Source: Candidatus Neomicrothrix parvicella RN1
Lineage (GTDB): Bacteria > Actinomycetota > Acidimicrobiia > Acidimicrobiales > VFJN01
Direction of reading: 5' to 3'
Length of the DNA stretch: 41,152 nt
Assembly: GCA_945898515.1 (NCBI GenBank)
Contig: CAMDIH010000015.1
Location: 1-41,152, forward strand
Part shown: positions 1 through 41,152 of the stretch, one piece after another
Layout of the letters: each line of letters begins with the position of its first letter
Numbering within the stretch: position 1 is the stretch's first letter
Position numbers and translations under genes: made by a program
The notes under the pieces: model-generated
Seen by the model: only the letters and a program-made list of their open reading frames with translations
The model's database searches: none
Told to the model about the DNA's origin: nothing

Positions 1-149
1 ACCCACCCTCCGAGCACCTCGAAGAGCCGCATTTCGATCCATTTGTAGTGGCCGACCCGGCGCGCCGATTCTTCCACCGTAAAGATCCCGGGCAACTCCC
101 GGCGGTCCCACGGCGCGAAGGGCAATCGCGGCTTCTTCGGATCAGCCAA
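1..149 (-). CDS. Hypothetical protein, N-terminal fragment running off the left edge
   Basis: An open frame on the minus strand enters the window edge; about 49 residues are visible. It reads LADPKKPRLPFAPWDRRELP and continues with a stretch rich in charged and aromatic residues (VGHYKWIEMRLFEVLGGW). An in-frame TGA lies four codons before the TTG I chose as start; no better start is visible. I do not recognise the family with certainty. The YKWIEMRLFE stretch could be an amphipathic helix of a ferritin-like fold, but that is a guess. The frame was too short for the ORF track. It lies downstream of a decayed permease in the same orientation. Confidence 0.5.
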   Translation of the reverse strand, partial: MADPKKPRLPFAPWDRRELPGIFTVEESARRVGHYKWIEMRLFEVLGGW

Positions 150-189
150 ACGGTGTCACCACTTTCTCGCTAAGCACCGGTCACGGGGT

Positions 190-732
190 GACCGGCTGAG
201 AACGATCGTTATCGGTGCCAGCCTCTCGCATGGTCGCTCCCCGGTCAAGTAACGCCGGGATGGTTTCGCAGAGGCCCACGGCGACCAGGATCGTGCCGGT
301 AGGCCGTGGCCCCGAGGATCACCCCTGGGCGGCGAAGGCCAGCGCGCATCCGGCGGTGAGGGCCTCGTCCCCGACCAAAGGGCTACGGCCAGACCCGGAG
401 CGGGTGAGCAGCACTGGTCCGACCACGGCGATGACCACGGCAACGAGCGGAACGGCAGGGGTGGCCGTGGAAAGAAAATCATCCCCCACCGCGGTACGAA
501 CACCGCCCACCGGTAGGTGATGGAGGCGGAAGTGGTGGAATCGGCCCGCCGTGGCCCTGCTCCGCCGTGCGATCGGGGCAAGCACGGCAGCCGCCAGGAG
601 ACATCGAACTCCGAGAAAAGGGAGTGGCTCCACTTGTTTTACGGCATCCTGAATGATCAGGAAGGTGCTGCCGAAGCAGATGGCCGCGCCCAACAGGGCC
701 AGATCGGCCAGGCGCGGATGGGTGCCTTTCAA
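190..732 (-). pseudogene. Decayed EamA/DMT-family permease
   Basis: The minus strand starts like a drug/metabolite transporter: TTG, then HPRLADLALLGAAICFGSTF and QDAVKQVEPLPFLGVRCLLAAAVL, matching the first two membrane helices of EamA permeases. After about 60 residues the homology jumps frame: TTSASITYRWAVFVP (typical of the next conserved helix) lies in one frame, while GDEALTAGCALAFAAQ lies in the first frame again, followed by a stop. The second half of the usual ~290-residue, 10-helix protein is missing. At least two frame changes plus truncation make a functional protein unlikely. The 5' end faces the ABC exporter operon divergently. Boundaries are approximate. Confidence 0.65.
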
Positions 733-823
733 TCCCTTCAAGCACAACACTGTGGTGGAGAGAGTGCGTCCGGGCGACCCGCCGCCCGGCGGACGCCAAC
801 CCAACGAGGGGGTGAGTGGTGAC

Positions 824-2692
824 ATGACGGCGCTCGAGCGCGACTTGGCGTTACTCGCTTCTGCCCCGCCGCCCTTGCTGCCCGTCGTGCCTCCTGGTAG
901 GGCGGCACCAGCGCCCGCCGGCGTGGTCTCGGCCAATCGCGACGTGGGTTGGGTCCGCCGGATGTTGCCCCTGGTGATGGCGCGCCGGTGGCGCCTGCTG
1001 GCCGGCCTGCTGGCCGCCGCGGTGGCCATGCTGGCCCAGGTGCTAGCGCCGTTGATGCTCATGCTGGCTATCGATCGGGCCCTGATCCAGCGCACGAGCA
1101 CGCTCTGGCCCTTTGTCGTGGCGCTCGCCGCGCTGGCCATCGTTCGCGGCGGACTCACGTTCTATTACCGCTCCACGCTCTACAAACTGGCCTTCGCCCT
1201 CGAATACGACCTGCGCACCACGATCTACGAGCATCTCACCACGCTGTCGTTCCCATTTTACGACCGGGTGCAGTCTGGTCAGCTCATCTCGCGAGCCAAC
1301 AGCGACATCCGTTCGGTGCAGATGTTTCTCACCTTCATGCCGATCGTGTCTCTCAGCCTCGGCAGTTTCTTTGTGGCGCTCGCCATCATGCTGACCATCA
1401 ACGTGCCGCTCACGGTGGTGGCCGTGCTGCCGATGCCGTTCATTTATGTGGTGGGCGTGAAGATGCGGGAGTTGCTGTTTCCCATCAGCTGGGTGGTGCA
1501 GGCCCGCACCGCTGATGTGGCGACGATCGTGGAGGAGAACGTCACGGGGGCGCGGGTGGTGAAGTCTTTTGCCGCCGAGTCGCAGCAAATGGATGCGCTG
1601 GGCGCGGCCGCTCGCCGGCTCCGATGGGCGTCGATCCGCCAGATCGACGCACGGGCCCGCTACGCGCCGATCATGGAGGGGCTTCCCCGTCTCGGGCTGG
1701 CGGCCGTCTTGCTCTACGGCGGGATGTTGGCGGTGGACGGAACGGTGTCGGTCGGCACGATCGTGGCCTTCAGCACCTATGTCGTGCTGCTGCAGGCGCC
1801 CTTCCGCACGCTGGGATTCATCCTCTTGCTGAGCCAACGAGCCGCCGCCTCGGCGGCCCGGATCTACGAGATTCTGGATTCCGAACCCGAGATTGCCGAC
1901 CGCCCCGGGGCCGTGGATCTCCTGGCCCCGAACGGGGCGGTGCAGCTCGAGGATGTGACGTTCCGGTACGGCGATGGTGGGCCAGTTCTCGAGCATTTCG
2001 ATCTCCACCTGGCGCCGGGGGAGAGGGTGGCCATCGTGGGTCGGACGGGGAGCGGGAAGTCCACCGTGGCCCGCCTGCTCCCACGTTTCTATGACGCCAG
2101 CGACGGGGTAGTGCGCATCGACGGTCACGATGTGCGGGACCTCACCGTGGCAAGTTTGCGGGCCGCGGTGGGGCTGGTCCTCGATGAACCGTTCCTATTC
2201 TCAGCCACGGTGCGCGAAAACATTGCCTATGCCCGCCCCGATGCGCCGCTGGCCGATGTTCGAGCGGCGGCCCGCGCCGCGGGGGCGGAGCAGTTCATCG
2301 ACGCCCTACCCGAAGGATTCGACAGCGAGGTGGGGGAGCGCGGCTACACGCTGTCGGGCGGGCAACGTCAGCGGATTGCCATCGCCCGTACCCTCCTGGC
2401 TGATCCGGCCGTTCTTATCCTCGACGATGCCACCAGCGCGATCGATGTGCAGGTGGAGGAGGAGATTCACGGCGCTCTGCGCGTCCTCATGGAAGGACGA
2501 ACCACCCTGGTGATTGCGCACCGCGTGTCCACCATCAACCTGGCCGAACGCGTGGTGCTGCTTGAAGGCGGCCGCATCGTGGCCACGGGTACGCACGCCG
2601 ATCTGATGGCCCGCGAGCCTCGTTACGCCGAGGTGCTCGCCCACATTGCCGATGGTGATGATCGGCCCGATCGTTGGGGAGCGTCGCGCTGA
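824..2692 (+). CDS. ABC exporter half-transporter, degenerate-site subunit
   Basis: A fused membrane domain and nucleotide-binding domain (about 622 residues), type IV (MsbA/BmrCD-like) exporter. Six membrane helices fill roughly residues 45-330. The ATPase domain has Walker A GRTGSGKST, signature LSGGQRQRI, Walker B LILDDATSAID and switch His in VIAHR. Two deviations stand out: the catalytic Glu after Walker B is Asp (LDDATS), and the usual Q-loop Gln is absent (GLVLDEPFLF). I chose ATG 824, preceded by GAGGGGGTGAG, rather than the upstream ATG of the long ORF, whose first 57 residues look non-coding. The stop overlaps the start of the next gene (TGATG), so the two subunits are probably translated together as a heterodimer. 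Substrate unknown. Confidence 0.9.
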   Translation: MTALERDLALLASAPPPLLPVVPPGRAAPAPAGVVSANRDVGWVRRMLPLVMARRWRLLAGLLAAAVAMLAQVLAPLMLMLAIDRALIQRTSTLWPFVVALAALAIVRGGLTFYYRSTLYKLAFALEYDLRTTIYEHLTTLSFPFYDRVQSGQLISRANSDIRSVQMFLTFMPIVSLSLGSFFVALAIMLTINVPLTVVAVLPMPFIYVVGVKMRELLFPISWVVQARTADVATIVEENVTGARVVKSFAAESQQMDALGAAARRLRWASIRQIDARARYAPIMEGLPRLGLAAVLLYGGMLAVDGTVSVGTIVAFSTYVVLLQAPFRTLGFILLLSQRAAASAARIYEILDSEPEIADRPGAVDLLAPNGAVQLEDVTFRYGDGGPVLEHFDLHLAPGERVAIVGRTGSGKSTVARLLPRFYDASDGVVRIDGHDVRDLTVASLRAAVGLVLDEPFLFSATVRENIAYARPDAPLADVRAAARAAGAEQFIDALPEGFDSEVGERGYTLSGGQRQRIAIARTLLADPAVLILDDATSAIDVQVEEEIHGALRVLMEGRTTLVIAHRVSTINLAERVVLLEGGRIVATGTHADLMAREPRYAEVLAHIADGDDRPDRWGASR

Positions 2693-4620
2693 TGGCGTGG
2701 GGTGGTGGTGCAATGGGCGGGGCGGGCGCACCCTTCGCGGGGAGTACCGCGGCCGGATCGAATCTGCCCTTTGCCGGTGTTCCTTCCGAGATGCAGGAGC
2801 GGGTTGACAAGCTCCTGGCTCACGAACCGGTGCACGACCACGAGGTGGTGGTCTATGAGCCGATTGCCTCCGACACGCTGCCCTTTTCGCTGCGTCGACT
2901 TGTCCTGCCCCACCGCCGAGCACTCGCTGGAGCAATGGTCCTGGTGGTCATCGAGACCGTGGCCCTCCAGACGGGGCCACTGCTCACGGCCATCGCGATC
3001 GACGACGGCATTCGACTGCGCAATCGTGCGGTGATCGCAGCGGTGGCCGGGCTGTACGTACTGAGTGTGCTGGTGGGAGCAGTTACGAGCCGCAGTCGGA
3101 TTGCCTGGACCGGTCGAGTGGGAGAGCGCCTTCTCTACGACCTGCGCCTGAAGGTGTTCGGCCAGTTCCAACGGTTGTCGATCGACTTCTTCTCTCGGGA
3201 GAAGGCGGGCCGGCTCATGACGCGGATGACCAGCGATCTCGACAACCTCACGCAGTTGCTGCAGGAGGGTTTGGTGCAACTCTTCGTGCAGGGGCTCACG
3301 GTGGTGTTTGTGAGTGGAGTGCTCATCGCGTTGAACCCCCCCTTGGCCGCCATCACCCTGTTGGTGGTGGTGCCGTCGATGCTGGCCGCCACGGTCTGGT
3401 ACCGCTCCGCCTCAGACCAGACCTTCGACGTGGTGCGCGACCGTATCGCCGACGTGATGGCCCATCTGCAGGAGAGCCTTTCGGGTGTGCGGATCGTGAC
3501 GGCGCACAATCGGCAGTCGCGCAACGTGGCCGAGCACCGCACCATTGTGGATGCCTACCGCCGGTCCAACGATGCCACCGCCATGGTGGGGGGCGCCTAC
3601 GGCGGCGTCACCGAAACGGTGGGGATGGCCGGTCAGGTCGTCATCTTGGTGGTGGGGGGTCGGTGGGTTCTGAATGGTTCGCTCGAGATCGGCGAGCTCG
3701 TGGCTTTCATCCTCTACCTGGCCGCCTTCTTTGCCCCGATCCAGCAACTGGTGCAGCTCTACAACACCTACCAGCAGGGACAGGCCTCGGTGCGCAAGCT
3801 TCGAGGGTTACTCGCCGAGGAGCCCAGCGTGGCCCAGCACCCCAACGCCGAGCCGTTGCCGCTCCTCCGCGGCGAGGTGCGGCTGGAGGGGGTTAGTTTT
3901 GCCTACACCCCAGGGCGGGACGTGCTCCACGGCATCGACCTCACCATCCCGGTGGGCGAGACGTTTGCCTTCGTGGGCGAAACGGGGGCCGGAAAGTCCA
4001 CCATCGCCAAGTTGGTGAACCGTCTCTACGATCCCACCGCCGGGCGAGTGCTCCTCGATGGCATCGACATTCGTGGCGCCACCCTGGCCTCCGTGCATGC
4101 TCAGGTGGGCACGGTGCCCCAAGAGGCATTCCTCTTTGGTGGTTCCATCCGCGACAACGTCACCTTCGCCCGTCCCGACGCATCGGAGGACGAAGTGATC
4201 GAGGCCTGTCGACTGGTAGGTCTGAGCGATCTTCTGGAGCGGCTCCCCACCGGACTTGATACCCCGGTGCACGAACGGGGGGTGTCGGTATCTTCCGGCG
4301 AACGGCAACTACTGGCGCTGGCTCGTGTGTTCCTGGCCCGTCCGAGGATTCTGGTGCTCGACGAGGCCACCTCGAACCTTGATCTGCGTTCCGAGGGCAG
4401 GATCGAGGAGGCGCTCGACACATTGTTGGAGGGCCGTACCGCCATTTTGATCGCCCATCGTCTCGCCACGGCCATGCGGGCGGATCGGATCGCCGTGATC
4501 CACGCCGGGGAAGTAGTGGAGATTGGCTCGCACGAGGCGCTGGTGGCGAAGGGCGGTCGCTACGCCGACATGGTGGCGACTTGGCACCGCCACGGCCAGG
4601 GATCAGCGAGCGAGGAGTAG
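2692..4620 (+). CDS. ABC exporter half-transporter, catalytic partner subunit
   Basis: Second half-transporter of the pair, 642 residues from the ATG overlapping the upstream TGA; GGGGAG lies about 9 nt before it. A roughly 75-residue N-terminal extension rich in Gly and Ala precedes the membrane domain. The ATPase domain keeps the canonical Walker A (GETGAGKST), Q-loop (VPQEAFLF), Walker B with catalytic Glu (LVLDEATSNLD) and switch His (LIAHR), but its signature is altered (VSSGERQ instead of LSGGQ). Together with the Asp in subunit 1 this is the TM287/288 and BmrCD pattern of one consensus and one degenerate ATP site. Its 3' end overlaps the convergent HAD gene by 18 bp. Confidence 0.92.
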   Translation: MAWGGGAMGGAGAPFAGSTAAGSNLPFAGVPSEMQERVDKLLAHEPVHDHEVVVYEPIASDTLPFSLRRLVLPHRRALAGAMVLVVIETVALQTGPLLTAIAIDDGIRLRNRAVIAAVAGLYVLSVLVGAVTSRSRIAWTGRVGERLLYDLRLKVFGQFQRLSIDFFSREKAGRLMTRMTSDLDNLTQLLQEGLVQLFVQGLTVVFVSGVLIALNPPLAAITLLVVVPSMLAATVWYRSASDQTFDVVRDRIADVMAHLQESLSGVRIVTAHNRQSRNVAEHRTIVDAYRRSNDATAMVGGAYGGVTETVGMAGQVVILVVGGRWVLNGSLEIGELVAFILYLAAFFAPIQQLVQLYNTYQQGQASVRKLRGLLAEEPSVAQHPNAEPLPLLRGEVRLEGVSFAYTPGRDVLHGIDLTIPVGETFAFVGETGAGKSTIAKLVNRLYDPTAGRVLLDGIDIRGATLASVHAQVGTVPQEAFLFGGSIRDNVTFARPDASEDEVIEACRLVGLSDLLERLPTGLDTPVHERGVSVSSGERQLLALARVFLARPRILVLDEATSNLDLRSEGRIEEALDTLLEGRTAILIAHRLATAMRADRIAVIHAGEVVEIGSHEALVAKGGRYADMVATWHRHGQGSASEE

Positions 4621-5214
4621 GTCGAGTTCTCTCAGCGCCGCGTCGGGGTCCTGGACGAGGATGGCATGCAAGCCGGCCTGTTGGGCCCCGAGCACATTGC
4701 CGGGGCTGTCGTCGAGGAACACTGCGGCCTCGGGTGCGACGCCACCCAAAAGGGCCAATGCGTGGCGGTAGATGGCGGGATTGGGTTTGCGCATTCCTAC
4801 CTCGGAACTGTCGACCACGATCTCGAACAGTTCGTCGAGGGGCAGCATCGCCCGCCAGGTAGCGCGGCCCTCACTCACGTTGTTGGTGATCAGTCCTAGC
4901 CGGTAACCCTCGTCGCCGAGGGTGCGTACCCGATCGATGACCTGCTGGTGCAGGGTCATCGATCCGAGGAGGGCGGAGAGCGGGGCGAAATCCACCTCGA
5001 TTCCCTGCGCCCGGCCCAGTTCGGTTACCGCCACCGCCCAGTCGGTGATGGCGAGTTCGCCCCGTTCGACCTGATGCCAGGGGTGGTCGGTGTCCTGCTC
5101 GTAGGAGCCGATGAGCAGTGAGAGATTGCCGCCGCCGGCCTCGGTCATCGCCCCCCACGGCGAGGAGGTGAGCACGCCGGCAAAGTCGAACAGGACGGTA
5201 GTGATCGCCGTCAT
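4603..5214 (-). CDS. HAD-superfamily (subfamily IA) hydrolase
   Basis: 203 residues, normal length for a HAD-IA phosphatase-like protein. Motif I is LFDFAGVLT with nucleophile Asp10; motif II is LITNN; the motif III Lys is in GMRKPNPAIY; motif IV is FLDDSPGNV. The position two after the nucleophile, usually an Asp acting as general acid in phosphatases, is Ala12, so the chemistry may differ from simple phosphomonoester hydrolysis. The helical cap lies between motifs I and II. The ATG overlaps the nadE stop by 4 bp (ATGA), so it is the second gene of a nadE operon. Substrate cannot be read from the sequence. Confidence 0.85.
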   Translation of the reverse strand: MTAITTVLFDFAGVLTSSPWGAMTEAGGGNLSLLIGSYEQDTDHPWHQVERGELAITDWAVAVTELGRAQGIEVDFAPLSALLGSMTLHQQVIDRVRTLGDEGYRLGLITNNVSEGRATWRAMLPLDELFEIVVDSSEVGMRKPNPAIYRHALALLGGVAPEAAVFLDDSPGNVLGAQQAGLHAILVQDPDAALRELDLLLAR

Positions 5215-6908
5215 CCGCGGTAAGCGTTCGTGATGGGCATCCGCCGGTCTTTTCCGAAGGCTTTGCCGCTGATTCGCGGGCCGGGCGGGTTTTGCCGCCG
5301 CTTGTATTCCGACAGGTCAACCAGCCGGGTGATGCGTTCCACCAACGCCGGGTCGAAGCCCTGTGCTACGAGGTCGGCTCGCGTGAGGTCGTGTTCCACA
5401 TAGGCCTCCAACAGCGGGTCGAGGATCTCATAGGGAGGGAGTGATTGATCATCCCGCTGGTCGGGCCGCAGTTCGGCGGAGGGCGGCTTGGTGAGGACAG
5501 CCTCCGGGATGAGTTCTCGGCCGGCGCGTTCGTTACGAAAACGGCACAGGTCGTAGACGAGCAGTTTGGGAACGTCTTTGATCACCGCGAACCCACCGGC
5601 GGTATCCCCATAGAGCGTCGAGTAGCCAACGGCGAGTTCGCTCTTGTTCCCCGTGGTGAGCACCAGCCATCCCGGGAACTTGTTCGATAGCGCCATCAGC
5701 AGGGTGCCCCGGATGCGCGGTTGCAGGTTTTCTTCGGTGAGGTCCGGGTCTCGTCCGGCAAAACTGGGTGCGAGCAGTTCCAGGAAGGCGGCGTGGGCCG
5801 ATTCAATGGCCAGGGTTCGCAGTTCGATGCCAACGGCAGTGCACAGCGCTGCCGCATCGGTCTGGGAGCCGGTGGAGGAAAAGCGACTGGGCATCGAGAC
5901 GGCGTGCACGTGTTCGGGTCCGAGCGCATCGGCGGCGATGACGGCCACCAAGGACGAGTCGACGCCACCGGAGAGGCCCAGTACCGCGTCGTGAAAGCCA
6001 TTTTTGGTGATGTAGTCCCTCGTGGCGAGCACAAGGGCGTCGTACACCTCGGCCACGGGAGACAGCCGTGGCGTGATCGTGGGGGGACAGTGGGACTCAG
6101 GGGAGGAGGCAGCGGCGGTGGAGATTTCGATCACGGGGAGCGACGGACCGTTTCCCGGCGTGGGCGAGAATGGCGCGATGATGAGGTCGACGAAGGCCAC
6201 GGTGTTCGTCATCTGGGGTAGCCGAGCGAGCAGGTCGCCGTGGTCGTCAACCACAAAGGAGCCCCCGTCAAAAATGAGTTCGTCCTGCCCACCGACCTGG
6301 TTGACATAGGCGACATGGCAACCGGCCGCGGCGGCGCGGACCCCCACCGTTTGCTCGCGTTCGTCCGGGCGGCCCTCGAAATAGGGAGATCCATTGGGGA
6401 TCACGACAAGCTCGGCGCCACCCGCGGCTTGCGGATCAATGGTTCCCTCAGCCCGCCACGCGTCCTCGCAGATGGCGATACCCACCTTCACTCCGGCGAT
6501 CTGGAACAGGGTGAGGGGGGTGGTCCCTGGAGCGAAGTAGCGGGCCTCGTCGAAGACGGCATAGTTGGGCAGAAGCCGCTTTCGATAGATCCCCTGCACC
6601 TCCCCGGCCGCGCACACGGCGGCGGCGTTGTACAAGGCGGGGCCGCGGTCGACGAAACCCACCACGGCGGCGCAGTGTCGGGTGCGGGCGGCGACCCGCT
6701 GCAAGGCAGCTCGGTTGGCGGCCACGAAACCGGGCTTGAGGATGAGGTCTTCGGGCGGGTAGCCGGTGATGGCTAGTTCGGGGACCACGATGATGTCGCA
6801 GTGAGCCTTCTCGGCGGCTTCGTAGGCGTCGAGGATGCGTTCGACGTTGCCGTCGAGATCGCCGACCACCGTGTTCAGCTGGGCGAGTCCCACCCGGATT
6901 CGTGCCAC
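5211..6908 (-). CDS. nadE: Glutamine-dependent NAD(+) synthetase
   Basis: Final step of NAD synthesis: amidation of deamido-NAD using glutamine. Residues about 1-260 form a nitrilase-type glutaminase domain with the catalytic triad visible as Glu (VPELAITGYPPEDL), Lys (YRKRLLPNY) and Cys (GIAICEDAW). The C-terminal synthetase domain has the PP-loop LGLSGGVDSSLVAVIA and the STLYGDTAGGF and TKPPSAELRPDQRDD motifs. The track ORF starts at an ATG 63 nt upstream, but the family normally begins M-A-R-I-R-V-G-L-A-Q, matching GTG 6908. A TACGCT hexamer sits exactly 6 nt before that GTG, suggesting a leaderless message. About 565 residues. The HAD gene follows with a 4-bp overlap. Confidence 0.95.
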   Translation of the reverse strand: MARIRVGLAQLNTVVGDLDGNVERILDAYEAAEKAHCDIIVVPELAITGYPPEDLILKPGFVAANRAALQRVAARTRHCAAVVGFVDRGPALYNAAAVCAAGEVQGIYRKRLLPNYAVFDEARYFAPGTTPLTLFQIAGVKVGIAICEDAWRAEGTIDPQAAGGAELVVIPNGSPYFEGRPDEREQTVGVRAAAAGCHVAYVNQVGGQDELIFDGGSFVVDDHGDLLARLPQMTNTVAFVDLIIAPFSPTPGNGPSLPVIEISTAAASSPESHCPPTITPRLSPVAEVYDALVLATRDYITKNGFHDAVLGLSGGVDSSLVAVIAADALGPEHVHAVSMPSRFSSTGSQTDAAALCTAVGIELRTLAIESAHAAFLELLAPSFAGRDPDLTEENLQPRIRGTLLMALSNKFPGWLVLTTGNKSELAVGYSTLYGDTAGGFAVIKDVPKLLVYDLCRFRNERAGRELIPEAVLTKPPSAELRPDQRDDQSLPPYEILDPLLEAYVEHDLTRADLVAQGFDPALVERITRLVDLSEYKRRQNPPGPRISGKAFGKDRRMPITNAYRG

Positions 6909-6914
6909 CCCTCC

Positions 6915-6920
6915 AGCGTA
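6915..6920 (-). promoter_or_regulatory. Putative -10 of leaderless nadE
   Basis: TACGCT (TANNNT) 6 nt before GTG 6908. The only purine-rich run, GGAGGG, abuts the GTG and is too close to serve as a Shine-Dalgarno sequence. Confidence 0.5.
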
Positions 6921-7038
6921 GGTCCCACGAGGAACGGGTTCGATCCGGTTGGTTCTACCGGAGCGCCTCACCCGCGGCGGCGCTGTGCGAGGATGACGTG
7001 CCGATCAGCCGTGGGGCGGGTGGCCGAGGGGGACAAGA

Positions 7039-7968
7039 GTGCCGCTTGATCCGCAGGTGAAGCAGTTGCTCGACGGGTTGGCGCAGGCCGGGGGGCCAAG
7101 TCTGAGCGACTTGTCTCCGTCCGAAGCGCGTGAAATCTACCGGGGAATGGTCGCGTTTGATCAGCCGGAGGAGGTGGCCCGGGTGGACAACCGGGTGGTG
7201 GCGGGTGTGGACCATGAGGTGCCGGTGCGGGTGTACACGCCGGTAGCCGCAGTGGGCGGGGATGCCCCGCTGCTTCTCTGGCTCCACGGCGGCGGTTGGG
7301 TGATCGGCGATTTGGACACGGCCGACGCCACCGCTCGCGCCCTGGCGAACCGTTCCGGAGCGGTGGTGGTGTCGGTTGGTTATCGGTTGGCCCCGGAGCA
7401 CCGCTCGCCAAGTGCCCTGGAGGACTGCATGGCGGCGCTTATCTGGGCGGTGCAGGAAGCGGAGATGCTCGGCGTGGATAGCGGACGGGTCGCGGTGGGG
7501 GGCGATTCGGCGGGCGGAAACCTTGCCGCATTGCTGTGCCATCAGGTGCGCGACGGCTCCGGGCCCACCATCAGTTTTCAGTTGCTGGTCTACCCCGCGG
7601 TGGACCTCACGCTTTCACACCGGTCCATCGAGGAGAACGGACAGGGCTATTTGCTCACCAAGGACACGATGTGCTGGTTTGCGGACTGTTATCTCGGGGA
7701 TCAGGATCCGAAAAGCGGGGCCGTGTCGCCCTTGTGGGCGGCGTCGCTGGCCGACCTTCCTCCGGCCCTGATCATCACCGCGGAGTTCGATCCCCTCCGC
7801 GACGAAGGGGAGGCGTACGCCGCGGCGTTGCGCCAGGCGGGCGTGGAGGTTCAGCTCACCCGTTATGACGGTCAGATCCATGGATTCGTGGGGCTGGCCA
7901 GCATGGTTGCCGACGGCGCCCGGGCACTTGAGGAGGCGGGGGCGGCTTTGCGGGATGGCCTCCGCTAG
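7039..7968 (+). CDS. Alpha/beta hydrolase, hormone-sensitive-lipase (Aes-like) family esterase
   Basis: 309 residues. Oxyanion-hole motif HGGGWVIGD near residue 80, nucleophile elbow GGDSAGGN near residue 155, Asp in ITAEFDPLRDEG and His in GQIHGFVG complete the HSL-family catalytic triad. No signal peptide, so probably a cytoplasmic carboxylesterase acting on short acyl esters. GTG start with GAGGGGG 7 nt upstream. It is divergent from nadE and convergent with glnII, with a strong hairpin between. Natural substrate unknown. Confidence 0.92.
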   Translation: MPLDPQVKQLLDGLAQAGGPSLSDLSPSEAREIYRGMVAFDQPEEVARVDNRVVAGVDHEVPVRVYTPVAAVGGDAPLLLWLHGGGWVIGDLDTADATARALANRSGAVVVSVGYRLAPEHRSPSALEDCMAALIWAVQEAEMLGVDSGRVAVGGDSAGGNLAALLCHQVRDGSGPTISFQLLVYPAVDLTLSHRSIEENGQGYLLTKDTMCWFADCYLGDQDPKSGAVSPLWAASLADLPPALIITAEFDPLRDEGEAYAAALRQAGVEVQLTRYDGQIHGFVGLASMVADGARALEEAGAALRDGLR

Positions 7969-8063
7969 CGGCGGCCCATTCGGAGGCGGAGAAAGGTGCA
8001 CCGGGGTGGATCCAGAGGCGCGTTCAGACGATGGCCGTTGGACCCCGCTCCGCCGCCACGACG

Positions 8064-8094
8064 CGAACAGGGCACCCCGGGGGTGCCCTGTTCG
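8064..8094. terminator. Bidirectional hairpin between convergent esterase and glnII
   Basis: A near-perfect palindrome: GAACAGGGCACCCC followed by its complement GGGGTGCCCTGTTC with only a few bases of loop. It lies between two convergent stop codons, so it can serve both genes. There is no long T-run, as is common for high-GC actinobacterial terminators. Confidence 0.8.
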
Positions 8095-8114
8095 ATGACC
8101 CAGAGGGTAGGTGG

Positions 8115-9116
8115 CTACGCCAGGGCGGTACACACCGTGTCGATGATGATGTAGGTCACGTCGTAGGGATCACAGTTGGCATTTGGGCGGCGATCCTCCA
8201 GGTAACCCTTCTGGTCCACCTCGACCTGCCAGGGGATGCGCACCGAAGCGCCGCGGTCGGAGACGCCGTAGCTGTACTCCGAAAAGGGTGCCGTCTCGTG
8301 TTGGCCGGTGAGCCGGTCCTCAATGCCGTGGCCGTAGAGAGCCACATGCTCCACTACCCGCGGTGCGAGGGATTCGGCGGCGGCGATGATGGCGTCGTAG
8401 CCCTCTCGCATGGCCTTGGTGGAAAAGTTGGTGTGGGCGCCCGCGCCGTTCCAGTCGCCCTTGACCGGCTTCGGATCCAAGGTGGCGGACACCTCAAAGT
8501 CTTCACCGATGCGGTAGAGCAGCCAGCGGGCGATCCAAAGTTCGTCGGCCACCTGGGGGGCAGCTACCGGGCCAACCTGGAACTCCCACTGACCGGGCAT
8601 GACCTCGGCGTTGATGCCGGAGATGTGCAGGCCGGCGGCCAGGCACGCATCGAGGTGGGCCTCCACCACATCACGGCCGTAGACCTCGTCGGCCCCCACG
8701 CCGCAGTAGTACCCGCCCTGGGGGGCGGGGAAACCGCCGAAGGGGAAGCCATAGGGGCGCCCCTCCTTGAAGAAGGTGTACTCCTGCTCAATGCCGAACC
8801 ACATCTCCTGAGCGGCAAATTTTTCCGCCGCTTCGGCGCAACGGCGACGCGTGTTGGTCTCGTGGGGGCGCATGTCGATGTACAGCACCTCACACATGAC
8901 GAGGATGTTTTGGCCGCCGCGAATGGGATCGGGGCACTGAAACACTGGCTGGAGCACGCAATCGGACTTGTCGCCAGGGGCCTGGTTGGTCGACGAGCCG
9001 TCGAAGCCCCAGATGGGAAGGTCCGTCTTGTCGTCCTCCATGATCCTCGTCTTCGAGCGCAGCTTGGCCGTCGGCGCCGTGCCGTCGACCCAGATGTACT
9101 CAGCTTTGTACGCCAT
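8115..9116 (-). CDS. glnII: Glutamine synthetase type II (GSII)
   Basis: ATP-dependent condensation of ammonium and glutamate. 333 residues, the short length typical of the eukaryote-like GSII found in Streptomyces, Frankia and rhizobia. Diagnostic stretches include IWGFDGSSTNQAPG, GIEQEYTFF, GQWEFQVGP, DWNGAGAHTNFSTK and NPYDVT-like PYDVTYIII near the C-terminus. GSII enzymes are not adenylylated, so control is expected mainly at transcription. The ATG has a good GGAGGAAAGGAAG ribosome site. It is divergent from a GSI gene across a 184-bp spacer carrying a probable GlnR operator. Confidence 0.96.
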   Translation of the reverse strand: MAYKAEYIWVDGTAPTAKLRSKTRIMEDDKTDLPIWGFDGSSTNQAPGDKSDCVLQPVFQCPDPIRGGQNILVMCEVLYIDMRPHETNTRRRCAEAAEKFAAQEMWFGIEQEYTFFKEGRPYGFPFGGFPAPQGGYYCGVGADEVYGRDVVEAHLDACLAAGLHISGINAEVMPGQWEFQVGPVAAPQVADELWIARWLLYRIGEDFEVSATLDPKPVKGDWNGAGAHTNFSTKAMREGYDAIIAAAESLAPRVVEHVALYGHGIEDRLTGQHETAPFSEYSYGVSDRGASVRIPWQVEVDQKGYLEDRRPNANCDPYDVTYIIIDTVCTALA

Positions 9117-9207
9117 CTGGCTTCCTTTCCTCCACGATTGAGGGTGTTACGGGTTGAGTCAGGCCACCCGGTAATCGGGGGAGGCCGGTGAATGCTTGCA
9201 CGAGCCA

Positions 9208-9245
9208 GTTTCCCGGTTCTTTCCCGAGTGTGAACGCTATGTGAA
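9208..9245. promoter_or_regulatory. Putative GlnR operator: four half-sites in 11-bp phase
   Basis: On the minus strand the sequence reads TTCAC-N6-TTCAC-N6-GAAAG-N6-GAAAC, with half-sites starting at exactly 11-bp intervals (plus-strand starts 9208, 9219, 9230, 9241). The Streptomyces GlnR box is gTnAc-n6-GaAAc in repeated 11-bp steps, so the central and right sites fit its logic. It lies between divergent glnII and GSI genes, 56 bp before the GSI ATG and 92 bp before the glnII ATG, and a GlnR-like gene is two genes away. Confidence 0.7.
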
Positions 9246-9300
9246 CCAGACCGCAAGCCGAGTGTCATCACCGGCGCATGCCTGCCATCATTGGCACATC

Positions 9301-10635
9301 ATGGAACGCCAGCGTGACTACGTGCTGCGCACGGTGGAGGAGCGAGGGGTCCGGCTGATCCGGCTCTGGTTCACCGACGTGCTCGGCCAACTCAAATCGT
9401 TCGCTATTTCCCCCGCGGAATTGGAGGGAGCCTTCGATGAGGGCATGCGCTTCGACGGCTCAGCCATCGACGGTTTCAGCCGGGTACAGGAAAGCGATGT
9501 CCTAGCCCGACCTGATCCCAACAGTTTCGAGTTGCTGCCCTGGGCTGATTCCTACGGCACTTCGGCCCGAATGTTCTGCGACATCACCAACATCGACGGC
9601 ACCCCCTTCGAAGGTGACCCCCGTCAAGTACTGCGCCGGAACCTCGACAAGGCCCGTGCTAGGGGTTTCACATTTTACGCGGCGCCGGAAATGGAGTTCT
9701 TCTACTTCGAGAACTCTGAGCCCTCCGGCGCCCCCGTTCCCCTGGACAAGGCTTCGTACTTCGACCTCACCACCGCCGACGTGGCATCGGACCTTCGTCA
9801 GCGCACGATCCACACCCTTGAGGTGATGGGAATACCGGTGGAATACAGCCACCATGAGGATGCCCCGAGCCAGCACGAGATCGATCTTCGCTACACCGAC
9901 GCCCTCACCATGGCCGACAACGTGATGACCTTTCGGCTCGTGGTGCGGGAAGTTGCCTTCGAGGCCGGCGTGCATGCCACCTTCATGCCCAAACCGCTCG
10001 CCGAGGTCCAGGGTTCGGGAATGCACACGCATTTCTCGCTCTTCGAGGGAGACATCAACGCGTTTTACGATGCGGACGATGCTCGCAACCTCTCGAAGGT
10101 CGCCCGCGGTTTCATCGCCGGCGTGCTCACCCACGCCCGGGAGATCGCCGCGGTTACGAACCAATGGGTGAACTCCTACAAGCGTCTCGTCGTGGGGTTC
10201 GAGGCGCCGGTGTATGTCAGTTGGGCTCGCAACAACCGCTCGGTGGTGGTGAATGTGCCACCCATCAAAGCCGGCAAGGCCGACTCGACCCGGATCGAGT
10301 TTCGTGCCCCCGACCCGTCTTGCAACCCCTATCTGGCCTTTTCGGTGGTGCTAGCGGCTGGGTTACGAGGCATTGAGGAGGGCTACGACCTGCCACCGGA
10401 GACGCTGGCCAACCTGTATCAGATGACCGACGAACAACGGCGGGCCGAGGGAATCTCGATTCTGCCGGAGTCACTGTCGGAAGCCCTCGATGAGATGGAG
10501 CGATCCGAACTCGTGGCGGAGGCACTCGGTGAGCACGTCTTTGAATGGTTCATCCGCAACAAGCGGGCCGAATGGCAGGAGTACAAGACCCAGGTATCGA
10601 AGTTCGAGTTGGACCGCTACCTCCACCGGCTTTAG
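9301..10635 (+). CDS. Type I glutamine synthetase, actinobacterial GlnA2-like
   Basis: 444 residues from ATG 9301, matching the family N-terminus (ERQRDYVLRTVEERGVRLIRLWFTDVLG). Core motifs: MRFDGSAIDGF, PEMEFFYFE, SHHEDAPSQHEIDLRY (ammonium/metal pocket), GSGMHTHFSLF and NQWVNSYKRL, with the arginine site in RIEFRAPDPSCNPY. The region NLYQMTDEQRRAEGI resembles actinobacterial GlnA2-type proteins rather than the NLYDLP adenylylation loop of GlnA1, so it is probably a GSI-alpha enzyme without adenylylation control. In Streptomyces, GlnA2/GlnA3 relatives act as gamma-glutamylpolyamine synthetases, so this may not make glutamine. No clear ribosome site precedes the ATG. The GlnR-like gene follows after 12 nt. 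Confidence 0.93.
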   Translation: MERQRDYVLRTVEERGVRLIRLWFTDVLGQLKSFAISPAELEGAFDEGMRFDGSAIDGFSRVQESDVLARPDPNSFELLPWADSYGTSARMFCDITNIDGTPFEGDPRQVLRRNLDKARARGFTFYAAPEMEFFYFENSEPSGAPVPLDKASYFDLTTADVASDLRQRTIHTLEVMGIPVEYSHHEDAPSQHEIDLRYTDALTMADNVMTFRLVVREVAFEAGVHATFMPKPLAEVQGSGMHTHFSLFEGDINAFYDADDARNLSKVARGFIAGVLTHAREIAAVTNQWVNSYKRLVVGFEAPVYVSWARNNRSVVVNVPPIKAGKADSTRIEFRAPDPSCNPYLAFSVVLAAGLRGIEEGYDLPPETLANLYQMTDEQRRAEGISILPESLSEALDEMERSELVAEALGEHVFEWFIRNKRAEWQEYKTQVSKFELDRYLHRL

Positions 10636-10647
10636 GCCGCCGCCACG

Positions 10648-11328
10648 ATGCAACCGCTCCTCGTCTTCCCTGATCCGGCCCCCGCCGACCTCGCCCAAGC
10701 GCTCGATCGGGCCGGTTATCCCTGGAACGCGGCATCGAAGGCGCTTGGCCCGGCTCCGGTGGAGCCGAGTGACGGTTGGTCGGGTGCGGTCATCGTGGCG
10801 GCTGATGACCCCGAGGGAGCTTTTTCGGTTTGCCGAGCGCTGCGCCAGCGTGACGTGCCGTTGGAGCCGATCCTTTTGTTGATCTCCCCAACCCAGGCGG
10901 TGGATCTCGAGTTGCGCGACGACCTCTTCGACGACTTCTGCCTCTATCCCTTCCATGACGACGAGTTCGCTGCCCGCATGAAGCACCTGTTCTGGCGCAC
11001 CGGGGGCGGCACCCGCCCCGAACTGGTGGAATACGGCGAGCTTCGACTCAACCTGGAGACGTACCAAGCGGCCATTGTCGGTAAGCCGCTCGACCTCACC
11101 TACATGGAATACGAGCTACTCAAGTTCCTCGTCTCGCACCCGGGCAAGGTCTTCACCCGAGAGACCCTGCTGTCGCGGGTATGGGGCTACGAGTACTACG
11201 GCGGAGCGCGCACCGTAGACGTTCACATTCGTCGCCTCCGGGCCAAACTCGGCGAAGAACACGCCAACCTGATCCAAACGGTGCGATCCGTTGGTTATCG
11301 GTTTGGCCAGTCACGGTGGGGTCTGTAG
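10648..11328 (+). CDS. glnR: GlnR-like atypical OmpR-family regulator
   Basis: 226 residues. The C-terminal winged helix (about 120-222) closely resembles Streptomyces GlnR as I remember it: LDLTYMEYELLKFLVSHPG, VFTRETLLSRVWGYEYYGG, RTVDVHIRRLRAKLG and SVGYRF. The N-terminal receiver-like half (about 1-110) is poorly conserved and lacks the clear acidic pocket of phosphorylated receivers, as expected of GlnR, which works without a kinase. It lies 12 nt after the GSI gene and close to glnII, consistent with a nitrogen-assimilation regulator acting on the 11-bp-phased operator between the two synthetases. An alternative is another OmpR-type orphan regulator. Confidence 0.82.
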   Translation: MQPLLVFPDPAPADLAQALDRAGYPWNAASKALGPAPVEPSDGWSGAVIVAADDPEGAFSVCRALRQRDVPLEPILLLISPTQAVDLELRDDLFDDFCLYPFHDDEFAARMKHLFWRTGGGTRPELVEYGELRLNLETYQAAIVGKPLDLTYMEYELLKFLVSHPGKVFTRETLLSRVWGYEYYGGARTVDVHIRRLRAKLGEEHANLIQTVRSVGYRFGQSRWGL

Positions 11329-11363
11329 GCCCCGATGGTGATGCCCCGGAAGGGGTGGGTGGG

Positions 11364-11522
11364 CTAGGTGTTGAGCTCGATCAGCTCTGATCCCTCGTGG
11401 CTGGCCTCGCCGCTTTCCTTCAGTGTCCAGCCCAGTCCGGCCGCCACGATCCCGCCGGTGACGCAGACGCCGACCGGAATCAGGACCAAGAGGACCACGA
11501 TGATGATGATGGGACCGATCAT
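11364..11522 (-). CDS. Small single-span membrane protein
   Basis: 52 residues from an ATG placed 4 nt after the ridA stop, so probably cotranslated with it. One hydrophobic segment (IGPIIIIVVLLVLIPVGVCV, then TGGIVAAGLGW) followed by a short acidic tail. The track shows a longer frame, but the extra N-terminus is antisense to the end of ridA and not protein-like. The run of ATC codons explains the (ATG)n-looking repeat near 11500. No family recognised. Confidence 0.6.
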   Translation of the reverse strand: MIGPIIIIVVLLVLIPVGVCVTGGIVAAGLGWTLKESGEASHEGSELIELNT

Positions 11523-11526
11523 GGCT

Positions 11527-11883
11527 TCATACTGCCCTGAGGTGGGCCCAGGCTTCCACCTCAACGAGGGCGTCCAGGGGTAGTTCAGCGACACCGATGG
11601 TGGAACGGGCGGGCCGAGGCTCGCCAAAAAGTTCCATGTACACCTCGTTCATGCGAGGGAAGTCGCTCGCCAGGTGGCGAAGGAAGACGGTGGTCTTTGT
11701 GACGTCGCGCAGCGATGCACCGTTGGCCTCCAAGAGCGCGGCGAGGTTGGCGATGGCTTGACGGAGTTGGTCCTCAAAACCCCCCCGCACCAAGTTGCCC
11801 CCCACCGCGCCTAGCTGACCCGACACCACCAGCCACTCGCCCGCTCGCACAATGGGGGTGTAGGGACCGGCCGGAGCTGTCAT
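11527..11883 (-). CDS. ridA: RidA/YjgF family enamine/imine deaminase
   Basis: 118 residues, family length. Hydrolyses reactive enamine/imine intermediates such as 2-aminoacrylate made by PLP enzymes. Signature pieces: GEWLVVSGQLG near the N-terminus, then DVTKTTVFLRHLASDFPRMNEVYMELF and PARSTIGVAELPLDALVEVEA, which carries the substrate-carboxylate Arg (ARST) and the terminal Glu. The track ORF is longer, but ATG 11883 fits the family start and has TACGGT 6 nt before it, just outside the stop of the upstream fusion gene. Followed at 4 nt by the small membrane protein. Confidence 0.9.
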   Translation of the reverse strand: MTAPAGPYTPIVRAGEWLVVSGQLGAVGGNLVRGGFEDQLRQAIANLAALLEANGASLRDVTKTTVFLRHLASDFPRMNEVYMELFGEPRPARSTIGVAELPLDALVEVEAWAHLRAV

Positions 11884-11889
11884 TTCCCT

Positions 11890-11895
11890 ACCGTA
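11890..11895 (-). promoter_or_regulatory. Putative -10 of leaderless ridA
   Basis: TACGGT 6 nt before ATG 11883, squeezed into the 13-nt gap after the upstream stop codon. Confidence 0.45.
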
Positions 11896-11896
11896 G

Positions 11897-13462
11897 TCAG
11901 CGCCAACGCGCTCCAGTGGGCCAGTCGGTTGGACAGTCGAGGTGCAGCCATGCGGCGGCGGCCACCGCCGCGAACACGGCGTCGCCACCCCGTACAGCCG
12001 GACCAGAGCCACTGGCCAGCTCCACGCAGATCGATGGGGTGTCCACCGCCCGTAACACCCCGAAGGAACGAATGGTGAGGTCATGCACCGTGCCCGACGC
12101 GTCCACCGCAATGCCCTCCGTACTGAGCCACGACAGCGCCATGTGTGCGGCCCCGGTGGCGTAGGACCGCAGCACCACTTCGTCGAGTATCTCGCCGGCA
12201 TCAAGCTGCACGCGCACTACGCCATCGGCATCGATCTCTGCCTCGGCGATGGCCCCGGTGAGCGGGTCGACCACGGGTTGCCGCGAGCGGCGGGCCCCGG
12301 CGCATAACACCAGTGCTTCCGCCCACCCCGCCGCCCGCAATCCGGCGTGGGTGGGCGGGCCAGCGAGGTCGATTTCCTCCACTCGCAGTGCGGGCGCCAC
12401 CGACGCCACAGCGGCGGCGATCCCAGGCGTGCGGACCACCCTCAATACGCCCGCCCCGTGGGCATCGGCACCGCCGGCCACTGGAGGTCGTTTGGGGCCG
12501 AGACGCACAGTGTCCTCCCGGGGCAACAGCACGCGCACCGCCCGACCGTGCTCATCGGCCAATTGTCGGGCGACGGCGGCCACCGGGCTGGCCTGTTTGC
12601 CTCCGAAGGCCCCGCCGTTGGCCAGCGGTGTGGCGGGTTCGCCTCCGGGTTCACACCATGAGGCATCGGGTTCCAGATAGGCCGGCTCCACCCACGAGGT
12701 ACGCAGCGTCGCCGACCAAACGCCCGGCGGCAGTGCCAGCGGGGGGGAGGCGGCCACTGTGGTGCGGCGTCCTGGCCGGCGGCCCGCCGCGGCGCGGGCC
12801 TCCGCCAGCGTTTCACCCACCGCCCAGCCACCGGCACCGTCGGGCAACGCCACGAGGGCATGGGCCGGGGCCGTATCGTCGGCGAAGCCTCCCTGCCCGA
12901 GGGCCACGGCGGCCTTCACTTGTTGGGGTCCCCCTCCCTCGATGGCGGCGCGGGTCGACGCGGCGTCGAGATTGCGGGGGAGCCCTGGGGTATCGCGCTG
13001 GGCTAGGTCCCATGCATCAAGCACCGTGCGCCAGCCGGTGCAGCGGCACAGGTGAGCCAGTAGGGCCTGTTCCACCGGAGCATGGTCGCCGGCCTCGGTT
13101 CCCTTGGCCGCTTGGCCCTCGAGGCGGCAGATGATCCCGGGGGTGCAAAAGCCGCATTGGCTGGCGCCGCTGGCGCAAAAAGCGTCACCCCAGCGCTGGC
13201 GTCGGGCCGGATCAAGCCCCTCCAGGGTGGTGATGGTCCGTCCGGCAACCCGCCGAGTGGGGGTGACGCAGGCCACCCTCGCCTGGCCGTCGACCAGGAC
13301 CGTGCAGCACCCGCACTGGCCCTGCGGGCTGCAGCCGTCCTTGACGCTGCGCAGGCCGAGTTGTTCTCGCAGCACATCGAGCAACGTGCCACCGTCGTCG
13401 GGCACCTCGACCTGCTGGCCGTTGACCTCAAGTTGCAAGATGGGGTGACCGCTTTCGACCAT
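11897..13462 (-). CDS. Compact xanthine-dehydrogenase-like fusion: 2Fe-2S domains plus shortened molybdopterin-type domain
   Basis: 521 residues. Residues about 8-85 form a plant-type ferredoxin domain (KDGCSPQGQCGCCTV plus a later Cys), and 95-160 the helical second cluster domain (QCGFCTPGII and HLCRCTGWR), as in XDH or CO-dehydrogenase small subunits. These are fused to about 340 residues resembling a much shortened molybdenum subunit: LEPDASWCEPGG, NGGAFGGKQ, RAVRVLLPREDTV, and a C-terminal ATGAAHMALSWLSTEG block. Normal molybdenum subunits have about 750 residues. The conserved catalytic Glu segment (GVGEPP-like) is replaced by AVRGGDAVF. No FAD subunit or Moco gene is nearby. It may be a degenerate or structurally distinct oxidoreductase; substrate unknown. 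Confidence 0.75.
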   Translation of the reverse strand: MVESGHPILQLEVNGQQVEVPDDGGTLLDVLREQLGLRSVKDGCSPQGQCGCCTVLVDGQARVACVTPTRRVAGRTITTLEGLDPARRQRWGDAFCASGASQCGFCTPGIICRLEGQAAKGTEAGDHAPVEQALLAHLCRCTGWRTVLDAWDLAQRDTPGLPRNLDAASTRAAIEGGGPQQVKAAVALGQGGFADDTAPAHALVALPDGAGGWAVGETLAEARAAAGRRPGRRTTVAASPPLALPPGVWSATLRTSWVEPAYLEPDASWCEPGGEPATPLANGGAFGGKQASPVAAVARQLADEHGRAVRVLLPREDTVRLGPKRPPVAGGADAHGAGVLRVVRTPGIAAAVASVAPALRVEEIDLAGPPTHAGLRAAGWAEALVLCAGARRSRQPVVDPLTGAIAEAEIDADGVVRVQLDAGEILDEVVLRSYATGAAHMALSWLSTEGIAVDASGTVHDLTIRSFGVLRAVDTPSICVELASGSGPAVRGGDAVFAAVAAAAWLHLDCPTDWPTGARWR

Positions 13463-13469
13463 GGAGTCG

Positions 13470-13479
13470 AGGATAGGTT
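13470..13479. promoter_or_regulatory. Overlapping divergent -10 elements of two leaderless genes
   Basis: Minus strand TATCCT (13470-13475) lies 7 nt before ATG 13462; plus strand TAGGTT (13474-13479) lies 6 nt before GTG 13486. The two hexamers share the TA at 13474-13475. Only 23 bp separate the two start codons and neither gene has a ribosome site. Confidence 0.55.
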
Positions 13480-13485
13480 CACACG

Positions 13486-14361
13486 GTGACCGAGCCGACC
13501 CTGCCCACTTCGATGAGTCGTCGCCGGTTCCTCGCCGCGGGGGGCGCGGGTGTGGGAGCCCTTCTGCTGGGGGGGTGCGGCGGTGAGCAGCAAGCCGCTG
13601 ACCGCAGCCTGATCCAGTACTTCGGCGGACCGGTCTTGGTGGCGGGCCAGCCAGCCCGGGCCCCCTTCGCCCTGGCTGACGTCGATGGGGTGCTCCCGCT
13701 GTCGGCCACTCCCTCCCGCCTCTCGGTGGTCATCCTCGATCCCGCCGGCACCCCCGTGGGGTCCCCCCTGACGGTGGATCGCCATGCTGCGGGCCTTCCC
13801 AAGGCCTATTTCCCGTTGCGCTTCAGCGTTCCCGAGGCCGGTATCTACACCGCTCGGGTCGAGTTCGACCGCGGGGCGGCAGAGATGGCCATGCAGGTTG
13901 ACGCGGCGAGCGATGTGGTGGTGATCCAACCCGGAGCCCGGCTGCCGGGCTTGGCTACCCCCACCGATCGCAACGCCGAGGGTGTTGATCCGATCTGTAC
14001 CAGCGACCCGCGCTGTCCGTTGCATGCTGTTTCGGTGGCGGAGGCCCTCGGTTCGGGTTCACCGATCGCGCTGCTGGTCTCCACTCCGGCGTTCTGCCAG
14101 GTGGCCATCTGCGGCCCGGTGCTCGATGTCTTGCTCAGTCAAGTGGCGGCCCACCCCCGAGTGCAGTTCATCCACGCGGAGGTATACGCCCAGCCTGGAT
14201 CGGACCCTGACCCAGGGGGCTACGCCCCCACCGTGAACGCGTTGGGTCTGCACTTCGAACCGTCGTTGGTGCTGGCGGGGTCCGATGGTCAGGTGACCGA
14301 ACGTCTCGACAACATCTTCGATGAAACCGAACTCGCCGGCGCGCTGGCGAACTTGCGCTGA
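13486..14361 (+). CDS. Tat-exported lipoprotein with thioredoxin-like domain
   Basis: 291 residues. The N-terminus has a twin-arginine signal (SRRRFLAAGGAGVGALLLGG) ending in a lipobox Cys, so it should be exported folded and anchored outside the membrane. The C-terminal half looks like a thioredoxin fold (ALLVSTPAFCQVAICGPVLD) with a C-x4-C pair, and a second Cys pair lies in ICTSDPRCPLH. A beta-rich middle region (residues 60-150) precedes it. GTG 13486 has TAGGTT 6 nt upstream; ATG 13513 (MSRRRFL) is an alternative start. It is divergent from the molybdo-enzyme-like fusion. Redox or metal-handling role is inferred from the cysteines only. Confidence 0.75.
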   Translation: MTEPTLPTSMSRRRFLAAGGAGVGALLLGGCGGEQQAADRSLIQYFGGPVLVAGQPARAPFALADVDGVLPLSATPSRLSVVILDPAGTPVGSPLTVDRHAAGLPKAYFPLRFSVPEAGIYTARVEFDRGAAEMAMQVDAASDVVVIQPGARLPGLATPTDRNAEGVDPICTSDPRCPLHAVSVAEALGSGSPIALLVSTPAFCQVAICGPVLDVLLSQVAAHPRVQFIHAEVYAQPGSDPDPGGYAPTVNALGLHFEPSLVLAGSDGQVTERLDNIFDETELAGALANLR

Positions 14362-14394
14362 GGCGCTGGGTTTTTAGCGCCGCCCGGAGCGGCG
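14362..14394. terminator. Tandem hairpins between lipoprotein gene and erpA
   Basis: GGCGCT-N8-AGCGCC with a T5 run in the loop, then CGCCGC-N5-GCGGCG. They lie directly after the lipoprotein stop and before the convergent erpA stop. No T-tract follows, so this is a weak call. Confidence 0.4.
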
Positions 14395-14399
14395 GGGTA

Positions 14400-14720
14400 T
14401 TAGCTGAAGGACTTGCCGCACCCACAACTGCGCTGAGCGTTGGGGTTCTCAATGGCGAACCCGGCCCCTTGGAGACCGTCTTTGTAATCGAGCGTGGCCC
14501 CCTCGAGAAGTTCTGCGCTGGAAGCGTCTACCACCACGCGCACGCCGGAGTAGTCCACGAGGTTGTCGTCTTCGGCCACATCGGAGTCGAAGAACATCTC
14601 GTAGCTGAAGCCCGAACAGCCCCCCGGCCGCACGGCCACGCGCAGGGCGAGGTTCGGCTCGCCTTCGGCCTCAATGAGGTCTTTGACCTTGGTGGCTGCG
14701 GTATCGGTGAGGGTGATCAC
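14400..14720 (-). CDS. erpA: Iron-sulfur cluster insertion/carrier protein (A-type)
   Basis: 106 residues, the standard A-type carrier length. The three cluster-binding cysteines are visible: GGCSGF, then CGCG near the C-terminus (RSCGCGKSFS). It passes Fe-S clusters to apo-enzymes. GTG start with an excellent AGGAGG 7 nt upstream, one of the few strong ribosome sites here. It is divergent from mrp, another Fe-S assembly factor, so the two flank a shared ~200-bp promoter region. It cannot be separated from IscA by sequence alone. Confidence 0.92.
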   Translation of the reverse strand: MITLTDTAATKVKDLIEAEGEPNLALRVAVRPGGCSGFSYEMFFDSDVAEDDNLVDYSGVRVVVDASSAELLEGATLDYKDGLQGAGFAIENPNAQRSCGCGKSFS

Positions 14721-14914
14721 GTCAAGGTCCTCCTAAAGGGACAAAACTTCTTTCCCGGATGCTACCGGGCTGGGCGCACGATCTCGACCTCGGCGGGTGG
14801 GTTGTTCCGCCGATACAGGGTATTTGGCTATCGAACGGGGTGGGGGAGCCCGCTCGAGGCGCACGGGGAAACGGGACGGAATGGGGTCGAGAGATGTTGG
14901 ATCGCCGGTGCCGG

Positions 14915-14920
14915 TAGAAT
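14915..14920 (+). promoter_or_regulatory. Putative -10 of leaderless mrp
   Basis: TAGAAT, close to the TATAAT consensus, ends 6 nt before GTG 14927. Confidence 0.6.
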
Positions 14921-14926
14921 CCGGGG

Positions 14927-16120
14927 GTGTCCTCTTCCCCTCTTCCGAGCGACGCCGAGGTGATGGCGGTTTTGCGCGGCGTGATCGATCCCGAACTGGG
15001 CAGCGACATCGTGGAGCTGGGGATGGCGAAGCGGGCCCGGGTGGAAGCGGGTGGGCATGTGGTGGTGACCATTGCCCTCACCACCGCCGGTTGCCCTCTT
15101 CGCGCCCAAATCCAACGGGATGTGCGCGCTCGTGTTTCTTCCCTGCCCGGCGTTACCCACGTGAAGCTGGACTGGACCGAGATGACCCAGGAGGAGAAGT
15201 CCTCCGCTATGGCCAAAGCGCGCTGGAACGTGGCCCAGCGGCCGGAGGACACCGCCCTGGCCCCTACCACCAAGGTGGTACTGGTGGCCTCCGGGAAGGG
15301 CGGCGTTGGGAAGTCGTCGGTGACCGTGAACCTGGCGGCGGCTCTGGCGGCTACCGGCCTCACCGTGGGCGTACTCGACGCCGACATCTGGGGTTTCTCG
15401 GTGCCGAGGATGCTCGGGGTTCAGGGGCGGTTGGCCGGTCGGGAGGATGCTGGCAAAAAGGTGATGGTGCCCCATGAGCGCGTGGTGGGCTCTGGCGTGC
15501 TGCGCGTCATCTCTATGGGATTCCTGGTGGAGGACGAGGAGCAGGCACTCATGTGGCGTGGCCTGATGCTGAACCGCGGCGTTACCCACTTCCTGCAGGA
15601 CGTTGCCTGGGGAGATGACCTCGACTACCTCTTCATCGACATGCCGCCGGGTACCGGCGATGTGCAAATGGGGGTGGCCAAGTTGTTGCCGCGAGCCGAG
15701 GTGCTGGTGATCACGACACCAGCTCAGGCCGCGCAAAAAGTGGCGATACGGGCGGTGTCGATGGCCCGTAAGAGCTTTCTGCGGGTGGTCGGGGTGATCG
15801 AGAACATGAGTAGTTTCAGCTGCGATCACGGCGAGTCCTATGCCCTCTTCGGTGAGGGCGGCGGGGCGCAACTGGCCGAGGACGCTGGCGTGCCGCTGCT
15901 GGGCCAGATCCCGTTGGAGGCCGCGGTGTCCCAAGGGGGCGATAACGGCGAACCCGTGGCGCTTGGCGAAGGCCCGGCCGCCGACGCCTTTCGGGCCATC
16001 GCGGCGATCATTCTCACGGAGGCGATTCCGCCCGCCGAGATGGCCGGATGCAGCGCTCGGATGCTCGACGCGGCGGTGGCTGCTCTTGACGCGTTGGATC
16101 AGGTGGCCGCTCAGCCCTGA
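14927..16120 (+). CDS. mrp: Mrp/NBP35/ApbC family iron-sulfur carrier ATPase
   Basis: 397 residues. Residues 1-90 form a MIP18/DUF59 domain (VIDPELGSDIVELGM) and the rest a deviant-Walker P-loop ATPase: VASGKGGVGKSSVTVNLA, DADIWGFSVPRMLG, FIDMPPGTGD. These ATPases load Fe-S clusters on target proteins. The common C-terminal CPxC motif is not evident; the matching region reads FSCDHGES, with one Cys, so cluster binding may differ. GTG start with TAGAAT 6 nt upstream. Its stop overlaps the convergent MBL gene by 10 bp. Confidence 0.92.
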   Translation: MSSSPLPSDAEVMAVLRGVIDPELGSDIVELGMAKRARVEAGGHVVVTIALTTAGCPLRAQIQRDVRARVSSLPGVTHVKLDWTEMTQEEKSSAMAKARWNVAQRPEDTALAPTTKVVLVASGKGGVGKSSVTVNLAAALAATGLTVGVLDADIWGFSVPRMLGVQGRLAGREDAGKKVMVPHERVVGSGVLRVISMGFLVEDEEQALMWRGLMLNRGVTHFLQDVAWGDDLDYLFIDMPPGTGDVQMGVAKLLPRAEVLVITTPAQAAQKVAIRAVSMARKSFLRVVGVIENMSSFSCDHGESYALFGEGGGAQLAEDAGVPLLGQIPLEAAVSQGGDNGEPVALGEGPAADAFRAIAAIILTEAIPPAEMAGCSARMLDAAVAALDALDQVAAQP

Positions 16121-16977
16121 TCGGCGGCGACCCAGGGGCCATCCAGGTCCCCGCCCTGGGCTCGACCCTCCTGGTCGAGTTTACGAAGGTGAGCCCAAAC
16201 GGTGGCGGCGGCCATTGGACGTAACTCTTCGACGATGTCGGTGTAGAGCGATGCCACGATGGCATCCACCGTGGTAGGTGTGCCCCGCTCGAGCACCTTG
16301 AGAATCTGCGACTCCCGCTGGCGTCGGTGCTGAAGGTACTCGTCGATCTTGGCGAGTGGCTCGCCGATGAGATGGCCGTGACCCGGGGCGATTGCGTTGA
16401 GCCGAGGCCGGTGATCCTTGAGCCGCTCGAGGTGCTGGAGATAGACCGCCATGTCGCCATCGGGGGGGCGGATCACCACCGTAGAGCCGTTCATGATGTG
16501 ATCGCCGGAGAAGAGCAGGCGTTCCTGCTCGAGAAGGAAACACAGATGGTTCGACGCATGGCCGGGGGTGTGCAGTGCCCGCAACACGAACTCGGTGGCC
16601 TCGATGCGGTCGCCCTCGGCGAGGGGACGGTCGATGATGAGGCCGTCGCGGCTATCGAAGGCCAGTACCTCTGCTCCGGTGCGCTTCTTCAGGCCCGCCA
16701 CGCCCGGCGCGTGGTCCTCGTGGGTGTGGGTGCACACGATCCAACGGATCCGGTCGCTACCGCAGGCCACGATGGCATCAAGATGAGGGTCGTTGGCGGG
16801 GCCGGGGTCGATCACCACGATCTCATCGATCCCAACGAGATAGGTGTTGGTGCCCGGCCCTGTCATCATCCCGGGGTTGGGGGCCACGATGCGGCGCACC
16901 AGAGGGCTGAGGGCGCTGGGCACCCCGGGCACGAGTGACGGCGGACGCGGGGGATCGACTTCGGTGGTGTCGGTCAC
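16111..16977 (-). CDS. MBL-fold metallo-hydrolase (LACTB2-like)
   Basis: 288 residues. The metal-binding motif HTHEDHAPG, then LHTPGHASNH, FSGDHIMNG and APGHGHLI supply the dinuclear site of metallo-beta-lactamase-fold hydrolases. A C-terminal winged-helix segment (YLQHRRQRESQILKVLERG to WAHLRKLDQEG) matches LACTB2-like proteins, some of which are nucleases. The track ORF is much longer upstream; I chose GTG 16977, which overlaps the NUDIX stop by 4 bp (GTGA). Third gene of the fxsA-NUDIX-MBL operon. Confidence 0.88.
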   Translation of the reverse strand: MTDTTEVDPPRPPSLVPGVPSALSPLVRRIVAPNPGMMTGPGTNTYLVGIDEIVVIDPGPANDPHLDAIVACGSDRIRWIVCTHTHEDHAPGVAGLKKRTGAEVLAFDSRDGLIIDRPLAEGDRIEATEFVLRALHTPGHASNHLCFLLEQERLLFSGDHIMNGSTVVIRPPDGDMAVYLQHLERLKDHRPRLNAIAPGHGHLIGEPLAKIDEYLQHRRQRESQILKVLERGTPTTVDAIVASLYTDIVEELRPMAAATVWAHLRKLDQEGRAQGGDLDGPWVAADQG

Positions 16978-17711
16978 GCCATACCGCGGTTCGCCCCGGT
17001 TGGTACGCTGGGTTGGACAGCCATCAACTCGTCGGTGGTGGCGAAGCGGCCGATATCTTCGAGGCAACTGATGGTCGGGAGAATCATGGCGAAGCCGCCT
17101 GCTGCGTGGCGGGCGAGGGCATCCGTCGGGCGCACCCATTCGCTGCTGATGAGTTCGATGTTGTCGTGAGCGTAGACCTGACCGTGCGGGGCACGGGCTA
17201 GGAAGAATCGGGTGTCGTACCGCTTCGGCGCCCCTTCGGGGGTGATCCAGTGGGCCACATAGTGAACGTGGCTGAGGCTGAGCATCAGGTCTTCCTGCTC
17301 GAGGATGGCTAGGAGCGATCGCTGTCCGGCGTGCAGCGCCAACCGATGCTCGGCTAAGCGCGCCACCAGGGAGGGGTCGAGGCGCAAACTGGTGCCGTCG
17401 GGGTGGCAGGCCAGAAGCACCCCGGCTTCCTCGAAACTCTCGCGCACGGCGGCAATCCAATAGGCCAGGCCCCCCCGGTTGAGGCCGAGCTGCGCCGCCG
17501 CTCCCGAACCCGACAGATCGCGGGCGCGTGCGGCCAGGGCAGGGTCGTGATCGGAGGGGTCCAGGACTCCCCCCGGAAAGACATGCACGCTGCCGAAGGC
17601 GGTGCGAGGGTGGCGGCGGAGCATGAAGACTTCAAGGGGGCGCTCGGCGTGGTCGCCGTCTCGCACCAGCATCATCGTGGCGCCATCGCGCGTAAGCACC
17701 GGTGGGGTCAT
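16974..17711 (-). CDS. NUDIX hydrolase (NUDT19-like)
   Basis: 245 residues from the ATG that overlaps the fxsA stop (ATGA). The NUDIX box is split by a long insertion: FPGGVLDPSDHD, then about 40 residues, then AAVRESFEEAGVLL with the REx2EE metal ligands. This split arrangement occurs in NUDT19-type proteins, which hydrolyse CoA derivatives, so an acyl-CoA or CoA diphosphatase is possible. Substrate is inference. Flanked by 4-bp overlaps on both sides, so tightly cotranslated. Confidence 0.85.
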   Translation of the reverse strand: MTPPVLTRDGATMMLVRDGDHAERPLEVFMLRRHPRTAFGSVHVFPGGVLDPSDHDPALAARARDLSGSGAAAQLGLNRGGLAYWIAAVRESFEEAGVLLACHPDGTSLRLDPSLVARLAEHRLALHAGQRSLLAILEQEDLMLSLSHVHYVAHWITPEGAPKRYDTRFFLARAPHGQVYAHDNIELISSEWVRPTDALARHAAGGFAMILPTISCLEDIGRFATTDELMAVQPSVPTGANRGMA

Positions 17712-18181
17712 GGGCCGAGCCGCGGCCGCTCTGGCGGGTCCTCCCAGCCCTCCGCCTCCCACACCGTGCCCGTGACGGGATTGGATTGTGTGCTTCCAGC
17801 CACCACCCGGCTCAGCAAGCTATCGCCGGCGGTGATTCGTCGGAGCACCATGGTTCGCGCGGCCGCTCGAGTGGGCGGGAGCAGCAGCACGATGGCCAGG
17901 CCGTCGGAGATGAAGCCCGGGGCGATCATCAAGGCGCAGGCCAGCAGCACGAGAGCGCCGTCGATGATCTCGACGGAGGGCAGAGCACCGGAACGCACGG
18001 GGGTCCGCAAACGGCGCAGCGCGCCGAGCCCGGCCATCTTGGCGAGCCAGAAGCCCATGAAAGAGATGGCGAGCAGCAGGAGGATGGTTTCGGGGAGGCC
18101 GATCACTTTGGCCACCTGCAGGATCACGTACAACTCAATGAGCGGTGCGACGAGAAACACCAGCACCAACGCCAGAACCAT
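17708..18181 (-). CDS. fxsA: FxsA family inner-membrane protein
   Basis: 157 residues. Matches FxsA by its start VFLVAPLIELYVILQVAKVIG, then FLAKMAG-like WLAKMAGLGALRR and ALMIAPGFISDGLAIVLLLPPTR. Three to four membrane segments, then a polar C-terminal tail. The family is linked in E. coli to exclusion of phage T7 by F plasmid; its cellular role is unknown. ATG 18181 has TAGGCT 6 nt upstream. First gene of the operon with NUDIX and MBL genes. Confidence 0.88.
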   Translation of the reverse strand: MVLALVLVFLVAPLIELYVILQVAKVIGLPETILLLLAISFMGFWLAKMAGLGALRRLRTPVRSGALPSVEIIDGALVLLACALMIAPGFISDGLAIVLLLPPTRAAARTMVLRRITAGDSLLSRVVAGSTQSNPVTGTVWEAEGWEDPPERPRLGP

Positions 18182-18187
18182 CGCGTC

Positions 18188-18193
18188 AGCCTA
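18188..18193 (-). promoter_or_regulatory. Putative -10 of leaderless fxsA operon
   Basis: TAGGCT 6 nt before ATG 18181. Confidence 0.5.
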
Positions 18194-18240
18194 CCGGCGA
18201 GCCTTTCGAGGGCCCCGCTGACCGGGGACGCTTGTCGCTA

Positions 18241-18501
18241 TTAGTTCAAGCGGCTGAGGGCCTGCTTGCGCTCGCTCTCACTCAAGCCACCCCAGATCCC
18301 GTGCGGCTCTCGGATGCGAAAGGCGTAATTCAGACAGGCACGACGCACGGAGCAGGTGGTGCAGATGTCCTTGGCGCGGTTCTCTCGCTGCAGTTTTTCT
18401 TCCTTGCGCTCAAAATGAGCCGGTGGGAAGAAAATTTCGGCCTGGGGCCCCCGACAGGCGGCTTTCATCTGCCATGTCTGTTCGACACTCTGGATGCTCA
18501 C
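18241..18501 (-). CDS. WhiB-family transcription factor
   Basis: 86 residues from GTG 18501 (GAGGGGAG just upstream); the longer track ORF start is less likely. The four cluster cysteines are present: KAACRG, then DICTTCSVRRAC (C-x2-C-x5-C), followed by the beta-turn GIWGG and a basic tail for DNA contact. WhiB proteins bind a redox/NO-sensitive [4Fe-4S] cluster and usually act with the housekeeping sigma factor. Length and spacing resemble WhiB1/WhiB2/WhiB4-type members; the paralogue cannot be fixed. Located two genes from an ArsA-like ATPase pair, as whiB4 is in mycobacteria. Confidence 0.93.
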   Translation of the reverse strand: MSIQSVEQTWQMKAACRGPQAEIFFPPAHFERKEEKLQRENRAKDICTTCSVRRACLNYAFRIREPHGIWGGLSESERKQALSRLN

Positions 18502-18696
18502 ATGTCTCCCCTCGTCCCAGCGCGACCCTATCCCTGCGGCATTTGGACCATCAAGGGGAAATATTCGCGAGCGTTTTGCCACCTTTCGCGAGCACTTCCG
18601 GCGGAGGTCGGGTACCGGAACGCCCGTACCTCAGCCCGGCTGTCTCGGGGGCGGAGGATGAGATAAGCCCCCACGACCGGTCTGAGCCCATTCGCT

Positions 18697-19992
18697 TTAG
18701 AGAGATCCGCCCTCGTGGGGTTGGAGGTCTGCGGCGTGAGGTTCAACTTCCAGGAGCAGACCATCGATCGCCACCACCCGAACTTCCTGGTTGAGCTCGA
18801 TAGGGGTCGCCCGATTCGTGCGCGCCCGCCACGGCGCACCGCGCACCAGCACAATCCCATCGGGGGCTATCCGACTGGCGGCCGCGCCGACCTCCCCCAG
18901 GATCCATTCCCGACCGATCGTGGGAGTGGAGAACCGGGTGCGGATCATCGCGGGCATGCCACCAACCATCGCGATGGTCACACCCACCACCGCCACCGCC
19001 ACCGTGATCCACGACAGCGAGAGTCCGTTGTAGAGCAGCAGCGAACCCGCCGTGAGACACACGAAGCCGACGCCGCTCCACAAGCGCGGCACCCCCGTCT
19101 GAACGTCAATGGCGAAGCCAATGATGGCGACGAGCAGTAGTCCGATCGCAACGGGATTGGTGGGGAGGGCGGCGAGGCCATAACTGCCGAGCAACAGGCA
19201 GCTAGCCCCCACCATGCCGGCCACCCCAATCCCGGCGGTGAACAGTTCGAAGATCATCAGAGCCAGCCCGATCAAGAACAGCAGGTAGGCCACAGGCGGG
19301 CTCGCCACCGTGTGGAGGAGTTGGCTAGTGAGGGGCAACTGCCCGAAGCGGGCCTGGGTCACGGGTTCGCGACGTCGGTCGGGCCCTTCACCCACGGTCT
19401 TCGTCTCGAAGCCATCGAGGTCCAGGAGGAAGGCCCCAATGGTGGGCGCAGCGTTGTCGGCCACCCCGACCGCTACGGCGTCCCTGGCGTTGACCGTGTC
19501 CCCCACGGCGGCATCGCCCCCCAGACCATCGGGACCGAGAAGGGCCGGGGTGATCTCGACCCGACTGCCGGGGGCCACTCCGACGGTGCGCGCGGCGGCG
19601 AGGAGGTCCGTGGTCCCGCCGCGCGCCTGACTTCCCGAGGGGCCAACCCACACATCAACCGGCACCGTCGAGGCCCGGATACGAGCCACCAACTCATCCA
19701 GGAGCGCGTCCGACACCACGGCGCCGCCGCTGTTGAGTTGGAGGACGAGGGCGATGGCGTCGTCGCGCTCGGCCTTGTCGATCTGCGTGCTGATGAAGTC
19801 CACCAGGATGTTGTCGATGAGGCCGCTCACTTCGACGACGGATACAACACCAGGATCATCCGCCGTCGGTTCGGCATCCTGGGCGTTCGCCGTTTGAGCC
19901 AGGAGGCCGAGCAGTACCGCCACTTGTACCAGCAAGGCGGCGACCCTGGGTAGCGTCTTCGATCGTGGATCCAGTGCGGTTCTTTCAAGCAT
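18697..19992 (-). CDS. NfeD-family membrane protein with degenerate ClpP-type protease domain
   Basis: 431 residues. A cleavable signal peptide (VAALLVQVAVLLGLLAQTANAQ) leads to a ClpP-like domain (VVEVSGLIDNILVDFI, VLQLNSGGAVVS), then four to five membrane helices (residues 225-350) and a C-terminal OB-fold NfeD domain. Where active members have an ASAGT-like nucleophile segment this one reads QARGGTTDLL, with no Ser at that point, and the region normally carrying the catalytic Lys is shortened. It is therefore probably not a protease. ATG 19992 overlaps the divergent ATPase gene by 28 bp. Confidence 0.85.
   Translation of the reverse strand: MLERTALDPRSKTLPRVAALLVQVAVLLGLLAQTANAQDAEPTADDPGVVSVVEVSGLIDNILVDFISTQIDKAERDDAIALVLQLNSGGAVVSDALLDELVARIRASTVPVDVWVGPSGSQARGGTTDLLAAARTVGVAPGSRVEITPALLGPDGLGGDAAVGDTVNARDAVAVGVADNAAPTIGAFLLDLDGFETKTVGEGPDRRREPVTQARFGQLPLTSQLLHTVASPPVAYLLFLIGLALMIFELFTAGIGVAGMVGASCLLLGSYGLAALPTNPVAIGLLLVAIIGFAIDVQTGVPRLWSGVGFVCLTAGSLLLYNGLSLSWITVAVAVVGVTIAMVGGMPAMIRTRFSTPTIGREWILGEVGAAASRIAPDGIVLVRGAPWRARTNRATPIELNQEVRVVAIDGLLLEVEPHAADLQPHEGGSL
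19951..19956 (+). promoter_or_regulatory. Putative -10 of leaderless arsA-like operon
   Basis: TAGCGT 8 nt before GTG 19965. It lies inside the signal-peptide coding region of the divergent nfeD gene. Confidence 0.4.
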
Positions 19993-20933
19993 CTCGGCTC
20001 ATCATCGTGGCCGGGAAGGGCGGCGTGGGCAAAACGGTGGTCAGCGCCGTGCTGGCGAAAGCGGCGGCCCGGCTGGGTCTTTCCACGTTGGTGGTGGAGG
20101 TGGAGGGCAAGTCTGGGCTGGCCACCATGTTCGGGCAGCCGCCCTTGGGCTACGACGAAGTGGTGCTTTCTGCCGGTGGTGGCCCCCTCGGGGAGGGCGA
20201 GGTGCGGGCCCGCACGCTCACCCCCGATGACGCCCTCTTGGACTACCTCCGCGACCATGGGCTCTCCCGCATCTCTAACCGGCTGGTTTCCTCCGGTGCC
20301 CTTGACGTGGTGGCCACTGCGGCACCAGGTATCAAGGACATTCTCATCCTCGGGAAGGTGAAGCAGCTGGAGCGACACGATGCGGTGGACTTGGTGGTGC
20401 TCGACGCGCCGGCGGCGGGGCATGCGGTGACCTTCCTGCAGGCCGCCCGGGCTCTGCTGGACACCGTCAGCGTGGGGCCGATCAACGCCCAAGCCAAGGA
20501 TGTGGCGGCCATGCTCACCGACCATGCCCGCTGTCGGGTCGTGCTCGTCACTCTCCCCGAGGAGACACCGGTAAACGAACTGGTGGAGACGGCCTTCAGC
20601 CTGGAGGACCGGGTGGGGGTGGGCCTGGCTCCGGTGGTGGTCAACGGGATCTACGACCCGGTGGTGGGCCTCTCGGTGGCCCCGGGGGCGGCGGCCGAGG
20701 CTGCGGGAGTCACCGTGGCGAGCGAAGAGGCGGCCTCACTCCGGGCCGCCGCCACCTTCCGGCAGGATCGGATGCGGCTCCAGGACGAGCAGTTGATCCG
20801 GCTGGCCGAGCGACTGCCGTTGTCGCAACTCCGGCTGCCGTTTGTCTTCAGCACCGACATCGGTCCGGCCGAACTTGACCATCTGGCCGACCGGCTCCTG
20901 GCCGAAATCGCCGCGCTGGCGGAGCCAGTGTGA
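19965..20933 (+). CDS. ArsA/GET3-like ATPase, first of a pair
   Basis: 322 residues. Deviant Walker A AGKGGVGKTVVSAVLA with the signature Lys, Switch I-like VVEVEGKSGLATMFG and Walker B-type LVVLDAPAAGHA. It lacks the cysteines and length of true arsenite pumps. The arrangement resembles mycobacterial Rv3680/Rv3679, reported to form an ATPase complex, next to whiB4. GTG 19965 chosen; GTG 19974 is possible. Stop overlaps the next gene's start by 4 bp (GTGA), so the two are coupled and probably form a heterodimer. Cytoplasmic, perhaps membrane-associated; client unknown. Confidence 0.88.
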   Translation: MDPVRFFQASRLIIVAGKGGVGKTVVSAVLAKAAARLGLSTLVVEVEGKSGLATMFGQPPLGYDEVVLSAGGGPLGEGEVRARTLTPDDALLDYLRDHGLSRISNRLVSSGALDVVATAAPGIKDILILGKVKQLERHDAVDLVVLDAPAAGHAVTFLQAARALLDTVSVGPINAQAKDVAAMLTDHARCRVVLVTLPEETPVNELVETAFSLEDRVGVGLAPVVVNGIYDPVVGLSVAPGAAAEAAGVTVASEEAASLRAAATFRQDRMRLQDEQLIRLAERLPLSQLRLPFVFSTDIGPAELDHLADRLLAEIAALAEPV

Positions 20934-22015
20934 TGGCGCACTCCGCTTCCCTGAGCGAGTTGCTCCAACAGCGCCGGATTCTGGTGTGCTGCGGCTCCGG
21001 CGGGGTGGGGAAGACCACCACCGCGGCGGTATTGGCTCTCAGCGCCGCTCGTTTCGGACGCCGTGCCGTGGTGGTCACCATCGATCCCGCCAAGCGGTTG
21101 GCCGACGCCCTGGGTCTCGATGGCCTCACGGGCACGCCCACGCGTATTGAGGGCGACTGGTCGGGGGAACTCTTCGCCATGATGCTCGACACCAAGAGCA
21201 CGTTCGACGGTCTGGTGGTGGCCAATGCGTCGAGTGCCGAACAGGGTCAGCGCATCCTCGACAACCGCTTTTACAAGAACATTTCCGGGGCGCTGTCGGG
21301 TACGCAGGAGTACATGGCGATGGAAAAGTTGTACGAACTTCACCAGCGCACCGATTTTGACCTGATCGTGGTGGATACTCCCCCCACCCGCCATGCCCTT
21401 GATTTCATCGACGCTCCGCGGCGGTTATCCAGGTTCCTTGATCACCGGCTGTTTCGGGTGGTCATCTCTCCGGGTCGCGGCATGATGCGGGCGGTGAACG
21501 TGGCCGCCCAGACGTTTTTGCGGACGGTGGCCAAGGTGGTGGGTGCGGAGGTGATCGACGATGCCGTAGCGTTCTTTCAGGCTTTTGACGGGATGGAGGA
21601 AGGGTTTCGGGAGCGGGCCACCGCGGTGGCGGAACTGCTCTCCGATGACGACACCGCCTTTGTGCTGGTGGCCTCGCCGCGTCGCGACACGATTGATGAA
21701 GCCCGCTATTTCGCCGAAACGCTCGCCGAAGCCGGCATCGCCGTGCGGGCATTGGTGGTGAACCGGATGCATCCGCGCTTTGGCAGGGGGGTGGCTGGCC
21801 GCGCGCAAGAGCAGGCCGACACCCGGCAGGGCACCGACCTCGGCGGCCTCTACCAGAACCTGGCCGACTTCGAACTAGTGGCCTCTCGCCAAGAAGAACA
21901 CCTTGCCGGTCTGACCGAAGCGGTGTACCCCGCCCCGGTGGCGCGCGTTCCGTTCCTCGCCAGCGATGTGCACGACCTCGATGGGCTGAGCGAGGTGGCC
22001 GAGCACCTGCTCTGA
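20930..22015 (+). CDS. ArsA/GET3-like ATPase, second of a pair
   Basis: 361 residues. P-loop CCGSGGVGKTTTAAVLALSA: the first Lys of the KGGxGKT motif is Ser, unlike its partner. Switch I-type VVVTIDPAKRLADALG and Walker B-type LIVVDTPPTRHALDFID follow, then a helical insertion with KLYELHQRTDFD just before it. Starts with GTG inside the partner's stop; ATG 20933 is an alternative. The asymmetry of the two P-loops fits a heterodimer in which each subunit has a distinct role. An arsenic role is not supported. Confidence 0.88.
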   Translation: MMAHSASLSELLQQRRILVCCGSGGVGKTTTAAVLALSAARFGRRAVVVTIDPAKRLADALGLDGLTGTPTRIEGDWSGELFAMMLDTKSTFDGLVVANASSAEQGQRILDNRFYKNISGALSGTQEYMAMEKLYELHQRTDFDLIVVDTPPTRHALDFIDAPRRLSRFLDHRLFRVVISPGRGMMRAVNVAAQTFLRTVAKVVGAEVIDDAVAFFQAFDGMEEGFRERATAVAELLSDDDTAFVLVASPRRDTIDEARYFAETLAEAGIAVRALVVNRMHPRFGRGVAGRAQEQADTRQGTDLGGLYQNLADFELVASRQEEHLAGLTEAVYPAPVARVPFLASDVHDLDGLSEVAEHLL

Positions 22016-22027
22016 GCGGCGCGGCCC

Positions 22028-22381
22028 TTAGGGGGGCGGGGGCTGGGCGTCGGCGAGGGCAGCGGCGGCGTCGCTCACCGTCTCGGTGACCGACACGACG
22101 CGATCGAATCCCGTGGTGTGAAGCAGGCGGGTGAGGGTGGGGCGGCCGCAGGCCACCGCCACATCGCCGCCGGCCTCCCGGGCGCGGCGGATGCCGCCAA
22201 TGAGAGCGCCGAGGCCGGCGGAATCCATGAAAGGCACCGACGTGAGGTCGATGAGAAGACAGCTCCCTTCGTCCAGGGCGCCGAGGGCTTCGCGAAATAC
22301 GCTCACGGTGTACGCGTCGAGTTCCCCGACGGGGCGGCACAGCGTGTAGTCGGAAGTGTGTTCTATCTGGATCTCGAGCAC
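22028..22381 (-). CDS. STAS-domain anti-anti-sigma factor
   Basis: 117 residues from GTG 22381 with AGGGGGA upstream; the track ORF's extra N-terminus is probably not coding. One STAS domain (LCRPVGELDAYTVSVFREAL, LLIDLTSVPFMDSAGLGALIGG) with the phosphorylatable Ser in MDSAGLG, as in SpoIIAA/RsbV. It would bind an anti-sigma kinase when unphosphorylated. No anti-sigma kinase or sigma factor is in the window. Divergent from the receiver gene; TACGAT at 22409-22414 is a plausible -10. Confidence 0.88.
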   Translation of the reverse strand: MLEIQIEHTSDYTLCRPVGELDAYTVSVFREALGALDEGSCLLIDLTSVPFMDSAGLGALIGGIRRAREAGGDVAVACGRPTLTRLLHTTGFDRVVSVTETVSDAAAALADAQPPPP

Positions 22382-22466
22382 AGAATCCCCCTGGGCCGCC
22401 GTGGCGAGATCGTAGCCCGGTGTCTGCTCCGGGCGGCGGGGATGGGGTGGGAGGGCGGCGGACGGG

Positions 22467-22472
22467 TAGATT
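22467..22472 (+). promoter_or_regulatory. Putative -10 of leaderless receiver gene
   Basis: TAGATT 6 nt before ATG 22479. Confidence 0.5.
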
Positions 22473-22478
22473 GTTGAG

Positions 22479-22862
22479 ATGCCGCAGGTTCTCGTTGCCA
22501 CTGATGCCGACGCGCTGTACGCGGAGGTGGATGCCGCCCTCGCCGATGAGACCACCACGGTGGAGCGGGTGAGGGCCGGTACGGAGGTCGGGGCGGCGGT
22601 GGCTGGCGGGACCCCCGATCTCGTGGTGATGGATCTTCAGATCGGAAACATGGGGGGTATCGCCACCTGCCTGTACCTGCGCCAGGAGGCGGAGGAGCAG
22701 CGCCTGCCCGCCGTGGCGGTCCTCATGCTGCTTGATCGTGAGGCCGACGTTTTCCTGGCTCGGCGTTCGGGAGCCGACGGGTGGCTCGTCAAGCCACTCG
22801 ACGCCTTTGCGGTACGAGCGGCGGCCACCGCGATCCTGGCCGCCACGCCGGCCACGGCTTAG
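22479..22862 (+). CDS. Stand-alone response-regulator receiver domain
   Basis: 127 residues, only a CheY-like domain. Phospho-acceptor Asp in DLVVMDLQIGNMGG; conserved Lys in GWLVKPLDAFAV. The acidic pair near the N-terminus is weaker (VATDADALY). No output domain follows. Next to a divergent STAS gene, it may belong to a partner-switching or phosphorelay circuit, which is inference. A tRNA follows. Confidence 0.85.
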   Translation: MPQVLVATDADALYAEVDAALADETTTVERVRAGTEVGAAVAGGTPDLVVMDLQIGNMGGIATCLYLRQEAEEQRLPAVAVLMLLDREADVFLARRSGADGWLVKPLDAFAVRAAATAILAATPATA

Positions 22863-22882
22863 GAGCGTCCGGGGTCATGCAC

Positions 22883-22888
22883 TAGCGT
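22883..22888 (+). promoter_or_regulatory. Putative -10 of the tRNA-Pro gene
   Basis: TAGCGT 13 nt before the first tRNA base, placing transcription start a few bases before the mature 5' end. Confidence 0.45.
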
Positions 22889-22901
22889 GACGCCTCCCCA
22901 C

Positions 22902-22975
22902 CGGGTGGTGGCTCAGCTTGGCAGAGCGCTGCGTTCGGGACGCAGAGGTCGGGAGTTCAAATCTCCCCCACCCGA
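22902..22975 (+). tRNA. tRNA-Pro (anticodon CGG)
   Basis: Full cloverleaf by eye: 7-bp acceptor stem CGGGTGG/CCACCCG with discriminator A, anticodon stem CTGCG/CGCAG enclosing loop TTCGGGA (anticodon CGG, codon CCG), and T-arm GGGAG-TTCAAAT-CTCCC. The CCA end is not encoded. CCG is a common Pro codon in this GC-rich genome. Confidence 0.95.
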
Positions 22976-23084
22976 CTCAAGTATTCCCTGGGCGGCGGAT
23001 CGGTGAGTCTTGGTCGGCCTCCGGCGCCCACCGCATTGTCGGCTCGTTCTCGAGGTGGGTTGTGGGTTGCGGGGAAGGCCGACG

Positions 23085-23090
23085 TAACGT
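23085..23090 (+). promoter_or_regulatory. Putative -10 of leaderless DoxX-like gene
   Basis: TAACGT 5 nt before GTG 23096. Confidence 0.4.
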
Positions 23091-23095
23091 CCAGT

Positions 23096-23434
23096 GTGAT
23101 CTTGGTGGTGGGTGCGCTCGTATCAGGACTGTCGTTTCTCTATTACGGGTTCAGGGTGTTGTTTCAGGATGCCGCCAAGGGAGAATTCGAGCGGTACGGC
23201 ATGCCCGCCGTTCGCCAAGTGGTTGGCCTCTTGGAAGTACTCGGCGGGACAGCAGTCATCCTCGGCCTTGCCTTCGCGCCGTTGGGAGCCTTTGCCGCCG
23301 TCGGGCTCACGACGCTGATGGTCCTCGGGCTTATCGTTCGGGTCAGAATCCACGACGCAGTGCGTCTCATGGTCCCCGCCGCGTTGCTCGGCGCGCTGAA
23401 TGTCGTCCTAGCCGTGCTCTTTCTCTCGGCCTGA
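23096..23434 (+). CDS. DoxX-like small membrane protein
   Basis: 112 residues from GTG 23096, chosen because TAACGT precedes it and the upstream part of the track ORF is not membrane-like. Four hydrophobic segments (VILVVGALVSGLSFLYYGFR; VVGLLEVLGGTAVILGLAFA; FAAVGLTTLMVLGLIV; MVPAALLGALNVVLAVLFL). The FERYGMPAVRQVVGLLEVLGG motif is typical of DoxX-like (DoxX_2) proteins. Role unknown; the family is loosely tied to membrane redox functions. It sits between a tRNA and a second DoxX-like gene on the other strand. Confidence 0.78.
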   Translation: MILVVGALVSGLSFLYYGFRVLFQDAAKGEFERYGMPAVRQVVGLLEVLGGTAVILGLAFAPLGAFAAVGLTTLMVLGLIVRVRIHDAVRLMVPAALLGALNVVLAVLFLSA

Positions 23435-23442
23435 CGCGTCGG

Positions 23443-23820
23443 TCAGCGGCTCTTGCCGTTGAGCACGGCTGAGATCGATGCCAGGGAGAAGACCGACAGG
23501 GCGGGCAGGTATTGCTTTACGGGGTCCCCGACCTTTATGTGCATGCCGATCGCCCCGACCATGAAGGCGGCGAGGCCAATCGAGGCGGGTCGGGTCAGCC
23601 GTGGCGACGCATGCCCCACCAGCATCGCCGTGGCCAGGCCGACCTTTGCTGCGCCAACGACATGCATCTGCGTCTCGGAGAGCCCGTACACCTCAAACTC
23701 CTCCTTCATGTTGGTTGCGTCACCGCCTCGATAGCCCGTGTCCTTATTGAACCGGACGAACCAGACATCCAAAATCCAAAGAGCCGCCGCGGTCTGGGCG
23801 AGTTTGCCAATCACATGCAT
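23443..23820 (-). CDS. DoxX-like small membrane protein, second copy
   Basis: 125 residues from ATG 23820, which has GGAAGGA 8 nt upstream and TACGCT at 23854-23859 as a plausible -10. Four hydrophobic segments. EEFEVYGLSETQMHVVGAAKVGLATAMLVG matches the FERYG..R..VGLLEVLGG block of the neighbouring gene, so both belong to the same family. Convergent with that gene (8 bp apart) and divergent from the rhodopsin. Function unknown. Confidence 0.75.
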   Translation of the reverse strand: MHVIGKLAQTAAALWILDVWFVRFNKDTGYRGGDATNMKEEFEVYGLSETQMHVVGAAKVGLATAMLVGHASPRLTRPASIGLAAFMVGAIGMHIKVGDPVKQYLPALSVFSLASISAVLNGKSR

Positions 23821-24041
23821 GGACCAGTTCCTTCCACTAGAGATCAGCCTCCCAGCGTAGGGGTTGGTTGGCCGTTTGCCGCAGCCGAGCGATGAGGTGC
23901 CAGCCATGTGCTCGAAGGCGGTTGGGTCGTGGACGCTGGGCTGTTCGGTTGCCGCGGAAAAGGCGAGCCCCGGTGGTGGCCGGTCGTCTCGATGGGTGCT
24001 CCAATATGGGGCTGGGAGGACCGATTCGGCCGATGGTTCGG

Positions 24042-24047
24042 TAGCGT
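24042..24047 (+). promoter_or_regulatory. Putative -10 of the rhodopsin gene
   Basis: TAGCGT about 43 nt before the chosen ATG, implying a leader of about 36 nt that contains the AAGGAGA ribosome site. Confidence 0.4.
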
Positions 24048-24089
24048 GGGCGGCGAATACAAGGAGTGTCCACCACGAAGGAGACCTTG

Positions 24090-24896
24090 ATGCGGGACGC
24101 ATTCGAGTTAACACCAGGCCAGTTTGACCTTGTCTACAACTCGTTTTCACTCACGATCGCCGCCATGGGCGCATCGCTGTTGTTCTTCCTTCTCGTGCGT
24201 GATCGGGTGCGCCCTGCGCACCGCATGGCCGTCACCATCTCGACGGTTGTGGTGGCGATCGCCCTCTATCACTACCTGCGTATCTTCGCCTCGTGGTCGG
24301 ACGCCTTCGTCTACGTCGATGGCACCTTGGTCCAGCGGGGCCGGCCGTTCAACGAGGGGTATCGCTACGTGGACTGGCTGTTCACCGTCCCGCTGCTTCT
24401 CGCCGAACTGGTCATCGTCCTGAAGCTGGCCAAGGCCACCACCCGAAGCCTCATCATCAGACTCGGCATCGCCGCCGTGGCCATGATTGCGCTCGGGTAC
24501 CCCGGTGAGATCGCGGCTCCAGACTCGGCTACCAGGACGCTGTTCGGCATCCTCTCCACGATCCCGTTCCTCTACATCCTCTATGTGCTGTTCGTGGAAC
24601 TTGGCCGTTCCCTCGAACGCCAGAGCCCGGAGGTGCGCAAGATCGTCCACGGTCTCCGCTTCATGTTGCTGGCTGTGTGGGGTGTCTACCCCCTTGCCTA
24701 CATCGCTCCGTCGGTGATCGACGACCCCGCCGTGGCCGAGGTCGTTCGACAGGTCGGCTATTCGATCGCCGACATCCTCGCCAAACCGCTCTTCGGCCTG
24801 TTCATCCTGGCCATTGCCATGATCAAGTCAGCGGACGAATCCGCTAGCGAACCCGATAAGCCTCAGCGCAACTCCGAGGAGCGGGCGCAGGCCTGA
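24090..24896 (+). CDS. Light-driven proton pump rhodopsin, xanthorhodopsin/Gloeobacter-rhodopsin-like
   Basis: 268 residues from ATG 24090 (AAGGAGA upstream; GTG 24066 is an alternative). Seven membrane helices. Helix C reads YRYVDWLFTVPLLLAEL: proton acceptor Asp95, Thr99 and donor Glu106 give the DTE triad of outward proton pumps. His61 in YHYLRI matches the His paired with the acceptor in proteorhodopsin. The retinal Lys232 is in IADILAKPLFG. Leu103, at the tuning position, predicts green absorption. Helix E reads LFGILSTIPF; Gly153 aligns with the small residue opening the side window that takes a carotenoid antenna in xanthorhodopsin. LGYPGEI, ELGRSLERQS and WGVYPLAYI recall Gloeobacter rhodopsin. 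No retinal or carotenoid gene is in the window. Confidence 0.95.
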   Translation: MRDAFELTPGQFDLVYNSFSLTIAAMGASLLFFLLVRDRVRPAHRMAVTISTVVVAIALYHYLRIFASWSDAFVYVDGTLVQRGRPFNEGYRYVDWLFTVPLLLAELVIVLKLAKATTRSLIIRLGIAAVAMIALGYPGEIAAPDSATRTLFGILSTIPFLYILYVLFVELGRSLERQSPEVRKIVHGLRFMLLAVWGVYPLAYIAPSVIDDPAVAEVVRQVGYSIADILAKPLFGLFILAIAMIKSADESASEPDKPQRNSEERAQA

Positions 24897-24933
24897 GCCG
24901 GGCCGGACAGCAGCCATCTCCACCGCAGACGGC

Positions 24934-25007
24934 CTGACCCCGAGGCGGGGGGTAACGGGCATCTCGCGCCGGGACACTGAACCGGTCTGGTTCGGCGCTG
25001 GGGTCAG
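24934..25007. other. Inverted repeat in the gap between convergent genes
   Basis: CTGACCCC and GGGGTCAG flank about 58 bp that include a small hairpin GAACC-N5-GGTTC. It fills the 122-bp gap between the rhodopsin and ssuD stop codons. Probably a bidirectional terminator or structured 3' end; no T-tract. Confidence 0.35.
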
Positions 25008-25018
25008 CCTGAAATCAA

Positions 25019-26125
25019 TCAGCGGAACGAAAATACCTTGGCCGGGCCGTTGTCGAGCGGAGGTAGGAAGCCGCGTTCACGGAGAATCGGCATCACGCCC
25101 TCGCCGAACCAGTAGGCCTCTTCCAGGTGGGGATAGCCCGACATGATGAACGCATCGAAGCCCAGTTCGTGGTACTCGATGATCCGGTCGGCAACGGTTT
25201 CGTAATCTCCCACGAGGGCGGTGCCCACACCGCCGCGCACCAGGCCCATGCCGGCCCACACATTGGGGTAGATCTCCAGCCGAGACAGGTCGCCGCCGGT
25301 GAGTTCGGCCTGGCGCCGCTGGCCCACCGAAGCGGTGTTGGCAAAATCAGCCCGTGCCTCGGCGATGGCGGCGGGGGGGATGCCGGCCAGGATGTCGTCG
25401 GCGGTCTGCCACGCCGCCGCCCCGGTGGGCCGGGTGATGGTGTGGAAGCGAATGCCGAAGCGCAGCGAGCGACCGAAACTGGCCGCTAGCGCTCGCATAC
25501 GGTCGAGCCGTGGCTTCACCATGGCGGGCGGCTCACCCCATGTGAGGTAGACGTCTACGTGCTCGGCCGCCACGCGTTCGGCGGCTTCGGAGGCACCGCC
25601 GAAGTAAATGGGTGGAACGGGATCTGGAACTTCACGAGTGGTGGCGTCGACCACATCGAAGAACTTGCGATGTTGGGTGAGCGGCGCACCGCTCCAGGCC
25701 CCGCGTAGCACCTCAATGAACTCGCCCGTGCGTTCGTAGCGGGTTTCTTTGTCTTCGGTGATGCCGAAGCGCGCCAGCTCGGCTTGCTCGGCCCCGGTGA
25801 CGATGTTCACGAGGAGTCGTCCGTCGGACATTCGTTGATAACTGGAGGCCATCTGCGCGGCGAGGGTGGGGGTGAGCAGGGCGGGGCGAAAGGCCACGAG
25901 AAACTTGAGACGCCGGGTGAGGGGGATGAGCGACGCGGTGGCCACCCAGGCGTCCTCGCACCCCGTTCCGCACGGCGTGAGCACCGCATCGAAGCCCAAC
26001 CCGTCGCACGCTTGGGCGACCTGGGCCAAATAGGCGTGGCTGGGGGCCCGGGCCGGCGAATGGCTGCCGGGAAGGACATCACGCGAGTCGCCCCCGGTGG
26101 GGAGGAACCAGTTCATCTCGATCAT
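25019..26125 (-). CDS. ssuD: FMNH2-dependent alkanesulfonate monooxygenase (SsuD-like, LLM family)
   Basis: 368 residues, the SsuD length. Luciferase-like monooxygenase fold: starts with NWFLPTGGDSR (SsuD has FWFLPTHGD), then LGFDAVLTPCGTGCEDAW, RLKFLVAFRPALLTPTLAAQ, GRLLVNIVTGAE and PPIYFGGASEAAERVAAEHVD. Releases sulfite from alkanesulfonates using reduced flavin. No ssuABC transporter or flavin reductase is adjacent, so substrate specificity is open. ATG 26125 has TAGGCT 8 nt upstream. Confidence 0.85.
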   Translation of the reverse strand: MIEMNWFLPTGGDSRDVLPGSHSPARAPSHAYLAQVAQACDGLGFDAVLTPCGTGCEDAWVATASLIPLTRRLKFLVAFRPALLTPTLAAQMASSYQRMSDGRLLVNIVTGAEQAELARFGITEDKETRYERTGEFIEVLRGAWSGAPLTQHRKFFDVVDATTREVPDPVPPIYFGGASEAAERVAAEHVDVYLTWGEPPAMVKPRLDRMRALAASFGRSLRFGIRFHTITRPTGAAAWQTADDILAGIPPAAIAEARADFANTASVGQRRQAELTGGDLSRLEIYPNVWAGMGLVRGGVGTALVGDYETVADRIIEYHELGFDAFIMSGYPHLEEAYWFGEGVMPILRERGFLPPLDNGPAKVFSFR

Positions 26126-26133
26126 CGCCCGCG

Positions 26134-26139
26134 AGCCTA
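26134..26139 (-). promoter_or_regulatory. Putative -10 of leaderless ssuD
   Basis: TAGGCT 8 nt before ATG 26125. Confidence 0.4.
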
Positions 26140-26167
26140 AGCAGGTTCGACTCGCCTGCCTAGCGGG

Positions 26168-26563
26168 TCAGCGAGTGGCGACGCGCCGGGCGGTGCGGCG
26201 GAGAAGGAGAGCAGGGATGATCAACCCGGCGCCCAGCGCGGCGAGCCACACGATGACCGTGGCGAGAATCCAGGTGGTGAACCCGGTGATGGCGATGCCA
26301 TCGGAGATCATCGTGGTGACCAGCAGCCCCAAAAAGGTAGAGAAGAGGGAGGTCCCGCCCGAGAGCGCCGTGGCCCGGGTGCGCACGGTTCGTTCGAGGA
26401 GGGCATGAATGACCGACTCGATCACCGTGAAGATGGCTACGGCGATGAGAAACGTGCGCCAGCCGATGGTGAGGTCGTCCAGAACCACACTGGCCACAAA
26501 CAGGCCGATGGTGTTGGCGGCCAGCAGGACGACGACACGGACGAGACGAGCTCTCATAAGCAA
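26168..26563 (-). CDS. Small four-helix membrane protein, phage-holin-4-like family
   Basis: 131 residues with four hydrophobic segments (LVRVVVLLAANTIGLFVASVVL; FLIAVAIFTVIESVIHALL; FSTFLGLLVTTMISDGIAITGF; ILATVIVWLAALGAGLIIPALLL). The layout, including DDLTIGWRTFLIAVAIFTVI, resembles the holin-4/YvlD-like superfamily, which despite its name is chromosomal in many bacteria. The TTG start has AGAGGA 6 nt upstream; ATG 26557 is an alternative. Function unknown. Confidence 0.7.
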   Translation of the reverse strand: MLMRARLVRVVVLLAANTIGLFVASVVLDDLTIGWRTFLIAVAIFTVIESVIHALLERTVRTRATALSGGTSLFSTFLGLLVTTMISDGIAITGFTTWILATVIVWLAALGAGLIIPALLLRRTARRVATR

Positions 26564-26712
26564 TGCGTGTCCTCTGCTGATGAAGTGATGGTGGTGTCGC
26601 CCGCCGCCGTGCGTTTCGCGGAACCTTCGAACAATACCCGCTGGCCGCCGCCGGACATGGCCCCCCCTCTCGGGACGGCCTCGGCGGCACCCACCGGTGG
26701 CTCGCCACCCCC

Positions 26713-26718
26713 TACGGT
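26713..26718 (+). promoter_or_regulatory. Putative -10 of leaderless mazG-like gene
   Basis: TACGGT 6 nt before ATG 26725. Confidence 0.45.
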
Positions 26719-26724
26719 GCTCGG

Positions 26725-27015
26725 ATGGAGCTTGGAGATCTGCAACGGCTCATGGCCGGTACCTATGGCGAGCAGGACCGGGAGCGAGGCATCCCCGCCA
26801 CCGTGGCCTGGCTCACCGAGGAACTTGGCGAACTGGCCCAAGCCGTGCGCAAGGGCAGCCCGGCTGAACAACTCCACGAGCTGGGGGATGTGCTGGCCTG
26901 GCTGGCCTCGCTGGCCGAGCAATTGGGGCTCTCCCTGGAGGACGCGATGGCGCGTTACGCCCATGGCTGTCCCAGGTGCGGGTCGATCCCCTGTCGCTGC
27001 TCATCGGGGCCGTGA
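26725..27015 (+). CDS. MazG-like nucleotide pyrophosphohydrolase domain protein
   Basis: 96 residues. The MazG-type metal-binding helices are seen in AWLTEELGELAQAVRKG (EExxE) and LHELGDVLAWLASLAEQ (ExxD). A C-terminal CPRCGSIPCRC cluster suggests a bound zinc. Small single-domain MazG proteins remove non-canonical NTPs; exact substrate unknown. ATG 26725 has TACGGT 6 nt upstream and no ribosome site. Convergent with asd. Confidence 0.85.
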   Translation: MELGDLQRLMAGTYGEQDRERGIPATVAWLTEELGELAQAVRKGSPAEQLHELGDVLAWLASLAEQLGLSLEDAMARYAHGCPRCGSIPCRCSSGP

Positions 27016-27037
27016 GGGTTCACAACGCCCGAGAGTT

Positions 27038-28075
<1,038 letters not shown>

Positions 28076-28131
28076 TCTCCGGGCCCTGTGCACTCACGCG
28101 CGTAGTGCGAGCGGGCCGGACCGCCGGTGGG

Positions 28132-28602
28132 CTAGAGCCCAAAGGCGGTGTGGAGTTCTTGGACGGCCTGCTCAACCTGTGACTGGCGCACGATGCAGGA
28201 AATCCGAATCGCTGACGTGGAGATCATCTCGATGTTGATGCCGGCGGCGGCGAGAGTCTCGAAGGTGAGGGCGGCCACGCCGGGATTGGACTTCATTCCG
28301 GCCCCTATGAGGCTCACCCGAGCAATGCCCGCATCGCTGCTCACCCCGCTGGCCGAGATCTCCGTCGCCAGGGCCGTGGTGATCGCCTCGCTCTGGGGGA
28401 GGTCGTCGTGCGGCACCGTGAAGGAGATGTCGGTGATCCCGTGCTCCGAGGTGTTCTGCACGATCATGTCGACGTTGACCGCGGCATCGGCGAGGAGCCG
28501 GAACAGGCGGGCGGCGATACCAGGCTGATCGGGCACACCGCTCACGGTGACCTTGGCTTCTGACGTGTCATGCACGACGGCGGAAACGATGGCTTGTTCC
28601 AT
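28132..28602 (-). CDS. Aspartate kinase beta subunit from an internal in-frame start
   Basis: An in-frame ATG at 28602 follows AAGAGGAGGAG with 6 nt spacing, one of the best ribosome sites in the window. The product (156 residues, MEQAIVSAVVHD onward) is exactly the regulatory ACT region. In Bacillus subtilis and Corynebacterium glutamicum, lysC makes an alpha2-beta2 enzyme by this kind of internal start, so the same is likely here. Confidence 0.75.
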   Translation of the reverse strand: MEQAIVSAVVHDTSEAKVTVSGVPDQPGIAARLFRLLADAAVNVDMIVQNTSEHGITDISFTVPHDDLPQSEAITTALATEISASGVSSDAGIARVSLIGAGMKSNPGVAALTFETLAAAGINIEMISTSAIRISCIVRQSQVEQAVQELHTAFGL

Positions 28603-29340
28603 GGAGGGCTCCTCCTCTTGCACCCAGGTGCCAGGCTCCCAGGTGAACGCGGATCGGACGTGCAACTTCACGCCCCAGGTACGGGCAAATTCAACGGAGC
28701 GCATCGCCGGCTTCGGGCAGCCTGAGGCGGTCATCTCCAGCATCTCATCGAAACTGATGGTGCTCATCCGCCGCGCACTCGGCACGAGGCGCGGGTCGGC
28801 GGTAAAGACCCCCGGCACATCGGTGTAGAGCTCGCACGAATGCGCGCCCAGCGCATGGGCGAGGGCCACCGCAGTGGTGTCGGAACCACCCCGGCCGAGA
28901 AAGGTGACGTCTCGATCGCTCGACACGCCCTGGGCCCCACCCACCACCGGGGTGCGGCCATCGCGCAGGGCGGCCTGGAGCCGCTCGGGCCGCAGTTCGA
29001 GAATCTTGGCGTTGGTGTGGGTGTTGTCGGTGATGAAGCCCGCCTGGCTTCCTGTGAAACTGTCGGCGGGAATACCGAGGTCGTGGAGGGCCATGCAGAG
29101 CAAGGCGGTGGCCTTGCGCTCGCCGGCGGTGATGAGCATGTCCATTTCCCGGCCGGGTCGCACCTTGGACACCGCTCCGGCGAGGCGGATCAACTCATCG
29201 GTCTCTTTGCCCATGGCGCTCACCACCACCACCACGTCGTCGCCGTGGCGCCTCGTGCGGGCAACATGGTCCGCCACCTCACGGATGCGCTCGGGATCCG
29301 CGACCGACGTCCCGCCGAATTTCTGGACGATCAAGGACAC
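28132..29340 (-). CDS. lysC: Aspartate kinase, alpha (full-length) form
   Basis: 402 residues. Phosphorylates aspartate as the first step of the pathway completed by the neighbouring asd. The kinase domain starts VQKFGGTSVADPERI and includes FLGRGGSDTTAVALA and LYTDVPGVFTADPR. Two ACT domains follow from about residue 265 (VSGVPDQPGIAARLF; SLIGAGMKSNPGVAALTFETLAAAGINIEMIS), the site of feedback control by lysine and threonine in this family. GTG 29340 has TAACGT 8 nt upstream. An internal start inside the gene probably gives the beta subunit. Confidence 0.96.
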   Translation of the reverse strand: MSLIVQKFGGTSVADPERIREVADHVARTRRHGDDVVVVVSAMGKETDELIRLAGAVSKVRPGREMDMLITAGERKATALLCMALHDLGIPADSFTGSQAGFITDNTHTNAKILELRPERLQAALRDGRTPVVGGAQGVSSDRDVTFLGRGGSDTTAVALAHALGAHSCELYTDVPGVFTADPRLVPSARRMSTISFDEMLEMTASGCPKPAMRSVEFARTWGVKLHVRSAFTWEPGTWVQEEEPSMEQAIVSAVVHDTSEAKVTVSGVPDQPGIAARLFRLLADAAVNVDMIVQNTSEHGITDISFTVPHDDLPQSEAITTALATEISASGVSSDAGIARVSLIGAGMKSNPGVAALTFETLAAAGINIEMISTSAIRISCIVRQSQVEQAVQELHTAFGL

Positions 29341-29348
29341 GGAAAGCG

Positions 29349-29354
29349 ACGTTA
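29349..29354 (-). promoter_or_regulatory. Putative -10 of leaderless lysC
   Basis: TAACGT 8 nt before GTG 29340, in the 32-bp gap after the bldD-like gene. Confidence 0.4.
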
Positions 29355-29372
29355 CCGCTGAGGTGCCGGACC

Positions 29373-29882
29373 TTACGAACTAGTTGGCCCTGGATCGGCC
29401 TCTTCGATCAACGCGCCCCACGTGCGCAGCAGATGGAGGGCATGGTGTTCGGTGACCTTCAGCAGAGCGGACATGGCCCGCAGATCGTCATCGCGGAGCG
29501 ACAATACCTGGCCGCCGTGATCCCCTCGCTGGGCGAGGATGGAGCGGAGGAAGCGAAGCATCGGCTCAGCGTCGGGGTCCGCCGGAAGGGCCTGGAGGTT
29601 GATCATGATCCGGGCGGGGCCAGGGCTCTCCGGGAGGGGTGGCTCGCCCAGCAGATCGGCGGTCGACATGCCGTAGAAACTCGCCATGGCATGGAGCTGA
29701 GTGAGGCTCAGATTACGGGTGCCCTGCTCGTAGGCCTGAAGGGTGGCGGCCGTCCAGCGCCCTGAAGACGATTTCTCCACATCATCAAGGGAAAGATGGC
29801 GGGCATGGCGTATCGCTCGCAACCGCTGCCCGACCTGCGTCGACAAGTCCGCATCATCAGGGTGGGTGTCGTCGGTCGTCAT
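29373..29882 (-). CDS. bldD: BldD-like transcriptional regulator with c-di-GMP-binding motif
   Basis: 169 residues, the BldD length. The N-terminal XRE helix-turn-helix (VGQRLRAIRHARHLSLDDVE, SGRWTAATLQAYEQGTRNLS) matches BldD. The C-terminal domain carries RGD-x8-RDDD (RGDHGGQVLSLRDDD), the same spacing as the c-di-GMP signature of Streptomyces BldD, so it may dimerise on c-di-GMP and repress developmental or other genes. The ATG has AGGGAG upstream. It lies just before lysC in the same direction. Confidence 0.88.
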   Translation of the reverse strand: MTTDDTHPDDADLSTQVGQRLRAIRHARHLSLDDVEKSSSGRWTAATLQAYEQGTRNLSLTQLHAMASFYGMSTADLLGEPPLPESPGPARIMINLQALPADPDAEPMLRFLRSILAQRGDHGGQVLSLRDDDLRAMSALLKVTEHHALHLLRTWGALIEEADPGPTSS

Positions 29883-29991
29883 GCAGGCACTCCCTGGCCG
29901 CCGCCTCCCATGGAGGTGGACTCTACGCGATAACCGCCGCCCCGGGTTCGCCCGGCGCGCCGCCGAAATCCAAGGGCTGGCGGACTGGCAC

Positions 29992-29997
29992 TAAGGT
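29992..29997 (+). promoter_or_regulatory. Putative -10 of leaderless cyclophilin gene
   Basis: TAAGGT 8 nt before ATG 30006. Confidence 0.4.
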
Positions 29998-30005
29998 TTT
30001 CTCTT

Positions 30006-30797
30006 ATGCCGAGCGAGAAAAGACAGCGACAAGACGAGGGGCGCCTCGAGCGCCTAGAGGCCGAGCGGGCCGCCACGAGCCGATCGCACCGCTCCCGCCA
30101 GTTGCGAGTGGTGGGTGGGCTCGTGGGGGCCGTGTTGTTGGCGGCCCTGGCGGTCTCGGTGCTCTCGAAAGATGACCCGCCCACCGATACCACCGCCACC
30201 ACGACCCCCCCGAGCGGAGGTGACCCGGCGATCGGCGATACCGCCTGTCCGCCGGCTGATGGCAGTGGTGAGCGCACCACCTCCTTCACCTCCGGTCCGG
30301 TTTCTTGCATTGATGCCACCAAGACCTACACCGCCCAGGTGGTCACTTCGGCGGGCGACTTCACCATCGAACTGGATCCGAGCAAGGCGCCGAAAGCCGT
30401 GAACAACTTCGTGTTCCTGGCCCGGAACCACTACTACGACGGCGTGTCCTTCCACCGGATCATCCCGGGCTTCGTGGTGCAAGGAGGGGATGCCACCGGC
30501 GAGCCGCCGGGTACGGGCGGTCCTGGGTACAGCTTTGCCGACGAACTGCCCACGGACGGTCCGCCGTACTACAAGGTGGGTTCTCTGGCGATGGCGAACT
30601 CAGGACCGGACACCAACGGAAGTCAGTTCTACATCGTCACCGGCGAGCAGGGAGTGAACCTTCCGGCGCAGTACTCCCTGTTTGGAGCGGTCACCGAAGG
30701 CCTCGACGTGGTGAAGTCGATTGAAGCCACCGGGACGGCGGACGGCACACCGAGCAGTTCGACCACCATCACCTCGGTCACTATTACCGAGTCCTAG
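30006..30797 (+). CDS. Membrane-anchored cyclophilin-type peptidyl-prolyl isomerase
   Basis: 263 residues. A charged cytoplasmic N-terminus (about 35 residues) is followed by one membrane helix (VVGGLVGAVLLAALAVSVL), a Thr/Pro-rich linker and a cyclophilin domain (from about 110): catalytic FHRIIPGFVVQGGD with the active Arg, MANSGPDTNGSQFYI and YSLFGAVTEGLDVV. The enzyme domain is expected outside the membrane, helping fold exported proteins. ATG 30006 has TAAGGT 8 nt upstream. Confidence 0.93.
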   Translation: MPSEKRQRQDEGRLERLEAERAATSRSHRSRQLRVVGGLVGAVLLAALAVSVLSKDDPPTDTTATTTPPSGGDPAIGDTACPPADGSGERTTSFTSGPVSCIDATKTYTAQVVTSAGDFTIELDPSKAPKAVNNFVFLARNHYYDGVSFHRIIPGFVVQGGDATGEPPGTGGPGYSFADELPTDGPPYYKVGSLAMANSGPDTNGSQFYIVTGEQGVNLPAQYSLFGAVTEGLDVVKSIEATGTADGTPSSSTTITSVTITES

Positions 30798-30828
30798 CCC
30801 GCCGCCGAGAGGCCCGGGGGGGCGCGCC

Positions 30829-31491
30829 CTAGGGGAGAACGGAGAGGTCGGCGGGCAGTCCGTCCACGAATACCGTCACCCGGCCTGCCCCCGCCGCCTG
30901 CCAGGTGCCATCGCCATGGCGCAGCAAGGCCGTGCGACCGTCGATTCCCACGATCGGCAGGCCCTGGGGGGCGATGTTGAGCGTGCGCTTTTCCTTGTCG
31001 TGGCTCCAGGTGTCGTGGTGGGGAATGAGAGCCATGCGCTCCTGCAGGCCGAGGCCGAGTGTGAGAGCCCCGCCGCGGGGGTCCACCATCGGATCGCAAA
31101 GCACCATGGCCCCGGATCCCGAGCCAGCCAGCACCGCTCCGTCACGCCAGGCGGCCACGATTGCGTCCCATACCGGTGAGTCTTTCAGCACCGACCGGAG
31201 GTGCATCGGGGAGCCGTCGGCCAAGTAGATGAACCGGGCCTCGGCGAGGCGGCCGATATGGGTTGGCGCGAGCGCATCAGGTCGCGTCAGTACCGGCAGT
31301 GACCCTACGGTGGCACCCAGCGAAGCGAACCACGCCCCGGCAGTCTGAATGGCCCGTTCGGGATGTTCATAGGCCGCCGCAGTGGCCAGCACCACCACGT
31401 GGGTGCCTCCGCTGGCCACGAGGAGGTCCTGATCGAAACTGCAGCCCGGACGCCACTCGTCACCACCAACGAGGGCAAGGGTTCCCGGCAT
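30829..31491 (-). CDS. Peptidase S51 / type 1 glutamine-amidotransferase-like protein
   Basis: 220 residues from ATG 31491 (MPGTLALVGGDEW), with TAGCCT 7 nt upstream; the track ORF start is 147 nt further up and less plausible. The fold is suggested by ALVGGDEWRPGC, HVVVLATAAAYEHPE, ARFIYLADGSPMHLRSVL and AVLAGSGSGAMVLCDPM. Peptidase E and cyanophycinase have a nucleophile Ser in a G-S-S-A-G-A-like turn; here that turn reads GSGSGA, so the nucleophile position appears to be Gly. Activity is therefore doubtful. Divergent from the acyl-CoA dehydrogenase operon. Confidence 0.75.
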   Translation of the reverse strand: MPGTLALVGGDEWRPGCSFDQDLLVASGGTHVVVLATAAAYEHPERAIQTAGAWFASLGATVGSLPVLTRPDALAPTHIGRLAEARFIYLADGSPMHLRSVLKDSPVWDAIVAAWRDGAVLAGSGSGAMVLCDPMVDPRGGALTLGLGLQERMALIPHHDTWSHDKEKRTLNIAPQGLPIVGIDGRTALLRHGDGTWQAAGAGRVTVFVDGLPADLSVLP

Positions 31492-31498
31492 AGCGCAC

Positions 31499-31504
31499 AG
31501 GCTA
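31499..31504 (-). promoter_or_regulatory. Putative -10 of leaderless S51-like gene
   Basis: TAGCCT 7 nt before ATG 31491. Confidence 0.45.
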
Positions 31505-31544
31505 TGCGGGGCGAGCCTTCTGGACCGCACTCGTGGTCCATCGG

Positions 31545-31550
31545 TAGCGT
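31545..31550 (+). promoter_or_regulatory. Putative -10 of the leaderless 3-hydroxyacyl-CoA dehydrogenase operon
   Basis: TAGCGT 8 nt before ATG 31559. Confidence 0.4.
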
Positions 31551-31558
31551 CGGACTCT

Positions 31559-32416
31559 ATGAGCATCTCCAAGCTAGGGATCGTCGGGTCGGGAATCATG
31601 GGGTCGGGAATTGCCGAGGTGGCCGCCAAGGCGGACATCGAGGTGGTGCTCCGTTCTCGTCAGCGGGCCAGTGCCGATGCCATGGTGGCGGGGCTCGCCA
31701 AGTCGCTGGCCAAGCAGGTGGAGCGGGGCAAACTAGACGAAGCCGTCGCCGCCGAAATCAGTGCCCGCGTGAGCGCCACCGATGACCTCCAGGACCTCCA
31801 GGACTGCGACCTGGTATTGGAGTCGGTGGTGGAAGATCTCGCCGTCAAGAAGGACTTGTTCGCCAGCCTCGACAAGATCGTGAAGCCCGGTGCCATCCTG
31901 GCCACCAACACCTCCACCCTGCCGGTAGTGGAGTTGGCAATGGCCACCGAGCGTCCCGACCTCGTGGTGGGCATCCACTTCTTCAACCCCGCTCCCCTGA
32001 TGAGCCTCGTGGAGGTCATCGCTCCGCTCACCGCCAGCGAGGCCACCGTGGCCACCGCAAAGGCATTCGCGGCTGGCTGTGGGAAAGACGTCGTGGAGGT
32101 GAAGGATCGCGCCGGGTTCATCGTGAACGCGCTGCTTTTCCCTTATCTGAACAACGCCGTGCGGATGCTGGAGTTGGGTACGGCCAGTCGCGACGACATC
32201 GACACCGCCATGAAGGGTGGCTGCAACTTCCCGATGGGCCCGCTGGCCCTCCTCGACCTCGTCGGCCTCGACACCTCGTTGTCGATTCTCGATGCCCTCT
32301 ACGATGAGTTTCGCGATCCGAACTATGCGGCTTTGCCGCGATTGCGTCGGATGGTGGCGGCGGGCCAACTCGGCCGGAAATCGGGCTCTGGCTTCTACGA
32401 TTACGCCAAGAAGTAG
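31559..32416 (+). CDS. 3-hydroxyacyl-CoA (3-hydroxybutyryl-CoA) dehydrogenase
   Basis: 285 residues, the length of stand-alone Hbd/FadB2 enzymes. Rossmann start LGIVGSGIMGSGIAEVAA, VLESVVEDLAVKKDLF, ATNTSTLPV, catalytic His in GIHFFNPAPLM, and GFIVNALLFPYLNNAVRMLE with the active-site Asn. NAD-dependent interconversion of 3-hydroxyacyl-CoA and 3-oxoacyl-CoA in fatty-acid or butyrate/acetoacetyl-CoA metabolism. First gene of a run with an SDR and aat; no ribosome site, but TAGCGT 8 nt upstream. Confidence 0.94.
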   Translation: MSISKLGIVGSGIMGSGIAEVAAKADIEVVLRSRQRASADAMVAGLAKSLAKQVERGKLDEAVAAEISARVSATDDLQDLQDCDLVLESVVEDLAVKKDLFASLDKIVKPGAILATNTSTLPVVELAMATERPDLVVGIHFFNPAPLMSLVEVIAPLTASEATVATAKAFAAGCGKDVVEVKDRAGFIVNALLFPYLNNAVRMLELGTASRDDIDTAMKGGCNFPMGPLALLDLVGLDTSLSILDALYDEFRDPNYAALPRLRRMVAAGQLGRKSGSGFYDYAKK

Positions 32417-32430
32417 GAGGACGCCACCCC

Positions 32431-33204
32431 ATGACTGCATCTGAACTGTTCGACATCGCTGGCAAACGAGCGGTGGTCACCGGTGGTGGCAGTGGCATCG
32501 GCACGATGATCGCCTCGGGGTTGGTAGAGGCAGGGGTGAGCGTGATCATCGCCTCTCGCAAAGAGGATTCCCTCAAAGAGGTCACCGAGGCGCTCGCCGA
32601 GCGGGGCGATTGCTCCTACATCGTGGCCGACCTCTCGACCGAAGGGGGCTGCGAGGGCCTCGGCGCGGCGGTGGCGGAGCGTTGGGACTCGCTCGACATC
32701 CTCGTGAACAATGCGGGCGCCAACTGGGGGGCTCCGCTGGCCGAACAGAACAGCGCCTCCTGGCACCGAGTGCTCGATGTGAACGTGGAAGGCGTATTTC
32801 ACACCACGAAGTTCCTTCTGCCTCTCCTGCAGGCCGCCGGCCGTGACGACGATCCGGCCCGGATCATCAACATCGGGTCGATCGACGGCATCCAGGTGCC
32901 TGGCTTCGAGACCTACGCCTACTCCGCCTCCAAGGCGGCGGTGCACCAACTCACCCGGCACTTGGCCAAACATCTGGCCCCCCAGATCACCGTGAACGCC
33001 ATCGCGCCGGGGCCATTTCAGTCGCGGATGATGAAGGCCACCCTGGCCGCCGCCGGCGATGGCATGGCGAAGATGGTGCCGTTGCGACGGATCGGGCAGC
33101 CACAGGACATGGCCGGTCCGGCCATTTTCCTCTGCTCGAAAGCCGGGGCGTATCTCACCGGCGCCATCATCCCGGTAGACGGCGGCATCGCCACCACCAA
33201 GTAG
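32431..33204 (+). CDS. Short-chain dehydrogenase/reductase
   Basis: 257 residues. Classical SDR: cofactor motif VTGGGSGIG, LVNNAGANWG, catalytic Ser in INIGSIDG, YSASK catalytic Tyr/Lys, and a C-terminal LTGAIIPVDGG. The N-terminal Arg after the Gly-rich strand (IASRKEDSL) suggests NADP preference. Follows the hydroxyacyl-CoA dehydrogenase after 14 nt with GGAGG as ribosome site, so it likely acts on a related acyl substrate; the exact one is unknown. Confidence 0.9.
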   Translation: MTASELFDIAGKRAVVTGGGSGIGTMIASGLVEAGVSVIIASRKEDSLKEVTEALAERGDCSYIVADLSTEGGCEGLGAAVAERWDSLDILVNNAGANWGAPLAEQNSASWHRVLDVNVEGVFHTTKFLLPLLQAAGRDDDPARIINIGSIDGIQVPGFETYAYSASKAAVHQLTRHLAKHLAPQITVNAIAPGPFQSRMMKATLAAAGDGMAKMVPLRRIGQPQDMAGPAIFLCSKAGAYLTGAIIPVDGGIATTK

Positions 33205-33210
33205 ATAGCG

Positions 33211-33879
33211 GTGCCGCTGGAGCCTGCTCCCACGCCCTGGAAGTTTCCTCCGGCCACCGACGCCGACGACGACGGTGTGGCCGGAGTGGGGGCCGACCTC
33301 GAACCGGGCACGCTGCTGCATGCCTATCGGCATGGGCTCTTTCCGATGCCGCTCGGCCGTGACGGACCGATGGGCTGGTGGTCGCCTGATCCACGCGGGG
33401 TGCTGCCTCTCGATGGTCTCGTGGTGAGTCGCTCGCTGGAGCGTTCACGCGCCCGCTATGAAGTGCGGGTGGATACGGCCTTTGCCGACGTGGTGGAGGC
33501 CTGCCGCGATTCGCGACGACCGGGGGGATGGATCAGCCCTGAGATTCACTCGGCCTACCAACGGCTTCACGATCTGGGCTGGGCCCACAGCATCGAGGCC
33601 TGGGACGATGAGGGTCTGGCCGGCGGTCTCTACGGGGTGGCGGTGAACGGTTTGTTTGCCGGGGAGTCGATGTTTCACCGGCGGGTCGATGCCTCCAAAG
33701 TGGCGTTGGTGGGCCTGGTGGATCTCTTGCGCCAGGATGGCGAACCCGCCCGCCTCCTCGACGTGCAGTGGGCCACCGACCATCTGATGCGGCTGGGGGC
33801 GGTGGGAATCCCCCGTTGGGACTACCTCGGTCGCCTCCGCCGCGCCTTGCGGGTAGGGCCGGCCCCGGCCCTGAGATGA
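33211..33879 (+). CDS. aat: Leucyl/phenylalanyl-tRNA-protein transferase
   Basis: 222 residues. Adds Leu or Phe from tRNA to proteins with N-terminal Arg or Lys, marking them for ClpAP/ClpS degradation (N-end rule). Family motifs: AYRHGLFPMPL, MGWWSPDPRGVLPL, GGWISPEIHSAYQRLHDLGWAHSIEAW, GLYGVAVNGLFAGESMFHR and LLDVQWATDHLMRLGAVGIPR. GTG start 6 nt after the SDR stop, so it rides on the upstream operon. Confidence 0.95.
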   Translation: MPLEPAPTPWKFPPATDADDDGVAGVGADLEPGTLLHAYRHGLFPMPLGRDGPMGWWSPDPRGVLPLDGLVVSRSLERSRARYEVRVDTAFADVVEACRDSRRPGGWISPEIHSAYQRLHDLGWAHSIEAWDDEGLAGGLYGVAVNGLFAGESMFHRRVDASKVALVGLVDLLRQDGEPARLLDVQWATDHLMRLGAVGIPRWDYLGRLRRALRVGPAPALR

Positions 33880-33949
33880 GCCCTCGGCCGGGGCATGCCC
33901 GCCGGCGATCGGGTCATGGGGTTTGTCGCCCTGATCGGGGCGGGGGATC

Positions 33950-35923
33950 ATGGAACCCATGACGCCCACCCACCTGGAGCAACCGGATCGTCCCTGGATG
34001 ATTCGCACGTACTCGGGTCACTCCACCGCCAAGGCCAGCAATGAGTTGTATCGCTCCAACCTGGCCAAGGGGCAGACGGGTCTGTCGATCGCGTTCGACC
34101 TCCCCACCCAGACCGGTTACGACCCCGACCATGTCCTGGCCAAGGGCGAGGTGGGCAAGGTGGGCGTTCCGGTCGTGCACCTGGGCCACATGGGCGAACT
34201 GCTCGACGGCATCCCTCAGGGCGAGATGAACACCTCCATGACCATCAACGCGCCGGCCGCGTGGCTGCTGGGGCTGTACGTAGCCAACGCCGAGAATCAC
34301 GGCGTGGCCAGTGAAGAACTTCGCGGCACGACACAGAACGACATCGTCAAGGAGTACCTCTCCCGGGGCACCTACATTTTTCCGCCGCTGCCGTCGCGTC
34401 GGCTCATCGTGGACATGATCGCGTTCTGTGCCGAGCGGGTGCCGCGATGGAACCCGATGAACGTGTGCAGTTATCACCTGCAGGAGGCGGGAGCGACTCC
34501 GGTGCAGGAACTGGCCTACTCGTTGGCCACCGCCATCGGGGTGCTCGACGCCGTGCGGGAATCTGGTCAGGTTGAGCCAGAGGCGTTCCCGCAGGTGTTT
34601 GCCACCATCAGTTTCTTCGTGAACAGCGGCATCCGCTTCGTGGAGGAGACGGCCAAGATGCGGGCGTTCACCCAACTCTGGGATCGCATCGGTCTCGAGC
34701 GCTACGGCGTCACCGATCCCAAGGCCCGACGGTTCCGCTACGGCGTGCAGGTGAACAGCCTCGGCCTCACTGAGGCCCAACCCGAGAATAACGTGCAGCG
34801 CATCGTCCTCGAAATGTTGGGAGTGACCTTGTCGCGCGGGGCGCGGGCGCGTTCGGTGCAGTTGCCGGCCTGGAACGAAGCCCTCGGTCTGCCCCGGCCG
34901 TGGGACCAGCAGTGGGCGTTGCGTATGCAGCAGGTCCTCGCCTACGAGACCGACCTCCTCGAGTATCCGGATCTATTCGAGGGGTCGGTGGTGGTCGAGG
35001 CTCTCACGGCGGAATTAGCCGAAGCCGCCTGGGCCGAGTTGCAGGAGGTACTCGACCTGGGGGGCGCCTTCGGAGCGATCGAACAACTCAAGGGGCGGCT
35101 GGTCACCAGCCATGCCGAGCGCTTGCGCAAGATCGAGTCGGGTGATCTCACCGTGGTGGGCGTCAACCGCTTCACCGAAGCCATGCCGTCTCCGCTGGCT
35201 GGGGAGGGGTCCATTCTCAGGGTCGATCCCGACGTTGAGGCCCTCACGGTGGCGGGAGTGGTGCAGTGGCGGGCCCAACGAGACCACGATGCGGTGCAGC
35301 GGGCGCTCGACGAACTGCGGCGGGTGGCGATGTCGACGGAGAATGTGATGCCCGCCACCATTGATCTCGCCCACGTTGGGGGCACGACCGGGGAGTGGGC
35401 GGGCGTGCTGCGCGAAGTGTTCGGAGAGTACCGAGCCCCCACCGGAGTGGCCGCCGCCGCTGGGGCGGCGGGAGGCAGCGACGGTCTTCGGGCCCTGGCC
35501 GAACGGGTGAAGGCCCTGCCGGGAGGACCCCCCCGGCTTCTCGTGGCCAAGCCGGGTCTGGATGGACACAGCAACGGTGCCGAACAGATCGCCGTGGCGG
35601 CCCGTGACGCCGGCCTCGAGGTGATCTATCAGGGGATTCGGCTCACCCCCGAACAGATCGCGTCGGTAGCGCTCGACGAGGATGTGGATGTGATCGGCCT
35701 CTCCATCCTCTCGGGCAGTCATCTCGACTTGGTGCCCGAGGTGGTGCGTCTCTGTCGCCAACGGGGGGTGACGGCGCCCGTGGTGGCCGGCGGGATCATC
35801 CCGGAGGAGGATCGGCCGCGCCTGCTGGCGGCGGATCTCGCGGCGGTCTACACCCCGAAGGACTTCAACCTCACCACCATCATGGGTGAGATCGTGGATC
35901 TCGCGGTGGCTCACCGGGGCTGA
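33950..35923 (+). CDS. ecm: Ethylmalonyl-CoA mutase (Ecm/MeaA), B12-dependent
   Basis: 657 residues in one chain, shorter than methylmalonyl-CoA mutase large subunits. Converts ethylmalonyl-CoA to methylsuccinyl-CoA in the ethylmalonyl-CoA pathway. N-terminal PWMIRTYSGHSTAKASNELY, GQTGLSIAFDLPTQTGYDPD, MNTSMTINAPAAWLL, TTQNDIVKEYLSRGTY and NICSYH-like MNVCSYHLQEAGATPVQE match MeaA/Ecm as I remember it. The C-terminal cobalamin domain (from about 525) has KPGLDGHSNGAEQIAV, with the DxH-type lower ligand seen as DGHSNG, and LSILSGSH. ATG with a G-rich ribosome site; convergent 13-bp overlap with the CoA-transferase gene. Confidence 0.92.
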   Translation: MEPMTPTHLEQPDRPWMIRTYSGHSTAKASNELYRSNLAKGQTGLSIAFDLPTQTGYDPDHVLAKGEVGKVGVPVVHLGHMGELLDGIPQGEMNTSMTINAPAAWLLGLYVANAENHGVASEELRGTTQNDIVKEYLSRGTYIFPPLPSRRLIVDMIAFCAERVPRWNPMNVCSYHLQEAGATPVQELAYSLATAIGVLDAVRESGQVEPEAFPQVFATISFFVNSGIRFVEETAKMRAFTQLWDRIGLERYGVTDPKARRFRYGVQVNSLGLTEAQPENNVQRIVLEMLGVTLSRGARARSVQLPAWNEALGLPRPWDQQWALRMQQVLAYETDLLEYPDLFEGSVVVEALTAELAEAAWAELQEVLDLGGAFGAIEQLKGRLVTSHAERLRKIESGDLTVVGVNRFTEAMPSPLAGEGSILRVDPDVEALTVAGVVQWRAQRDHDAVQRALDELRRVAMSTENVMPATIDLAHVGGTTGEWAGVLREVFGEYRAPTGVAAAAGAAGGSDGLRALAERVKALPGGPPRLLVAKPGLDGHSNGAEQIAVAARDAGLEVIYQGIRLTPEQIASVALDEDVDVIGLSILSGSHLDLVPEVVRLCRQRGVTAPVVAGGIIPEEDRPRLLAADLAAVYTPKDFNLTTIMGEIVDLAVAHRG

Positions 35924-37056
35924 CCGAGCCGCCCGTTTCCTGGGGCTCCGGGGGGAAGGGCCCACTGGGGTTCGTCGGCCCCGAGGGCGCGACCGGGCCA
36001 GCGGATGTGCCCGGGGGTGGCGGAGAGGTGGGCCACGAGGCCCTGCATGGGTACGCCGTCGACCGTGACAATGGATTGGCGCGCCGCGAAGTGCGGGTCG
36101 TTGGCGATGTCGGCCATGTCATGGACGGGGGCGGCGGCGGCCTCGGCATCGTCGAAGGCGGCCAGTACCTCGTGGCGGGGACGGGTGGCACAGAACGCGG
36201 TCAGGCAGGCATCGATCTCCTCGCGGGCAGCAATCCGTCCGTTGAAGGTCTGCAGGTCGGTGCGGTCGCCCAAGCCGATGAGGGCCATGACCCGCGCCGC
36301 CACCGACTCGGCCGAGGTGGACACCGCGATCCAATGTCCATCACCACAACGCCATGTGCCGCGGGGAACCGAGTACGGGATACCCGAGCCCAATCGGGGC
36401 TGCAGATAGCCCGAGGTGGCATAGGCGCCCGGCAGGGGGCCCATGCACTGGAACAGCGACTCCAGCAGGTTCACATCAACCACCTGGCCCACCCCGGACC
36501 ACAGCGCGGTCATGGTGGCAAAGGCGCCCACCAGGGCGGTGATCTCGTCGGTGAGGGCGATGGGGGGCAGCAGGGGGCCTCCGTCGGGTTCCCCGTTGAG
36601 GGCGGCGAAGCCCGACAGGGCCTCGGCGATGGTGGCGAAGCCGGCTCGGTGGGCGTAGGGACCGTCCTGTCCAAATCCGGTGACTCGTAGGATCACCAAG
36701 GCAGGGTTGCGGGCGAGGAGTACGTCGGGGCCGAGCCCGAGTCGTTCGAGCGTGCCCGGCCGAAAGTTTTCCACGAGGACATGGCCGTCTTCGACCAGGC
36801 GCAGGATGGTGGCCCGGCCTTCCGCCGTTTTGATATCCACCACCGCGCAGCGTTTGTTGCGGGACACCATCTTCCAATACAACGAGGTGCCATCGGCGGG
36901 GTGCGGGAGCCCCATGTTGCGAGTGGTGTCGCCACTGCCGGGGCGTTCGATCTTGAGGACGTCAGCCCCATAGTCGGCGAGGTAGCGGGCGGCGCCGGGT
37001 GCGGCGATCACCGTGGCGAGATCGAGCACGCGGATCCCCGCGAGGGGACCGCTCAT
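35911..37056 (-). CDS. CaiB/BaiF family (class III) CoA-transferase
   Basis: 381 residues from ATG 37056; the longer track ORF start is antisense to the metallophosphoesterase. Typical blocks: LAGIRVLDLATVIAAPGAARYLADYGADVLKIERPGSGD (catalytic Asp expected further in), LYWKMVSRNKRCAVVDIKT, LVENFRPGTLERLGLGPDVL and ILRVTGFGQDGPYAHRAGF. Transfers CoA between carboxylic acids. Beside ecm it could serve a C4/C5 dicarboxylic acyl-CoA, for example a mesaconyl-CoA type reaction, but this is inference. Starts 7 nt after the metallophosphoesterase stop. Confidence 0.92.
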   Translation of the reverse strand: MSGPLAGIRVLDLATVIAAPGAARYLADYGADVLKIERPGSGDTTRNMGLPHPADGTSLYWKMVSRNKRCAVVDIKTAEGRATILRLVEDGHVLVENFRPGTLERLGLGPDVLLARNPALVILRVTGFGQDGPYAHRAGFATIAEALSGFAALNGEPDGGPLLPPIALTDEITALVGAFATMTALWSGVGQVVDVNLLESLFQCMGPLPGAYATSGYLQPRLGSGIPYSVPRGTWRCGDGHWIAVSTSAESVAARVMALIGLGDRTDLQTFNGRIAAREEIDACLTAFCATRPRHEVLAAFDDAEAAAAPVHDMADIANDPHFAARQSIVTVDGVPMQGLVAHLSATPGHIRWPGRALGADEPQWALPPGAPGNGRLGQPR

Positions 37057-37063
37057 CCCGGCA

Positions 37064-38071
37064 TCATCGGGTGGTAACGGCCATGGCAAAACAGCGATCC
37101 CGGAGGTGGCCGAGGGCGTAGTCGGCGTAGGCCCCGCCGTACATGTGCCGAGTTTGCTCGGTCCACGCCAGGGCCTCAGGGCTGGAGATCCGGCGGTGCA
37201 CCTGAAGGATGCCGCCCTCGAACACGCGATATTCGGCCCAGGTGCCGGGGTAGTCCTTGACGCAGGCCACCTCGGCCCAGGGCCGGTCGCCGGTGATGGA
37301 TATTCGGCGCACCCGATTTCGATGGGTGTGGCCGGCGAAGTAGCCGAGGATGCCGGGATGGCGAGCCACGGTGGCCACGAGTTGTTCGGAGGGGTCGGGG
37401 AGGATTCCAAAATAGCTTTCCGGTCGCGCCGCGCTATCGGGGTTCCACACGTGGTGGTGGCCGAACACGAGCACCGGTCGGTCGGCGCTACCGGCGAGAT
37501 CGTCTAGCCAGGCCAGTTGCGACGACGTGACCCGTCCCGGGGTGCGGCCGGGATCGGTGGTGTCGAGGACAGCGACGGTGACGCCCGGCAGGTCGACCCG
37601 CTGGGTGGCGGTGGCGGCGTACTGGCCGCCGTAGTAGCCGTCGTGGTTGCCGCGGACGTGCACCAGTCTTTCGCCGAAGGCCGGCTCGTAGGCCGCCCGG
37701 AAGGCGGCGTATTCCTCCAGCGTGCCCCGGGCGGTGAGGTCGCCCTTCACGATCACGAGATCGGGGTCGAGGCCCTTCATCTCCGCTATGGCGGCGCGAT
37801 TCATCACCTCGGGATACGGATCAGCCCCCGGTTCAGAACTGAAGACCGGTCCCATGTCGAATCCCTCGATCACCCCGCAGGTGGTCTCCCCGAAGTGAAC
37901 ATCGTTGACGGTGGTAATGGTGGCGAGGCGCTCGCCAAGGCGCGGCAGGGTGCGAAAGGCGAACCCGTCGATCTGATGATCGGTATCAGGAGCGAGGCCG
38001 TCGAACACCCGCGTCTCGGTGCCGTCATGGATCACGGCCTCGTCGTCGGCCACGGTGGTGAGTTCGGCCAT
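37064..38071 (-). CDS. Calcineurin-like metallophosphoesterase, possibly with a frameshifted N-terminus
   Basis: 335 residues as annotated. Metal-site motifs: VNDVHFGE, VKGDLTARG, RGNHDGYYG, FGHHHVWN and AGHTHRN. The first ~45 residues (RVFDGLAPDTDHQIDGFAFRTL) look like the last strands of a fibronectin-III-like domain, as in some phosphodiesterases, whose first strands are missing. A 27-codon frame just upstream, with its own -10, ends in strand-like TATAVVTK, and a +1 shift joins it to the main frame. ATG 38071 has no ribosome site. Substrate unknown. Confidence 0.85.
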   Translation of the reverse strand: MAELTTVADDEAVIHDGTETRVFDGLAPDTDHQIDGFAFRTLPRLGERLATITTVNDVHFGETTCGVIEGFDMGPVFSSEPGADPYPEVMNRAAIAEMKGLDPDLVIVKGDLTARGTLEEYAAFRAAYEPAFGERLVHVRGNHDGYYGGQYAATATQRVDLPGVTVAVLDTTDPGRTPGRVTSSQLAWLDDLAGSADRPVLVFGHHHVWNPDSAARPESYFGILPDPSEQLVATVARHPGILGYFAGHTHRNRVRRISITGDRPWAEVACVKDYPGTWAEYRVFEGGILQVHRRISSPEALAWTEQTRHMYGGAYADYALGHLRDRCFAMAVTTR

Positions 38072-38096
38072 AAGCGGGGGCGGCGTTGGTGGCCCG

Positions 38097-38180
38097 TTAG
38101 GCCTTGGTCACGACCGCCGTGGCGGTCTGGTCGTGCCCGCACTGGCTCCGAGGGGCCCGCGGCATGGAGAGGTAACTCAC
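38097..38180 (-). CDS. 27-codon ORF: small peptide or out-of-frame N-terminus of the metallophosphoesterase
   Basis: GTG 38180, reading MSYLSMPRAPRSQCGHDQTA and ending TAVVTKA then TAA. TATCCT lies 7 nt before the GTG, the same hexamer and spacing as at gene 11897-13462. The stop is 25 nt before the metallophosphoesterase ATG. It may be a separate leader peptide, or the true gene start separated by one extra base. Confidence 0.4.
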   Translation of the reverse strand: MSYLSMPRAPRSQCGHDQTATAVVTKA

Positions 38181-38187
38181 CGTCGCG

Positions 38188-38193
38188 AGGATA
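38188..38193 (-). promoter_or_regulatory. Putative -10 for the 27-codon ORF / metallophosphoesterase
   Basis: TATCCT 7 nt before GTG 38180. Confidence 0.4.
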
Positions 38194-38218
38194 GGCAACT
38201 TCCTGGCCCGGAGGAGGA

Positions 38219-38395
38219 TCACCAGGGCCGAGCGCGGCGGACGGGGATTGGCTTGGACCACCACCGGCCGGCGAAGCGCCAACGAGGCGACTCGATCCCG
38301 GGGGCCTCCGCCACCGCGGGTGGCGTCCACAAGACCTCCATGGCCGCCGCGATGGCGGCCGCCTCTTCGTCGCTGGGGAGGGGAGTGATGTCCAT
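38219..38395 (-). CDS. accE: Acyl-CoA carboxylase epsilon subunit
   Basis: 58 residues, below the track cut-off. Reads MDITPLPSDEEAAAIAAAME, then a short variable stretch and SPRWRFAGRWWSKPIPVRRA with a final RPW. An acidic helix with the pattern PxxEExAAI and a basic Trp/Arg-rich tail is the layout of actinobacterial AccE/PccE subunits, which bind the carboxyltransferase beta subunit and stimulate the complex. It begins 10 nt after the beta-subunit stop on the same strand, the usual position for accE. No clear ribosome site; reinitiation is likely. The track ORF 38097-38330 is a shadow in another frame. Confidence 0.82.
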   Translation of the reverse strand: MDITPLPSDEEAAAIAAAMEVLWTPPAVAEAPGIESPRWRFAGRWWSKPIPVRRARPW

Positions 38396-38405
38396 CAGCG
38401 GGCCA

Positions 38406-39962
38406 TCACAGGGGAACGTTGCCGTGCTTGCGTTTAGGAAGTTCTTCGCGCTTGGAGCGCAGCAGTTCCAGGCTGGCGATGAGCTTGATGCGAGTGTGGG
38501 CGGGGTCGATCACGTCGTCGACAAACCCACGTTCTGCCGCCACGTAAGGGTTGCAGAACCGTTCGGTGTACTCCTCCACGAGTTCGGCCCGCTTGGCCAC
38601 GGGATCCTCGGCGGCGGCGAGTTCCTTGCGGTACACAATCTCCACGGCGCCCTGCGGACCCATCACGGCCAACTCGGCACTCGGCCAGGCGAAGGCGAGG
38701 TCGGCGCCGATGGACTTCGAGTTCATCACCACATAGGCGCCCCCATAGGCCTTGCGGGTGATCACCTGGATGCGCGGCACGGTGGCTTCGCAGTACGCAT
38801 AGAGGAGTTTGGCGCCGTGACGAATGATGCCGCCGTATTCCTGGTCGACCCCGGGGAGGAATCCGGGCACATCCACGAAGGTGATGAGGGGGATGTTGAA
38901 GGCATCGCAGGTGCGCACGAAGCGGGCCGCTTTCTCAGCGCTGTTGATGTCCAGTACGCCGGCTAGCACCATCGGCTGGTTGCCCACGATGCCTACGGGG
39001 TGGCCGTCGAGACGGGCGAAGCCACAGGTGATCGAACCCGCCCAGTGGGGGAAATACTCCACATAGTCGGCATCGTCCATCACAGCGCCGATCACGGATT
39101 TCATGTCGTAGGGGATGTTGGGACTCGCCGGCATCAGGTCGCGGAGTTCGGGAGTCTCCCGGTGCGGGTCGTCGGAGGGCGTGATTGCCGGTGGCACTTC
39201 GAGGTTGTTGGACGGGAGGAAACTGAGGAGGTAGCGCACCTCGTCGAGGACGATCTGTTCGGTATCGCCGACGAAGGTGGCGACCCCCGATTTCGAGGCG
39301 TGTGACATGGCACCCCCGAGTTCCTCGAGAGTCACCTCTTCGCCGGTCACCGTCTTCACCACCTCCGGGCCGGTGATGAACATGTGCGAGTGCTCTTTCA
39401 CCATGAAGATGAAGTCGGTCATGGCCGGGGAGTACACCGCACCGCCGGCGCAGGGACCGAGGATCACACTGATCTGAGGGATCACTCCTGACGCCTGCAC
39501 GTTGCGGTGGAAGATGCCGCCGTAACTCGCCAGGGAGACGGGACCTTCCTGGATGCGGGCCCCGGCGCCGTCGTTCAATCCGATGAGGGGGGCACCCACC
39601 TTGATGGCGAGGTCCATGACTTTGTGGATCTTTTCAGCGAACACTTCACCCAGCGCGCCGCCGAAGACGGTGAAGTCTTGGCTGAAGAGAAACACTTTGC
39701 GGCCGTGGATCGTGCCCCAACCAGTGACCACGCCGTCGGTGTAGGGACGCTCCAGCAGACCGCTGTCGTGAGCGCGGTGCCGGGCCAGCATGTCGAGTTC
39801 ATGGAACGAGCCCGGGTCGAGCAGGAACTCGATCCGCTCTCGGGCGAGCATCTTGCCCTTGCTGTGCTGGCGTTCGATGGAGCGATCGGATCCGGCGTGC
39901 AACGCCTGCTCCTTGCGCTCGGCCAAATCGGAAAGACGCTCGCTCATCGTGTGCTCGGTCAC
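38406..39962 (-). CDS. pccB: Acyl-CoA (propionyl-CoA) carboxylase carboxyltransferase beta subunit
   Basis: 518 residues. Carboxyltransferase that moves CO2 from biotin to propionyl- or acetyl-CoA. Motifs: GKMLARERIEFLLDPGSF, GLNDGAGARIQEGPVSLASYGGIF, ISVILGPCAGGAVYSPAMTDF (first oxyanion hole), MSHASKSGVATF, and FVDVPGFLPGVDQEYGGIIRHGAKLLYAY with RKAYGGAYVVMNSK (second). GTG 39962 has TACCGT 6 nt upstream; ATG of MSERL is an alternative. The biotin-carrying alpha subunit is not in the window. accE follows at 10 nt. It would feed methylmalonyl-CoA metabolism near ecm. Confidence 0.95.
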   Translation of the reverse strand: MTEHTMSERLSDLAERKEQALHAGSDRSIERQHSKGKMLARERIEFLLDPGSFHELDMLARHRAHDSGLLERPYTDGVVTGWGTIHGRKVFLFSQDFTVFGGALGEVFAEKIHKVMDLAIKVGAPLIGLNDGAGARIQEGPVSLASYGGIFHRNVQASGVIPQISVILGPCAGGAVYSPAMTDFIFMVKEHSHMFITGPEVVKTVTGEEVTLEELGGAMSHASKSGVATFVGDTEQIVLDEVRYLLSFLPSNNLEVPPAITPSDDPHRETPELRDLMPASPNIPYDMKSVIGAVMDDADYVEYFPHWAGSITCGFARLDGHPVGIVGNQPMVLAGVLDINSAEKAARFVRTCDAFNIPLITFVDVPGFLPGVDQEYGGIIRHGAKLLYAYCEATVPRIQVITRKAYGGAYVVMNSKSIGADLAFAWPSAELAVMGPQGAVEIVYRKELAAAEDPVAKRAELVEEYTERFCNPYVAAERGFVDDVIDPAHTRIKLIASLELLRSKREELPKRKHGNVPL

Positions 39963-39968
39963 CCCTGC

Positions 39969-39974
39969 ACGGTA
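39969..39974 (-). promoter_or_regulatory. Putative -10 of leaderless pccB-accE
   Basis: TACCGT 6 nt before GTG 39962. Confidence 0.5.
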
Positions 39975-40027
39975 GCGGCGGGCCAGCGACGGCGGAAACT
40001 GTGTCGTTGATCCGAGCCTTCTAACGA

Positions 40028-40056
40028 TTGATGATTAGATTTCGGCACGAGATATT
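40028..40056 (+). promoter_or_regulatory. Candidate sigma-70-type promoter for the amidohydrolase
   Basis: TTGATG, 17 bp, then GATATT, in a locally AT-rich patch that is unusual here. It lies 31 nt before the ATG, leaving room for the GAGGAGA ribosome site. Confidence 0.45.
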
Positions 40057-40086
40057 TCCGGACGCGCCGAACGAGGAGACGTGGAA

Positions 40087-41152
40087 ATGCATGAACTGGT
40101 GATCCGGGGGGGAAGCGTCGTGGATGGCACCGGTGCTCCGGCCATCACGGCTGATATCGCGGTGACGGATGGCCTCATCACCGAGATTGGGCGGGTGGAT
40201 GGTCGCGGCCAGCGCGAATTGGCCGCCGATGGCCTCGTCGTGGCGCCGGGGTGGGTGGACATCCATACGCATTACGACGGTCAGGTGACCTGGGATCCCG
40301 AGCTCACCCCGAGCAGTTGGCACGGAGTGACCACCGTGGTGATGGGCAACTGTGGGGTGGGGTTCGCTCCCGTGCGGCCAGACGGAAAAGGTTTCCTCAT
40401 CGAAGTGATGGAAGGGGTGGAGGACATCCCGGGTACGGCCCTGCACGAGGGCATCGACTGGGACTGGGAGAGTTTCCCCGAATACCTCGACGCGCTGGAG
40501 AAGACGCCCCGCACCGTCGACGTGGCCGCCCAGGTCCCCCATGCGGCTCTGCGGGCCTACGTCATGGGGGAGCGGGCCCACGAGCAGGACGCCACGGCCG
40601 AGGACATCGTGGCCATGGCCGACCTCGCCGAACAGGGCCTGCGGGCCGGGGCGTGCGGCGTGAGCACCAGTCGCACCATCCTCCATCGCTCGAAGCACGG
40701 CCTTGTGCCCGGCACCGGGGCCCTGCCCGTCGAACTGTTGGGGCTAGCCGAAGCGATTGCCCGCGCTGGCCACGGCGTGTTCCAACTGGTGTCGGATCAC
40801 CAGGGCGGTGCCGGTGACCGGGACTGGCTGGTGGATCTGGTCGATCGCACCGGGGTGAAGGCCACCTACACCCTGGCTCAGGCGCCCTACGCCCCGGATC
40901 GCTGGCGCGACGCCCTGGCCGCTACCGACGCGGATCTGCGGGCCGGTCGGCGAATCACCCCGCAGGTGGCCTGTCGCCCCACCGGGATGCTTTTCGGTCT
41001 CCAATCCTCGCTCCACCCCTTCTCCACCCATCCCAGCTACCGGGCGGTGGAACGCCTGCCCCTGGCCGAGCGGGTGGCGTACCTCGCCCGGCCTGAGGTG
41101 CGAGCCGCGCTGCTGGCCGAGGCGCCGGCCACCGACAACGTCATCGCCCTCG
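40087..41152 (+). CDS. N-acyl-D-amino-acid deacylase-type amidohydrolase (partial)
   Basis: Open to the right edge with 355 codons visible, so absent from the ORF track. Begins [19 protein letters not shown] and has the metal-binding [16 protein letters not shown], the [19 protein letters not shown] segment and [13 protein letters not shown], all typical of D-aminoacylase and related proteins of the amidohydrolase superfamily (usual length about 500-580). The ATG has GAGGAGA 8 nt upstream. Divergent from pccB. The substrate cannot be settled; other members act on N-acyl-D-Glu, D-Asp or hydantoin-like compounds. Confidence 0.9.

Follow-up and report, generated by a model that had tools for sequence, protein, structure and literature searches.

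The 38-bp element at positions 9208-9245 of the window (the whole 41,152-nucleotide stretch of DNA analyzed here) is very probably a four-half-site GlnR operator common to two divergent promoters; judged from its sequence, we put the likelihood at roughly 85%. GlnR control of the site is strongly supported by the sequence evidence, and would carry a form of nitrogen control known in detail from Streptomyces and Mycobacterium into a class that is mostly uncultured. Searches of open-licence papers found no description of GlnR control in Acidimicrobiia, and it is from these empty searches that the earlier remark that such control is little described in the lineage draws its support.

Sequence and setting of the array

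Read directly, the minus strand of 9208-9245 is TTCAC-ATAGCG-TTCAC-ACTCGG-GAAAG-AACCGG-GAAAC, and the plus strand is GTTTC-n6-CTTTC-n6-GTGAA-n6-GTGAA. The half-sites start at 9208, 9219, 9230 and 9241, in exact 11-bp steps, which bears out the phasing claimed in a preliminary description of this DNA. The half-site letters given there are exact for the window as well, but GAAAG proved to be a local variant of what is usually GCAAC in relatives. An A occupies position 4 in 4/4 window half-sites and this column is strongly conserved among relatives, while the T of plus-strand GTGAA in half-site 1 is kept in 99% of those aligned. The array and its surroundings comprise the following features:

8115-9116, minus strand: glnII, glutamine synthetase type II (NCBIfam NF041605, GlnII equivalog, 649 bits, above cut-off)
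9192-9200, minus strand: predicted extended -10 of glnII, TG-n-AAGCAT, its hexamer (9197-9192) occupying +11 to +16 beyond the array (from NAnnnT offset counts)
9208-9212, minus strand: half-site 4 (b2), GAAAC, glnII-proximal, overlapping the expected glnII -35 region (from sequence, conservation of GTTTC on the plus strand, and geometry)
9219-9223, minus strand: half-site 3 (b1), GAAAG (from sequence; lineage consensus GCAAC, plus-strand GTTGC)
9230-9234, minus strand: half-site 2 (a2), TTCAC (from sequence; conserved in relatives)
9241-9245, minus strand: half-site 1 (a1), TTCAC, GSI-proximal, full repeat GTTCACA (from sequence)
9286-9291, plus strand: -10 predicted for the GSI-glnR operon, CATCAT after TGC, with a near-leaderless start (from array-distance steps of ~11 bp across families)
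9301-10635, plus strand: GSI-alpha type glutamine synthetase gene (TIGR00653 above cut-off; nearest solved chains are alpha-type GS)
10648-11328, plus strand: glnR, OmpR-family regulator whose receiver is degenerate and whose C-terminus carries the tail GQSRWGL (GlnR is its best PDB match in both sequence and fold; order-wide neighbor of GSI)

The annotation of these neighbors agrees with the earlier placement of the site between divergent glnII and a GSI gene, in a 184-bp spacer (9117-9300). The GSI reading frame opens at 9196, and the conserved start is the ATG at 9301; glnR begins 12 bp after the end of GSI. Elsewhere in the window, a 521-residue open reading frame (11897-13462, minus strand) encodes xanthine-dehydrogenase-type [2Fe-2S] domains and a short piece of a molybdopterin-binding domain, possibly a gene remnant or an unusual fusion.

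Conservation across the order

The four-part pattern has a single match in the 2,304,360-base genome, and the reversed-pattern control has none. Within the window it still matches once when up to 3 mismatches are allowed, and 0/100 shuffles match. The pattern was written after the sequence had been seen, and conservation is therefore the real test. The core repeat is held in 35/40 scored spacers from the window and relatives of the same order, and the array recurs ahead of nitrogen genes in many of the families of this class. Information in the aligned spacers is concentrated on the four half-sites, with columns reaching 2.4 bits and flanks near zero. Their plus-strand consensus is GTTTC-n6-GTTGC-n5-TGTGAAC-n4-TGTGAAC, and word spacing within spacers peaks at 11, 22 and 33 only. 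The preliminary description had named this alignment as a check, and had staked its reading on conservation of the half-sites; they are conserved, between flat flanks. A chance pattern is ruled out by the conservation of all four across relatives.

Close orthologs of the regulator occur in most of 60 same-order genomes, and named loci assign the lineage to Acidimicrobiia/Acidimicrobiales. At the 40 fetched loci GSI lies directly upstream of the regulator, an arrangement found throughout the class, and divergent from it there is usually either glnII or a second gene for GS (~36% identical to GSI). When a matrix made from the 40-spacer set was applied to 49 further non-duplicate loci, it located the array in 22, and in none on the reverse strand. 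Of the rest, many are tandem glnII-GSI-glnR, most of them with the array before glnII and oriented toward it as elsewhere, and glnII genes that stand alone, lie separately or lead an operon bear an array of their own. The array follows glnII when glnII moves. No array was found at GSI or glnII in loci L240, L254, L262, L268, L274, L281 and L284. Locus L061 (genome G008) has a longer glnII-GSI spacer, with a four-part array near glnII and, close to GSI, another TGAAC/TGTGAAC pair, which gives the impression of a shared operator divided in two.

Promoter geometry

The strongest evidence for a GlnR operator is the geometry of the promoters. Counted from the last GAAAC, a -10 element of the form NAnnnT sits exactly at +11 in 20/28 glnII, 13/16 second GS and 17/24 amtB promoters, compared with 2-3% at other offsets. 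The matrix used to locate arrays excludes the -10, and amtB arrays were found by a rule without the -10, the one in the window's own genome being placed by hand. With the -10 fixed at +11, the array covers the -35 position, the arrangement expected of a class-II activator. The amtB promoters of three 8-10 Mb genomes of the same phylum have a GAAAC half-site with the same 10-bp gap to the -10 (5/5), as do those of a further family from another part of the phylum (4/5, making 9/10 overall). A shared GAAAC-n10-[-10] geometry of this kind points to an old rule for GlnR promoters.

The array has its canonical orientation toward glnII, amtB and the second GS gene, and is reversed toward GSI-glnR. 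Distances from the array to the GSI start cluster at 38-39, 49-51 and 59-62, which correspond to helical steps, and a -10-like hexamer lies ~12 bp before the ATG. The choice of this -10 was optimized over a short interval; the start distances alone already give the steps. In the window itself the array is 54 from the GSI start and 39 from the -10-like hexamer.

Identity of the regulator

Among solved families, GlnR is the nearest in sequence to the 10648-11328 protein (E 1e-36, versus 2e-24 for MtrA), and the best matches to its predicted fold (mean pLDDT 84.7) are the GlnR structures 8HIH, 8HIG and 8HML. Compared with these actinomycete proteins, the recognition helix RTVDVH-x-RRLRAKLG is nearly identical, whereas the receiver is more degenerate. 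An N-terminal alpha/beta domain is predicted, in which the usual GlnR Asp aligns to a gap. Pfam returned a Trans_reg_C match, the OmpR-type winged helix, and no receiver match, in keeping with the earlier description of an adjoining GlnR-like regulator that lacks a normal receiver. No NCBIfam equivalog scored above cut-off. A short conserved C-terminal tail, GQSRW, sets the protein apart from the other GlnR-like proteins compared.

A different OmpR-family regulator, MtrA for example, might bind the array instead. Further OmpR-family paralogs are present in these genomes, and such a regulator would explain G038, a 97%-complete genome in which no GlnR ortholog was found despite a perfect operator and GSI. 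Against this, the GlnR cassette is order-wide, the geometry is the same as at amtB of other actinomycetes, and G038 may be incomplete or have its glnR relocated, so that we regard binding by another regulator as extremely improbable. In most genomes that have no GlnR the GSI cassette is missing as well, G038 being an exception. The gene after GSI in G038 (C53, L118/L208) encodes an ArsR-rhodanese-like protein.

Comparison with GlnR boxes and PHO boxes

Published rules for GlnR call for 5+6+5 boxes with an irreplaceable A at position 4 and the box on the coding strand, and its activation complex has four protomers (PMC10704036). The array fits these rules in its spacing, its A at position 4, its place on the glnII coding strand and its number of half-sites, which equals that of the protomers. 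The actinomycete GlnR box (S. coelicolor gTnAc-n6-GaAAc; M. smegmatis t/gTAAC-n6-Gc/aAAC) likewise has 5-bp half-sites, 6-bp spacers and an A at position 4, with up to four consecutive half-sites at amtB, glnA and glnII, and amtB in the other actinomycetes of the phylum covered here has the same 10-bp gap between the last GAAAC and the -10.

There are also differences. The order of half-sites is a-a-b-b (TTCAC-TTCAC-GCAAC-GAAAC) rather than the a-b-a-b of Streptomyces, the latter being an S. coelicolor consensus and not a strict rule. In S. venezuelae, a and b half-sites are only loosely distinguished (PMC3087709), and one half-site is dispensable at S. coelicolor amtB (PMC5826061). Unlike in the actinomycete box, the first pair here resembles a PHO box, and the T that precedes GTGAA is mostly fixed. 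A single array here would serve two divergent GS promoters, and glnR appears to share an operon with GSI. The a-a-b-b order, the GSI-alpha/GlnR operon and the conserved GQSRW tail mark the system as a variant of GlnR.

The PHO-like pair raises the question of whether the TTCACA-n5-TTCACA half is a PHO box for PhoP or RegX3, responding to phosphate and not nitrogen. PHO boxes are 11-bp direct repeats of GTTCAC, which the GTTCACA repeats resemble, and in Streptomyces the sites of PhoP overlap those of GlnR at glnA, glnII and amtB (PMC10704036). We consider this very improbable. The PHO box at pstS is GTTCACC and has no b-type half-sites: same-order pstS boxes read GGTGAAC-n4-GGTGAAC (G in 13/13 and 12/13) without the GTTGC/GTTTC pair, whereas gln arrays have T at that position (32/35 and 28/35). 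Most of the 27 exact matches to TGTGAAC-n4-TGTGAAC are at gln or amtB-linked places, and amtB and glnII have a common promoter architecture. As the sole reading, a PHO box is ruled out by the pstS control, the GTTCACC repeats of phosphate genes not being present in the array.

The two systems might instead meet at a composite element, with GlnR on all four half-sites and PhoP competing at the TTCACA pair, giving nitrogen/phosphate cross-talk. The two site types differ by one base per repeat, and such competition is known from Streptomyces (PMC5826061); however, the T-versus-G difference looks more like discrimination, and we hold a composite element to be improbable.

Proposed mechanism and a possible signal

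glnR comes second in the GSI-glnR operon, and its product, the proposed occupant of the operator, most likely binds with four protomers arranged head to tail. On the glnII side, the array would replace the -35 and end 10 bp before the extended -10, and in that position GlnR should therefore activate glnII, in class-II fashion, under nitrogen limitation. On the GSI-glnR side, the array would keep to one face of the helix, upstream of the -35/-10 region, and GlnR should therefore control its own operon too; for the sign of this effect, activation is favored. We infer binding, the tetramer, the direction of regulation and the signal.

The linked GSI is a 444-residue alpha type: the nearest PDB GS chains are of similar length, and GSI-beta chains are far. 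Some of these nearest chains presumably belong to the Bacillus/Paenibacillus study of GS and GlnR. Wherever the D50 loop was read in a linked GSI, its Arg is conserved. Around 10231-10290, the GSI of the window, like that of some relatives, reads NVP where an RIP/RVP arginine motif would be usual; elsewhere in the order most sequences retain the Arg. A search for the GS adenylyltransferase GlnE found none in G000, G001 and G003, three of the four genus members, and across relatives' genomes GlnE tends to co-occur with a second GS gene near the cassette.

GlnR orthologs in most members of the order, including that of the window (11305-11325), end in GQSRW plus usually two residues, and 70 of 91 sequences have xRW at the tail. 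Some deeper members of the class have a regulator that stops at GYRFG without the tail, and these relatives retain the linkage to GSI; other GlnR-like proteins differ. The last residues of the regulator have low confidence in the structure model. Bacillus GlnR binds glutamine-inhibited GS via its C-terminal XG(E/D)XSRF (PMC9249791), which resembles the tail here in SR plus an aromatic residue, and Bacillus glnRA likewise places GSI-alpha and a regulator next to each other in one operon. Bacillus GlnR is a MerR-type protein bound by feedback-inhibited GS, whereas the regulator here is OmpR-type and unrelated, its contact with GS hypothetical.

The GQSRW tail hints that GS itself may signal to GlnR. 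Feedback-inhibited GSI-alpha might bind the tail and switch DNA binding, which would be a route for the nitrogen signal in Acidimicrobiia; from the comparison with Bacillus, we offer this as a tentative and rather unlikely mechanism. If it is true, the GSI-alpha/GlnR circuit is convergent with Bacillus glnRA and built from an unrelated regulator. The signal and kinase of GlnR have been called unknown (PMC10704036), and the operon together with its conserved tail would provide a testable answer as to the signal sensed.

Other candidate targets

The motif and promoter geometry are precise enough for regulon prediction. Phased arrays precede amtB in about half of relatives, and those with at least three clear half-sites are all oriented toward amtB, as they are toward glnII; no clear array was found at amtB in the other half or so. 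In the window's own genome, where targets were sampled by pattern search, an amtB array with one degenerate half-site lies 49 bp before the start (G000:C5:43499-43537). The site had earlier been proposed as a self-contained nitrogen switch. GlnR control of it is supported by sequence, but the related amtB site elsewhere in the genome argues against self-containment. The motif search before nitrogen genes that had been suggested for the same genome gave this amtB site; among relatives, matches also lie beside a nitrate-type cluster. That cluster, in G002 of the same genus, consists of an MFS transporter, a molybdopterin oxidoreductase and a HemD-winged-helix regulator, and is flanked by matches.

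Four of the 27 exact repeat matches are away from recognized nitrogen genes (G036, G011, G008:3594125 and G025). Pattern matches that are identical among several genus genomes (G000:C22, G003:C3, G001:C85) are possibly coding. Three genus members (L205, L179, L181) have a conserved GTTTC-n6-GTTTC-n6-GTG array before a gene for a cyclic-nucleotide-binding-domain protein, and in G002 a P-II gene lies ~600 bp from this array.
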